Virus record (IMG/VR): IMGVR_UViG_3300035698_007257
Location: 1-38,027 of that record
Source: a virus
Strand: one strand, 5' to 3'
DNA length: 38,027 nucleotides
The notes under the pieces are model-generated. The model saw only the letters and a program-made list of their open reading frames with translations, did not search any database and was not told the origin of the DNA. Below are positions 1 through 38,027 of this stretch, piece by piece (the first letter of the stretch is position 1; each line of letters starts with the position of its first letter). Made by a program: the position numbers and the translations under genes.

Positions 1-127
1 AAAGAACATGTTAACGTATGTTATAGTTCACCTAAAGAAATTGGTAGTGCTCGTGTTGAGACTATAAAGGATGATGGGATGTATATATGCTGCAACCCTT
101 TAATTACAGCGGGGACACGTAGAACAT
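1..127. repeat. Left copy of 127-bp terminal direct repeat
   Basis: Bases 1-127 are identical to 37901-38027. The reading frame of the primase gene runs without a break from 37859 through the right end into the left end, so the two ends join. A 127-base overlap equals a common assembler k-mer length, so it is most likely the signature of a circular or circularly permuted assembly rather than a true physical terminal repeat. Confidence 0.97.
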
Positions 128-780
128 ATAACATATTAGCATTCCGTAATATAGTAGTGGAGTTTGATAACTTACCATCTATTGGAGACCAAATAGCTTT
201 AGTAGATGACCTAGGGTTACCTTATACTACAGCTGTATTTAGTGGTAATAAATCTGTTCACTTTATAATAGCTTTAGAAGTAGGTATATCACATTCTTTA
301 TATCGTAATATATGTAGACGTTTAAAGACTGCATTACCTGACGCTGACCCAGCTTGTTTTGAACCTAGTAGATTAACTAGATTACCTAATAAGAAAGGTC
401 AAACATTATTATTTCATAAGCGTCGTGTATGTATATCCGAATTAGAGGAATGGTTAGATAGCAAAGGATTAACTAGAGCAGGCGAAAAGAAGATACAGGC
501 TAGGAACTCTGAAATATATGGAGGATCTAGAATAGTCAATCATTCTACCTTAAAATTCCTAGCTGGTATGATACCATCTGAAGAAGCACACGCTGCATCA
601 CTCCAAGCAATTAAAAATTTACATGAGATAGGGTATAGTTATGATGAAATATTACACCAAATTACCGAAGTTAGATTACTAACCCGTTCAGAAAGTTATG
701 GTTATGCTGAAGAGCGTACTAAACTAACAGTGGATTGGGTGTTCAAGGAATGGATTGATAATGAATGGGGTGACGAGTAG
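1..780 (+). CDS. Archaeo-eukaryotic-type (AEP) DNA primase, 3' part
   Basis: This is the larger part of a 273-residue protein whose ATG is at 37859 on the other side of the circular junction. The ATG at 79 is internal (Met41), because the frame is open back to base 1 and onward. AEP primases synthesise short primers at replication origins and forks. The visible support is an acidic E68-x-D70 motif after a hydrophobic strand (IVVEFD), then SGNKSVH at about 95-101, matching the second AEP motif (Ser-x-His), then a basic segment with SRLTRLPN near 130. The gene follows the SF3/D5-type helicase with one base between them, the usual primase-helicase pairing in phages and plasmids. The C-terminal 100 residues are helical and may be an accessory domain. 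The family call is by motif, not by search. Confidence 0.72.
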   Translation, partial: KEHVNVCYSSPKEIGSARVETIKDDGMYICCNPLITAGTRRTYNILAFRNIVVEFDNLPSIGDQIALVDDLGLPYTTAVFSGNKSVHFIIALEVGISHSLYRNICRRLKTALPDADPACFEPSRLTRLPNKKGQTLLFHKRRVCISELEEWLDSKGLTRAGEKKIQARNSEIYGGSRIVNHSTLKFLAGMIPSEEAHAASLQAIKNLHEIGYSYDEILHQITEVRLLTRSESYGYAEERTKLTVDWVFKEWIDNEWGDE

Positions 781-784
781 TTAT

Positions 785-813
785 TTGACAAGTAATTCAT
801 CGTATGCTATAAT
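785..813 (+). promoter_or_regulatory. Sigma70-type promoter, TTGACA-17-TATAAT
   Basis: The -35 box TTGACA is at 785-790 and the -10 box TATAAT at 808-813, a perfect consensus match with a 17-base spacer. It sits in the gap just after the primase stop and 21 bases before the ATG at 835, so it should drive the 835-2439 gene group and perhaps beyond. Confidence 0.9.
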
Positions 814-834
814 AAAATAAAAAGGTTAAGTGTT

Positions 835-1251
835 ATGGACACCGAAAGTATCATGTGGTTAGACGAAGCAAAAGGATTAATTAGATGGGACTCATTCTAT
901 TTTGTGGATGAATCAATTAGCTTATCAGCTCAAGTATCAGGCATATGGGATTTAAGACTCCCTTTAGATACTTGCCGCTTTTACTTATTAGATAAGATTC
1001 AGACGGCGTATGGCATATCGTTGATAGCGATAGCTATAGCTATACCTTTAGCCGATGAGGGAGAAGAAGTAACTCCACATATTATAAGAATTACAGTTCC
1101 AGAAGAAGAAAGAGTATGGATAAAAATTAGTAATAGTTACGAAGAAAGTAAAGAAGAAGTCATGTCTCAGATGAAAGATGCTACAGTACACAGCTGGGCT
1201 ACATCTTATTTGACAAAAGAAGTTAAGGAAATTATATCAGAATATTTTTAG
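835..1251 (+). CDS. Hypothetical acidic protein, 138 aa
   Basis: I do not recognise this protein. It is acidic, with alternating beta-type segments, a hydrophobic stretch ISLIAIAIAIPLA near residues 61-73 and a glutamate-rich second half ending in a helical tail. The hydrophobic stretch is too short and too strand-like to call a membrane span. It is the first gene after a perfect host-type promoter and has an AAGG ribosome site before the ATG, so it is probably expressed early. The next gene is also small and acidic, which fits a pair of host-takeover proteins, but nothing in the sequence shows a function. Confidence 0.75.
   Translation: MDTESIMWLDEAKGLIRWDSFYFVDESISLSAQVSGIWDLRLPLDTCRFYLLDKIQTAYGISLIAIAIAIPLADEGEEVTPHIIRITVPEEERVWIKISNSYEESKEEVMSQMKDATVHSWATSYLTKEVKEIISEYF
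1210..1238 (+). promoter_or_regulatory. Sigma70-type promoter, TTGACA-17-TATATC
   Basis: TTGACA at 1210-1215 and TATATC at 1233-1238 are separated by 17 bases. The site lies inside the 3' end of the preceding gene and 37 bases before the ATG at 1276, giving an internal promoter for the exonuclease/DsbD gene group. The -10 differs from consensus at the last base. Confidence 0.65.
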
Positions 1252-1275
1252 TATTTATAAAGAGGGATAAGGTTT

Positions 1276-1554
1276 ATGGACACAATGGTATTTTTGACAA
1301 CTGTAGATGTATGGTTAGATAGCAAAGAGACACACTTACCTGATGATGAGACAGAAGTAGGGCATGAGTTTGCGGCTACTGTCTTTATGTCACCACAACA
1401 ATTAGACACATTAGTTAGAGTATCTGATGAGGGATTCATCGATGACTTAGAAGATTTTAAACTTATTAGACAAGGTACGGCTCCTTTAAATCCTGATGAT
1501 CTGGATGATATCTTAGATGCTTTATCTGAATTACATGACAAAGGGGATATTTAG
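1276..1554 (+). CDS. Hypothetical acidic protein, 92 aa
   Basis: I do not recognise this protein. It is strongly acidic (many Asp and Glu, especially in the last 45 residues, with DDLDDILDALSELHDKGD near the end) and has few basic residues, so it could be a nucleic-acid mimic or a binder of a basic host protein; that is speculation. A good ribosome site (AGAGGGATAAGG) precedes the ATG. Its stop lies one base before the start of the exonuclease gene, so the two are probably translationally coupled. Confidence 0.75.
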   Translation: MDTMVFLTTVDVWLDSKETHLPDDETEVGHEFAATVFMSPQQLDTLVRVSDEGFIDDLEDFKLIRQGTAPLNPDDLDDILDALSELHDKGDI

Positions 1555-1555
1555 A

Positions 1556-2305
1556 ATGAGTCAAAACCAGCAGATGATATTAATTGATGGGGATTCTATA
1601 GCGCATATAGCAGCCTATACTGGTGAAACATTAGAAGAAGCTAAGGATGTTGTAGACAACACTATGGATCGCATCAAGTCTATCACTTGGGAAGGTAACT
1701 ATGAGTTGTATGTAGAAACTCCAGTATTACCGAAAGTAAATTTTAGACATCAAGTTGCCATCACTAAGCCATATAAGGGCCATAGGACAGGAGGAAAACC
1801 TGCGCTGTTAAATGACATCAAGAAATATATGTATGATCGCTACGGCGCTGAGTTCATTAATATGGTAGAAGCTGAAGATGTGGTAAGGATTAGAGCAGTA
1901 CAATTAGGGGAGGAAGGCTGTATAATAGCACATATTGATAAAGACCTTGACCAAATTCCAGGATATCATTATAATTATAAGAAAGGGGAGACCTCGGAGG
2001 TGACCCATGATGAAGCTGATTACAATTTTTACAAACAGATGCTTACGGGCGATGCTGTTGATAATATCCCCGGCCTTACCGGATTCGGTCCGAAAAAGTC
2101 ATCTTATCTCTTGGATCCTATTAGGGGAAGAGGAGAAAGAGCTTATGCGGAAGCTGTCGCCAAAGCTTATATTACGAAAGGGTGTTCATATAATTACCTT
2201 GTTGAGCAGGCTAGGTTACTCTACCTCATTAAAAGTTTCACGGATGTTTTTATTTATCCTATAACAATTAAGGAGTACCATAACTTACAGGAGTTTTACT
2301 TATGA
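1556..2305 (+). CDS. 5'-3' exonuclease, T7 gp6 / FEN-like
   Basis: This 249-residue protein has the layout of phage 5'-3' exonucleases that remove RNA primers and generate single strands for recombination. The metal-binding acidic residues appear in order: DGD at 11-13, EAED at 105-108, DKDLDQIPG at about 128-136, and TGDAVDNIPG at about 165-173, followed by the helix-hairpin-helix stretch GLTGFGPKK that binds DNA. The start at 1556 is chosen because it follows AAAGGGGAT and begins one base after the preceding stop; an in-frame ATG at 1517 lies inside the previous gene. The length is shorter than T7 gp6 but the core is complete. Downstream, the ATGA overlap at 2302 couples it to a small membrane peptide. 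Confidence 0.88.
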   Translation: MSQNQQMILIDGDSIAHIAAYTGETLEEAKDVVDNTMDRIKSITWEGNYELYVETPVLPKVNFRHQVAITKPYKGHRTGGKPALLNDIKKYMYDRYGAEFINMVEAEDVVRIRAVQLGEEGCIIAHIDKDLDQIPGYHYNYKKGETSEVTHDEADYNFYKQMLTGDAVDNIPGLTGFGPKKSSYLLDPIRGRGERAYAEAVAKAYITKGCSYNYLVEQARLLYLIKSFTDVFIYPITIKEYHNLQEFYL

Positions 2306-2439
2306 TAATAGACACATTCTATATACTATCATATACTATAGTCTTCTTATGTCAGACAGCAATTATTGTATGTCTACTAGGGGCTATAGCTTTACTGATT
2401 AAAGAAGCGATAAATATATACAAAGAAGGATTTAAATAA
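2302..2439 (+). CDS. Small membrane protein, 45 aa
   Basis: This short reading frame starts at an ATGA overlap with the exonuclease stop and ends one base before the DsbD-like gene, which is strong evidence that it is translated. Residues 8-33 (ILSYTIVFLCQTAIIVCLLG and onward) are hydrophobic and form one membrane span, followed by a short charged tail ending KEGFK. It has two cysteines, both within the span. Function is unknown. Its place directly before the DsbD-like conveyor suggests it could be a small partner, but small single-span proteins are scattered through this arm. Confidence 0.7.
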   Translation: MIIDTFYILSYTIVFLCQTAIIVCLLGAIALLIKEAINIYKEGFK

Positions 2440-2440
2440 A

Positions 2441-3148
2441 ATGTATTTTGAACTATTAAATTTATTATACTTAGCATTCTTAGGAGGTTTTATATTAAAC
2501 ATAATGCCTTGTGTACTTCCGGTTATATCCATGAAGGTTTATAAGTTAGCTAAGATTTCGAAGTCAGGATATTTCGTAGGACTATCATATGCATTAGCCG
2601 TAACTCTAGGATTACTAATTAGTTTCTGGGGTATGGGAGCGTTTATGATATTTGCCAAGTCGGCAGGTACATCACTAGGCTGGGGATTTCAATTTCAAAG
2701 TCCAGTATTTGTATCAGTCATGGCAACACTATGTGGTATGATGGGTCTAGCCTATTTAGATTTCTTTCAATTAGGAACTAAGGTAGCTGGTAAGTCGGCT
2801 GGGTTATTAAACAAATTAAGTAGAGGACGAGGGCCTCAACTACAGGGAGTATTAGAAGGAGTTTTCTTAGCTATTATAGCTACACCTTGTACCGGCCCAC
2901 TGTTAGGTCCAGTATTAGGAGCAACAGCGGTATTACCACCATTGGAATTATTAGCAGTACTCACCTCATTAGGCTTAGGGATTATGACACCTATATTATT
3001 AATAGGAACTATCCCACCACTAAAAGCTTTATTCCCTAGATCGGGTTGGTTTACTACAGTACTTAAGTATGTAGCTGGTATTAGTTTAGTATTCTTAGCT
3101 GGGTGGTTATACTACGTAGTGTTATTACAATTAGGATTTTTATATTAA
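2441..3148 (+). CDS. DsbD-type transmembrane thiol-disulfide conveyor domain
   Basis: The protein matches the membrane core of DsbD, which carries reducing power from cytoplasmic thioredoxin across the inner membrane to periplasmic partners. The signature GGFILNIMPCVLPV in the first span places the first redox cysteine at C24, and IATPCTGPLLGPVLG places the second at C150, the known pair that forms a transmembrane disulfide. The hydrophobic pattern fits about six to eight spans over 235 residues. The periplasmic alpha domain of full-length DsbD is absent, and the gamma (thioredoxin) domain is encoded separately by the next gene 28 bases downstream. It is shorter than bacterial DsbD (about 550 residues) and is instead a stand-alone core, like CcdA/ScsB-type systems. 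The family is clear; the role during infection is not. Confidence 0.9.
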   Translation: MYFELLNLLYLAFLGGFILNIMPCVLPVISMKVYKLAKISKSGYFVGLSYALAVTLGLLISFWGMGAFMIFAKSAGTSLGWGFQFQSPVFVSVMATLCGMMGLAYLDFFQLGTKVAGKSAGLLNKLSRGRGPQLQGVLEGVFLAIIATPCTGPLLGPVLGATAVLPPLELLAVLTSLGLGIMTPILLIGTIPPLKALFPRSGWFTTVLKYVAGISLVFLAGWLYYVVLLQLGFLY

Positions 3149-3176
3149 TTAACAAAACAACGGATGGAACAATAGA

Positions 3177-3626
3177 ATGTCATATTTTAAAGTAATGGTA
3201 GGAGCTATGATGCTGGTAGGAATACTAACATCGGCTGCTGAATCGAATGTACAAACACCACAGGTGGTACAAGAGTATTATGACTCAACACCTGATTCAC
3301 TATTAAGATTAGAACAACTACGGAAAGAAGGTAAACCTGTAATGGTAAATGTAACAGCCGCTTGGTGTTTCATATGTACTGGTAACAAGTGGGCGCTGGA
3401 TCATAGAAGAGTAACTAAGTTCTACGAAGAACATGGTATCACTTATATCGTAGTAGATTGGACTCGTAGTAATAAAGCTATCGAATCATACCTAGGAACA
3501 TTCGGACGTAATGGAGTACCTCTATATGTGTACTACCCTGGTAAGGATGATAAGAGAAAAGAACCTGTTATATTACCACAGATTCTATCACCTGGTAAAA
3601 TAATTAAATACATTAGACCTAGATAG
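3177..3626 (+). CDS. Secreted thioredoxin-like protein (DsbD gamma-domain type)
   Basis: This 149-residue protein has an N-terminal signal or anchor (hydrophobic residues about 6-19, possible cleavage after TSA) and a thioredoxin-fold domain. The active site is C64-F-I-C67 in AAWCFIC. The following pattern (VVDWT, then FGRNGVPLYVYYP, then VILPQILSP) is characteristic of the C-terminal gamma domain of DsbD, including the cis-proline loop GVP. In bacteria this domain takes electrons from the DsbD membrane core, here the neighbouring gene, and passes them to periplasmic targets. The two genes together rebuild a split DsbD without its alpha domain. The start at 3177 has only a weak ribosome site, so translation may depend on the upstream gene. 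Confidence 0.9.
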   Translation: MSYFKVMVGAMMLVGILTSAAESNVQTPQVVQEYYDSTPDSLLRLEQLRKEGKPVMVNVTAAWCFICTGNKWALDHRRVTKFYEEHGITYIVVDWTRSNKAIESYLGTFGRNGVPLYVYYPGKDDKRKEPVILPQILSPGKIIKYIRPR

Positions 3627-3629
3627 TAG

Positions 3630-3659
3630 TTGACACATAAATAATAATTTGTATATAAT
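3630..3659 (+). promoter_or_regulatory. Sigma70-type promoter, TTGACA-18-TATAAT
   Basis: TTGACA at 3630-3635 and TATAAT at 3654-3659 with an 18-base spacer. It lies between the thioredoxin-like gene and a small membrane peptide followed by the ssDNA-binding protein, and gives the latter pair its own promoter. Transcription from it would stop at the hairpin at 4538-4582. Confidence 0.85.
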
Positions 3660-3691
3660 CGAGGTATAAGGATAAGATAGGAGAACGTAAG

Positions 3692-3802
3692 ATGATAGCA
3701 GGAGAAGACTTAATGACCTACATCTTAGTTGTTATGACGGGTGTTCTTATACTAAGATTTGCTTATACAACAATTAAGATATTAGTTAGAAAAGATAAAT
3801 AG
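3692..3802 (+). CDS. Small membrane peptide, 36 aa
   Basis: This short frame follows an AGGAGAACG ribosome site and lies directly downstream of a consensus promoter. It encodes one hydrophobic span (about residues 8-25, with LMTYILVVMTGVLILRF) followed by a basic tail ending RKDK, an N-out or small-toxin-like architecture. Its stop overlaps the ribosome site of the ssDNA-binding protein gene. Function is unknown; I call it a gene from its start context and composition only. Confidence 0.6.
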   Translation: MIAGEDLMTYILVVMTGVLILRFAYTTIKILVRKDK

Positions 3803-3810
3803 GAGGGCAC

Positions 3811-4512
3811 ATGGGCTCAACAAACAATACAAAGAAATTTAGAGGAAATGGAATGTTCGGTACAAGATTTAAAAAAGCATTCTTAGTAGCAGGCGATGTG
3901 ATTACAGGATTTGCTAATGTAATAAGAGTCGGCACAGATTATAATGGTAATGAAGAGTATAGTGTAACTTTTGCATTTGACCCCACTACTGTAGAAGGGA
4001 AGGCAATCCAAACACAGCTTGAAGATACTTATAATACAGCGGTAGCTCATGAGATGGCACAGTTAGAGACAGCTGGTAAGACAGGTTTCGAAGCTAACAC
4101 TCTGGCTCTAAAGACAGTAGACACATCGGAGTTATCTGATAGTGGTAAATCTACTAACCCTAGTTCATTTAGTGATGACATGCTGAAGATGAAAGTATCA
4201 TCCAAATTTGAACCGTTAGTTGTAGCTAAGACTGCCTTAAGAGATAATGATAATGTACGTAATAAGATGGGAACTGAATTACCTTTAGGCTCTACAGTAA
4301 AGCTTAAACTAACAGCCGTATCTTATAACATACCAGCTACCAAAAAAGTTGGTGTATCATTTAAATTAAACCAATTAAAGATAATGTCCTTACCCAAAAG
4401 AACATCAGCGTTTGAAGGAACACAAGATAACGCAGATACTCTAGACTTTGGAGAAGACACATCGACTACAGCATCGGATGATATTATATCTTTTGATGAA
4501 AGTATAATGTAA
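3811..4512 (+). CDS. Single-stranded DNA-binding protein, T7 gp2.5-like
   Basis: A 233-residue protein with a beta-rich core and a very acidic C-terminal tail (GEDTSTTASDDIISFDESIM), the hallmark of single-stranded DNA-binding proteins that use the tail to contact polymerase and helicase. The stretch LPLGSTVKLKLTAVSYN and then KVGVSFKLNQLKIMSL resembles the last strands of the T7 gp2.5 OB fold. It is probably highly expressed: it has its own consensus promoter, an AGGAGGGCAC ribosome site and a terminator just after the stop. The assignment rests on tail, pattern and replication-gene context rather than close similarity. Confidence 0.75.
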   Translation: MGSTNNTKKFRGNGMFGTRFKKAFLVAGDVITGFANVIRVGTDYNGNEEYSVTFAFDPTTVEGKAIQTQLEDTYNTAVAHEMAQLETAGKTGFEANTLALKTVDTSELSDSGKSTNPSSFSDDMLKMKVSSKFEPLVVAKTALRDNDNVRNKMGTELPLGSTVKLKLTAVSYNIPATKKVGVSFKLNQLKIMSLPKRTSAFEGTQDNADTLDFGEDTSTTASDDIISFDESIM

Positions 4513-4537
4513 TTAATATATAGAACGCCCCTCCCTT

Positions 4538-4582
4538 CTCTCTTTGGTAAAGACTACGGTTAATACTGGAGAGAGTTTTTTT
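4538..4582 (+). terminator. Rho-independent terminator
   Basis: A 12-base-pair stem pairs 4538-4549 (CTCTCTTTGGTA) with 4564-4575 (TACTGGAGAGAG), with three G-U pairs in the middle and a 14-base loop, followed by seven T residues at 4576-4582. It ends the ssDNA-binding protein transcript just before the next promoter. Confidence 0.85.
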
Positions 4583-4588
4583 ATGTAG

Positions 4589-4617
4589 TTGACAATTTAA
4601 TCCATATTTGATATATT
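4589..4617 (+). promoter_or_regulatory. Sigma70-type promoter, TTGACA-17-TATATT
   Basis: TTGACA at 4589-4594 and TATATT at 4612-4617 with a 17-base spacer, directly after a terminator. The -35 and most of the spacer are nearly identical to the promoter at 33677 (TTGACAATTTAATC, one or two changes, then ATTTG), and the downstream leader (TAAGGGAA) is shared too. It drives the protease block. Confidence 0.85.
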
Positions 4618-4645
4618 AATACTAAGGGAATAAGGGAGAGACACT

Positions 4646-4804
4646 ATGTTTTTATTATCATTTTTTCTATTCATCTTCGGATGTTTAGTGTTAGGTCAGT
4701 GGGCACTTTGGGTTGTGCAGTTTATAACGTATGCAGTACCTAAAATATATAAATTCACTAAGAAACTATGTGTAGAGGAAGCTAAAAATAGGAGAGATAA
4801 ATAA
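4646..4804 (+). CDS. Small membrane protein, 52 aa
   Basis: The frame begins after a GGGAGAG ribosome site and ends in a one-base overlap (TAATG) with the first protease, so translation coupling is likely. Residues about 2-32 are hydrophobic and aromatic (LSFFLFIFGCLVLG and then ALWVVQFITYAV) and form one long or two short spans; the tail is basic with KFTKKLC. Function is unknown. Its position as the leader gene of the protease operon suggests a membrane partner for the proteases, which is inference. Confidence 0.7.
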   Translation: MFLLSFFLFIFGCLVLGQWALWVVQFITYAVPKIYKFTKKLCVEEAKNRRDK

Positions 4805-5514
4805 TGCTAAGTAAGAAAGAATGTAGAAGGACAGGTTTGTTTTATTCAACTACTGTTGTTTTATTCAGCTGTCTATTAGTTGGAGCAGTTATATTATTAC
4901 CTGACTCCCCCCAACCAATGCCAACAGATAGCGTAACTTACGAAGACATCGTAGTGGTACAAAGTGGTACAGGTCACGGTACAGGCTTCTTCGTAGCAGA
5001 TGATCTAATTATAACCAATCATCACGTTGTAGCCTCTAAGGCTAGACTAACCCTAAGCCCATCAGCTAAGACGTATGTTGATGATGTTAGAGTTTCTTTT
5101 AGGGATGGTACATTTGTCGAAGGTAAAGTTATTGCTGTATTACGTGAATCAGACTTAGCTTTAATTAAAGTTAATACAACAAAGAAAGAAAAGTTATTAC
5201 CAATTAATACGACTCCTTTAGTTAGGGGAGATAAAGTATCTAGTGAAGGACACGGCGATTATCAATGGTATACTTATAAAGAAGGTAAAGTACAAACTAG
5301 GTATTGGGTAAAAGATGCTACACGTGGTCAAAACATAATGTTCTATTATACTGATATGCAGATTAGACCTGGTGATTCAGGAAGTCCTGTATTTAATGAG
5401 ACAGGAGAATTAGTTGGTGTGGTATCTAGAGCTAGAGGAAATGACTGCCTATTCATACCGGTAGATCAAGTAGTAAAATTATTATTATTATCATCATCAT
5501 CAAAAAATAAATAG
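4804..5514 (+). CDS. Membrane-anchored trypsin-like (HtrA-type) serine protease 1
   Basis: The 236-residue protein has an uncleaved-looking membrane anchor (about residues 11-32) followed by a chymotrypsin-fold protease domain. The catalytic triad is complete: H74 in TNHHVV, D117 in ESDLALIK and S192 in GDSGSPV. The oxyanion region and a final beta pair (LVGVVSRARGNDCLFIPVD) are present. There is no PDZ domain, unlike DegP/DegS/DegQ. The anchor and fold indicate a periplasm-facing protease. A near-twin follows 10 bases downstream. The 3' end carries a run of TTA and TCA triplets encoding LLLLSSSS, a low-complexity tail. The substrate is unknown; candidates are host envelope proteins or phage proteins. 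Confidence 0.88.
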   Translation: MLSKKECRRTGLFYSTTVVLFSCLLVGAVILLPDSPQPMPTDSVTYEDIVVVQSGTGHGTGFFVADDLIITNHHVVASKARLTLSPSAKTYVDDVRVSFRDGTFVEGKVIAVLRESDLALIKVNTTKKEKLLPINTTPLVRGDKVSSEGHGDYQWYTYKEGKVQTRYWVKDATRGQNIMFYYTDMQIRPGDSGSPVFNETGELVGVVSRARGNDCLFIPVDQVVKLLLLSSSSKNK

Positions 5515-5524
5515 GAGAAATATT

Positions 5525-6223
5525 ATGGAGAAGCAGAGTAAGATCTATCAGTTCTTGCGTAATGTATTTGTGGCAGCTGGGATATCATTACTATTACTAA
5601 CACCGTTTGGTGATTCAATAGGTATGGAAGAGTTTACCAAAGCTGTACCATTAAATAAAGAAGAGAGTAGAGTTATTAAAGCTAGACATGATGGAGAAGT
5701 TGGTGTAGTATATACTGGACAATCCAGAGGTACTGCATTTTTTGTAACTGACAATTTCTTAATAACCAATCATCACGTTGTAGATAACTTAGGTATAGGT
5801 AAAACAGTACTATTAGTTATGTCCGATGGTAAATCATTAAAGGGTATTATTAGAGCAAGTATTGGAGAGAATGATGTGGCCTTAATAGAGGTAGATACTG
5901 AACGTATCGAGAAGAATTACTTGGGAACTATTAGAGATCCTAAGAGTGGTGAATTAATTTATACGTTAGGTTATGGTAAGACCAAAAAGTATACAGCTAA
6001 AAAAGGGCAGTATCATAGAACTCGCTGGATTAATAAAGATGAAATGGCTATGGATATGCATAAAGGTAGATTAGAAATTACACCTGGTGATTCAGGAAGT
6101 CCTGTATGGAGTACTGATGGTTCTCTATTAGGAGTTTGTAGTTTAGGTGGTGGACGTTATACTTACTTTGTTCCGGCTAAACATATCTTTAAGTTATTTA
6201 AGGCACTTAATGATGAAGAATAA
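5525..6223 (+). CDS. Exported trypsin-like (HtrA-type) serine protease 2
   Basis: A second protease of 232 residues with a signal-like hydrophobic segment at about 10-27 and the same fold and spacing as its neighbour. The triad is H84 in TNHHVV, D117 in ENDVALIE and S190 in PGDSGSPV. Shared blocks (LITNHHVV, PGDSGSPV, the strand LLGVCSLGGGRYTYFVPA near the C terminus) show that the two arose by duplication, while the rest has diverged widely, so they probably have different substrates or form a hetero-oligomer. There is no PDZ domain. It follows AGGAGAAATATT and is in one operon with protease 1. Confidence 0.88.
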   Translation: MEKQSKIYQFLRNVFVAAGISLLLLTPFGDSIGMEEFTKAVPLNKEESRVIKARHDGEVGVVYTGQSRGTAFFVTDNFLITNHHVVDNLGIGKTVLLVMSDGKSLKGIIRASIGENDVALIEVDTERIEKNYLGTIRDPKSGELIYTLGYGKTKKYTAKKGQYHRTRWINKDEMAMDMHKGRLEITPGDSGSPVWSTDGSLLGVCSLGGGRYTYFVPAKHIFKLFKALNDEE

Positions 6224-6593
6224 AAAGAAGAGAAATAGTACAGAGAGAGTTAGGCTTTGGCGCCGTACCATAAGAGGTACAGTGCTAAGGACCTATGACA
6301 GATTAAAGAGGAGAGTCAACGGAACTAATGGTGATACCTTAAGTCAAAGAATTAAATATAAGAATTTAAACATAATGGATAAGGGGGAGTTTGTAGAATG
6401 GTCTTTAAAACAAGATGAGTATTTACAATTACATGAAGATTGGATACAATCAGGATATAGACCTAATTTAAAACCTACACTATGTCGTATTAGTCCAGAA
6501 TCTGGATTCACTATACTTAATATGGAATGGATAACAAGTGTAGAACAACGTAGAAGATCTTCCAACTGGTACCATCACGGTATTATAATTTAA
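6210..6593 (+). CDS. HNH-related phage protein, probably non-catalytic
   Basis: A 127-residue basic protein starting at one of two adjacent ATGs (6210 or 6213) that overlap the end of protease 2. It resembles a common phage family related to HNH homing endonucleases: a basic N-terminal helix, a middle element with EFVEWSL, then GYRPNLKPTLCRISPESGFT and NMEWITSVEQRR, matching the family pattern of a Cys/Asp-Arg-Ile turn followed by a Trp-(Leu/Ile)-Thr strand. The usual Asp of the D-R-I-D motif is replaced here, and no HNH histidine pair is visible, so I think it is a DNA-binding relic or regulator. The family call is tentative. Confidence 0.5.
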   Translation: MMKNKKKRNSTERVRLWRRTIRGTVLRTYDRLKRRVNGTNGDTLSQRIKYKNLNIMDKGEFVEWSLKQDEYLQLHEDWIQSGYRPNLKPTLCRISPESGFTILNMEWITSVEQRRRSSNWYHHGIII

Positions 6594-6622
6594 AAATATA
6601 TATATAAAAACAAGGAAATAAA

Positions 6623-7354
6623 ATGGTAAAGAAAAGCAATAAGTTTAAAAAGAAAACGGTACTGATTATATCAGATATGCAAATGCCGTTTCATCATGAA
6701 GATGCTTTTGATTTCTTAGTAGCAGTTAAGAAGAAGTTTAAACCTACACATGTTGTAAACATTGGGGATATAACAGATTCACACTGTCTTAATAATTGGG
6801 GAATAGATGTAGATGGCTTAAGTGCTACTGATGAAATTCAGCAGATGCAAGAAGGTGTCGGACGGTTAGCTAAGATGTTCCCTAAGATGGATGTCTTAAC
6901 TTCGAATCACGACTTACGTATATATAGAGCTGCAGCTAGAGCAGGCTTACCTAAACATTTTATTAAGGATTATCATGACTGGATGGGCTGTCCTAAAGGT
7001 TGGGTTTTTCATGATGAATTAGTTATTGATGATGTAATTTATACACACGGTGATGAAAGAGGAACTGGTGGATCTAGAGCTACAATCAATAGACCTATGC
7101 ACTATGGTAAATCTTCTGTTGCAGGACACTTACACTCTCAAGCTAATATTACATATTCAGCTAGTAGAAGTAGTTTATTCTTTGGTATGCAAGTCGGCTG
7201 TCTGATTGACTACAAAACATATGCATTTAATTATGCTAGAAAAGATTTGAAGAAACCTATATTAGCAATTGGTATTGTTAAAAACGGAATACCTTTGTTA
7301 GTACCTATGCTGCTAGATGAAGAAGGTAGATGGGTTAAGACTTTAAATATATAA
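6623..7354 (+). CDS. Calcineurin-like metallophosphoesterase
   Basis: A 243-residue cytoplasmic protein with the metal-binding motifs of this superfamily in order: D18-x-Q20 with H24 (SDMQMPFH), GD at 48-49 (NIGDITDSH), N95-H96-D97, H142 (YTHGDE) and G168-H-L-H171. The first motif has Gln where the classic motif has His (D-x-H), as in many phage members. Such enzymes hydrolyse phosphodiesters or phosphomonoesters of nucleotides or nucleic acid ends; the substrate here cannot be read from sequence. It lies between the protease block and the DNA polymerase, so a role in nucleic acid processing is plausible. Confidence 0.82.
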   Translation: MVKKSNKFKKKTVLIISDMQMPFHHEDAFDFLVAVKKKFKPTHVVNIGDITDSHCLNNWGIDVDGLSATDEIQQMQEGVGRLAKMFPKMDVLTSNHDLRIYRAAARAGLPKHFIKDYHDWMGCPKGWVFHDELVIDDVIYTHGDERGTGGSRATINRPMHYGKSSVAGHLHSQANITYSASRSSLFFGMQVGCLIDYKTYAFNYARKDLKKPILAIGIVKNGIPLLVPMLLDEEGRWVKTLNI

Positions 7355-7374
7355 ATACCACATGAAGGAGATAG

Positions 7375-7692
7375 ATGATGAAATATAATTTACCTCATAT
7401 GTGTGCTACACTCCTATTGAGCTTATTCGTATGTCTACCCAGTCATGCAGAATCGGCCCAACCGGTTTCCTATTCAACAGAGCAGTTAGTAGATTGTAAT
7501 GATATAGGAACCTTACGAGATCGTCAGTATAAATTAATACGGCGAGCACAGCATATTGAAAAAAGATCACGTCGATTCATTCACTTAGATATCGGATATT
7601 CAAAAGTTGAAAGAAGTCGAGCAAGATGGTTAAGAAAGAGAGCAAGATTAATAGAAGAGAAAATACAAGTTCTCAATAGGCGATGCAACTAA
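7375..7692 (+). CDS. Small secreted basic protein with two cysteines
   Basis: A 105-residue protein with a clear signal peptide: a hydrophobic core (about 9-22) and a predicted cut after SHA at residue 25. The mature part is about 80 residues, strongly basic and helical (many Arg/Lys, with RSRARWLRKRARLIEEK) and has one cysteine near its start (VDCND) and one as the second-last residue, well placed for a disulfide that would tie the ends together. I do not recognise a family. Export plus a cysteine pair makes it a possible client of the phage DsbD/thioredoxin pair. The start is one of two adjacent ATGs after AAGGAGAT. Confidence 0.75.
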   Translation: MMKYNLPHMCATLLLSLFVCLPSHAESAQPVSYSTEQLVDCNDIGTLRDRQYKLIRRAQHIEKRSRRFIHLDIGYSKVERSRARWLRKRARLIEEKIQVLNRRCN

Positions 7693-7718
7693 ACTATAAA
7701 GAGAGGGAGATATATTAT

Positions 7719-9827
7719 ATGCCTAATACAATTCTGATAGGTTTCGATACTGAGACTCATCTATTCAGTTATCCGGATAAGGTTAATCCCCCGGGTGTCT
7801 GTCTAGCGTTAACAGTAAAAGCACAACACTCTGGGCTATTCCAGGGTGCTCCCTATTCTGATAAGCATGAAGGCCATGTGTCAGCTCTATATAATTTTGA
7901 TGATAAAGCTAAAGATATACTATTAAAACTTTTACGTAATCCTAATGTTAAACTTATAGCACATAATGCAGCATTTGATTTACATATTATTAAACAACTT
8001 GGTGATGAAGTAACTACAGCTGTATGGGAAGCTTTGGCTAAAGGTCGTATTAGTTGTACTATGATTAGGGAACAGATCTATGCCTTAGGTACTAGAGGAC
8101 ATTTGATGGGACATAGTTGTAGTCTAATCAATTGTTTAAAACGTTGGTGTAACATAAATTTGAACGCTGACCTTAAGACTGATATTAATGCTGTACGTTT
8201 TCAATATGAATCAGTAGAGAATATACCTGTGGCAGAATGGACACAAGAGTTTATAAAGTATGCTGTTGATGATGCTTACTATGCTCTTAAAGTGTGGAAA
8301 GCACAAGAGGCTAATAGAGCCCGTAGAGGACCTGGATCAATTAATCAGGAACCATTAAATGTGGCTAGTGCATATGCATTACGAGGAGCTGAGATAGCCG
8401 GCATTAAAACAGATGCTAAACAAGTACAGTTGCTAAAGGATAAATATAAACCTAAGCATGAGGCAGCTAGAGAACAATTACATAAGTATGGTTTAATTAG
8501 AGAGACAGGAACATTAGATAAGGGAGCTATCCAAGATCTAGTGGTTAGTATATGTGATGGTCTTAACCGTCCTATTAAAACTACGGAGACTGGAAAGCCT
8601 AGTACTGCCCGAGAGTTCTTAGCTTCTTTGGAATCTGATGATCCTCGTTACTTAGCATTAATGGATTATAGTGAAACATTAAAAGCTTGTACTACCTTTA
8701 TACCTCAGATGGATATCGATAGAATACACCCTAAGTTTAATAACATGGTAGATACATTACGTACATCTTGTCGTAGTAGTAACTATCATATATACGGCGG
8801 AGATAAAGCTAATGCTCTGACTAAGACTGGTAAACCTAAGAAGGTATTTGTGGATGCTATACCATCTACTAACTTCCAGCAGATCCCTAGAGATCCAGAC
8901 TTCAGAAAAGTATTTATACCAGAAGAAGGTATGATCTTTATTGATATTGATTATGCTAACCTTGAGTTTGTATGCGCCGCATCGCAGTTAGCTAAGAAGA
9001 CAGGGTGTGATGATCTACGAAAATTGTTAAACACCGGTTGTAATATTCATGATGCTTTATGTTCTAAAATTTATAATGATTTATTCGATGAAGATCTTAA
9101 AGAAGAGGATGCTGTAGCAGAACTAAAAGTTAATAAGAGATTAAAAGCTACTAGAGGATTATTAACAAAACAAATTAGTCTTGGTGTTGCTGGAGGATTA
9201 CAAACTAAAACTGCTTACGAAAACTTAAGTAAAGCTTTAGTTAGATTTTCTAGTGAGACTGGAGTGCCTATGGAAAAACTCAAAGGTCAAGTTACTATGG
9301 AGAGAGTTGATGCTTGGTTAGCTTATGCTCGAGATCGTTTTAAGGAATTTTCTTTATGGTTCGGAGCTAACGGTAGGTTGTGGGATTATAAGAAACATAA
9401 CCATTGGTTAGGATATGAAGGTGAAGTTGAAGGTGTATATCTTGCAGCTCGTAAGAAGAATCAAATTAGTAATGCCGTACTCATGCAGACTCCATCAGCT
9501 TTAGGAGCTAAGAGAGCACTCGTTAGTTTATATAGACAGTGTGAAGATCCAGCAATGAAATCTATATTGTACGGTTCTAAAGTACACGCTCTAGTACATG
9601 ATGAATTCTTAATGAGTTGTCCGAAAGATAAGATGGTTGAATGTAGAGATAAGATGGCCGAAACAATGTTAGACGCCATGCATACATTAATGCCGGATAT
9701 GAGAGTTGGTGTTGAAGCTAACGTTCAAGAGTACTGGTCTAAAGATAGTACTGAAGGTTACTCAGCTGTAGACTATTATAAGTTTAAAGGTGACACTATG
9801 AAATCATCAATTGACAAAGTAATATAG
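7719..9827 (+). CDS. Family A DNA polymerase with 3'-5' exonuclease domain
   Basis: This 702-residue replicative polymerase begins at 7719, after GAGAGGGAG; an in-frame ATG at 7683 lacks a good site and lies in the previous gene. The exonuclease motifs are intact: D10-x-E12 (GFDTET), AHNAAFD near 89 and YAVDDAYY near 186. Polymerase motif A is D411-Y-A-N-L-E416-F-V, motif B is TKQISLGVAGG (K484 to G493) and motif C is VHDE (H627-D628-E629). The two catalytic aspartates D411 and D628 are present. Motif B has Leu488 where E. coli Pol I has Phe762, and Gly492 where it has Tyr766; motif A has Val where Pol I has Arg712. It acts with the helicase, primase, SSB and exonuclease in this arm. Confidence 0.93.
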   Translation: MPNTILIGFDTETHLFSYPDKVNPPGVCLALTVKAQHSGLFQGAPYSDKHEGHVSALYNFDDKAKDILLKLLRNPNVKLIAHNAAFDLHIIKQLGDEVTTAVWEALAKGRISCTMIREQIYALGTRGHLMGHSCSLINCLKRWCNINLNADLKTDINAVRFQYESVENIPVAEWTQEFIKYAVDDAYYALKVWKAQEANRARRGPGSINQEPLNVASAYALRGAEIAGIKTDAKQVQLLKDKYKPKHEAAREQLHKYGLIRETGTLDKGAIQDLVVSICDGLNRPIKTTETGKPSTAREFLASLESDDPRYLALMDYSETLKACTTFIPQMDIDRIHPKFNNMVDTLRTSCRSSNYHIYGGDKANALTKTGKPKKVFVDAIPSTNFQQIPRDPDFRKVFIPEEGMIFIDIDYANLEFVCAASQLAKKTGCDDLRKLLNTGCNIHDALCSKIYNDLFDEDLKEEDAVAELKVNKRLKATRGLLTKQISLGVAGGLQTKTAYENLSKALVRFSSETGVPMEKLKGQVTMERVDAWLAYARDRFKEFSLWFGANGRLWDYKKHNHWLGYEGEVEGVYLAARKKNQISNAVLMQTPSALGAKRALVSLYRQCEDPAMKSILYGSKVHALVHDEFLMSCPKDKMVECRDKMAETMLDAMHTLMPDMRVGVEANVQEYWSKDSTEGYSAVDYYKFKGDTMKSSIDKVI

Positions 9828-9839
9828 AAATGTTATTAT
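9811..9839 (+). promoter_or_regulatory. Sigma70-type promoter, TTGACA-17-TATTAT
   Basis: TTGACA at 9811-9816 and TATTAT at 9834-9839 with a 17-base spacer. The -35 lies inside the last codons of the polymerase gene and the -10 merges with a short TTA/ATT triplet run. It serves the small genes from 9871 onward. Confidence 0.75.
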
Positions 9840-9870
9840 TATTATTAATAAGAGATAGGAGGTTATCTAT

Positions 9871-10122
9871 ATGGGAATATATGATGGGAATATACAAATA
9901 GTATTAGGGGGCGATGGTCCTGAAGATTTTGAAAACTGGGTTAAACAGAATCCAGAATCAGCTCAGCTTTACATAAATTCTATAAGGGCAGACTATGAAA
10001 GAACTTATTCCGAGTTAGCAATATTAAAAAAATTACAGAATAGTAGATTACTCAGAATAGAATTACTTGAAGGGTACTTAGATGAAGCCCTTAAAGAAGA
10101 CGGAGGTACAGACGATGAGTAA
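9871..10122 (+). CDS. Hypothetical protein, 83 aa, helical
   Basis: I do not recognise this protein. After a short N-terminal strand it is mostly helical (residues 28-75), with a heptad-like pattern in SELAILKKLQNSRLLRIELL that may form a coiled coil, and an acidic end (EDGGTDDE). It follows a strong AGGAGG ribosome site and its own promoter, and its last 8 bases overlap the next gene. Confidence 0.7.
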   Translation: MGIYDGNIQIVLGGDGPEDFENWVKQNPESAQLYINSIRADYERTYSELAILKKLQNSRLLRIELLEGYLDEALKEDGGTDDE

Positions 10123-10372
10123 TTTCCCTAAGTTCATACAAGAGATAGTAGGTATTAAGACAGAGGATGAACTAGAAGGTTTTCTCTCCACCTTATCTGA
10201 TTTAAGTTTAATACAATTAATAGAGAGTATCGAATCTGAGATAAGCTATGCAACTAAACGTGATGGTATATATACTATGTATCATTCTCAGAAGAAAGAG
10301 GCTTGGTCTGAATTTCTAAATTCCGTATTAACTATCAGCAAGTTAAATCCTAATGATGTAGATTTAAATTAA
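10115..10372 (+). CDS. Hypothetical protein, 85 aa
   Basis: The start at 10115 is preferred because it follows GGAGGTACAGACG and overlaps the previous stop by 8 bases; an upstream in-frame ATG at 10082 lies within the previous gene. The protein is helical and mildly acidic with no motif I recognise. It is one of a run of small early genes between polymerase and endonuclease. Confidence 0.65.
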   Translation: MSNFPKFIQEIVGIKTEDELEGFLSTLSDLSLIQLIESIESEISYATKRDGIYTMYHSQKKEAWSEFLNSVLTISKLNPNDVDLN

Positions 10373-10388
10373 CGGGGGTGATTCTTAA

Positions 10389-10694
10389 ATGAATGATGTA
10401 TTAAAAAAGAAGTTAGAGAAGGCAGCTATGCATTTACTACCTGGTAGTTCTTTAAAATCTATAGGTAGGGTATTAGGACATGGTGAAAGTAAACATGGTT
10501 TTGAGGCATGGAAGACTTATCCACCAGAAGTTTTTATTGGTGCTATAGGGAGACATCTAGCTGAAGTACTAGACAAACAAGTGGTAGATCCAGAATTTGG
10601 AGAGACTCATTTTGCACATATAGCAGCAAGCTGTCTATTTCTAGATTGGTTATATAAGAATGATCCGGATAGCTTTAAGAAATTTTTAAGTTAA
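10389..10694 (+). CDS. DUF5664-like protein (dATP/dGTP diphosphohydrolase N-terminal-like)
   Basis: A 101-residue helical protein resembling the DUF5664 domain found in many phages. The matching pattern is a GHGESKHGFEAWKTYPP segment (the family has a gly-x-x-lys-tyr-gly-x-x-x-trp turn), then IGAIGRHLAEVL, then DPEFGETHFAHIAASCLFL, with the conserved Arg-His and His-x-x-His positions expected in an all-alpha nucleotide pyrophosphohydrolase-like fold. Members are proposed to act on dNTPs, but activity is not established for most. No purZ-like gene is present, so I do not connect it with 2-aminoadenine DNA. A role in tuning nucleotide pools is inferred. Confidence 0.6.
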   Translation: MNDVLKKKLEKAAMHLLPGSSLKSIGRVLGHGESKHGFEAWKTYPPEVFIGAIGRHLAEVLDKQVVDPEFGETHFAHIAASCLFLDWLYKNDPDSFKKFLS

Positions 10695-10697
10695 TAG

Positions 10698-10726
10698 TTG
10701 ACATAAATTAATAAACTAGATATAAT
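10698..10726 (+). promoter_or_regulatory. Sigma70-type promoter, TTGACA-17-TATAAT
   Basis: TTGACA at 10698-10703 and TATAAT at 10721-10726, exact consensus with a 17-base spacer, in the gap before the gene at 10774. It should drive the last part of the rightward arm, including endonuclease I and the sigma-like factor. Confidence 0.92.
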
Positions 10727-10773
10727 TAAGATATAAGAGTAATTAACCTACTATGTTATAGGAGACATATATA

Positions 10774-10986
10774 ATGAGTAAGATTCATAAGAAAGATTTA
10801 TTAGATAAAATACAAAAGCTTGAAGGTTCTTTAAGTTTTATTCTTACCGTTTTAGATCAGCATCATATCCATCTTCGTGGTTTGGTGGAGATATTAGACA
10901 AACAAGGTCTATTACCACCTGAAGCATCCGAAGAAATAGTTGAGGCTAAAGCTAAAGCAGCAGCTGATGAACTAGAGGGAGAATAG
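10774..10986 (+). CDS. Small coiled-coil protein, 70 aa
   Basis: A helical protein with a likely coiled coil in the first half (KKDLLDKIQKLEGSLSFI) and an acidic alanine/glutamate-rich C terminus. It follows a TAGGAGACATATA ribosome site and a perfect promoter. I do not recognise a family. Confidence 0.7.
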   Translation: MSKIHKKDLLDKIQKLEGSLSFILTVLDQHHIHLRGLVEILDKQGLLPPEASEEIVEAKAKAAADELEGE

Positions 10987-10988
10987 AT

Positions 10989-11090
10989 GTGAGTGGGGAA
11001 GATAATGAGATTTCCAAAAGGATTAAAGAATTTAATGAGAAGGCAGCTAGGATAACCGGCGAGCTTTCCAAAATGAATGAAGATGAATAG
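10989..11090 (+). CDS. Small protein with GTG start, 33 aa
   Basis: This short frame begins at GTG 10989, which follows a GAGGGAGAA ribosome site, and fills an otherwise empty gap between two coupled genes. The product is a highly charged single helix (VSGEDNEISKRIKEF and onward). Its end overlaps the next gene. Support is limited to start context and spacing. Confidence 0.45.
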   Translation: MSGEDNEISKRIKEFNEKAARITGELSKMNEDE

Positions 11091-11328
11091 AGAAAAACAA
11101 AAGAAAAACACTTATGCTTTTAGAATATTAAAGGATGAAGAGGGATTCTGGGCTCAATGTCTAGAATGTCCCGTGTGTTTTACAGGTTGTGTAGAAGATC
11201 CCGCCGATCTAGAAGAGGTTATTAAAGAGATGGTTCTAATATATATGGGTAAGAGAGTTAAGATGGTCTCCGATAATGAACCTTGGGCAGCTGGAGAAAT
11301 AGTAAGATTCAAGAAGTTTGGTAAATAA
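11077..11328 (+). CDS. Small HicB-like-fold protein
   Basis: Up to 83 residues; the start is either 11077 or 11083, neither with a clear ribosome site, so coupling to the overlapping 10989 frame is likely. The pattern YAFRILKDEEGFWAQCLECP followed by a helix (DLEEVIKEMVLIYM) resembles the HicB-type partial RNase H-like fold (strand, turn with acidic-Gly-aromatic, strand, helix). No HicA toxin partner is visible, so it is not a toxin-antitoxin pair. It may be a small regulator; the fold call is weak. Confidence 0.5.
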   Translation: MKMNREKQKKNTYAFRILKDEEGFWAQCLECPVCFTGCVEDPADLEEVIKEMVLIYMGKRVKMVSDNEPWAAGEIVRFKKFGK

Positions 11329-11341
11329 AAGAGGAAGAAAA

Positions 11342-11509
11342 ATGACGAAGAGTCGAGAAGAAGCATTTGATAATGTACAGGCTTTAGCCGAATTGGAGAA
11401 GATTGTCCTTGGTCAGGATAGGAAGCCTGGTGACTTGGAAGAGTATCTAGTTAAACTGTTGTATAAATGTGAGGATAGAGGCGAAGAAGAAATAGATGAT
11501 GAAGCCTGA
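11342..11509 (+). CDS. Hypothetical acidic protein, 55 aa
   Basis: The start at 11342 follows AAAGAGGAAGAAAA; an earlier in-frame ATG at 11318 overlaps the previous gene. The product is a short acidic helical protein ending EEEIDDEA. The stop overlaps the first codons of the endonuclease gene by 14 bases, suggesting translational coupling. Confidence 0.6.
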   Translation: MTKSREEAFDNVQALAELEKIVLGQDRKPGDLEEYLVKLLYKCEDRGEEEIDDEA

Positions 11510-11933
11510 TAAACAAACTATAGTTGGTCTGAAGTATGGATTCCGAAGTGGGTCCGAAGTCGCATTAGCGAAGCAATTAACTATGGCGGATGTTAAATAT
11601 GAATATGAAGAACATGTTATCAACTGGGTAGAACCTGAGAAGAAGAGAAAGTATACTCCTGACTTTATATTACAGAAGTCCGATGGAACTCAAATGGTAA
11701 TAGAATGTAAAGGTCGTTGGGTGACGGCGGATAGACTTAAACATAAACACCTTAAGAAACAATATCCGGATCTCGACATTAGGTTTGTATTCGATAATCC
11801 TAAAGCAAAACTTTACAAAGGAAGTAAGACCACTTATGCGCAGTATTGTGATAAGCAAGGATTTACTTATTCTACTTTAAAAAAAGAAATCCCCGCCGAG
11901 TGGCTAAGGGAAATAAAAAATGAGGACATATAA
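11496..11933 (+). CDS. Endonuclease I, Holliday junction resolvase (T7 gp3-like)
   Basis: A 145-residue nuclease that in T7 cuts branched DNA, including four-way junctions, before packaging and helps break down host DNA. The PD-(D/E)xK site is complete: E21 (SGSEVALA), D56 (YTPDF), E70 and K72 (VIECKG), with GRWVTADRLKHK following as in T7 gp3. The later part (DIRFVF, then KLYKGSKTTYAQYC) also matches the family. The length equals the T7 protein (149). It lies in the rightward arm downstream of the promoter at 10698. Confidence 0.93.
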   Translation: MMKPDKQTIVGLKYGFRSGSEVALAKQLTMADVKYEYEEHVINWVEPEKKRKYTPDFILQKSDGTQMVIECKGRWVTADRLKHKHLKKQYPDLDIRFVFDNPKAKLYKGSKTTYAQYCDKQGFTYSTLKKEIPAEWLREIKNEDI

Positions 11934-11935
11934 AC

Positions 11936-12175
11936 ATGGAAATTTTGTACGTACTATTAGCTGCTTTAGTAGGTAGTGGATTATTATTTGTACTATATAA
12001 AAAATTAATAGCTATTCTAGAAAAGGCTATATTAAAATCTGAAAACACATTTGATGATATGTTATTACAGTTCAAACCTAAACTTGACGAGTTAGTTAAG
12101 AAGGGAGAAGTTGAATTGAAAGAACTATTAGAGAAGAAGATTAAGGATATAGAAGATTCTAAGGATATTAAATAA
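11936..12175 (+). CDS. Membrane-anchored coiled-coil protein, 79 aa
   Basis: One membrane span at about residues 3-22 (ILYVLLAALVGSGLLFVLYK) is followed by an amphipathic, charged helix to the end (KLDELVKKGEVELKELLEKK). This N-in or N-out single-span plus long helix layout is seen in some holins, spanin-like proteins and phage membrane scaffolds, and no choice can be made from sequence. It starts two bases after the endonuclease stop. Confidence 0.65.
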   Translation: MEILYVLLAALVGSGLLFVLYKKLIAILEKAILKSENTFDDMLLQFKPKLDELVKKGEVELKELLEKKIKDIEDSKDIK

Positions 12176-12277
12176 TAAAGAGTTTGAACCGACAAAGGAA
12201 TTCGCCCGCCCCATGACCTGAGTATGTCACAAAAAGACTCATCGTTTATGAAAAAGTTAAATTAGGAGATGACACTT

Positions 12278-12400
12278 ATGCTGAAAAGAAATTATCTAAA
12301 ACTCCCATATTTAACATCTTGGTTAGTAGCTAATACGGCGGAAGCTTATATCAAATTAAATTATATAAAACATATATTAGAGGTTAAGAAGAGATCATGA
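12278..12400 (+). CDS. Small protein, 40 aa
   Basis: The frame follows a TTAGGAGATGACACTT ribosome site and ends in an ATGA overlap with the next gene, which supports real translation. The product is basic with moderately hydrophobic stretches (KLPYLTSWLVANTAEAY) and no recognised family. About 100 bases of non-coding DNA precede it, with a short TGAC/GTCA inverted repeat near 12214-12229 but no convincing promoter. Confidence 0.55.
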   Translation: MLKRNYLKLPYLTSWLVANTAEAYIKLNYIKHILEVKKRS

Positions 12401-12831
12401 TTAGTTCAATAATATCCGGATTAACTAGTGCTTTAGTCGGCGCAATAAAAGATGCTATAATCTATAGGGGTAATACTAAGAGAATTAGAAAATATGTTAG
12501 ACAACAATTCTTTGCTCCTTATTTACACCTATTAGATAAGAGGCAGACAGCTGAGAAGATAGCAACTAATATGATTGATTATTTATTTATACCTGGTAAA
12601 GATGAGATATCTCTACTGAATGCTATAACCTGGATGTTAGTAGATAAAACTATATTAGATACTAAGAGAAGATTGTTAACAGAACACATAGAACGTTCAG
12701 CTATATTAATACAGGAGTTCGCTATAGTAGAAATTGATAATGATGACTTTGCTTATGTATTTGTTAAGGGTCGTAGAGAAATGGATAGATTCATAAAAGA
12801 TCTAATGACTGTAATAGGTACTAATACATGA
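12397..12831 (+). CDS. Hypothetical protein, 144 aa
   Basis: I do not recognise this protein. It begins with an amphipathic or weakly membrane-active helix (ISSIISGLTSALVGAIKDAI), then is basic and helical, ending with a beta-like segment (IVEIDNDDFAYVFV). Its start overlaps the preceding small gene (ATGA) and its end overlaps the sigma-like gene (ATGA), so the three are translated as a unit. Because it is coupled to the sigma-like factor it could act as its regulator or partner, which is inference from position only. Confidence 0.65.
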   Translation: MISSIISGLTSALVGAIKDAIIYRGNTKRIRKYVRQQFFAPYLHLLDKRQTAEKIATNMIDYLFIPGKDEISLLNAITWMLVDKTILDTKRRLLTEHIERSAILIQEFAIVEIDNDDFAYVFVKGRREMDRFIKDLMTVIGTNT

Positions 12832-13328
12832 GTAAAATAGATTTTGACCATTTTTGTTTTAACCATATAACTTATCTGTACAATTATTCTAAAAGTCAAC
12901 TAAAAAAATATAACCTTAGATCATTAGATTATAGGGATATAGTACATGATTGTCTAATAAAGACACGTAAAAAATTGGATGGTTTTGAGGGAACAGAGCA
13001 GAACTTTAGAACGTATACTTGTACTGCTATAACTAACCACTGTAAAGATTATCTGAGAAGCTACCGTAAACGAAAAGTTTGTCAGTGGGATGAAGATCTA
13101 AATACTTGTGAAATGGTAGATGAAGATGTTACAAGTGCAACTAAAGAATTACTAATAGAGTTGATGCATAAACTATCCTTCTATAACTCAAAGATTCTTA
13201 TACTAGTCTATTTAGGATTTACCAGAGCTGAGATATCTAATATAGTAGGTAAGTCATTAACTACAGTAGAATTGAGATTAAAAGAAGTTCGTAGAATAGC
13301 ACAGAGTCTAAAAGATATCATTCGATAA
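12828..13328 (+). CDS. ECF-like RNA polymerase sigma factor
   Basis: A 166-residue protein with a two-domain sigma layout. Region 2 is represented by DYRDIVHDCLIKTRKKLDGF (about 34-53) and the following FRTYTCTAITNHCKDYLRS, which has the aromatic/Arg-rich promoter-melting helix pattern. Region 4 is at about 113-160: LSFYNSKILILVYLGFTRAE followed by a helix-turn-helix with SNIVGKSLTTVELRLKEVRR. The segment between is a short acidic linker. It is the last gene of the rightward arm and ends two bases from the convergent virion operon, so it is made late in the early programme, as expected for a factor that switches on late genes. Family similarity is distant, hence moderate confidence. Confidence 0.68.
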   Translation: MSKIDFDHFCFNHITYLYNYSKSQLKKYNLRSLDYRDIVHDCLIKTRKKLDGFEGTEQNFRTYTCTAITNHCKDYLRSYRKRKVCQWDEDLNTCEMVDEDVTSATKELLIELMHKLSFYNSKILILVYLGFTRAEISNIVGKSLTTVELRLKEVRRIAQSLKDIIR

Positions 13329-13330
13329 TC

Positions 13331-13648
13331 TTATTTTAAACCTCTATACTTAAAGAATAATTCAGGAAGACTAGATACTTTATCGGCTGTATGTTTACTT
13401 TCATCATGTAATTCACGCTGTATAGTCTTTATCTGTATAAGAGTTCTACTCATATGATCTTCTCTAACAGCTTGAGCAGCTAAGATAGATTCTATAGTTC
13501 TGATGCGTTCTATAATAATAATTAAATGTTTCAGATTTTCTTCTTTGTTTACAGTCTGTTTTTTACCTTTAACGATAAATTTAATGGTCTCAGTAAGTGC
13601 ATAAATTACACCTACTAAAACACCTATAATTTCAGTTAGATTTTCCAT
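13331..13648 (-). CDS. Small membrane protein, candidate holin, last gene of virion operon
   Basis: The start at 13648 is chosen because it follows GGGAGGAATATAAGTGG and falls just after the upstream stop; an ATG at 13678 would overlap that gene. The 105-residue product has one membrane span at about 6-27 (IIGVLVGVIYALTETIKFIV), a basic stretch, then a coiled-coil-like helix. A single-span protein as the terminal late gene is a typical site for lysis genes, so holin or spanin is a reasonable guess, unsupported by similarity. It converges on the sigma-like gene with only two bases between the stops and no visible terminator. Confidence 0.6.
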   Translation of the reverse strand: MENLTEIIGVLVGVIYALTETIKFIVKGKKQTVNKEENLKHLIIIIERIRTIESILAAQAVREDHMSRTLIQIKTIQRELHDESKHTADKVSSLPELFFKYRGLK

Positions 13649-13652
13649 CCAC

Positions 13653-14477
<825 letters not shown>

Positions 14478-14485
14478 ACCGATAC

Positions 14486-16384
14486 CTACTTTTTACTCCT
14501 TTTTCTATTCTTATTCTTACGCTTCTTATTCTTACGCTTCTTATTCTTAACCAGTCTCTTAATCTGAATAAGTTCGGCGTCATTTAAAAGTAATACATTT
14601 CCATCACCTGTCGGTAAAGCATATTTCTTACCGTCTTTAAGTTCTTCTAATATTCTAAAACCTTCGTGATTTTCTAACATTTCTTCGGCATAGACAGTAC
14701 TCTCTCGCTTTATACCATTAGTCGTAAGATATTCATCGTAGTCTATCCTAGTCCCTCTTTTAAATTCTTTCATGATATCTATTACTGCTTTAAGTTCATT
14801 GGTCCCTAAGGCTTTAAATCCTGCAGTTATATCACTCGGGTCTACCATTATCATACCGGCTACCCTTTCAATACCTTCATCCAAAGGTCCTCCAAGTTTC
14901 TTACGTATAGCTGCAATCAATTCACCATAAATTTGTTGAGCTCTTGCCGCCGCATTTACAGTTCTGGTTTCACCGGAATACGGGTCTGTTATTGTAACGT
15001 CTCCAGATAAGGCAGGATCAAATGTAGGTCCCACTTGTTCAAATATCTGAACCATTTCACCACTTAAACGTGAAGCCGAAGTAAAGTAGGAACTCTTCTC
15101 ACCTAGCTCCTTTCTCAATGCTGCAGGTAATTGTCCACTGGCATCCAAAGCCTTGGAAGATACATATAATTTCTGACCTCCGGGCTGACCATTAATTCCT
15201 AAACCTGCGGTTACTACGTTCGAACTCGGTAATTCACTATATTCAATCCCTTGTAAAGTTACATTATTATTAATAATTACGTTATCGATATTATGACCGT
15301 AGCTTCTTTCGAACTCAATTTGATCCTTTTGTAATTCTAAGAAACTCTTCTCTTGTTCTATTCGATTTCCCGGTATAGCCCCCGCTTCACTACCAATTTC
15401 CTTAAGTATTTTCGATCTGTCCGTCTCTAGTTTACCTATTAACTTTACCGCTGTAGTAATTGTCTTAAAAGATTTAGCCGAAGTTTTATGAGTATAAGTT
15501 CTTGTAACTTCTGATTGAGCTTGCTCATCACTCACCGTTTGATTAAAGTCTTCGGGGTTTCCCGTACGCTCGTTTATATTAGATTCAACTGCTTCTAATC
15601 TCCTAGTACGATCGGTGCGTCCCATGAGACTAGGTAGAGCATTCGTTAAACTATTAGACATCCTCTTAAGAGTATTAGCTGATTCTATTTGTTCGTTTAA
15701 AGCTTGCTCTCTTAAAGCTTGGAATTTTAAGGTATTTTGAGCATGTTCTTGATTTGTTCTAATCTGCCCCGACTCATTTGGCATTAAGCCTTCTATTACA
15801 GAACCTGCAATGGGTTGGCCATCAGCTCCAAGGGTTGGTGCTTCATCTATTTCTTCTTCAGGAGATAGGATATCAAAACCTTGTTGCACGATATCACTAT
15901 GAACTTGTTTCTGTTGGAATTGTTCTTGTTGTTTTGCTGCTTGATCTTCTGCTGATATTAAACCATGTTTCTCGATTACCCTATCTTGTCTCTTCTTTTC
16001 TAGAGCAGTGGCATCTTCACCAAGTCCTTCGAAGAAACTTATTGTACTATCACCCACACCTTTATCACGAGATGTTGTACTTGGCATTCCTTTCCCTAGA
16101 GCTAAAGACGTACCTGTATGTAATCCCCCACCAACAAATTCACCAGGAAGTCTACCTAATGGTCCCAGGAAAAATTCTCCTAAAGTTCCACCAATCTTAG
16201 CACCTATTGATAACCCGGTGGCTTCGTCTAATTGATCTTGAACATTCTGTCTAAGTATCATTTTCTCGGAATTCTCAAAGTCTATATTACGTTGAATACC
16301 GGTAGGCCCAGTTTCTCTCTTCTGACGATCTCTAACAGCTTCATATCTATTGGAGTAATCTCTAAAGTTATTTATTCCTGCCAT
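14486..16384 (-). CDS. Large internal virion (ejection-type) protein
   Basis: A 632-residue protein that I assign to the internal virion/ejection class by position (after nozzle, near the end of the late operon) and composition. A glycine-zipper-like hydrophobic segment lies at about 58-95 (GLSIGAKIGGTLGEFFLGPL and onward), which could insert in membranes, followed by long helical, Gln-rich and charged regions. The C terminus is a Lys/Arg/Asn repeat (KKRKNKKRKNKNRKRSKK) that could bind DNA. There is no lysozyme or transglycosylase motif that I can see. The ATG at 16384 follows AAGAGGAGAATGAC. Confidence 0.65.
   Translation of the reverse strand: MAGINNFRDYSNRYEAVRDRQKRETGPTGIQRNIDFENSEKMILRQNVQDQLDEATGLSIGAKIGGTLGEFFLGPLGRLPGEFVGGGLHTGTSLALGKGMPSTTSRDKGVGDSTISFFEGLGEDATALEKKRQDRVIEKHGLISAEDQAAKQQEQFQQKQVHSDIVQQGFDILSPEEEIDEAPTLGADGQPIAGSVIEGLMPNESGQIRTNQEHAQNTLKFQALREQALNEQIESANTLKRMSNSLTNALPSLMGRTDRTRRLEAVESNINERTGNPEDFNQTVSDEQAQSEVTRTYTHKTSAKSFKTITTAVKLIGKLETDRSKILKEIGSEAGAIPGNRIEQEKSFLELQKDQIEFERSYGHNIDNVIINNNVTLQGIEYSELPSSNVVTAGLGINGQPGGQKLYVSSKALDASGQLPAALRKELGEKSSYFTSASRLSGEMVQIFEQVGPTFDPALSGDVTITDPYSGETRTVNAAARAQQIYGELIAAIRKKLGGPLDEGIERVAGMIMVDPSDITAGFKALGTNELKAVIDIMKEFKRGTRIDYDEYLTTNGIKRESTVYAEEMLENHEGFRILEELKDGKKYALPTGDGNVLLLNDAELIQIKRLVKNKKRKNKKRKNKNRKRSKK
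14511..14549 (-). repeat. 15-bp tandem repeat coding Lys/Arg-rich tail
   Basis: The 15-mer TTATTCTTACGCTTC occurs twice in direct succession (14511-14525 and 14526-14540) and a third time in part (14541-14549). On the coding strand it gives KKRKN-type units at the C terminus of the internal virion protein, a site for unit gain or loss. Confidence 0.93.
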
Positions 16385-16385
16385 G

Positions 16386-17828
16386 TCATTCTCCTCTTGG
16401 GATTATATATGCACGAGTCTTAAATTCAACTGTCTGCTCTTTGTGAGCGTCGATCGTAGCCGCGCTCCATATCTCTCTAGCATCGTTAAATAAGCCTGAC
16501 TCATCCACCCATCTTTCTGCGTCTGTGATGGAGTATCCGAATACTTTTTGTAATATGTATCCACCTAACTCATGAACTGGTACACCGAAGAAACGACATA
16601 CACTACCCAGTAAGTTACGCTTTCCAACATTTTCCGTGGAGCGCGCTGCCATATCTTTTGCCCAAGATACAACGAAAGGTTTCATTAAATTGTGTGCCCA
16701 ACTGTTAGTATGCAAATCTGGTAATATTTTAGTAGTCCAGTAATAATAACAAAGTCTAACATTATCTGTTACATCTTCGGCCATTATAGTATGCTTAAAG
16801 TCGGCTTGTAATTCTTCATCAGAGATATCACCACTTCTCCAGTAATGTACACATAGAACAGATTTACCAGCTTCAGGCGCCGGCTTTGCAATCTCTTCTG
16901 CTCTTAACTCTTCTGCTTCTCTCTGTGCTCTTGTTGCTTCTGCTTGACTGCTTTCAGATAGTAGTTGTTCTCTAACTCCTGCTCTTTCAGCTACACCTTG
17001 TGCAACGATATTCTCTTCTGTACCTAAACGACCGAACACTTCTCTCGAGTTCTGATCTAAGTTAAGTAGTTGTCTATTAAGAACGTCTTCTCTAATAGCT
17101 CCTTGTAAATCTTCTAACCGGCTGGATAGGTCATTAACCTGAGCATCCAATCTTCCTTTTAAATCTTCTTGTGCAGCTAAACCTGTTTGTTTAACTCCTT
17201 CACCTTGTAGTGCTAATTCGTCTGCTCTATCTAAGTTACCTAATAATATATCTCTCTCTAAATTTCCTCTAGCGTAAGTAGATGAACCTATAGCATCGTT
17301 AATAGCTGCAGAAGATCCTCTTGTACCGAACTCATTACCTTGTGTTCTAATAGCTTTTAAATTATTTTTGAGAGCATCTTGTATACCTTGTATACCTTGA
17401 GATCTAGCTAACTTAGCTGAATCACTACTTGGGTCTCTACGGGATGCTTCTAATTGAGCCAATCTAGCTACACTTGAATCGGTGGCACCACGACGTTGAT
17501 CTAATAGGGCATCTCCCTCAGTCTCAACATCAGAAATCCTCTGTCTTCTATCGTCCGCTAAAGCTTGTACGCTGTTAGATTCACTTTCGTCTACTCGACC
17601 TAATGAACCTTCAGAAAATACTTCTTCACCTCGGGCTATACCCTCAATTCTATCTTCTGATCGTTGATCTTTAGTTGCCTCTAATCTACTATCGAATGAA
17701 CTCTCCAGCTGTCTTAACTGTAGTGCTAATAGTGCTTCAGCTTCTTCAGCTTTAGCCTTCGAGTCACCACTAAGCTTACTTAATAGATCATCGACTGATG
17801 GGGTCACATTCTCGTCTCCGTCTGCCAT
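16386..17828 (-). CDS. Coiled-coil virion protein with a distinct C-terminal domain
   Basis: A 480-residue protein. Residues about 20-320 are almost entirely helical and charged (Arg, Glu, Gln, Ala), a long coiled coil such as found in internal virion or tail proteins. From about 325 the composition changes sharply to a compact domain rich in Trp, Tyr, Cys and His (CVHYWRSGDISDEELQ, then YYYWTTKILPDL), containing four cysteines. I do not recognise this domain. A late-type motif at 17858-17874 stands 29 bases before its start. Function as a virion protein is inferred from position. Confidence 0.65.
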   Translation of the reverse strand: MADGDENVTPSVDDLLSKLSGDSKAKAEEAEALLALQLRQLESSFDSRLEATKDQRSEDRIEGIARGEEVFSEGSLGRVDESESNSVQALADDRRQRISDVETEGDALLDQRRGATDSSVARLAQLEASRRDPSSDSAKLARSQGIQGIQDALKNNLKAIRTQGNEFGTRGSSAAINDAIGSSTYARGNLERDILLGNLDRADELALQGEGVKQTGLAAQEDLKGRLDAQVNDLSSRLEDLQGAIREDVLNRQLLNLDQNSREVFGRLGTEENIVAQGVAERAGVREQLLSESSQAEATRAQREAEELRAEEIAKPAPEAGKSVLCVHYWRSGDISDEELQADFKHTIMAEDVTDNVRLCYYYWTTKILPDLHTNSWAHNLMKPFVVSWAKDMAARSTENVGKRNLLGSVCRFFGVPVHELGGYILQKVFGYSITDAERWVDESGLFNDAREIWSAATIDAHKEQTVEFKTRAYIIPRGE

Positions 17829-17857
17829 TTTAAATTATCTCCTTATATTCTATTGTA

Positions 17858-17874
17858 TATACTAATTAAACGTA
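17858..17874 (-). promoter_or_regulatory. Late-type promoter motif (site D)
   Basis: On the - strand the sequence is TACGTTTAATTAGTATA, ending 29 bases before the ATG at 17828. It is identical over 17 bases to the motif at 22657-22674 and closely similar to those at 30988 and 33058. No TTGACA lies at the proper distance upstream. Confidence 0.6.
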
Positions 17875-17883
17875 TTTAACTCA

Positions 17884-18183
17884 CTAATTCCCTAGTACGA
17901 CGAGGGATATAGTTACAGACTCACTACCATTATTATACAGGTAAAGAGTATTTATTGTCCAGGCTGAAGTTCCTTTAGTTATTAAACCATTCCCGGACTG
18001 TCCGAGAGAGAAATAATACTTAGCTATCTGTCGATTAGGTAGTGTATAACTAACCGCTGTTTCTACTCCTGGAAGTAATATCTGGTTTACTACGATGAAT
18101 GAATCAAAGTTGTCTGCAAAGCTTAAACGGGTTAGAATAAAACTAATCTCCGTCCAATCTAAGTTATATGATGGTTTAGCCAT
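17884..18183 (-). CDS. Small beta-rich virion protein, 99 aa
   Basis: The protein is predicted to be all-beta (alternating hydrophobic residues, ending SESVTISLVVLGN) with few charges, typical of small tail or head accessory proteins. It begins one base before the end of the nozzle gene's spacer, with AAGGAGAAGATAAC before the ATG, so it belongs to the same operon. I do not recognise a family. Confidence 0.65.
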   Translation of the reverse strand: MAKPSYNLDWTEISFILTRLSFADNFDSFIVVNQILLPGVETAVSYTLPNRQIAKYYFSLGQSGNGLITKGTSAWTINTLYLYNNGSESVTISLVVLGN

Positions 18184-18184
18184 G

Positions 18185-20761
18185 TTATCTTCTCCTTAAC
18201 ATCTGTCTATAATTGGTAGCCTCTAAGGACCAACCAGTTAATAAGATTTGCGAATTAAGTACATTATTGCTAAATTTTAGTCCTAAAGCCCTACATTGTC
18301 TACGAGGTAAAGCTTCTACCATTTGCATATCATCTGTAGTCGTTGAGACATCAAAGGATACTTCTTCTGTGGTAGGGTTGAAATCTCTATAGGTAGTAAC
18401 TGTTATATCACCAGTTGGATCGTATGGTAATAAAGCACTTTGTTTAAACATATCTAAAGCTATATCATTATACACCTTCCATGTAACAGGACTTTGTAAG
18501 AAATCCCACTGAGGTCTATATTCCATATCTACGGCAATAGTATGATCTGCGTAATCTATCTCACTTTGAGTCCAGTTGAATCTACCTATTCTATTTAAAT
18601 TAGCGGCTTCTCTAGTCTGGAACCATATTGAATCATTTCCACTACCATCATCAAATTCTGCCATACCGCCTACTGCATTAATATTATCCCATTTATACCA
18701 ATAACCTAAATCTAAGTCATATACAAATATAACACTATCACTATCCGAATACTTAACTCCACTAGTTAAAGATTCACTAGGTAAAAATAGTAAGTATTTA
18801 TTTTCGGAAATCCATACAGCAGCCGTAGCTCTTATAAAAGATTTGCGGTAATCATTATTAGCACCTAAGTCTAATATAGGATCTAACTCTGTAGATATCT
18901 TTTGTAATGTATAAGCTGTACCAGATCTAAATATTCTATAAACACCTTTTTCGGATAAGAAGAATAAGTTACCATCAATCTCTTGGATAGTAGCATGAGC
19001 TACACAACCGATATGGTCGGATAAAGTATCTATTCTAACTGTATCATCTGCTAAGTTACCTTCTGCCACATAAATCTTATTCTGAAGAAATATAAATAAG
19101 TTACGATCAATAGAAGCTAAACCTGTAATTCTACCTCCTCCACCTTGAGGAACATCTACGAAGTTTAATCCTGGAAAGTTCTCAGGGTTAGTTACATCAC
19201 TAAATTCACTATAATAGAAACGTGTAGGTTCCGCCGGATCTCCAGCGATAATTAATTGGTTACGCCACGAAGCAACATACTTTCCTTGTGGTGGTGGGAA
19301 CGGTGTCTTAATTGGATCAAAATAAGCACCCATCAAAGATAGAGGTATTACTTCATCTTTATAAACTTGGGTTGAAGATCCTGCGTAATTTGGGAGAGAT
19401 GTAACTAATTGATAATCTACAGGATTTGGATCTACCCCGCCGACTACTTCAGCTCTATATAAATTAACTCTTAAATTGTTTGATATAACTATATTATCAG
19501 CTACCTGTATTGGGGCACCTGCATCGAAAACTACTGTGCTACTTGTGACGGCTAATATATTTAGTTCAACGTATCCACCAGCATTTATATCAAAGAAGTA
19601 AGCTGTATCGTTAACTTTTAAAGTATGTGCTCCACCTGCTCCATCATCTACATTAATTCTTTCCTGGCCGACATCTACATTAACAGATGTTTGGGCACTA
19701 GACGAAAGTCCATAATTTGTATTATAACCTGTAGTAGTACTTAAATTTGAAACTGTGACATCAATTGCGTAAGGTCCAGCCGAGTTATCCACTGATGCAG
19801 GAGAAGTATTAGATATATCACTTTCTAATAAATTGCCAATTGCATCCTTTTGTTCATAAGTTACTCTATATACCCACACACCATCAAACGCTGCGCCTAC
19901 TGAAGTACCTGTATCCACTGCTGCGGAAGGTGTAGCAGGTTGAGGTAATCCAGCTTTATATAAGGTTTGACTATCGTATTTATATAATCCATCAAAACCA
20001 TTAGTCATATATAATACACCATTAAAAGATGTACTAGTAGGATTTTCATAATCAGCATTTAATATTCTTTCTGTAGTACTAGGCATAGAAGTAGTAACTG
20101 TAGAGTTGACATCTGTCCAAGCCCCAAAGTAAGCTAAGTAAGCTAATGTGGTAGTAACTGTTTCACCATTTAAGAAATCTAGGAATGCTGCAGGTATCGC
20201 TGTATATGTAGAAGGTACAACCATAGACCAATTAGTTAATGCATCTACATCTGTCTCTATGTCTGCCATAGTAACAGGAGATACTTCATAACCATCACCT
20301 AAATTTTTAGTATAGACTGATACTGCGTTCTCTGTTAATATTAATTCTATGTATCCACCTGTATTAGCTTTAACTGTTATAGTAGCTGCTGTACCACCAG
20401 TATAAGTCAACTGTAATGAACTACGAACCCACGAACTAGGGTTACCTGCGAAGGCTACTAATTCATCTGATAAAGTACCAAAACCTAAAGTATTAGGGGA
20501 ACCAAAGGCTGCTACACCCCAAGCAAATGCACCCCACCCATCGGAGTCTAGTGGAGTAGGTATTCTCTTTTCATAGCGTGTTAGGCCGTATCCAGCTTCT
20601 GTTGTAGCTTTATATTGATAACCTAAACGTTTGGATAAATTTAAACTTGGTAGTATATCGAAGTTCTTACCATCACGAGCTTTCATAGCATCGCGCATAG
20701 TAGGTGGCATTCTGTAGTCTAGCCCACCAGGAGCATAAACGATCGGTAATTGATAAACCAT
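18185..20761 (-). CDS. Tail nozzle (tail tubular protein B-like)
   Basis: An 858-residue protein directly downstream of the adaptor gene, the standard podovirus order for adaptor and nozzle. It begins with a motif shared by nozzle proteins (VYAPGGLDYRMPP, a role like T7 gp12) and contains repeated short beta strands as expected for a propeller, for instance the block WRNQLIIAGDPAEPTRFYYS and then GGGGRITGLASIDRNLFIFL followed by LFFLSEKGVYRI. The function, closing the tail channel until DNA ejection, is known for the T7 and P22 counterparts. Similarity is by pattern and position. Confidence 0.75.
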   Translation of the reverse strand: MVYQLPIVYAPGGLDYRMPPTMRDAMKARDGKNFDILPSLNLSKRLGYQYKATTEAGYGLTRYEKRIPTPLDSDGWGAFAWGVAAFGSPNTLGFGTLSDELVAFAGNPSSWVRSSLQLTYTGGTAATITVKANTGGYIELILTENAVSVYTKNLGDGYEVSPVTMADIETDVDALTNWSMVVPSTYTAIPAAFLDFLNGETVTTTLAYLAYFGAWTDVNSTVTTSMPSTTERILNADYENPTSTSFNGVLYMTNGFDGLYKYDSQTLYKAGLPQPATPSAAVDTGTSVGAAFDGVWVYRVTYEQKDAIGNLLESDISNTSPASVDNSAGPYAIDVTVSNLSTTTGYNTNYGLSSSAQTSVNVDVGQERINVDDGAGGAHTLKVNDTAYFFDINAGGYVELNILAVTSSTVVFDAGAPIQVADNIVISNNLRVNLYRAEVVGGVDPNPVDYQLVTSLPNYAGSSTQVYKDEVIPLSLMGAYFDPIKTPFPPPQGKYVASWRNQLIIAGDPAEPTRFYYSEFSDVTNPENFPGLNFVDVPQGGGGRITGLASIDRNLFIFLQNKIYVAEGNLADDTVRIDTLSDHIGCVAHATIQEIDGNLFFLSEKGVYRIFRSGTAYTLQKISTELDPILDLGANNDYRKSFIRATAAVWISENKYLLFLPSESLTSGVKYSDSDSVIFVYDLDLGYWYKWDNINAVGGMAEFDDGSGNDSIWFQTREAANLNRIGRFNWTQSEIDYADHTIAVDMEYRPQWDFLQSPVTWKVYNDIALDMFKQSALLPYDPTGDITVTTYRDFNPTTEEVSFDVSTTTDDMQMVEALPRRQCRALGLKFSNNVLNSQILLTGWSLEATNYRQMLRRR

Positions 20762-20779
20762 GTTATCTATATCTCCTAT

Positions 20780-21724
20780 TTATATGTATCGATCAGGATC
20801 CAATTCTGGAATCATCTCAATATCGTTTTGCCAATTTGCCCAAATAGTAGTAATTTGCGCTTGAGCTTGGAACATTCTCTCTCTCGCTGTCCCCACTGAA
20901 GGGTGACCATTTAAGTCAAAGATCTCATGTCTAACATAATGCATTAAGTATAATCCACAAAAATCGGGAAAAGCTGAATGTGTACTAGCATTAGCACCTA
21001 TTACAACATAATCTCCTACTGCCACAACTTCAGCTGCGGTTGACGTAAAACTTCCTAAGGTTATAACACCTGTTCCACTATCATAAGCTGTTACTGGAAT
21101 ATTTGTCATTTGTTGAGCACCGTCCTTATCAACTACTGTTATATAAGTACCTACTACATTGTTAGTTAAAGCTACTCCTAATAAAGTATTATTTGTAACT
21201 GTTATAGAAGTAGGATCGTTAGCGTCATCCACTACTGATACGATACCTCGTCTAACATCTAAAGTTCTTTGTTGAAATTCATACGTAACTCTTAATCCAG
21301 CCGTTAACGTCTCAGTTGGTACAGGTTGTAAAATTATAGTATTATTAACTTGTATATACTCATGAGGTTCTCCACTATTATCAGAATCTCTCTCATGAAT
21401 ACTTCGTCTCAATAACTTACGATATTCTCCAGATGCGTCACCCCACTTATACTCTACAGATATTATATTAAGACCTAAGAAAGCATCACTCGGAAGTGTA
21501 TAATTTGCTACGCCTGTAACTGTATCTATCGTATCAGTTTTAATAAATGCACTAGAGGCCGTATCATATAGTAAACCATGTAATGATTGTTGTGCATCAT
21601 TGAAGAAATCTAATATTGTTTGCGTTTGTAATCCACGCTGTAAATTTAAAGTTGCAGAATCAGTAAAGGACTGCTCATGTGTCAGTCTTCTCACTTTCTC
21701 AACTAGTTTATCCATTTGTTCCAT
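20780..21724 (-). CDS. Head-tail adaptor (tail tubular protein A-like)
   Basis: A 314-residue protein with the helical N and C termini of podovirus adaptors (T7 gp11 / P22 gp4 type) that ring the portal and carry the nozzle. N-terminal: KVRRLTHEQSFTDS and then ILDFFNDAQQSLHGLLY; C-terminal: FPDFCGLYLMHYVRHEIFDL followed by a helix with RERMFQAQAQITTIWANWQN. Between them is a beta-rich insert (about 160-250) not expected in the smallest adaptors. The position before the nozzle supports the call. Confidence 0.75.
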   Translation of the reverse strand: MEQMDKLVEKVRRLTHEQSFTDSATLNLQRGLQTQTILDFFNDAQQSLHGLLYDTASSAFIKTDTIDTVTGVANYTLPSDAFLGLNIISVEYKWGDASGEYRKLLRRSIHERDSDNSGEPHEYIQVNNTIILQPVPTETLTAGLRVTYEFQQRTLDVRRGIVSVVDDANDPTSITVTNNTLLGVALTNNVVGTYITVVDKDGAQQMTNIPVTAYDSGTGVITLGSFTSTAAEVVAVGDYVVIGANASTHSAFPDFCGLYLMHYVRHEIFDLNGHPSVGTARERMFQAQAQITTIWANWQNDIEMIPELDPDRYI

Positions 21725-21729
21725 ATAAC

Positions 21730-22341
21730 TTATCCTCTTAGTAATGAGGTTCTAAAACCATCAACTACACTTTGTAATGCTTGATCTTCCAAATTAGCTC
21801 CACTTCTAGAGGCATCCATTTGAATTTGATCGGCATTTGATCTAATCCTTAAAGCATTGTCAGCTGTTGCTCCACTACTTGCTACTCTAGCATTTTGAAC
21901 TGTACCTTGAGCTTGAGCTTCTGCTCTCTTTAAAGCTGCACTCTGTTGAAACATTTGTAAACCTAAGTTACCTAATTGTTGTGCTCCAGCTCCACCTAAA
22001 AGACCACCTAGTCCTCCGCCACCAGAACCAGAACCACAACCACCAGAACCACAACCACCAGAACCACCACTAGCTTTAGCGACGTTATTTGCTGCAGCTG
22101 GTTCAAAACTAACATCATCACCTAAAAGGTAATCTAATTGGGGATCAGTCTCACTATTACCATTTATTAACTGAGGTAAGTCAACCTGTTCTTGTTGGGT
22201 ATATTGTACATTTGGAGCTTCATCCGTTAATGTAGATGGTGAAACTGTTCCGGGTACTACGTTATTCACAACTGAATCGCCTTGTAAACCTGTTTCATAT
22301 TCTGGAGATGTGTCTCCTAATAAATTACCAAAAAATCGCAT
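21730..22341 (-). CDS. Gly-rich virion protein with GGCGSG repeats
   Basis: A 203-residue protein with an acidic, disordered N-terminal half, a glycine/serine-rich middle with two GSGGCG units and then GGGGLGGLLGGAGAQQLG, and a helical C terminus ending VVDGFRTSLLRG. The end aligns with the C terminus of the neighbouring 91-residue protein (LVNNFKESLLSG), so they are probably paralogues with the larger one extended by a Gly-rich segment. The two repeats place cysteines six residues apart. Such small helical proteins next to the adaptor are usually ejection or core proteins. Confidence 0.62.
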   Translation of the reverse strand: MRFFGNLLGDTSPEYETGLQGDSVVNNVVPGTVSPSTLTDEAPNVQYTQQEQVDLPQLINGNSETDPQLDYLLGDDVSFEPAAANNVAKASGGSGGCGSGGCGSGSGGGGLGGLLGGAGAQQLGNLGLQMFQQSAALKRAEAQAQGTVQNARVASSGATADNALRIRSNADQIQMDASRSGANLEDQALQSVVDGFRTSLLRG

Positions 22342-22343
22342 CT

Positions 22344-22619
22344 TTAAAATCTCCTTTGTGGACGAGGACCGCTAAGTAGACTCTCCTTAAAATTGTTAAC
22401 TAAGTTACCTAAAGCTGCTTGTTGAGCTAGGGCTCCTTCTTGAGTAACAGCAATTTGCTTTTCGTCAGCTCTTGCTTTTTCTTGTGACGCAGTTGTTAAT
22501 GCATCAGTAGTAACTCTTAATTTATTCGCTTGGTCACTGGCTTCTAATTGAGCATTAGCTGCACCAGACTGGCCCATTGAGCCCATTATACCTGAAAATA
22601 GTGCTCCTAAAAAACCCAT
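22344..22619 (-). CDS. Small helical virion protein, paralogue of the next gene
   Basis: A 91-residue protein with a hydrophobic glycine-rich N terminus (GFLGALFSGIMGSMGQSGAA) and a helix of Ala, Gln, Lys and Glu ending NLVNNFKESLLSG, shared with the C terminus of the following gene. The N-terminal segment may insert in membranes during ejection. The ATG follows AAGGAGGAAGAGGAGA. The late motif C lies 37 bases upstream, so it may lead a sub-operon running through adaptor and nozzle. Confidence 0.65.
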   Translation of the reverse strand: MGFLGALFSGIMGSMGQSGAANAQLEASDQANKLRVTTDALTTASQEKARADEKQIAVTQEGALAQQAALGNLVNNFKESLLSGPRPQRRF

Positions 22620-22656
22620 TCTCCTCTTCCTCCTTATCTATTATAATTCTTTTATG

Positions 22657-22674
22657 TATACTAATTAAACGTAC
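22657..22674 (-). promoter_or_regulatory. Late-type promoter motif (site C)
   Basis: On the - strand GTACGTTTAATTAGTATA, located in the gap between two virion genes and overlapping the last base of the upstream stop. It is 37 bases upstream of the ATG at 22619 and shares its core with three other late-arm sites. Confidence 0.6.
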
Positions 22675-22904
22675 TATATATCTTCGTTTGTTAGTAATTT
22701 AAATTCTTCTTCGGTTAAACCTAATTTAGTTAATAATTCCATCTTTTTGGCTTTTTTTAACTCTTTAAGATCATACTCTTGTTTGGCTTCCATAGCGGAC
22801 TCTTTCCACATTGCTGCCATTTCCGCACAGTCCTTATCGCAGAGTTCTACTCGAACCCCGTCAACCATCTTGTGCATTTTCATTTTTTTATCTTTCTTAT
22901 CCAT
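22674..22904 (-). CDS. Small charged protein, 76 aa, tail-fibre neighbour
   Basis: A short, very charged helical protein (Lys, Glu, Met-rich) with an N-terminal cysteine pair in VRVELCDKDCAEM and a C-terminal helix-turn-helix-like end (LLTKLGLTEEEFKLLTNEDI). This ending is like that of XkdW-type proteins that often follow a tail fibre gene and may assist fibre assembly. Its ribosome site, AAAGGAGGTGATTC, is a complete match to the 16S anti-Shine-Dalgarno end, so translation is probably strong. Confidence 0.55.
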   Translation of the reverse strand: MDKKDKKMKMHKMVDGVRVELCDKDCAEMAAMWKESAMEAKQEYDLKELKKAKKMELLTKLGLTEEEFKLLTNEDI

Positions 22905-22935
22905 TGGGAATCACCTCCTTTAATTTTATATGTTA

Positions 22936-24306
22936 TTATGATGTAATTACTTGATACAAATGTATGCTACCTGATTCTAGATTACCACTATTCGCAATAA
23001 AACGTATTGCATCTACATCGGTTAGTATATCAGTTCCTTCATCTTGTGTCATGAAAGCACATTGTACGGCTGCAGGTTGTCTACTGTAATTAAAGATCAT
23101 ACCTTTAAAATATCCACACGCCGGCCGGGAAGCATTCGAAGTCTGAAATAAGTCTATTGTCCCATGGACACCCCATTCTTCAGCATTACTACCCACACCT
23201 ACTGCTAGTACAATCCGACTTGTAGCGGAGGATACAACGGCCTGCGATGATGTGACGGTCGATCGACTAAAATAGTATGTTGAACTAGTGTCGAATGTTG
23301 AACCATTGTTATCACTAAACAATATTCTCAATTCTGCATTATCTAATGCGGGTATTATACCATCAATAACAAAAAAGTAATTAGAGCCTGTTAAGCCCGT
23401 AAAATCCAAAGATGAGGATGTAGACGCTGTTGCTGATGATACATAGACTAATCCAGATGTTCCACCACCTGCGCCATCAACATAAGCCTTAATAGACTGT
23501 TGCGTTGCTAGTGCTGTAGCCGAATCCGACCCCATGGCATCTTCATCTAATATTGTAGTAACTCGAGCATTTGCCCCACCTAATCTAATACCACTATCTG
23601 AGACATCTAATCTACTAGATCCACCAGTTTGTAAGTCTTGAGTATCTGTACCAAAAGTTATCTTATTGTCAACATCTCCTATGTGAACTAAGTCTTGTTC
23701 TATACCTACTGTATCGCAAGCTAATACTATATCACCTGTTCCGTTAGGATCAATTGTGACATCTGCATTTGAGGCCGAAACTATAGAGTTACCATTAGTA
23801 TCTAAAGATCCACCTAATTGGGGTGTAGTATCTTCAACTATATTTAGTAATCCAGTATTGGCTTCTAGTAATATCCAGCCTGAGCCGTTGTAATATTCTA
23901 TATTGCTCTCAGTTGTATTATATCTAAAGTATCCAGCTGCTGGTGCACTAGGTCTTTGGGCCGTAGTACCATCGACTAACGCTAGAGCTTCAGTTCCTGA
24001 AAAGTCATAGACTCCAGTTCCTTTAGCTGTAAATGTGAGATCAATATTAGTGTCATCGCCTAATGCAGATAAGAATGGACTACCACCTGTTGCCGCATTG
24101 GTCATGTTTAAATAGTTAACTGCCGAACTTACACCTGCGAAGGTAGTAACCTCATTAGTTCCATCTGTAATTGTTCCGATCTGCGTAACTTGCAAATCAT
24201 CTAAGTGGTCCGTAATGGCTTGAGCCATAACCACCCATACAGCATTCCAACCCGTAGAATTTTGTACGGGGTAGGTAAATACATGTGTTCCTGTTGTACT
24301 TGGCAT
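22936..24306 (-). CDS. Tail fibre / receptor-binding protein
   Basis: A 456-residue protein with the usual fibre structure: an N-terminal attachment region (TYPVQNSTGWNAVWVVMAQA), beta-repeat segments with DTTPQLGGSLDTNGNSI, then DEDAMGSDSATALATQQSIK followed by AYVDG, a signature of fibre trimerisation segments in marine phages, then a C-terminal beta domain (from about 285) ending SIHLYQVITS that probably recognises the host. It directly follows another beta-rich structural gene. The C-terminal domain looks like a compact jelly-roll type head and is the likely site of host specificity. Confidence 0.82.
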   Translation of the reverse strand: MPSTTGTHVFTYPVQNSTGWNAVWVVMAQAITDHLDDLQVTQIGTITDGTNEVTTFAGVSSAVNYLNMTNAATGGSPFLSALGDDTNIDLTFTAKGTGVYDFSGTEALALVDGTTAQRPSAPAAGYFRYNTTESNIEYYNGSGWILLEANTGLLNIVEDTTPQLGGSLDTNGNSIVSASNADVTIDPNGTGDIVLACDTVGIEQDLVHIGDVDNKITFGTDTQDLQTGGSSRLDVSDSGIRLGGANARVTTILDEDAMGSDSATALATQQSIKAYVDGAGGGTSGLVYVSSATASTSSSLDFTGLTGSNYFFVIDGIIPALDNAELRILFSDNNGSTFDTSSTYYFSRSTVTSSQAVVSSATSRIVLAVGVGSNAEEWGVHGTIDLFQTSNASRPACGYFKGMIFNYSRQPAAVQCAFMTQDEGTDILTDVDAIRFIANSGNLESGSIHLYQVITS

Positions 24307-24324
24307 TATTAATATCCTCCTCTA

Positions 24325-24891
24325 TTATTGAAACATAGAAATGTAAAGTATTCCAGAGCTTGGCGCTGTACCATCAGTTCTAACATATAAATACTGATCG
24401 GGGCTTGTACCCACTGTAGTATTATTTGAACCTAACCTTAAGTTATTACTCTTAAGATCTAAAGATAGAGATCCACTAGCTGCTAATGTTACATGATCCG
24501 TAACGCCATCAACTGAGAAAAATATTCTTCTGTTGTAGCCATTCTCCACTAAAAGCATCTTAACGTTTCTAGTTAGAGGCGGTCTAAGTATATCAAATGT
24601 TTCACCCGCTGAAGGCGATCCTGAAAGAGCTACACCTAGAGATATATTATTAGCCGTAACCGCAGTAACTTCTCGTGCTTCACCATTTTCATCATCAGAT
24701 GTCATAACTATAATATCACCAACTATTGCTGCATGTCCTGTAGCTATTATTAGCGTGGTTGTAGTACTTGCTTCTGCGGCGTCTGAGCCTACAGTATATC
24801 CTACCTTATGGTAGTTATCCCCGAGACTGGCAGCAGCCATGTCTATTAATCTCAACGGCACCATTTTCATGCCTGTTAATTCGTGTGCCAT
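24325..24891 (-). CDS. Structural beta-rich protein, 188 aa, fibre or head accessory
   Basis: A protein of mostly beta-strand (SLSLDLKSNNLRLGSNN, YLYVRTDGTAPSSGILYISM) with a fold pattern like a small fibre tip or capsid accessory protein. It lies between the decoration-like gene and the tail fibre gene with an AACAGGAGAAATAAAG ribosome site. The region upstream of it holds two RNA hairpins, so expression may be controlled separately from the capsid genes. I do not recognise a family. Confidence 0.62.
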   Translation of the reverse strand: MAHELTGMKMVPLRLIDMAAASLGDNYHKVGYTVGSDAAEASTTTTLIIATGHAAIVGDIIVMTSDDENGEAREVTAVTANNISLGVALSGSPSAGETFDILRPPLTRNVKMLLVENGYNRRIFFSVDGVTDHVTLAASGSLSLDLKSNNLRLGSNNTTVGTSPDQYLYVRTDGTAPSSGILYISMFQ

Positions 24892-24919
24892 TCTTTATTT
24901 CTCCTGTTTTTTGTTTAAG

Positions 24920-25063
24920 CCTATCGCCACCGCAACCCACTTGAGTCCGCTAAGGATAGGAGATTTAATTCTTTATTATATTGGTTTATATTAATATTAA
25001 AAGTGTGAAAGGGAGTCAAGCCCTAATCCCATTACCTTGGGGGTAATCGGAGTTCCACCACAC
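24920..25063 (-). other. Two structured RNA elements between capsid and fibre genes
   Basis: The 191-base gap 24892-25082 has two fold candidates on the transcribed - strand. Element 1: outer stem of GTGTG (25063-25059) with CACAC (25007-25003) enclosing an ATTACC/GGTAAT hairpin (25031-25036 with 25042-25047) and a GGGA/TCCC arm, then a TTTT run. Element 2: stem of CCTATC (24960-24955) with GATAGG (24925-24920) enclosing an ACTC/GGGT hairpin, followed by the ribosome site of the gene at 24891. Element 1 may be an attenuator or partial terminator; element 2 may shape the leader of the next gene. Confidence 0.5.
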
Positions 25064-25082
25064 TAAGTAAGCCGTTAATTTC

Positions 25083-25457
25083 TTATACGCTATACTTGTT
25101 TGCTGTATCCCAGCCCATTACGATCATGTGAAAGTCTGCGTCATCTACACCAGTTGTTCCATCAGCGACTTCAAAAGTCTCTATTAGGCAACCCGTAGTT
25201 GATACTGATTTTATTTCACAATGACAGTTAGTTGTAATTGGTGTACATACTATCACCGGCACACGAGCGAATGCTCTATCAAATGCAAAAGTTACTTCAT
25301 TAGAAGCTCCTCCTGAACCTTTTACTACAGTCATATCAAATTCACCTTCAAGCAAACCTGTTACTGCGGCTGATGTAGTTACTACTGACCCATCGATACG
25401 GGCAGCTAACACTCTCGTTCTAGATTGTGTTCCTTTTATACTTCTTCTTATTGACAT
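25083..25457 (-). CDS. Capsid decoration-like or fibre-head protein, 124 aa
   Basis: The start at 25457 follows AAAGGAGATAGAAAAT; a longer frame from 25553 would add a poly-Asn leader and is not preferred. The protein has a basic N terminus (MSIRRSIKGTQSRTRVLAAR) and a beta-rich core (FAFDRAFARVPVIVCTPITT, then KSVSTTGCLIETFEV and HMIVMGWD) of the type found in small head-decoration and fibre-head domains. It follows the major capsid gene, the usual place for a decoration protein. Family match is tentative. Confidence 0.6.
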   Translation of the reverse strand: MSIRRSIKGTQSRTRVLAARIDGSVVTTSAAVTGLLEGEFDMTVVKGSGGASNEVTFAFDRAFARVPVIVCTPITTNCHCEIKSVSTTGCLIETFEVADGTTGVDDADFHMIVMGWDTANKYSV

Positions 25458-25505
25458 ATTTTCTATCTCCTTTTGACCATTTTTGTGTTGGAGTGGTATC
25501 CTCCC

Positions 25506-25526
25506 ATTATTATTATTATTATTATT
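25506..25526 (-). repeat. (ATT)7 triplet repeat in leader
   Basis: Seven ATT triplets (AAT on the - strand) lie in the leader between the major capsid gene and the decoration-like gene, 49 bases upstream of the chosen start. If the longer frame were used it would encode seven Asn. Confidence 0.95.
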
Positions 25527-25543
25527 AAAAAGAGGCTGGACCC

Positions 25544-25558
25544 ACTGATACAATCAGT
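25544..25558 (-). terminator. Hairpin after major capsid gene
   Basis: ACTGAT (25544-25549) and ATCAGT (25553-25558) form a six-base stem with a three-base loop, 32 bases beyond the capsid stop in the transcription direction. A run of five T residues follows 13 bases later, too far for a strong terminator. It may attenuate or protect the capsid transcript. Confidence 0.4.
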
Positions 25559-25589
25559 CGTGACCCAAACCTACATATATATCTCTCGT

Positions 25590-26786
25590 TTACTGAGACA
25601 ATCCAGATATCACAGCGTGAAAACCGGGTTCAATATAAAAGTCACCGTAACATGCATAGTTGATTAGGAAACTATCTTCATCAACAACGTGGTTAGGATG
25701 TAATACTGATCCAGCACCTGATTCGATTAGACCACTCATTGGTCGTTTTCTTAGCACGATACGTTTAGAGTTTAATAGGTAAACTGTGTCTTCTGAAACT
25801 AGTCTATCCCATATAATTTCAACTGGTCCTTCAGGTCCTTGAATAGACAAGTTACCGTGTCCCATAGCATCAGACTTATCATTAAGAATACGCTTATCGG
25901 ATAGGAAGTTAGCTATTTTTAAGAACTGAGTTTTAGAACAAACGATTAAATCGGCGTATTCACCAGATCTATCTTTTACTGTAATTAGTTCTTCATAAAG
26001 CATGTTTTCGTCTAGAGACCCACCGGCTGCGGCGCGTATTCTAGCTTTCCATTTATTAGCTTCACTGATAGTAATGTTATACAGTGTTCCACTAGCTGCT
26101 AGAGCTTGAGGTATTCCTGTAAATGCATTCCCTTCAGATCCCTGTAGGTAAATTTGATCGGCAGCAGCTGGAGTTTGACTACCAGTTAGACGATCAAGAG
26201 TTACTGTACCATTAGTTTCATCTAGAGCAGTTACTTCGAAGGCATCAGTATCACCTGTTCCAACGTTTACAATTTGTTTAATGTGGAATCTATGTCTATG
26301 GAAATCAGTTAAAGTTAGTACATATGGATCTGATCCAGATACACCACCAGATGCGATTGTTCCAAGAGTAGCTCCGTTAGTCATTAATGCTAGTGCGAAA
26401 CCTTGATCAATCTGGCGTTTTATATCCAGTTTAACATTTTCAACTAGATTCATAAATGCGCCTTTGCTATCCATAGCCGAGGCAATAGATTCTCTGTCTA
26501 TCAATGCACGAGCGTAAAACTTCTTACCTGTTAGACGAGGTCTAATCAAACCAGATTCGTTAACTCGGGGCATTGTTGAACCAAAACCATAACCACCACC
26601 TAGTGATGTGCGTCTTAGACGTTCTTCGTCAGAACCGGTAAAACCTTCTTCAACTTTAACTCGCTTTAGTAGCTCATTGTCAAAGTAGAATAAATCTTCA
26701 CGACCTTTTTCATCGACGAACACACGTTTAAACAGATTGGCGAAGGTTGTTAGGCTATATCCGTCTCCGGGTATTGAGGTTGCCAT
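25590..26786 (-). CDS. Major capsid protein
   Basis: A 398-residue protein following the scaffold gene, with the features of an HK97-fold major capsid protein: N-terminal arm (MATSIPGDGYSLTTFANLFK), an E-loop-like region with RRTSLGGGYGFGSTMPRV, a long spine helix (MNLVENVKLDIKRQIDQGFA), a beta-rich P-domain and a conserved-looking C-terminal region (YGDFYIEPGFHAVISGLSQ). The stretch KILNDKSDA-like loop near 300 and RLVSEDTVYLLN is like those in T7-like podovirus capsids. The ATG follows AAAGGAGAAATATT, with late-type motif candidate F upstream. Confidence 0.88.
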   Translation of the reverse strand: MATSIPGDGYSLTTFANLFKRVFVDEKGREDLFYFDNELLKRVKVEEGFTGSDEERLRRTSLGGGYGFGSTMPRVNESGLIRPRLTGKKFYARALIDRESIASAMDSKGAFMNLVENVKLDIKRQIDQGFALALMTNGATLGTIASGGVSGSDPYVLTLTDFHRHRFHIKQIVNVGTGDTDAFEVTALDETNGTVTLDRLTGSQTPAAADQIYLQGSEGNAFTGIPQALAASGTLYNITISEANKWKARIRAAAGGSLDENMLYEELITVKDRSGEYADLIVCSKTQFLKIANFLSDKRILNDKSDAMGHGNLSIQGPEGPVEIIWDRLVSEDTVYLLNSKRIVLRKRPMSGLIESGAGSVLHPNHVVDEDSFLINYACYGDFYIEPGFHAVISGLSQ

Positions 26787-26810
26787 AATATTTCTCCTTT
26801 ATTTTGTTTA

Positions 26811-26827
26811 TATACTTATATGTTATT
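26811..26827 (-). promoter_or_regulatory. Degenerate late-type motif (site F) before capsid gene
   Basis: On the - strand AATAACATATAAGTATA, ending 24 bases before the capsid ATG. It keeps the TAAGTATA end of the other late-arm motifs but not the CGTT part. The position relative to the start is the same as for site A. Confidence 0.35.
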
Positions 26828-26866
26828 ATTATCATTTAATACACTTTTCGCTAATAAGACCCTTTC

Positions 26867-28204
26867 TTATCTACGTTTCTTGTGTATATTCAAATTAAGC
26901 CCAATTTCCTCTAGCTTACTACCTTCAGACAATTCATCCATCGACTGATCGTACCATGCTTTTCTTGGTGTGGCTGGGCCGCCTTTTTTACGAGTTATAG
27001 CTTTTCCCTTACCTTTCTTCCCTTTGGAAGCTACTGGTTTAGGTGAGATCCCTTTCTTTTTAAGCGACTGACTAACACCTTGCGCTTTTTTTAGATCTGG
27101 ATCACCATAGGCTCGTTTTATCATACTAACTACATCTTCCTTCGTTACTGCAGTTCCATCTTGTGTCATCTGGTTTACTGCTATCATCACGTGGTCTACC
27201 GCTTGAGAATTTCCTGCTAGTGCTGTTCCTTCCAAAGCTGATACTGCCCAATCTTGATACTGGGAAACTTGCGCGTAACGTCCTACAAGTTCAGGCGTAA
27301 TTATCTGCTGTTGAATGGTGCCGCTAGACATTTCATTCTGCAATCGGTGGTAGTTGTCTGTGAAGGTCGCGTCGTCCATGGCGTAGGTTGCCTGCACTTG
27401 TCTCACTCGAACTAGCTGGTCCTTTTCAGACTCTAGTACACGAACTCTATCTTGTGCAGCCTTAGTTTCATATGCGGCGCGTTTCCTGTTTAAATCATCT
27501 GCCCATTGCTGTCTACCACTGACATCTAATTGAGCATACTGTTCTAATACTGGAGTTATCTCTTCAAAGAACCCGGCAAATGCCGCTTCGGGATTATACC
27601 CTGCTTCTCTAAAAATGTACTCCATTGCATCAGTAATTTTGTTCCCTTTCATCAATTCGTGCACTTTATTTTCTGCATCCTTGTAACCATTAATTTGGGT
27701 ATGAAAGGTTTTCTTCTCGTTATCTAATTCTGTAAATTTTCTAGCTATTGCTTTTGATCCACTTATACCATTGGCAAACTCTTGCATGCTAATTTCTTGC
27801 ATTACACCATCTACCGGTATAGAGATAATACCATCTTTAGGTAAGGCTATCTCCTCTCCATCTACTGATTTAACGGTGAAGACTTCTTCTTTAGCTACTT
27901 CTTCTTCGGTGTCATCTAACACTTCCTCTTCTTCCGTATCATCCTCTAGAACTTCTTCTTCGGTGTCTTCAAAGAAATCATCTAATACTTCATCATTCTC
28001 AGATTTTTCTTCGTCAGCTTCCGCCGCTTCGGCATCTACTTCAGCGTAAGTTTTGGGCTCTTCTTTAGTAGCTCCCATTATTTCATCCCATGCTTCGTTT
28101 ACTGCTACTTCGGTGTCACTCCCAACATCCATATCATCTATAGTTGTTTGAGTTTCTACCTCAGTTCCTTCAGTTATATGTTCTACTTTACCTTCGTCTG
28201 ACAT
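26867..28204 (-). CDS. Scaffolding protein
   Basis: A 445-residue protein between portal and major capsid genes, the usual scaffold position. The N-terminal 110 residues are exceptionally acidic with repeats such as DDFFEDTEEEVLEDD, followed by a short beta segment (EIALPKDGIISIPVDG), a long charged coiled coil (about 165-280) and a basic C terminus (KKKGISPKPVASKGKKGKGK) that is typical for binding the inner capsid surface. Scaffold proteins direct procapsid assembly and leave before maturation. The acidic repeats are of imperfect EEEVLDD type and likely disordered. Confidence 0.82.
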   Translation of the reverse strand: MSDEGKVEHITEGTEVETQTTIDDMDVGSDTEVAVNEAWDEIMGATKEEPKTYAEVDAEAAEADEEKSENDEVLDDFFEDTEEEVLEDDTEEEEVLDDTEEEVAKEEVFTVKSVDGEEIALPKDGIISIPVDGVMQEISMQEFANGISGSKAIARKFTELDNEKKTFHTQINGYKDAENKVHELMKGNKITDAMEYIFREAGYNPEAAFAGFFEEITPVLEQYAQLDVSGRQQWADDLNRKRAAYETKAAQDRVRVLESEKDQLVRVRQVQATYAMDDATFTDNYHRLQNEMSSGTIQQQIITPELVGRYAQVSQYQDWAVSALEGTALAGNSQAVDHVMIAVNQMTQDGTAVTKEDVVSMIKRAYGDPDLKKAQGVSQSLKKKGISPKPVASKGKKGKGKAITRKKGGPATPRKAWYDQSMDELSEGSKLEEIGLNLNIHKKRR

Positions 28205-28245
28205 TGTTAAGCTCCTATATTTTATGGCTTACTTAAATTAATCTT

Positions 28246-30393
28246 CTACACTCCGTCTATATTATCCGGACCTGGTTCATTTCCACCGGCTTGTAATCCG
28301 GGAGTAGTTAGTCTTTTAGCTTGTATCTCTTCCGCTTGGTTTGTTCCTGGGTTATCCATACTTACAGGTAATGCTGCAGGTAATGCTGTAAAGAACATCC
28401 ATTTAACGTGTTTTTCTACTTTCATAGCATATCTCAATGATACTTGACCTCGTTGCCATGCAAACATTTCATGTGCCATCGTATGTGCTATATATAATGA
28501 TTTAATCTTCTCTGGAGCTTCCGCAAATTCTACAGATTCAATAACAGGGTACACTGCTCTTAAATGCTCAACATGATCTTCATATTCTAAAGGTGAAGTA
28601 ACTTCTTCCCCTCTCATCATTAAATCGTTTTCTAGTAATTGTTTCTCGTATGCTTTTGTCTCTGAAGTTTGTAACTCAGGATCTGCATCATAACCAATGA
28701 TCGTCTTATATTGAGCTTCGTCAATTAGCCCAGCTTGGAATAATCTAAATGCTTCATTCAAACGTCCTTGTTTAGTTTCAGGTAATGCCGAAGTTCTTTC
28801 GTACTTAACATCATAAGGTCCTATCAAATCAGCTACTTTTAATCTAATAAATGAGGCTGGTCCTTTACCACCACTAAGCTTAACCATACGAGCTATACCA
28901 TCTTCACTTGGATCTTCTGCGTATTTGTCAGCCATGATAGCTATTGCGATCTTACCCACTCTAGATATAAAGTCATTAACGTGTCTAATTAAAGGCTCAG
29001 AACGTTGAAACTCTTGTTCTTCTAAATGTTGTAACATAGAAGCGGCTCTAGTATTAGGTGGTGGTTTATTCAACATATTTGCTGAACCTGTATTAACTTG
29101 TAATTCTTGTAGTAACATATTACGATAATTAAAGAATTCATTTGAAGTACTAGGCGGTCTAATAAGCTTAGGTTCTACATTACCTTTATAAGATACATAG
29201 TTACTGAGCGTATTTAACTGTTGTCTATTAACTCCAGACAATTGGTGAACCATCCATTTAGGTACGGACAGTGACATATCTTTACGTAATACTTTATCTA
29301 CTCTATTGAACGTTTCACTATAACCTTTCCCTGCTTCCATTACTGTCATAGGTAACGGTAGTTCGTAACCAGGTACTTTAGTATCATGTACTCTTTCTAT
29401 AGGTAACATCCCATATTGATTTAAATTAGAATAAGGTAAGGGAATACTTTCTAAGACTGTGTCCATTGTAGCTTTAACCTGCCACCCATCTGGGAATTCA
29501 GGAGTACTTCTATGAAACATAGTTAATACTGCTATCTGATGTTCTACACCGCTTAATGCTGTAATATAGTCATCCATAAACGCTGGATCAGGTTGTCCAG
29601 TCTGAATTTTTCCTGCTACTGTAGGATACTGTTGTCTAAGTCTATTAACGTCTTTCATTTCAACTGTAATAACCCAATCAACTGACTCTCCCCAACATCC
29701 AGGCTCTTCAAACACTTGATCGGACCTTAGGACTCTATAGTTAACATCACCTAGTCTAATGTTCGGTGGAAGAATCATTGGATTACCTTCGCCGTCCATT
29801 ATAGGGTCACCTTCTTCATCTGTAGCCATGATCTCTTTACCGCGTGTGGTTAGAGGTGGACCTTTCTGATTATCCCATTCGACTACCATATAAGAGTAAC
29901 CGCAGATCAACATGGATCTTACAGCGTCTTCTACTTTGTCATTAAATTTGCACATCTCAAAGGATTGCTTTAGTGAAGCTTCAGCGTTCTTTGCTGCAGC
30001 TAGATCATTAAATTGGTTACTATGTACTGGTAATATAGACACGTTTGCTCTACTACTAGTTATTCTAGCTAGGTGAGCTTCTACTATAGGTTGTATCACA
30101 TTTAATTCTTTTCTACTATTACCGCTATTTTCCCAAGACTTACCATTCCAGAAATCACCACTACTTGCTAGATGACCTACATAAGTTTCTATATTATCTC
30201 TATGTAACTTTCTATAAGTACTTGTATACTCAGCTAGTTCGGATGTTGACTTGTTCAGCCACTCCAATATGGAATCTTCATCTCCTAAATCTACCTCATT
30301 AAAAGGTTTGATGGAAATGGGGACTTTTCCCCCTGCGCCGCGACTTAATAAGTGGTGACCCTGGGAATAATTATATGGTGTACCTGATGGCAT
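28246..30393 (-). CDS. Portal protein
   Basis: A 715-residue portal, the dodecameric ring at the unique capsid vertex through which DNA is packaged and ejected. The position (after terminase, before scaffold), size, and elements such as YRKLHRDNIETYVG, the wing (ELNVIQPIVEAHLARITSSR), and AVRSMLICGYSYMVVEWDNQ fit podovirus portals of T7/P22 type. The C-terminal part is helical (barrel or clip tail, QLLENDLMMRGEEVTSPLEY). The ATG follows ATAAGGAGATAATTAA. I base this on synteny and pattern, with no close homologue named. Confidence 0.88.
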   Translation of the reverse strand: MPSGTPYNYSQGHHLLSRGAGGKVPISIKPFNEVDLGDEDSILEWLNKSTSELAEYTSTYRKLHRDNIETYVGHLASSGDFWNGKSWENSGNSRKELNVIQPIVEAHLARITSSRANVSILPVHSNQFNDLAAAKNAEASLKQSFEMCKFNDKVEDAVRSMLICGYSYMVVEWDNQKGPPLTTRGKEIMATDEEGDPIMDGEGNPMILPPNIRLGDVNYRVLRSDQVFEEPGCWGESVDWVITVEMKDVNRLRQQYPTVAGKIQTGQPDPAFMDDYITALSGVEHQIAVLTMFHRSTPEFPDGWQVKATMDTVLESIPLPYSNLNQYGMLPIERVHDTKVPGYELPLPMTVMEAGKGYSETFNRVDKVLRKDMSLSVPKWMVHQLSGVNRQQLNTLSNYVSYKGNVEPKLIRPPSTSNEFFNYRNMLLQELQVNTGSANMLNKPPPNTRAASMLQHLEEQEFQRSEPLIRHVNDFISRVGKIAIAIMADKYAEDPSEDGIARMVKLSGGKGPASFIRLKVADLIGPYDVKYERTSALPETKQGRLNEAFRLFQAGLIDEAQYKTIIGYDADPELQTSETKAYEKQLLENDLMMRGEEVTSPLEYEDHVEHLRAVYPVIESVEFAEAPEKIKSLYIAHTMAHEMFAWQRGQVSLRYAMKVEKHVKWMFFTALPAALPVSMDNPGTNQAEEIQAKRLTTPGLQAGGNEPGPDNIDGV

Positions 30394-30405
30394 TTAATTA
30401 TCTCC

Positions 30406-30720
30406 TTATAAATTTCTAAACGATGCAGTATCAATACCGCCGCTTCTTAATTGTTTTTCTGAATTGAGAGAGTGGTAAATATCCAGAGCATCTTCTTGGA
30501 CAACAGCTCTAAGGCCTGTCATTTGCTCATGTAACATTTTTTCGAAGTACTTCTCTAATCTTGGTTCCATACCAGCTAACTTAACTTCTGCGTCGCACAT
30601 CTTTTCACTAACTAGAGCCTTATTCTTATGGCTTTGAAATAAAGCTATACCTAACGTTGTTATACATATGGTAAAATTAATTAATGAAAATATTAGTAAT
30701 ATCTCAATCATCTCCTTCAT
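30406..30720 (-). CDS. Membrane-anchored helical protein, 104 aa
   Basis: An N-terminal membrane span (about 5-27, EILLIFSLINFTICITTLGI) followed by a helical, probably coiled-coil region and a C-terminal tail ending SFRNL. It lies between the zinc-ribbon gene and the portal gene and overlaps the zinc-ribbon gene by 17 bases, so it is translationally coupled. A holin or membrane assembly factor is possible; there is no family evidence. Confidence 0.62.
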   Translation of the reverse strand: MKEMIEILLIFSLINFTICITTLGIALFQSHKNKALVSEKMCDAEVKLAGMEPRLEKYFEKMLHEQMTGLRAVVQEDALDIYHSLNSEKQLRSGGIDTASFRNL

Positions 30721-30970
30721 CCTCTATTATATCGTTCATCCTTTCAAACATATCGCTCCATTTGTTCTGGTCGAATGTTGTTACACTTGGCTTTTCTGTA
30801 TCTTCTAGTAGGTAGACATAGGGACCACAAGATAAACAAACACACTCTACGCTTTTTATTTCGAAACCGTACATGGTAACTTCTGGTTCTTTTTCGATTG
30901 AATGTACGAGTAGTTTACAGTGAATACACGGAACTTTATCCTTATATACATCATTTTTACCACTACACAT
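30704..30970 (-). CDS. Small zinc-ribbon-like protein, 88 aa
   Basis: Two cysteine pairs, C15-I-H-C18 in VPCIHCK and C45-L-S-C48 in CVCLSCG, are spaced as in small treble-clef/zinc-ribbon domains, followed by an acidic helical C terminus (NDIIEDEGDD). Such proteins may bind nucleic acid or another protein. It is the first gene after the large terminase stop, with its own late-type motif 17 bases upstream. The exact role is unknown. Confidence 0.65.
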   Translation of the reverse strand: MCSGKNDVYKDKVPCIHCKLLVHSIEKEPEVTMYGFEIKSVECVCLSCGPYVYLLEDTEKPSVTTFDQNKWSDMFERMNDIIEDEGDD

Positions 30971-30987
30971 ACTTATTTTCCCTTCTC

Positions 30988-31003
30988 TATACTTAATTTA
31001 ACG
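30988..31003 (-). promoter_or_regulatory. Late-type promoter motif (site B)
   Basis: On the - strand CGTTAAATTAAGTATA, ending 17 bases before the ATG at 30970 and lying in the gap after the terminase stop. It matches sites A, C and D. Confidence 0.55.
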
Positions 31004-31024
31004 AAGACCACTTAATATTATATC

Positions 31025-32575
31025 TTATAAAAAAGCATCATCATCTGAATCACCAAAGACGTTATCATCGTCATCAGGTAAGAACCCGAAATTCTCTAAT
31101 CTAACTTCATTACAAACCATATCGAATGTACGAGGGTTCTTCAGGAAGTCGATATACGTTTCGTCATGACTCAATAATTGTTTTTTAGTAACTCTTAAAG
31201 GTCTCTCCAATAAATCATTAGTATAACCGCAAGCGGACAATACACCGCGTAGATTGTACAATAATAGATTATTAGGGCACATGGGTATCTTTAATGTCGT
31301 TCTAGCTCTCTGATAAGTCTCTGATTCCCTAATCAATGCTGTACATTTATCCGACACCATCAATCTACCAGCTGTAGCTATGTCTTTTAACAGATTGATA
31401 TTAAAATCAGGTTTTTGTAGGCTTTTATCGGCTTGACATGAGATTATATCCTCTAAATCGTACAAATCTCGAGTTAACCAAGCTTTATCATGGGGTACAT
31501 ACATTTCAAGATCCTTTAATCTAAAGTCTCTATCTATCTTTTCGCCTATCTCCTTTAATTTATCTTTAACTACGGGTAAAAAGCCTCTAACGTTGGTTTT
31601 ATTACTGTCGTGTAACAATAATTCATCTAAGCAGTATAATTGACCAGTATGTTCATTCAAACCGTACATACTAGCTCCAAAGAGAGTCGTATTACCGGGA
31701 TTTAAGAAACAATAGAAGCTAAACTTATCCTTACACTTACGTATTTCCGCTAATAACTCATCATGAGGTTGCATCAGCTCCCTGTTTAATTGAGGTATAA
31801 CAGCGTTCTCATCAGAAACGATGTATTGTGCTCTATACTCTCTTAAAAACTCGTTATAACGCCCTAAACGCTTTGCTCGAGCTTCTTCACGAATTACCTC
31901 CTCTGCGAAGCCTGGAATTCTATCATTTACTATACTGGGCTGGTTTATATAGAAATATGAGGTATCTCCACTAGCTAACCCTTCCTTACACTCCAACGCT
32001 AACTCATAAGCCTGGTTAGGACCGTGGGGAGGAGTAGAAATAAATAACATTTTACCTCTCTTTACTAGCATGTTAGGTCTTACCGCTTCAATCCACCCTG
32101 GTTTAAAGTCGCGATACTCATCAGCTACAACAAAATCAGGTTTTAATCCACGTTGAGCATCATAGTTATCTGATCCGTGACACTTAATAAAGCTACCATT
32201 GGGTAATACAATACGTTTATCTTGGTTACGTACAGTAATTGGACCACCTAGAATACGTTCCATCTTAACAATGAAGTTACTATCAGACGTATTACAACTT
32301 TGCATACGGTAGTTGGCCCATACTAGTTCATTTACCTGGTTAACTTTAGGTGCTAGATAGTAAACTTCTGCGTTATCATTTAATAAAGCGTATAGCCAAC
32401 AGGTATATACCGCAAAATCGGACTTTCCCCACTTACGACCACACTCTACATACACTAGATCGGCGGGAGAGTGGAATAGAGCCTCACCAACAGCCTTTTG
32501 GCCCTTATGGGGTGTCCAACTCTCTTGAAGCAGTGCAAGTGCCTTAGCGCGTCTTAATTTATCTAATTTAGCCAT
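31025..32575 (-). CDS. Terminase large subunit
   Basis: A 516-residue packaging motor with ATPase and nuclease domains. ATPase: Walker A G46-RKWG-K51-S52, Walker B VVADE (D152-E153) and the coupling motif FISTPP at about 178-183. The nuclease domain starts near 285: FLNPGNTT has Asn292 where other terminases have the first metal-binding Asp, followed by YCLDEL (D317, E318) and YVPHDKAW. The start overlaps the stop of the small terminase at base 32575. The ATG follows AAGGGGAGGAATA. The family is clear; the nuclease substitution is noted below. Confidence 0.92.
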   Translation of the reverse strand: MAKLDKLRRAKALALLQESWTPHKGQKAVGEALFHSPADLVYVECGRKWGKSDFAVYTCWLYALLNDNAEVYYLAPKVNQVNELVWANYRMQSCNTSDSNFIVKMERILGGPITVRNQDKRIVLPNGSFIKCHGSDNYDAQRGLKPDFVVADEYRDFKPGWIEAVRPNMLVKRGKMLFISTPPHGPNQAYELALECKEGLASGDTSYFYINQPSIVNDRIPGFAEEVIREEARAKRLGRYNEFLREYRAQYIVSDENAVIPQLNRELMQPHDELLAEIRKCKDKFSFYCFLNPGNTTLFGASMYGLNEHTGQLYCLDELLLHDSNKTNVRGFLPVVKDKLKEIGEKIDRDFRLKDLEMYVPHDKAWLTRDLYDLEDIISCQADKSLQKPDFNINLLKDIATAGRLMVSDKCTALIRESETYQRARTTLKIPMCPNNLLLYNLRGVLSACGYTNDLLERPLRVTKKQLLSHDETYIDFLKNPRTFDMVCNEVRLENFGFLPDDDDNVFGDSDDDAFL

Positions 32576-33033
32576 TATTCCTCCCCTTTCTTAAATATAG
32601 CTCGCATGATCTCTTCTTCTGTTGGTCCTAATTCGAAGTCTTCAGGTATTCCTATCTCTTGTTTGGCGTCTTCTAAGCGCATCCACTTGTCTATCTTATC
32701 TAAAGCACCCAATAGCCTATCTACACCCTTTTCGGTCAGTACAGTCTTCTCTAGCTCCATACTGGCTAATGATCGTTGTACTACAGCCAGGCCGAGTTGA
32801 TAGATGTTATTCAGGTCTGTTTCATTACTCTCTAATAAGATAGTTAATTTGTTCTCAAAGTCAGTGTCCTTTAGCTTCTTCCACGGCACTTCACCCTGTG
32901 ACCCTCTAAAGACCCAGTGCTTGAGCGTGTTTACGTTTAACTCAGTTTTAGTTGCTATCTCTTCCAAGGTCAGCGTAGGGCTTCTCTGTAAGTACAGCGA
33001 CTTGGCTAACGACTTCTTCTGTATCGGTGTCAT
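32575..33033 (-). CDS. Terminase small subunit
   Basis: A 152-residue helical protein directly upstream of the large terminase with a one-base overlap, the standard arrangement. It has an N-terminal helix-turn-helix (LTLEEIATKTELNVNTLKHW), a central oligomerisation helix region and an acidic C terminus (ELGPTEEEIMRAIFKKGEE) that could contact the large subunit. Small terminases bind the packaging start site, and the cluster of GGTGAC repeats lies just upstream of this gene. Identification rests mainly on position and architecture. Confidence 0.75.
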   Translation of the reverse strand: MTPIQKKSLAKSLYLQRSPTLTLEEIATKTELNVNTLKHWVFRGSQGEVPWKKLKDTDFENKLTILLESNETDLNNIYQLGLAVVQRSLASMELEKTVLTEKGVDRLLGALDKIDKWMRLEDAKQEIGIPEDFELGPTEEEIMRAIFKKGEE

Positions 33034-33057
33034 ATCGGCTCCCAGTAGGTTATGTTG

Positions 33058-33075
33058 TATACCTAATTTAACGTA
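33058..33075 (-). promoter_or_regulatory. Late-type promoter motif (site A), upstream of the terminase genes
   Basis: On the - strand TACGTTAAATTAGGTATA, ending 24 bases before the ATG of the small terminase. It is the first late-type site of the leftward arm and lies at the edge of the hub region. No TTGACA is seen 17 bases upstream of its TATA part. Confidence 0.6.
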
Positions 33076-33109
33076 TTTATGCTAATATTCTCACACTCTA
33101 TAGACAGCG

Positions 33110-33426
33110 GGTGACACTCTAACACTTATTATGTACTTAAGTAAGTTTATATTATCTCTACTTTCTCTCTAATTGGTGTCACCTTTGTCACCTTTTTACT
33201 TACATACTAGCTTAGAAGTACTTAAGAGCATGATTAAGCACTAAATAAAGGGTGACGTTCTGGTGACGTTCTGGTGACTATGGGGTGACTATGCTCCATC
33301 TCCTTCATTGCTGGATAAAGACTTTGTTAAGATTTTAGGTAAAAATGACCAAAAAGTATGTAATTTGTATAGTTGGGTGACACCTGGTGTCATCGGTGTC
33401 ATCAGAACGTCACCCACTTTGTCACC
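33110..33426. repeat. GGTGAC repeat cluster (iteron-like)
   Basis: The core GGTGAC, or its complement GTCACC, occurs repeatedly in about 320 bases. The most regular part is four adjacent 11-bp units starting at 33251, 33262, 33273 and 33284: GGTGACGTTCT twice, then GGTGACTATGG and GGTGACTATGC. An exact inverted copy of the first unit (AGAACGTCACC) is at 33404-33414. Further sites are GGTGAC 33110, palindrome GGTGTCACC 33175-33183, GTCACC 33187, GGTGACACC 33376-33384, the 9-mer GGTGTCATC twice (33386, 33395) and GTCACC 33421. GTACTTAAG occurs at 33133 and 33218. It may be an origin, packaging site or operator. Confidence 0.9.
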
Positions 33427-33661
33427 ACTTATTCTAGACTAAAGTATGAAAACATAATCTCCTATTATCTGCCGATGAGCGTAGCGATACAAGTATTAAG
33501 GCTATAAATGCTAAAACATACCGTAATTACTATAGTATACCTATATAATACAGAGAAATACATAATAAACACAAATTAAGCCCTTTCTACGCCTTTATAT
33601 CAGTTTAACCTGTATGATCACACTCTGGAACTACGTAATGCTCGTAGAGAGGCTTATATGG
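33427..33661. other. Non-coding remainder of the hub region
   Basis: With the terminase-side gap and the repeat cluster, this completes a roughly 700-base stretch (33034-33733) with no supported gene. The part given here is AT-rich. I saw only short open frames without ribosome sites, no tRNA-like cloverleaf and no terminator. It leads into the early promoter at 33677. Confidence 0.7.
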
Positions 33662-33674
33662 CTTATTCAATAAG
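33662..33674. promoter_or_regulatory. Palindrome next to the early promoter, possible operator
   Basis: CTTATT and AATAAG form a perfect inverted repeat around a single C, ending two bases before the -35 box of the first early promoter. A protein bound here would touch RNA polymerase. No repressor gene was recognised. Confidence 0.4.
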
Positions 33675-33676
33675 TA

Positions 33677-33705
33677 TTGACAATTTAATCTACATTTGCT
33701 ACAAT
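33677..33705 (+). promoter_or_regulatory. Sigma70-type early promoter, TTGACA-17-TACAAT
   Basis: TTGACA at 33677-33682 and TACAAT at 33700-33705 with a 17-base spacer; a perfect TATAAT overlaps just after (33705-33710) but would give a 22-base spacer. It is the first promoter of the rightward arm and shares its -35 region and spacer with the promoter at 4589. Confidence 0.85.
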
Positions 33706-33733
33706 ATAATAGTAAGGGAAGAGGATATTGAAC

Positions 33734-33916
33734 GTGAGTGTTACTAAAATCATAATCATAACTTGGGGCTTAGTATGTTTAGCTCAAGTATCAGGTGATG
33801 AGTTTCCATGTGAGGGTAAACGTAAAATTCGCACAGTAATAGAGTCAGTATGTAACAAAGTACCTAAGGCAAAACCAAGTATACAATTTATAATTAGCGG
33901 GGCAACACATGCATAA
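33734..33916 (+). CDS. Small secreted two-cysteine protein, GTG start
   Basis: The GTG at 33734 is preferred over a TTG at 33728 because the ribosome site (GGAAGAGG) is nine bases before it. The 60-residue product begins with a signal sequence (SVTKIIIITWGLVCLAQVSG; likely cut after VSG), leaving a mature part of about 40 residues with one cysteine at FPCEG and another at SVCNK and a basic middle. It is the first gene of the early operon, so it is probably made soon after infection and exported to the periplasm. The two mature cysteines may form one disulfide, making it another possible client of the phage DsbD pair. I do not recognise a family. Confidence 0.65.
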   Translation: MSVTKIIIITWGLVCLAQVSGDEFPCEGKRKIRTVIESVCNKVPKAKPSIQFIISGATHA

Positions 33917-35282
33917 AGAAACTGATCAGTTAATAAGGAATGCAATAGCTATAGCGGTTACGTATGGTAATTCCTCTGTTAATCCACGTCATTTGTTTAC
34001 CGCTGGATTTCAGAGTGGTAACAAGATAGTTTTAGAAGCATTTAATAAGTTAAACCTTAGTGAAGAGGTATTTTATACAATAGAAGAGAAGCTAAACCCT
34101 AATAAAATAGAACAGACAGAAGAGGACATAGTTTTAAGTGAGGATTTACAACGTTCATTATTTGTATTCGCTGGATTAGTTGACGACGAAATACTTACAG
34201 GTACTCCAGTTGAGCTATTGATGGTATGTCTTGCAGGATCAGATAAAGAGTGGATGGCTTGTTTCGGTGTATTAGGATTATCTAGTAGGGGAGTATATGA
34301 GGTATTAAAGGAAACATGGGAGAAATACAGTCTTGGTGATGAAGACGAAGATAAAATAGACGTAAGACCTCTTGAAGTTAATAAGATTAGATTAGATATA
34401 GATTCTGAAGAATTACTAAAGACCTTAAATATTACAAAATTTGAAGCGCCTGTCCTTAAAGATAATTCGGTTATTACGAAGTATTGCCGCAATTTGACAC
34501 AAGAAGCTAGAGATGGAAAGCTAGATCCTATTATAGGGAGACAAAAGGAAATTGCTAGGTTGATTCAAGTGTTGGGACGTAGAAAGAAGTGTAACCCCAT
34601 ACTATTAGGTGACGCTGGTGTAGGTAAAACGGCATTAGTCGAAGGATTAGCCTTAGCTGTTGTTAATGAAGAAGATCACGTTGCTACGCTACACGGTAAA
34701 GAGATTATCGTAGTAGATATGGGTGTAATGACTGCAGGTACTAAATATAGAGGTGAGTTCGAAGAAAGATTTATCGGTTTAATTACAGAGTTAGAAGAAC
34801 AACCTAATGTTATCGCCTTTATTGATGAGATACATACACTTGTAGGTTCAGGAAGTTCAAGTGAAGGTAACATTGACGGTAGTAATATGCTTAAACCTGT
34901 GCTGGCTACAGGTAAGGTACAGATCATTGGAGCTACTACCAAGTTAGAATACAAATTTATTAAGAAAGATCCTGCGTTAGCTCGTAGATTTCAGGCTATC
35001 GAATTAGAAATATTATCGGATGGAGAGATCTATGATATTCTAAAAGGATTAAAACCTCTATATGAGGAGTACCATCAATGTGCATACACCTACCCAGCTC
35101 TGAAGTTTTGTGTTCAAGCAGGAAAACTATTAGCAGGTAGGAATGCCCCAGATATTCAGATTGATTTAATTGATGAAGCAGGTAGTAGATATAAAGGTGA
35201 GGTAATTGATAAACCTAAAATGAGAGCTATCTTTGACTTATATAAAGAGTCTCATCAGACTAAGAGCCCAATTGGATTTTAA
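33909..35282 (+). CDS. ClpA/ClpC-type AAA+ unfoldase with a single ATPase ring
   Basis: A 457-residue protein that starts with Clp N-domain-like repeats (DQLIRNAIAIAVTYGNSSVN at 6-25) and then one AAA+ module of the ClpA/ClpC D1 type: IIGRQKEIARLIQVLGRR before Walker A G234-DAGVG-K240-T241, pore loop AGTKYRGEFEERF at about 276-288, Walker B AFIDE (303-307) and sensor/arginine finger ATTKLEY to ALARRF. After this it should continue with D2, but the protein ends after a small helical lid with SPIGF. Bacterial homologues of about 750-850 residues have two rings; in them an internal (I/V)G(F/L) loop docks on ClpP. Here the last three residues are IGF. The gene overlaps the preceding secreted peptide gene. 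Confidence 0.88.
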   Translation: MHKETDQLIRNAIAIAVTYGNSSVNPRHLFTAGFQSGNKIVLEAFNKLNLSEEVFYTIEEKLNPNKIEQTEEDIVLSEDLQRSLFVFAGLVDDEILTGTPVELLMVCLAGSDKEWMACFGVLGLSSRGVYEVLKETWEKYSLGDEDEDKIDVRPLEVNKIRLDIDSEELLKTLNITKFEAPVLKDNSVITKYCRNLTQEARDGKLDPIIGRQKEIARLIQVLGRRKKCNPILLGDAGVGKTALVEGLALAVVNEEDHVATLHGKEIIVVDMGVMTAGTKYRGEFEERFIGLITELEEQPNVIAFIDEIHTLVGSGSSSEGNIDGSNMLKPVLATGKVQIIGATTKLEYKFIKKDPALARRFQAIELEILSDGEIYDILKGLKPLYEEYHQCAYTYPALKFCVQAGKLLAGRNAPDIQIDLIDEAGSRYKGEVIDKPKMRAIFDLYKESHQTKSPIGF

Positions 35283-35298
35283 TTACAGGAGACATATA

Positions 35299-35610
35299 AT
35301 GAATGATACAAAAGTTAAGTTTTTTACTATATTCATGTTGTTAGTTATTATGTTTGGAGGACTTCAAGCATTAAGACACTTCACTGGATACACACACTTA
35401 CAACCAACGGAACGAATAGTATCCGCGCACTTGTTTATACCTTTCGAAGCTCTGAACTATAAAAAGCTAAAAGTTATAGCACTGTGGGTAGAGACTGAAC
35501 GTGTACAAGTTAAGAAGGTTAAAGGTGGTTATCTATTTATATCCGCTGAGAAAGATAAGTTAATTGATCTATCGGATTATATCTTTGATAGACACACAGA
35601 AAAGAAGTAG
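35299..35610 (+). CDS. Single-span membrane protein, 103 aa
   Basis: The start at 35299 follows ACAGGAGACATATA; a longer frame from 35233 lies within the AAA+ gene. A membrane span at about 7-26 (KFFTIFMLLVIMFGGLQALR) is followed by a soluble beta/alpha domain (HLFIPFEALNYKKLKVIALW, then VQVKKVKGGYLFISAEK) that probably lies in the periplasm or cytoplasm by the positive-inside rule. I do not recognise it. Confidence 0.65.
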   Translation: MNDTKVKFFTIFMLLVIMFGGLQALRHFTGYTHLQPTERIVSAHLFIPFEALNYKKLKVIALWVETERVQVKKVKGGYLFISAEKDKLIDLSDYIFDRHTEKK

Positions 35611-35620
35611 GATTATTATT

Positions 35621-36058
35621 ATGGAAAGAAATCAACTAGCCGAATTTATTGAGGATTACTTTGAGACTGCGAGGTATGATAGAGCATCATTAACTAGACT
35701 ATTACTATTAGTACTAGCACCGCAGTCTACCAAGTTAGATCCTAATATTATATATGCACTGTTTGAATTAAGTACGCAGTTTCCTACAGCGGATCCAACA
35801 GTAGACATAGTTGAGTTCGTATCGCGTAGTGAACACATAATACGTATGTTTAATAAAGTTAACCGTAAAGATCTATGGGAATTGTGGTTGATGTATCACT
35901 TATCCGAGGCAGACTGTGTGAACATTAAATTCTTAAAGACTATGGAAAACTTTGCGATTTCATTGCTGGATCTTCCAGAGAAAAAGACATCGGACATTAT
36001 TCAAAAGTTAGGTAGCTTTTGTATTACATCAGGAATTTTAGAGGAGTTAGTACAATGA
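35621..36058 (+). CDS. Hypothetical helical protein, 145 aa
   Basis: The start at 35621 is preferred over an in-frame ATG at 35564 that overlaps the previous gene; only a weak ribosome site is seen. The protein is all-helical with acidic character and leucine-rich segments (TRLLLLVLAPQSTKLDPNII). It has no motif that I recognise. It overlaps the next gene by four bases (ATGA). Confidence 0.62.
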   Translation: MERNQLAEFIEDYFETARYDRASLTRLLLLVLAPQSTKLDPNIIYALFELSTQFPTADPTVDIVEFVSRSEHIIRMFNKVNRKDLWELWLMYHLSEADCVNIKFLKTMENFAISLLDLPEKKTSDIIQKLGSFCITSGILEELVQ

Positions 36059-36456
36059 CAATAATTAGAAGAGTCAGGAAATGGACTAGTGGTCACCTAC
36101 GTTGGATGAGATATCGTGCTGTAATAGTTAAAGATGTATCACCTTATGATTACACAGGTTACCTATATCTACTAAGAAAGCATTTAGTGGAGATGACTAT
36201 CATAAAAGAAATTATACTTAATACTGAAGAAGGGAAGTTTAAATGTGAAGCTTGGAATCATGATAATGATGCTAGAGATACTTGTTTACATGCTATATCA
36301 CTACTTGATGATGTACTAATGTATGATTCTCTTGACTTTCCCGACGAAATAACTTATAATGAAACAGGGAATATGTCACTAGATGACGGTCAAGAAGAAG
36401 CTTTTGAAAAGTTTTGTAATCATTTGAGACAACATGGAACAAAGTGGTGGATATAG
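36055..36456 (+). CDS. Hypothetical protein, 133 aa
   Basis: The start at 36055 is within an ATGA overlap with the previous stop. The first 25 residues are very basic (IIRRVRKWTSGHLRWMRYRA), the remainder is acidic and helical with TCLHAISLLDDVLMYDS. It ends immediately before the helicase ATG, so it is part of the replication transcript. I do not recognise it. Confidence 0.65.
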   Translation: MTIIRRVRKWTSGHLRWMRYRAVIVKDVSPYDYTGYLYLLRKHLVEMTIIKEIILNTEEGKFKCEAWNHDNDARDTCLHAISLLDDVLMYDSLDFPDEITYNETGNMSLDDGQEEAFEKFCNHLRQHGTKWWI

Positions 36457-37857
36457 ATGACAGATTTAAATATAGATAAACAACGCATTCAAGTTATACA
36501 AGAGTTAACCCAGTTAGCAAAGGTACACCCTGAAGCTGGACAGTTATATAGAACATTAATGCAGACAGTCTTTGACGCTCCACAAGATCCAACATGTGCA
36601 GAGTTTGTAAATCAATACAGAAGTTTATATGATATAGAGATAAGACCTAATGGTATCTTTAAGAAGGGTGACCTAATTAAAAACCAAAGAGCTTTCTTTT
36701 ATAGGATGCATGAGGATTGGAGATCATATAGTAAGACACATAAGTTACGAGCAGGAGATATTAGTAGAGATGCTATTGCTTTAGAATTTGAAGCAGTATT
36801 GGAAGAAGAATGGGACAATAAACGGCAGGATCTAAGGAAGAGTTTAGAGCCTCAGCCTGATATAGAGAAGTTCGATAAGTTATTAACAGATTTTACTAGG
36901 GCTGTAGTAGGTAAACGTGTAGAAGATGAAGATGATATAGAATTTAGAAGAGCTATGGCATTCATCGGTCACTTTATTTGGCAGACACAAATGAAATTAC
37001 ATGTAGGACCTGAAGCTATATTGCGTATGGGTAACGAAGCTATGTTACTATTAGTATCTAAACAGCAGAAGACAGGTAAATCTACTACTATTAGAAAACT
37101 TATTCAACCCTTTACAGACTTTGGATTTGTGTGGAAGACAGACTTTAGTAGATTAGAGGATCAGTTCTCTTTACAGAACTTAGCGTATAACTATGTAGCA
37201 TGGTTTGATGACGCTGGTCGAGGTAGTGTAAAGAACATGGCTAAATTTAAACAGTTAGTTACGGATGATGAAGTAAACTTTAGGGCAATGTATACTCAAA
37301 CAGAGATGAAGATGCCTAAGTTATCTACACTAGTAGGTACATCAAACAAGCCAGCAAGAGAATTAATTAATGATACTACAGGACTACGACGTATACACCA
37401 GATCTTTGTGAATGGTAAAAGTGTAGATACTGGAGGAGGTATTGATTTAATATTCTTAGATTCCTTCGATCATACTGAGTTAATACGTAGTGTACCTATC
37501 GATAATGATGCATCACCACTATTTAGATACATCAGTCCACAAGAACTATCAGAGTATGAAGATACTATCAGACCTAGAAACATGGTAGAACTATGGGCAG
37601 AATCTAATGGGTATGGACCGGGTACTAGAGCAGATAACCTAATGAAGTTTGGTGATATATACAAACACTTCTGTATGTGGGCATCGGACAATGGTTATCC
37701 TAAAGGGTATACACCTAACAGTGAAAGCTTTAGATATAAATTAACAGAATTAGAATTTGAACCAGGTCGTAGTAAAACTATGCGTGGTTTCTATGTTAAA
37801 ATAGCAGGTGGTAGTAATTCAGCCATCTTAGATAGTACTGACTCAGGAGGATTTTAA
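36457..37857 (+). CDS. SF3-type (D5/VirE-like) replicative helicase
   Basis: A 466-residue ATPase. The N-terminal 150 residues are helical and acidic, similar to the D5 N-terminal region. Walker A is in SKQQKTGKST (G207-K208-S209-T210), Walker B is AWFDDAG (D251-D252), and the SF3 C motif/sensor is LVGTSNKPARE with N297. The final region (from about 375) has a winged-helix-like pattern (MVELWAESNGYGPGTRADNL and MKFGDIYKHFC), as in DUF5906/D5 proteins that load on origin DNA. It directly precedes the AEP primase with one base between. This is the phage's main replicative helicase; no DnaB-type helicase is present. Confidence 0.82.
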   Translation: MTDLNIDKQRIQVIQELTQLAKVHPEAGQLYRTLMQTVFDAPQDPTCAEFVNQYRSLYDIEIRPNGIFKKGDLIKNQRAFFYRMHEDWRSYSKTHKLRAGDISRDAIALEFEAVLEEEWDNKRQDLRKSLEPQPDIEKFDKLLTDFTRAVVGKRVEDEDDIEFRRAMAFIGHFIWQTQMKLHVGPEAILRMGNEAMLLLVSKQQKTGKSTTIRKLIQPFTDFGFVWKTDFSRLEDQFSLQNLAYNYVAWFDDAGRGSVKNMAKFKQLVTDDEVNFRAMYTQTEMKMPKLSTLVGTSNKPARELINDTTGLRRIHQIFVNGKSVDTGGGIDLIFLDSFDHTELIRSVPIDNDASPLFRYISPQELSEYEDTIRPRNMVELWAESNGYGPGTRADNLMKFGDIYKHFCMWASDNGYPKGYTPNSESFRYKLTELEFEPGRSKTMRGFYVKIAGGSNSAILDSTDSGGF

Positions 37858-37858
37858 T

Positions 37859-38027
37859 ATGTGTGATACAGCAGCTTACTTACAATTATTATACCGAGCA
37901 AAAGAACATGTTAACGTATGTTATAGTTCACCTAAAGAAATTGGTAGTGCTCGTGTTGAGACTATAAAGGATGATGGGATGTATATATGCTGCAACCCTT
38001 TAATTACAGCGGGGACACGTAGAACAT
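37859..38027 (+). CDS. AEP DNA primase, 5' part (continues at base 1)
   Basis: The ATG at 37859 begins one base after the helicase stop. The frame is open to the right edge and continues at base 1, since bases 37901-38027 equal bases 1-127. The full protein is 273 residues; the first 14 (MCDTAAYLQLLYRA) are unique to this side. The catalytic motifs lie in the part listed at 1-780. Confidence 0.8.
   Translation, partial: MCDTAAYLQLLYRAKEHVNVCYSSPKEIGSARVETIKDDGMYICCNPLITAGTRRT
37901..38027. repeat. Right copy of 127-bp terminal direct repeat
   Basis: Exact copy of bases 1-127. When it is collapsed, the molecule closes to a 37,900-bp circle and the primase gene becomes continuous. Confidence 0.97.

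Follow-up and report, generated by a model that had tools for sequence, protein, structure and literature searches.

The window, by which we mean the whole 38,027-base stretch of DNA analysed here, is a phage genome in which two neighbouring genes, separated by 28 bp, encode a split, alpha-less DsbD, an identification that is well supported by sequence profiles and by the predicted fold of the second protein. DsbD is a bacterial three-domain thiol:disulfide reductase by which thiols of the cell envelope are maintained in the reduced form. The first gene encodes a stand-alone beta-type membrane protein, a predicted electron conveyor, and the second a gamma-like thioredoxin that is predicted to be exported (Table 1). 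The preliminary description had proposed that these genes rebuild two of the three DsbD modules, and the Pfam matches, the fold of gamma and the neighbourhood of the pair all agree with this. Both proteins score over the Pfam cut-off for families inside the DsbD/thioredoxin group, and the NCBIfam DsbD and TsoB models align beta and gamma each to the corresponding region of DsbD. The full-length DsbD model NF001419 gives only 16.2 and 17.2 bits for the pair against a cut-off of 330, but scores far under whole-protein cut-offs are expected because beta and gamma are separate modules. The alpha domain (DsbD_N) was detected neither in the window genome nor in a second phage, G001, that carries the same two modules, and the pair had no defence-system match.

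Table 1. Features of the window discussed in the text, with the basis for each assignment
Feature	Position	Strand	Basis
Perfect sigma-70-type promoter (TTGACA-17-TATAAT, extended TG)	785..813	+	Sequence match
T7-gp6-like 5'-3' exonuclease, preceding the pair	1517..2305	+	phrog_107, 1e-49
45-aa membrane ORF directly before beta	2302..2439	+	ORF and hydropathy scan; without homology support
Stand-alone DsbD beta-type membrane protein, predicted electron conveyor	2441..3148	+	PF02683; 235 aa; ORF intact
Redox cysteine C24 in MPCVLP	2510..2512	+	Invariant, 62 aligned sequences
Redox cysteine C150 in TPCTGP	2888..2890	+	Invariant, 62 aligned sequences
DsbD-gamma-like thioredoxin, predicted exported	3177..3626	+	PF13899; 149 aa; signal-peptide-like N-terminus
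CFIC active site C64-C67 (in WCFIC)	3366..3377	+	Both cysteines invariant, 57 sequences
Perfect sigma-70-type promoter, upstream of the SSB unit	3630..3659	+	Sequence match
gp2.5-like ssDNA-binding protein (SSB), downstream of the pair	3811..4512	+	phrog_112, 1.1e-15
Membrane-anchored trypsin-like protease 1 (GDSGSP)	4804..5514	+	Trypsin_2, 3.4e-25; homologues in G001
Membrane-anchored trypsin-like protease 2	5525..6223	+	Trypsin_2, 1.9e-15; paralogue of protease 1, 32%
Candidate substrate, small secreted protein, C41 and C104 in the mature part	7375..7692	+	Inference; no family match
ECF-like sigma factor	12828-13328	end of plus-strand arm	Sigma70_r2, 5e-9
Candidate substrate, 62-aa secreted peptide, C28 and C42	33728..33916	+	Inference; no family match

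The beta protein matches the Pfam profile DsbD_TM (PF02683) over positions 4-216 of 219 (2e-12, 47.3 bits vs a cut-off of 27.1), and is 30-40% identical to bacterial DsbD beta domains; for the best 80 bacterial loci, identity in the best segment is ~32-40%. Its two redox cysteines, C24 and C150, had been named in the preliminary description and were confirmed at their ORF coordinates; besides the window protein, the alignment in which they are invariant comprises 60 beta domains from bacteria and one homologue from a phage. Window beta retains N20, M22, P23, C24, V25, P27, W81, P149, C150, and P153, all of which are invariant in the 60 bacterial homologues, together with the conserved GG..LN.MPCV.P block, and it matches 33 of the 42 columns that are at least 90% conserved among bacteria. 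AlphaFold predicts an all-helical protein (pLDDT 86.7), and the model suggests ~6 membrane helices, compared with the 8 spans of E. coli DsbD. Lysines and arginines are clustered in loops 32-41, 114-130, and 195-200, a placement that fits an N-out/C-out topology in which the C-terminus would be periplasmic. A Foldseek search with the predicted beta fold returned no match in PDB or BFVD; as it missed even the CcdA entries, the absence of viral fold matches carries little weight. The phmmer match between beta and solved CcdA was weak (E 0.4).

The gamma protein matches Thioredoxin_7 (PF13899) at 4e-12 and 46.5 bits, against a cut-off of 27, and eight of its positions are invariant across 57 sequences (A61, W63, C64, C67, D94, T96, L106, and P115, the last being the proline that is expected to be cis). 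The CFIC site and the GVPLY and LPQIL blocks reported in the preliminary description are all present, while the signal that it reported is an N-terminus that looks signal-like by hydropathy and by reading, suggesting that gamma is exported to the periplasm. In a Foldseek search of the AlphaFold model (pLDDT 88.2) against PDB, places 1-7 were all E. coli DsbD-gamma, with a best E of 2.5e-6 and TM scores of ~0.60 when normalised by the query and of 0.71-0.75 when normalised by the target. The DsbE and ResA models scored far below cut-off on gamma, and its match to the phage thioredoxin family phrog_22 was non-significant (E 0.13).

The first 127 bases of the window are repeated at its end, and a 273-aa primase-like ORF runs through this repeat (37859-38027 joined to 1-780), indicating that the genome is circular or terminally redundant. 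Phage genes in the window include those for a terminase, a portal, a major head protein, the exonuclease, and the gp2.5-like SSB, as well as a DNA polymerase, endonuclease I, and a sigma factor, which could perhaps serve the late minus-strand genes. The pair sits between the exonuclease, which is ~35-40% identical to Roseobacter and Lentibacter phage homologues (tblastn), and the SSB. It has a GC content of 0.369 vs 0.368 for the rest of the phage, and its codon use resembles that of the remaining phage genes. Three perfect sigma-70 promoters occur in the window vs 0.05 expected from shuffles. The promoter at 785 probably starts a transcript that would extend to the pair and, given the second promoter at 3630, the pair probably closes an early, host-read transcript if the unit boundaries are where these promoters suggest. 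Tiny membrane ORFs precede not only beta (2302-2439) but also the SSB (3692-3802) and protease 1 (4646-4804). The two trypsin-like proteases lie in tandem and have N-terminal anchors. Elsewhere in the window, 33909-35282 encodes a ClpA/ClpB-like AAA+ protein (phrog_4871, ATP-dependent protease) that stops after the first ATPase domain.

The second phage, G001 (IMG/VR 3300018080_000051; 42.8 kb), is distantly related to the window phage, with terminase, portal, head, tail, primase, and polymerase relatives at 23-40% identity. It encodes a lone beta that is 30-31% identical to window beta and over the PF02683 cut-off, and in which one flanking proline has been lost (SACCGP). Its gamma-like thioredoxin scores just below the Pfam cut-off and is encoded elsewhere in the genome, not adjacent to beta. 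G001 also encodes three trypsin-like proteases (locus L005, 12583-14419, minus strand). In the survey of related phages suggested in the preliminary description, both modules recur in G001, where they are not neighbours. Further members of the group were found via a shared tail adaptor, and the five of these records that were searched (three of 40.6, 33.4, and 22.6 kb plus two fragments; some may be incomplete) lack beta, gamma, and these proteases. The reductase pair and the proteases thus co-occur in both pair-bearing phages but in no other of the related records covered, which hints at a functional link between them, two phages being too few as proof. Several small exported cysteine-containing proteins were also seen in G001 and are candidate clients there. 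Locus L010 encodes a secreted, metallothionein-like 59-aa peptide with 11 cysteines (14434-14613) and additional small secreted proteins containing cysteines at 13925-14194 (GCDHC), 15408-15671, and 15680-15889. A CLPC motif occurs in a small membrane protein whose gene stands 2 bases before G001 beta (L005 9690-9992; G001 36840-37142).

In the bacterial relatives examined, the modules are mostly joined. Most of the best 80 bacterial loci from the alignment query combine an extended N-terminal region with beta and a gamma match within one ORF; the exceptions are a few loci cut by contig ends, one without a gamma match (L028), and one in which the gamma match lies outside the beta ORF (L065). 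Both bacterial relatives that were scanned with Pfam have DsbD_N, DsbD_TM, and Thioredoxin_7 in one protein. DsbD relatives occur in Acetobacteraceae, Bacteriovoracia, Planctomycetota, and others, and window gamma falls within a mainly alphaproteobacterial set in the tree (98/81). Both phage proteins have long branches, so no donor can be named, and the AU test did not reject a single origin of the two phage copies (p 0.41 for beta and 0.48 for gamma).

The preliminary description had called such conveyors an unusual phage cargo, and searches of phage collections are in line with this. Using the window proteins, bacterial beta-gamma, and G001 beta as tblastn queries against 50,697 phage records, we found no genuine phage homologue among the matches checked (MT837148 left out). 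INPHARED records MT837473 and MT839622 were rejected as phage examples because they have bacterial neighbours and a full-length DsbD, as was CAKLQH020000008 (L104, CAKLQH020000008.1), a piece of bacterial DNA containing pyrE and xthA; a fourth match represents another assembly of the same Acinetobacter record. Bacterial chromosome genes (pyrE, xthA, mnmA-like, and others) are carried by the INPHARED-labelled phage records L104, L002, and L003. Two IMG/VR alignment queries yielded G001 and two further records, 3300038829_000230 and 3300032579_001030, which we set aside as prophages next to a host DsbD. In IMG/VR loci L006 and L111, a prophage adjoins the full-length DsbD gene of a GC-rich host, possibly reflecting a shared integration neighbourhood. 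The pattern step of the alignment query is narrow, so the true number of phage cases may be higher; when beta, gamma, polymerase, and helicase were each used alone to scan IMG/VR, no relatives came up. Bacterial DsbD beta does match phrog_33510, a small PHROGs family of unknown function (226 aa; 1.7e-9 and 5e-10), to which the window and G001 proteins had no match. The presence of proteins of DsbD type among viral or prophage sequences is therefore not wholly new. We found no phage DsbD in the literature, of which our coverage was partial.

We consider it likely that the pair works as a DsbD without its alpha module, passing electrons from host thioredoxin through beta to periplasmic gamma and on to envelope disulfides. 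By analogy with DsbD and CcdA-Etrx (PMC3914529, PMC4460558), host cytoplasmic thioredoxin would give electrons to C24/C150 of beta, these would pass to C64/C67 of the separate gamma protein if the two are indeed partners, and gamma would then reduce disulfides of envelope proteins during infection. As there is no alpha, gamma must act on its clients directly or via host proteins. Our best guess is that the clients are either proteins of the host envelope or products of the phage itself that are exported or anchored in the membrane; that they are phage proteins alone seems somewhat doubtful. Several observations weigh against this reading of the pair: the beta model has no PDB fold match and fewer helices than E. 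coli DsbD, its match to CcdA is weak, both phage proteins have long branches, and in G001 the two genes are apart, a flanking proline is missing, and gamma falls just short of the Pfam cut-off. The proposal in the preliminary description that the phage keeps periplasmic thiols reduced, and the purposes it offered (assembly of exported cysteine proteins of the phage, an envelope enzyme, a lysis step, or host cytochrome maturation), go beyond what sequence and fold show and are conjectural. MsrB (PF01641) was found in neither the window phage nor G001, which leaves a chain like that of Etrx and MsrAB, with its partner encoded by the phage, unsupported.

The pair combines traits of several known systems. 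It shares beta, gamma, the catalytic cysteines, and the flanking prolines with DsbD, which has three domains in one protein, whereas the phage has separate beta and gamma genes and no recognisable alpha. CcdA hands electrons to Etrx, ResA, or HP0377, and these systems of CcdA and an exported thioredoxin (CcdA2-Etrx2, HP0265-HP0377, and CcdA-ResA) have the same two-gene layout and expected electron path as the phage pair. Unlike them, the pair is phage-borne, and its beta finds its matches in DsbD_TM and DsbD homologues, with just a weak score against solved CcdA. The bicistronic CcdA2-Etrx2 of Streptococcus pneumoniae is a precedent for a conveyor encoded with an exported thioredoxin (PMC3914529). 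ScsB, a DsbD-like class (PMC4460558), is a conveyor whose domains are arranged similarly; the phage pair lacks its N-terminal part. Phage thioredoxins such as phrog_22 share the common thioredoxin fold, but the window protein differs from them in its signal-like N-terminus and its likeness to DsbD-gamma.

Phages use cytoplasmic thioredoxins, and host thioredoxin is the processivity factor for T7 gp5. The window thioredoxin might serve the phage DNA polymerase in the same way, with the membrane gene as unrelated cargo, since exonuclease and SSB flank the pair in the replication arm, the phage encodes a Pol I-family polymerase, and phiCbK-like phages retain a T7-type thioredoxin-binding loop (PMC3556154). 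We regard this as very unlikely, because gamma has a signal-peptide-like N-terminus and its nearest fold is DsbD-gamma and not cytoplasmic thioredoxin, a conveyor gene adjoins the thioredoxin gene, both modules recur in G001 at a distance from the polymerase gene, and a phmmer search with the polymerase retrieves no T7 gp5 chain. Still less credible is that the pair is host DNA which the phage has picked up without benefiting from it, or that it arose from a chimeric assembly. Virus collections do hold host DNA, as the three bacterial INPHARED records and the two IMG/VR prophages beside host DsbD illustrate, but the end repeat and the gene across the join show that the pair is not a chimeric insert, the outcome that the preliminary description had named as counting against it. 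The phage genes on both sides, the phage-like codon use, the split form, the retained catalytic residues, and the recurrence of the set in G001 likewise speak for genes that belong to the phage.

The remaining alternatives accept the reductase and differ in its purpose. The pair could feed CcmG-type proteins and so sustain cytochrome c maturation during infection, an auxiliary metabolic role that would parallel the support given to this process by CcdA and DsbD in bacteria (PMC4460558). This appears unlikely, as no cytochrome maturation gene was seen in the window and the exported thioredoxin is DsbD-gamma-like, not CcmG/ResA-like. It is also improbable that the pair controls lysis through the timely reduction of a disulfide-locked periplasmic lysis enzyme. 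Phages do use a disulfide switch, as in P1 Lyz, which is kept inactive by a disulfide according to the part of PMC3556154 that discusses it, and in G001 the gamma gene (17024-17788) overlaps a GTA-type holin gene (L010 16638-17039), which favours such a role in that phage. In the window, however, the pair sits in a replication arm that looks early, which weighs somewhat against a role in late lysis, and neither a SAR endolysin nor a holin was identified. It is intriguing to consider an “unlock and cut” module, in which the pair would open disulfides of the host envelope and the anchored proteases would then cut, remodelling the periplasm, but we hold this to be quite unlikely.

We found no record of a phage that brings a transmembrane electron conveyor together with its own periplasmic thioredoxin. 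Because the machinery was found in just one other, distantly related phage, a phage-borne conveyor and thioredoxin may be a new way to change envelope chemistry. The split form is a natural minimal DsbD that does without the alpha domain. If the pair works, the phage would set how reduced the host envelope is, with possible consequences for lysis switches, for the folding of receptors and secreted proteins, and for superinfection.
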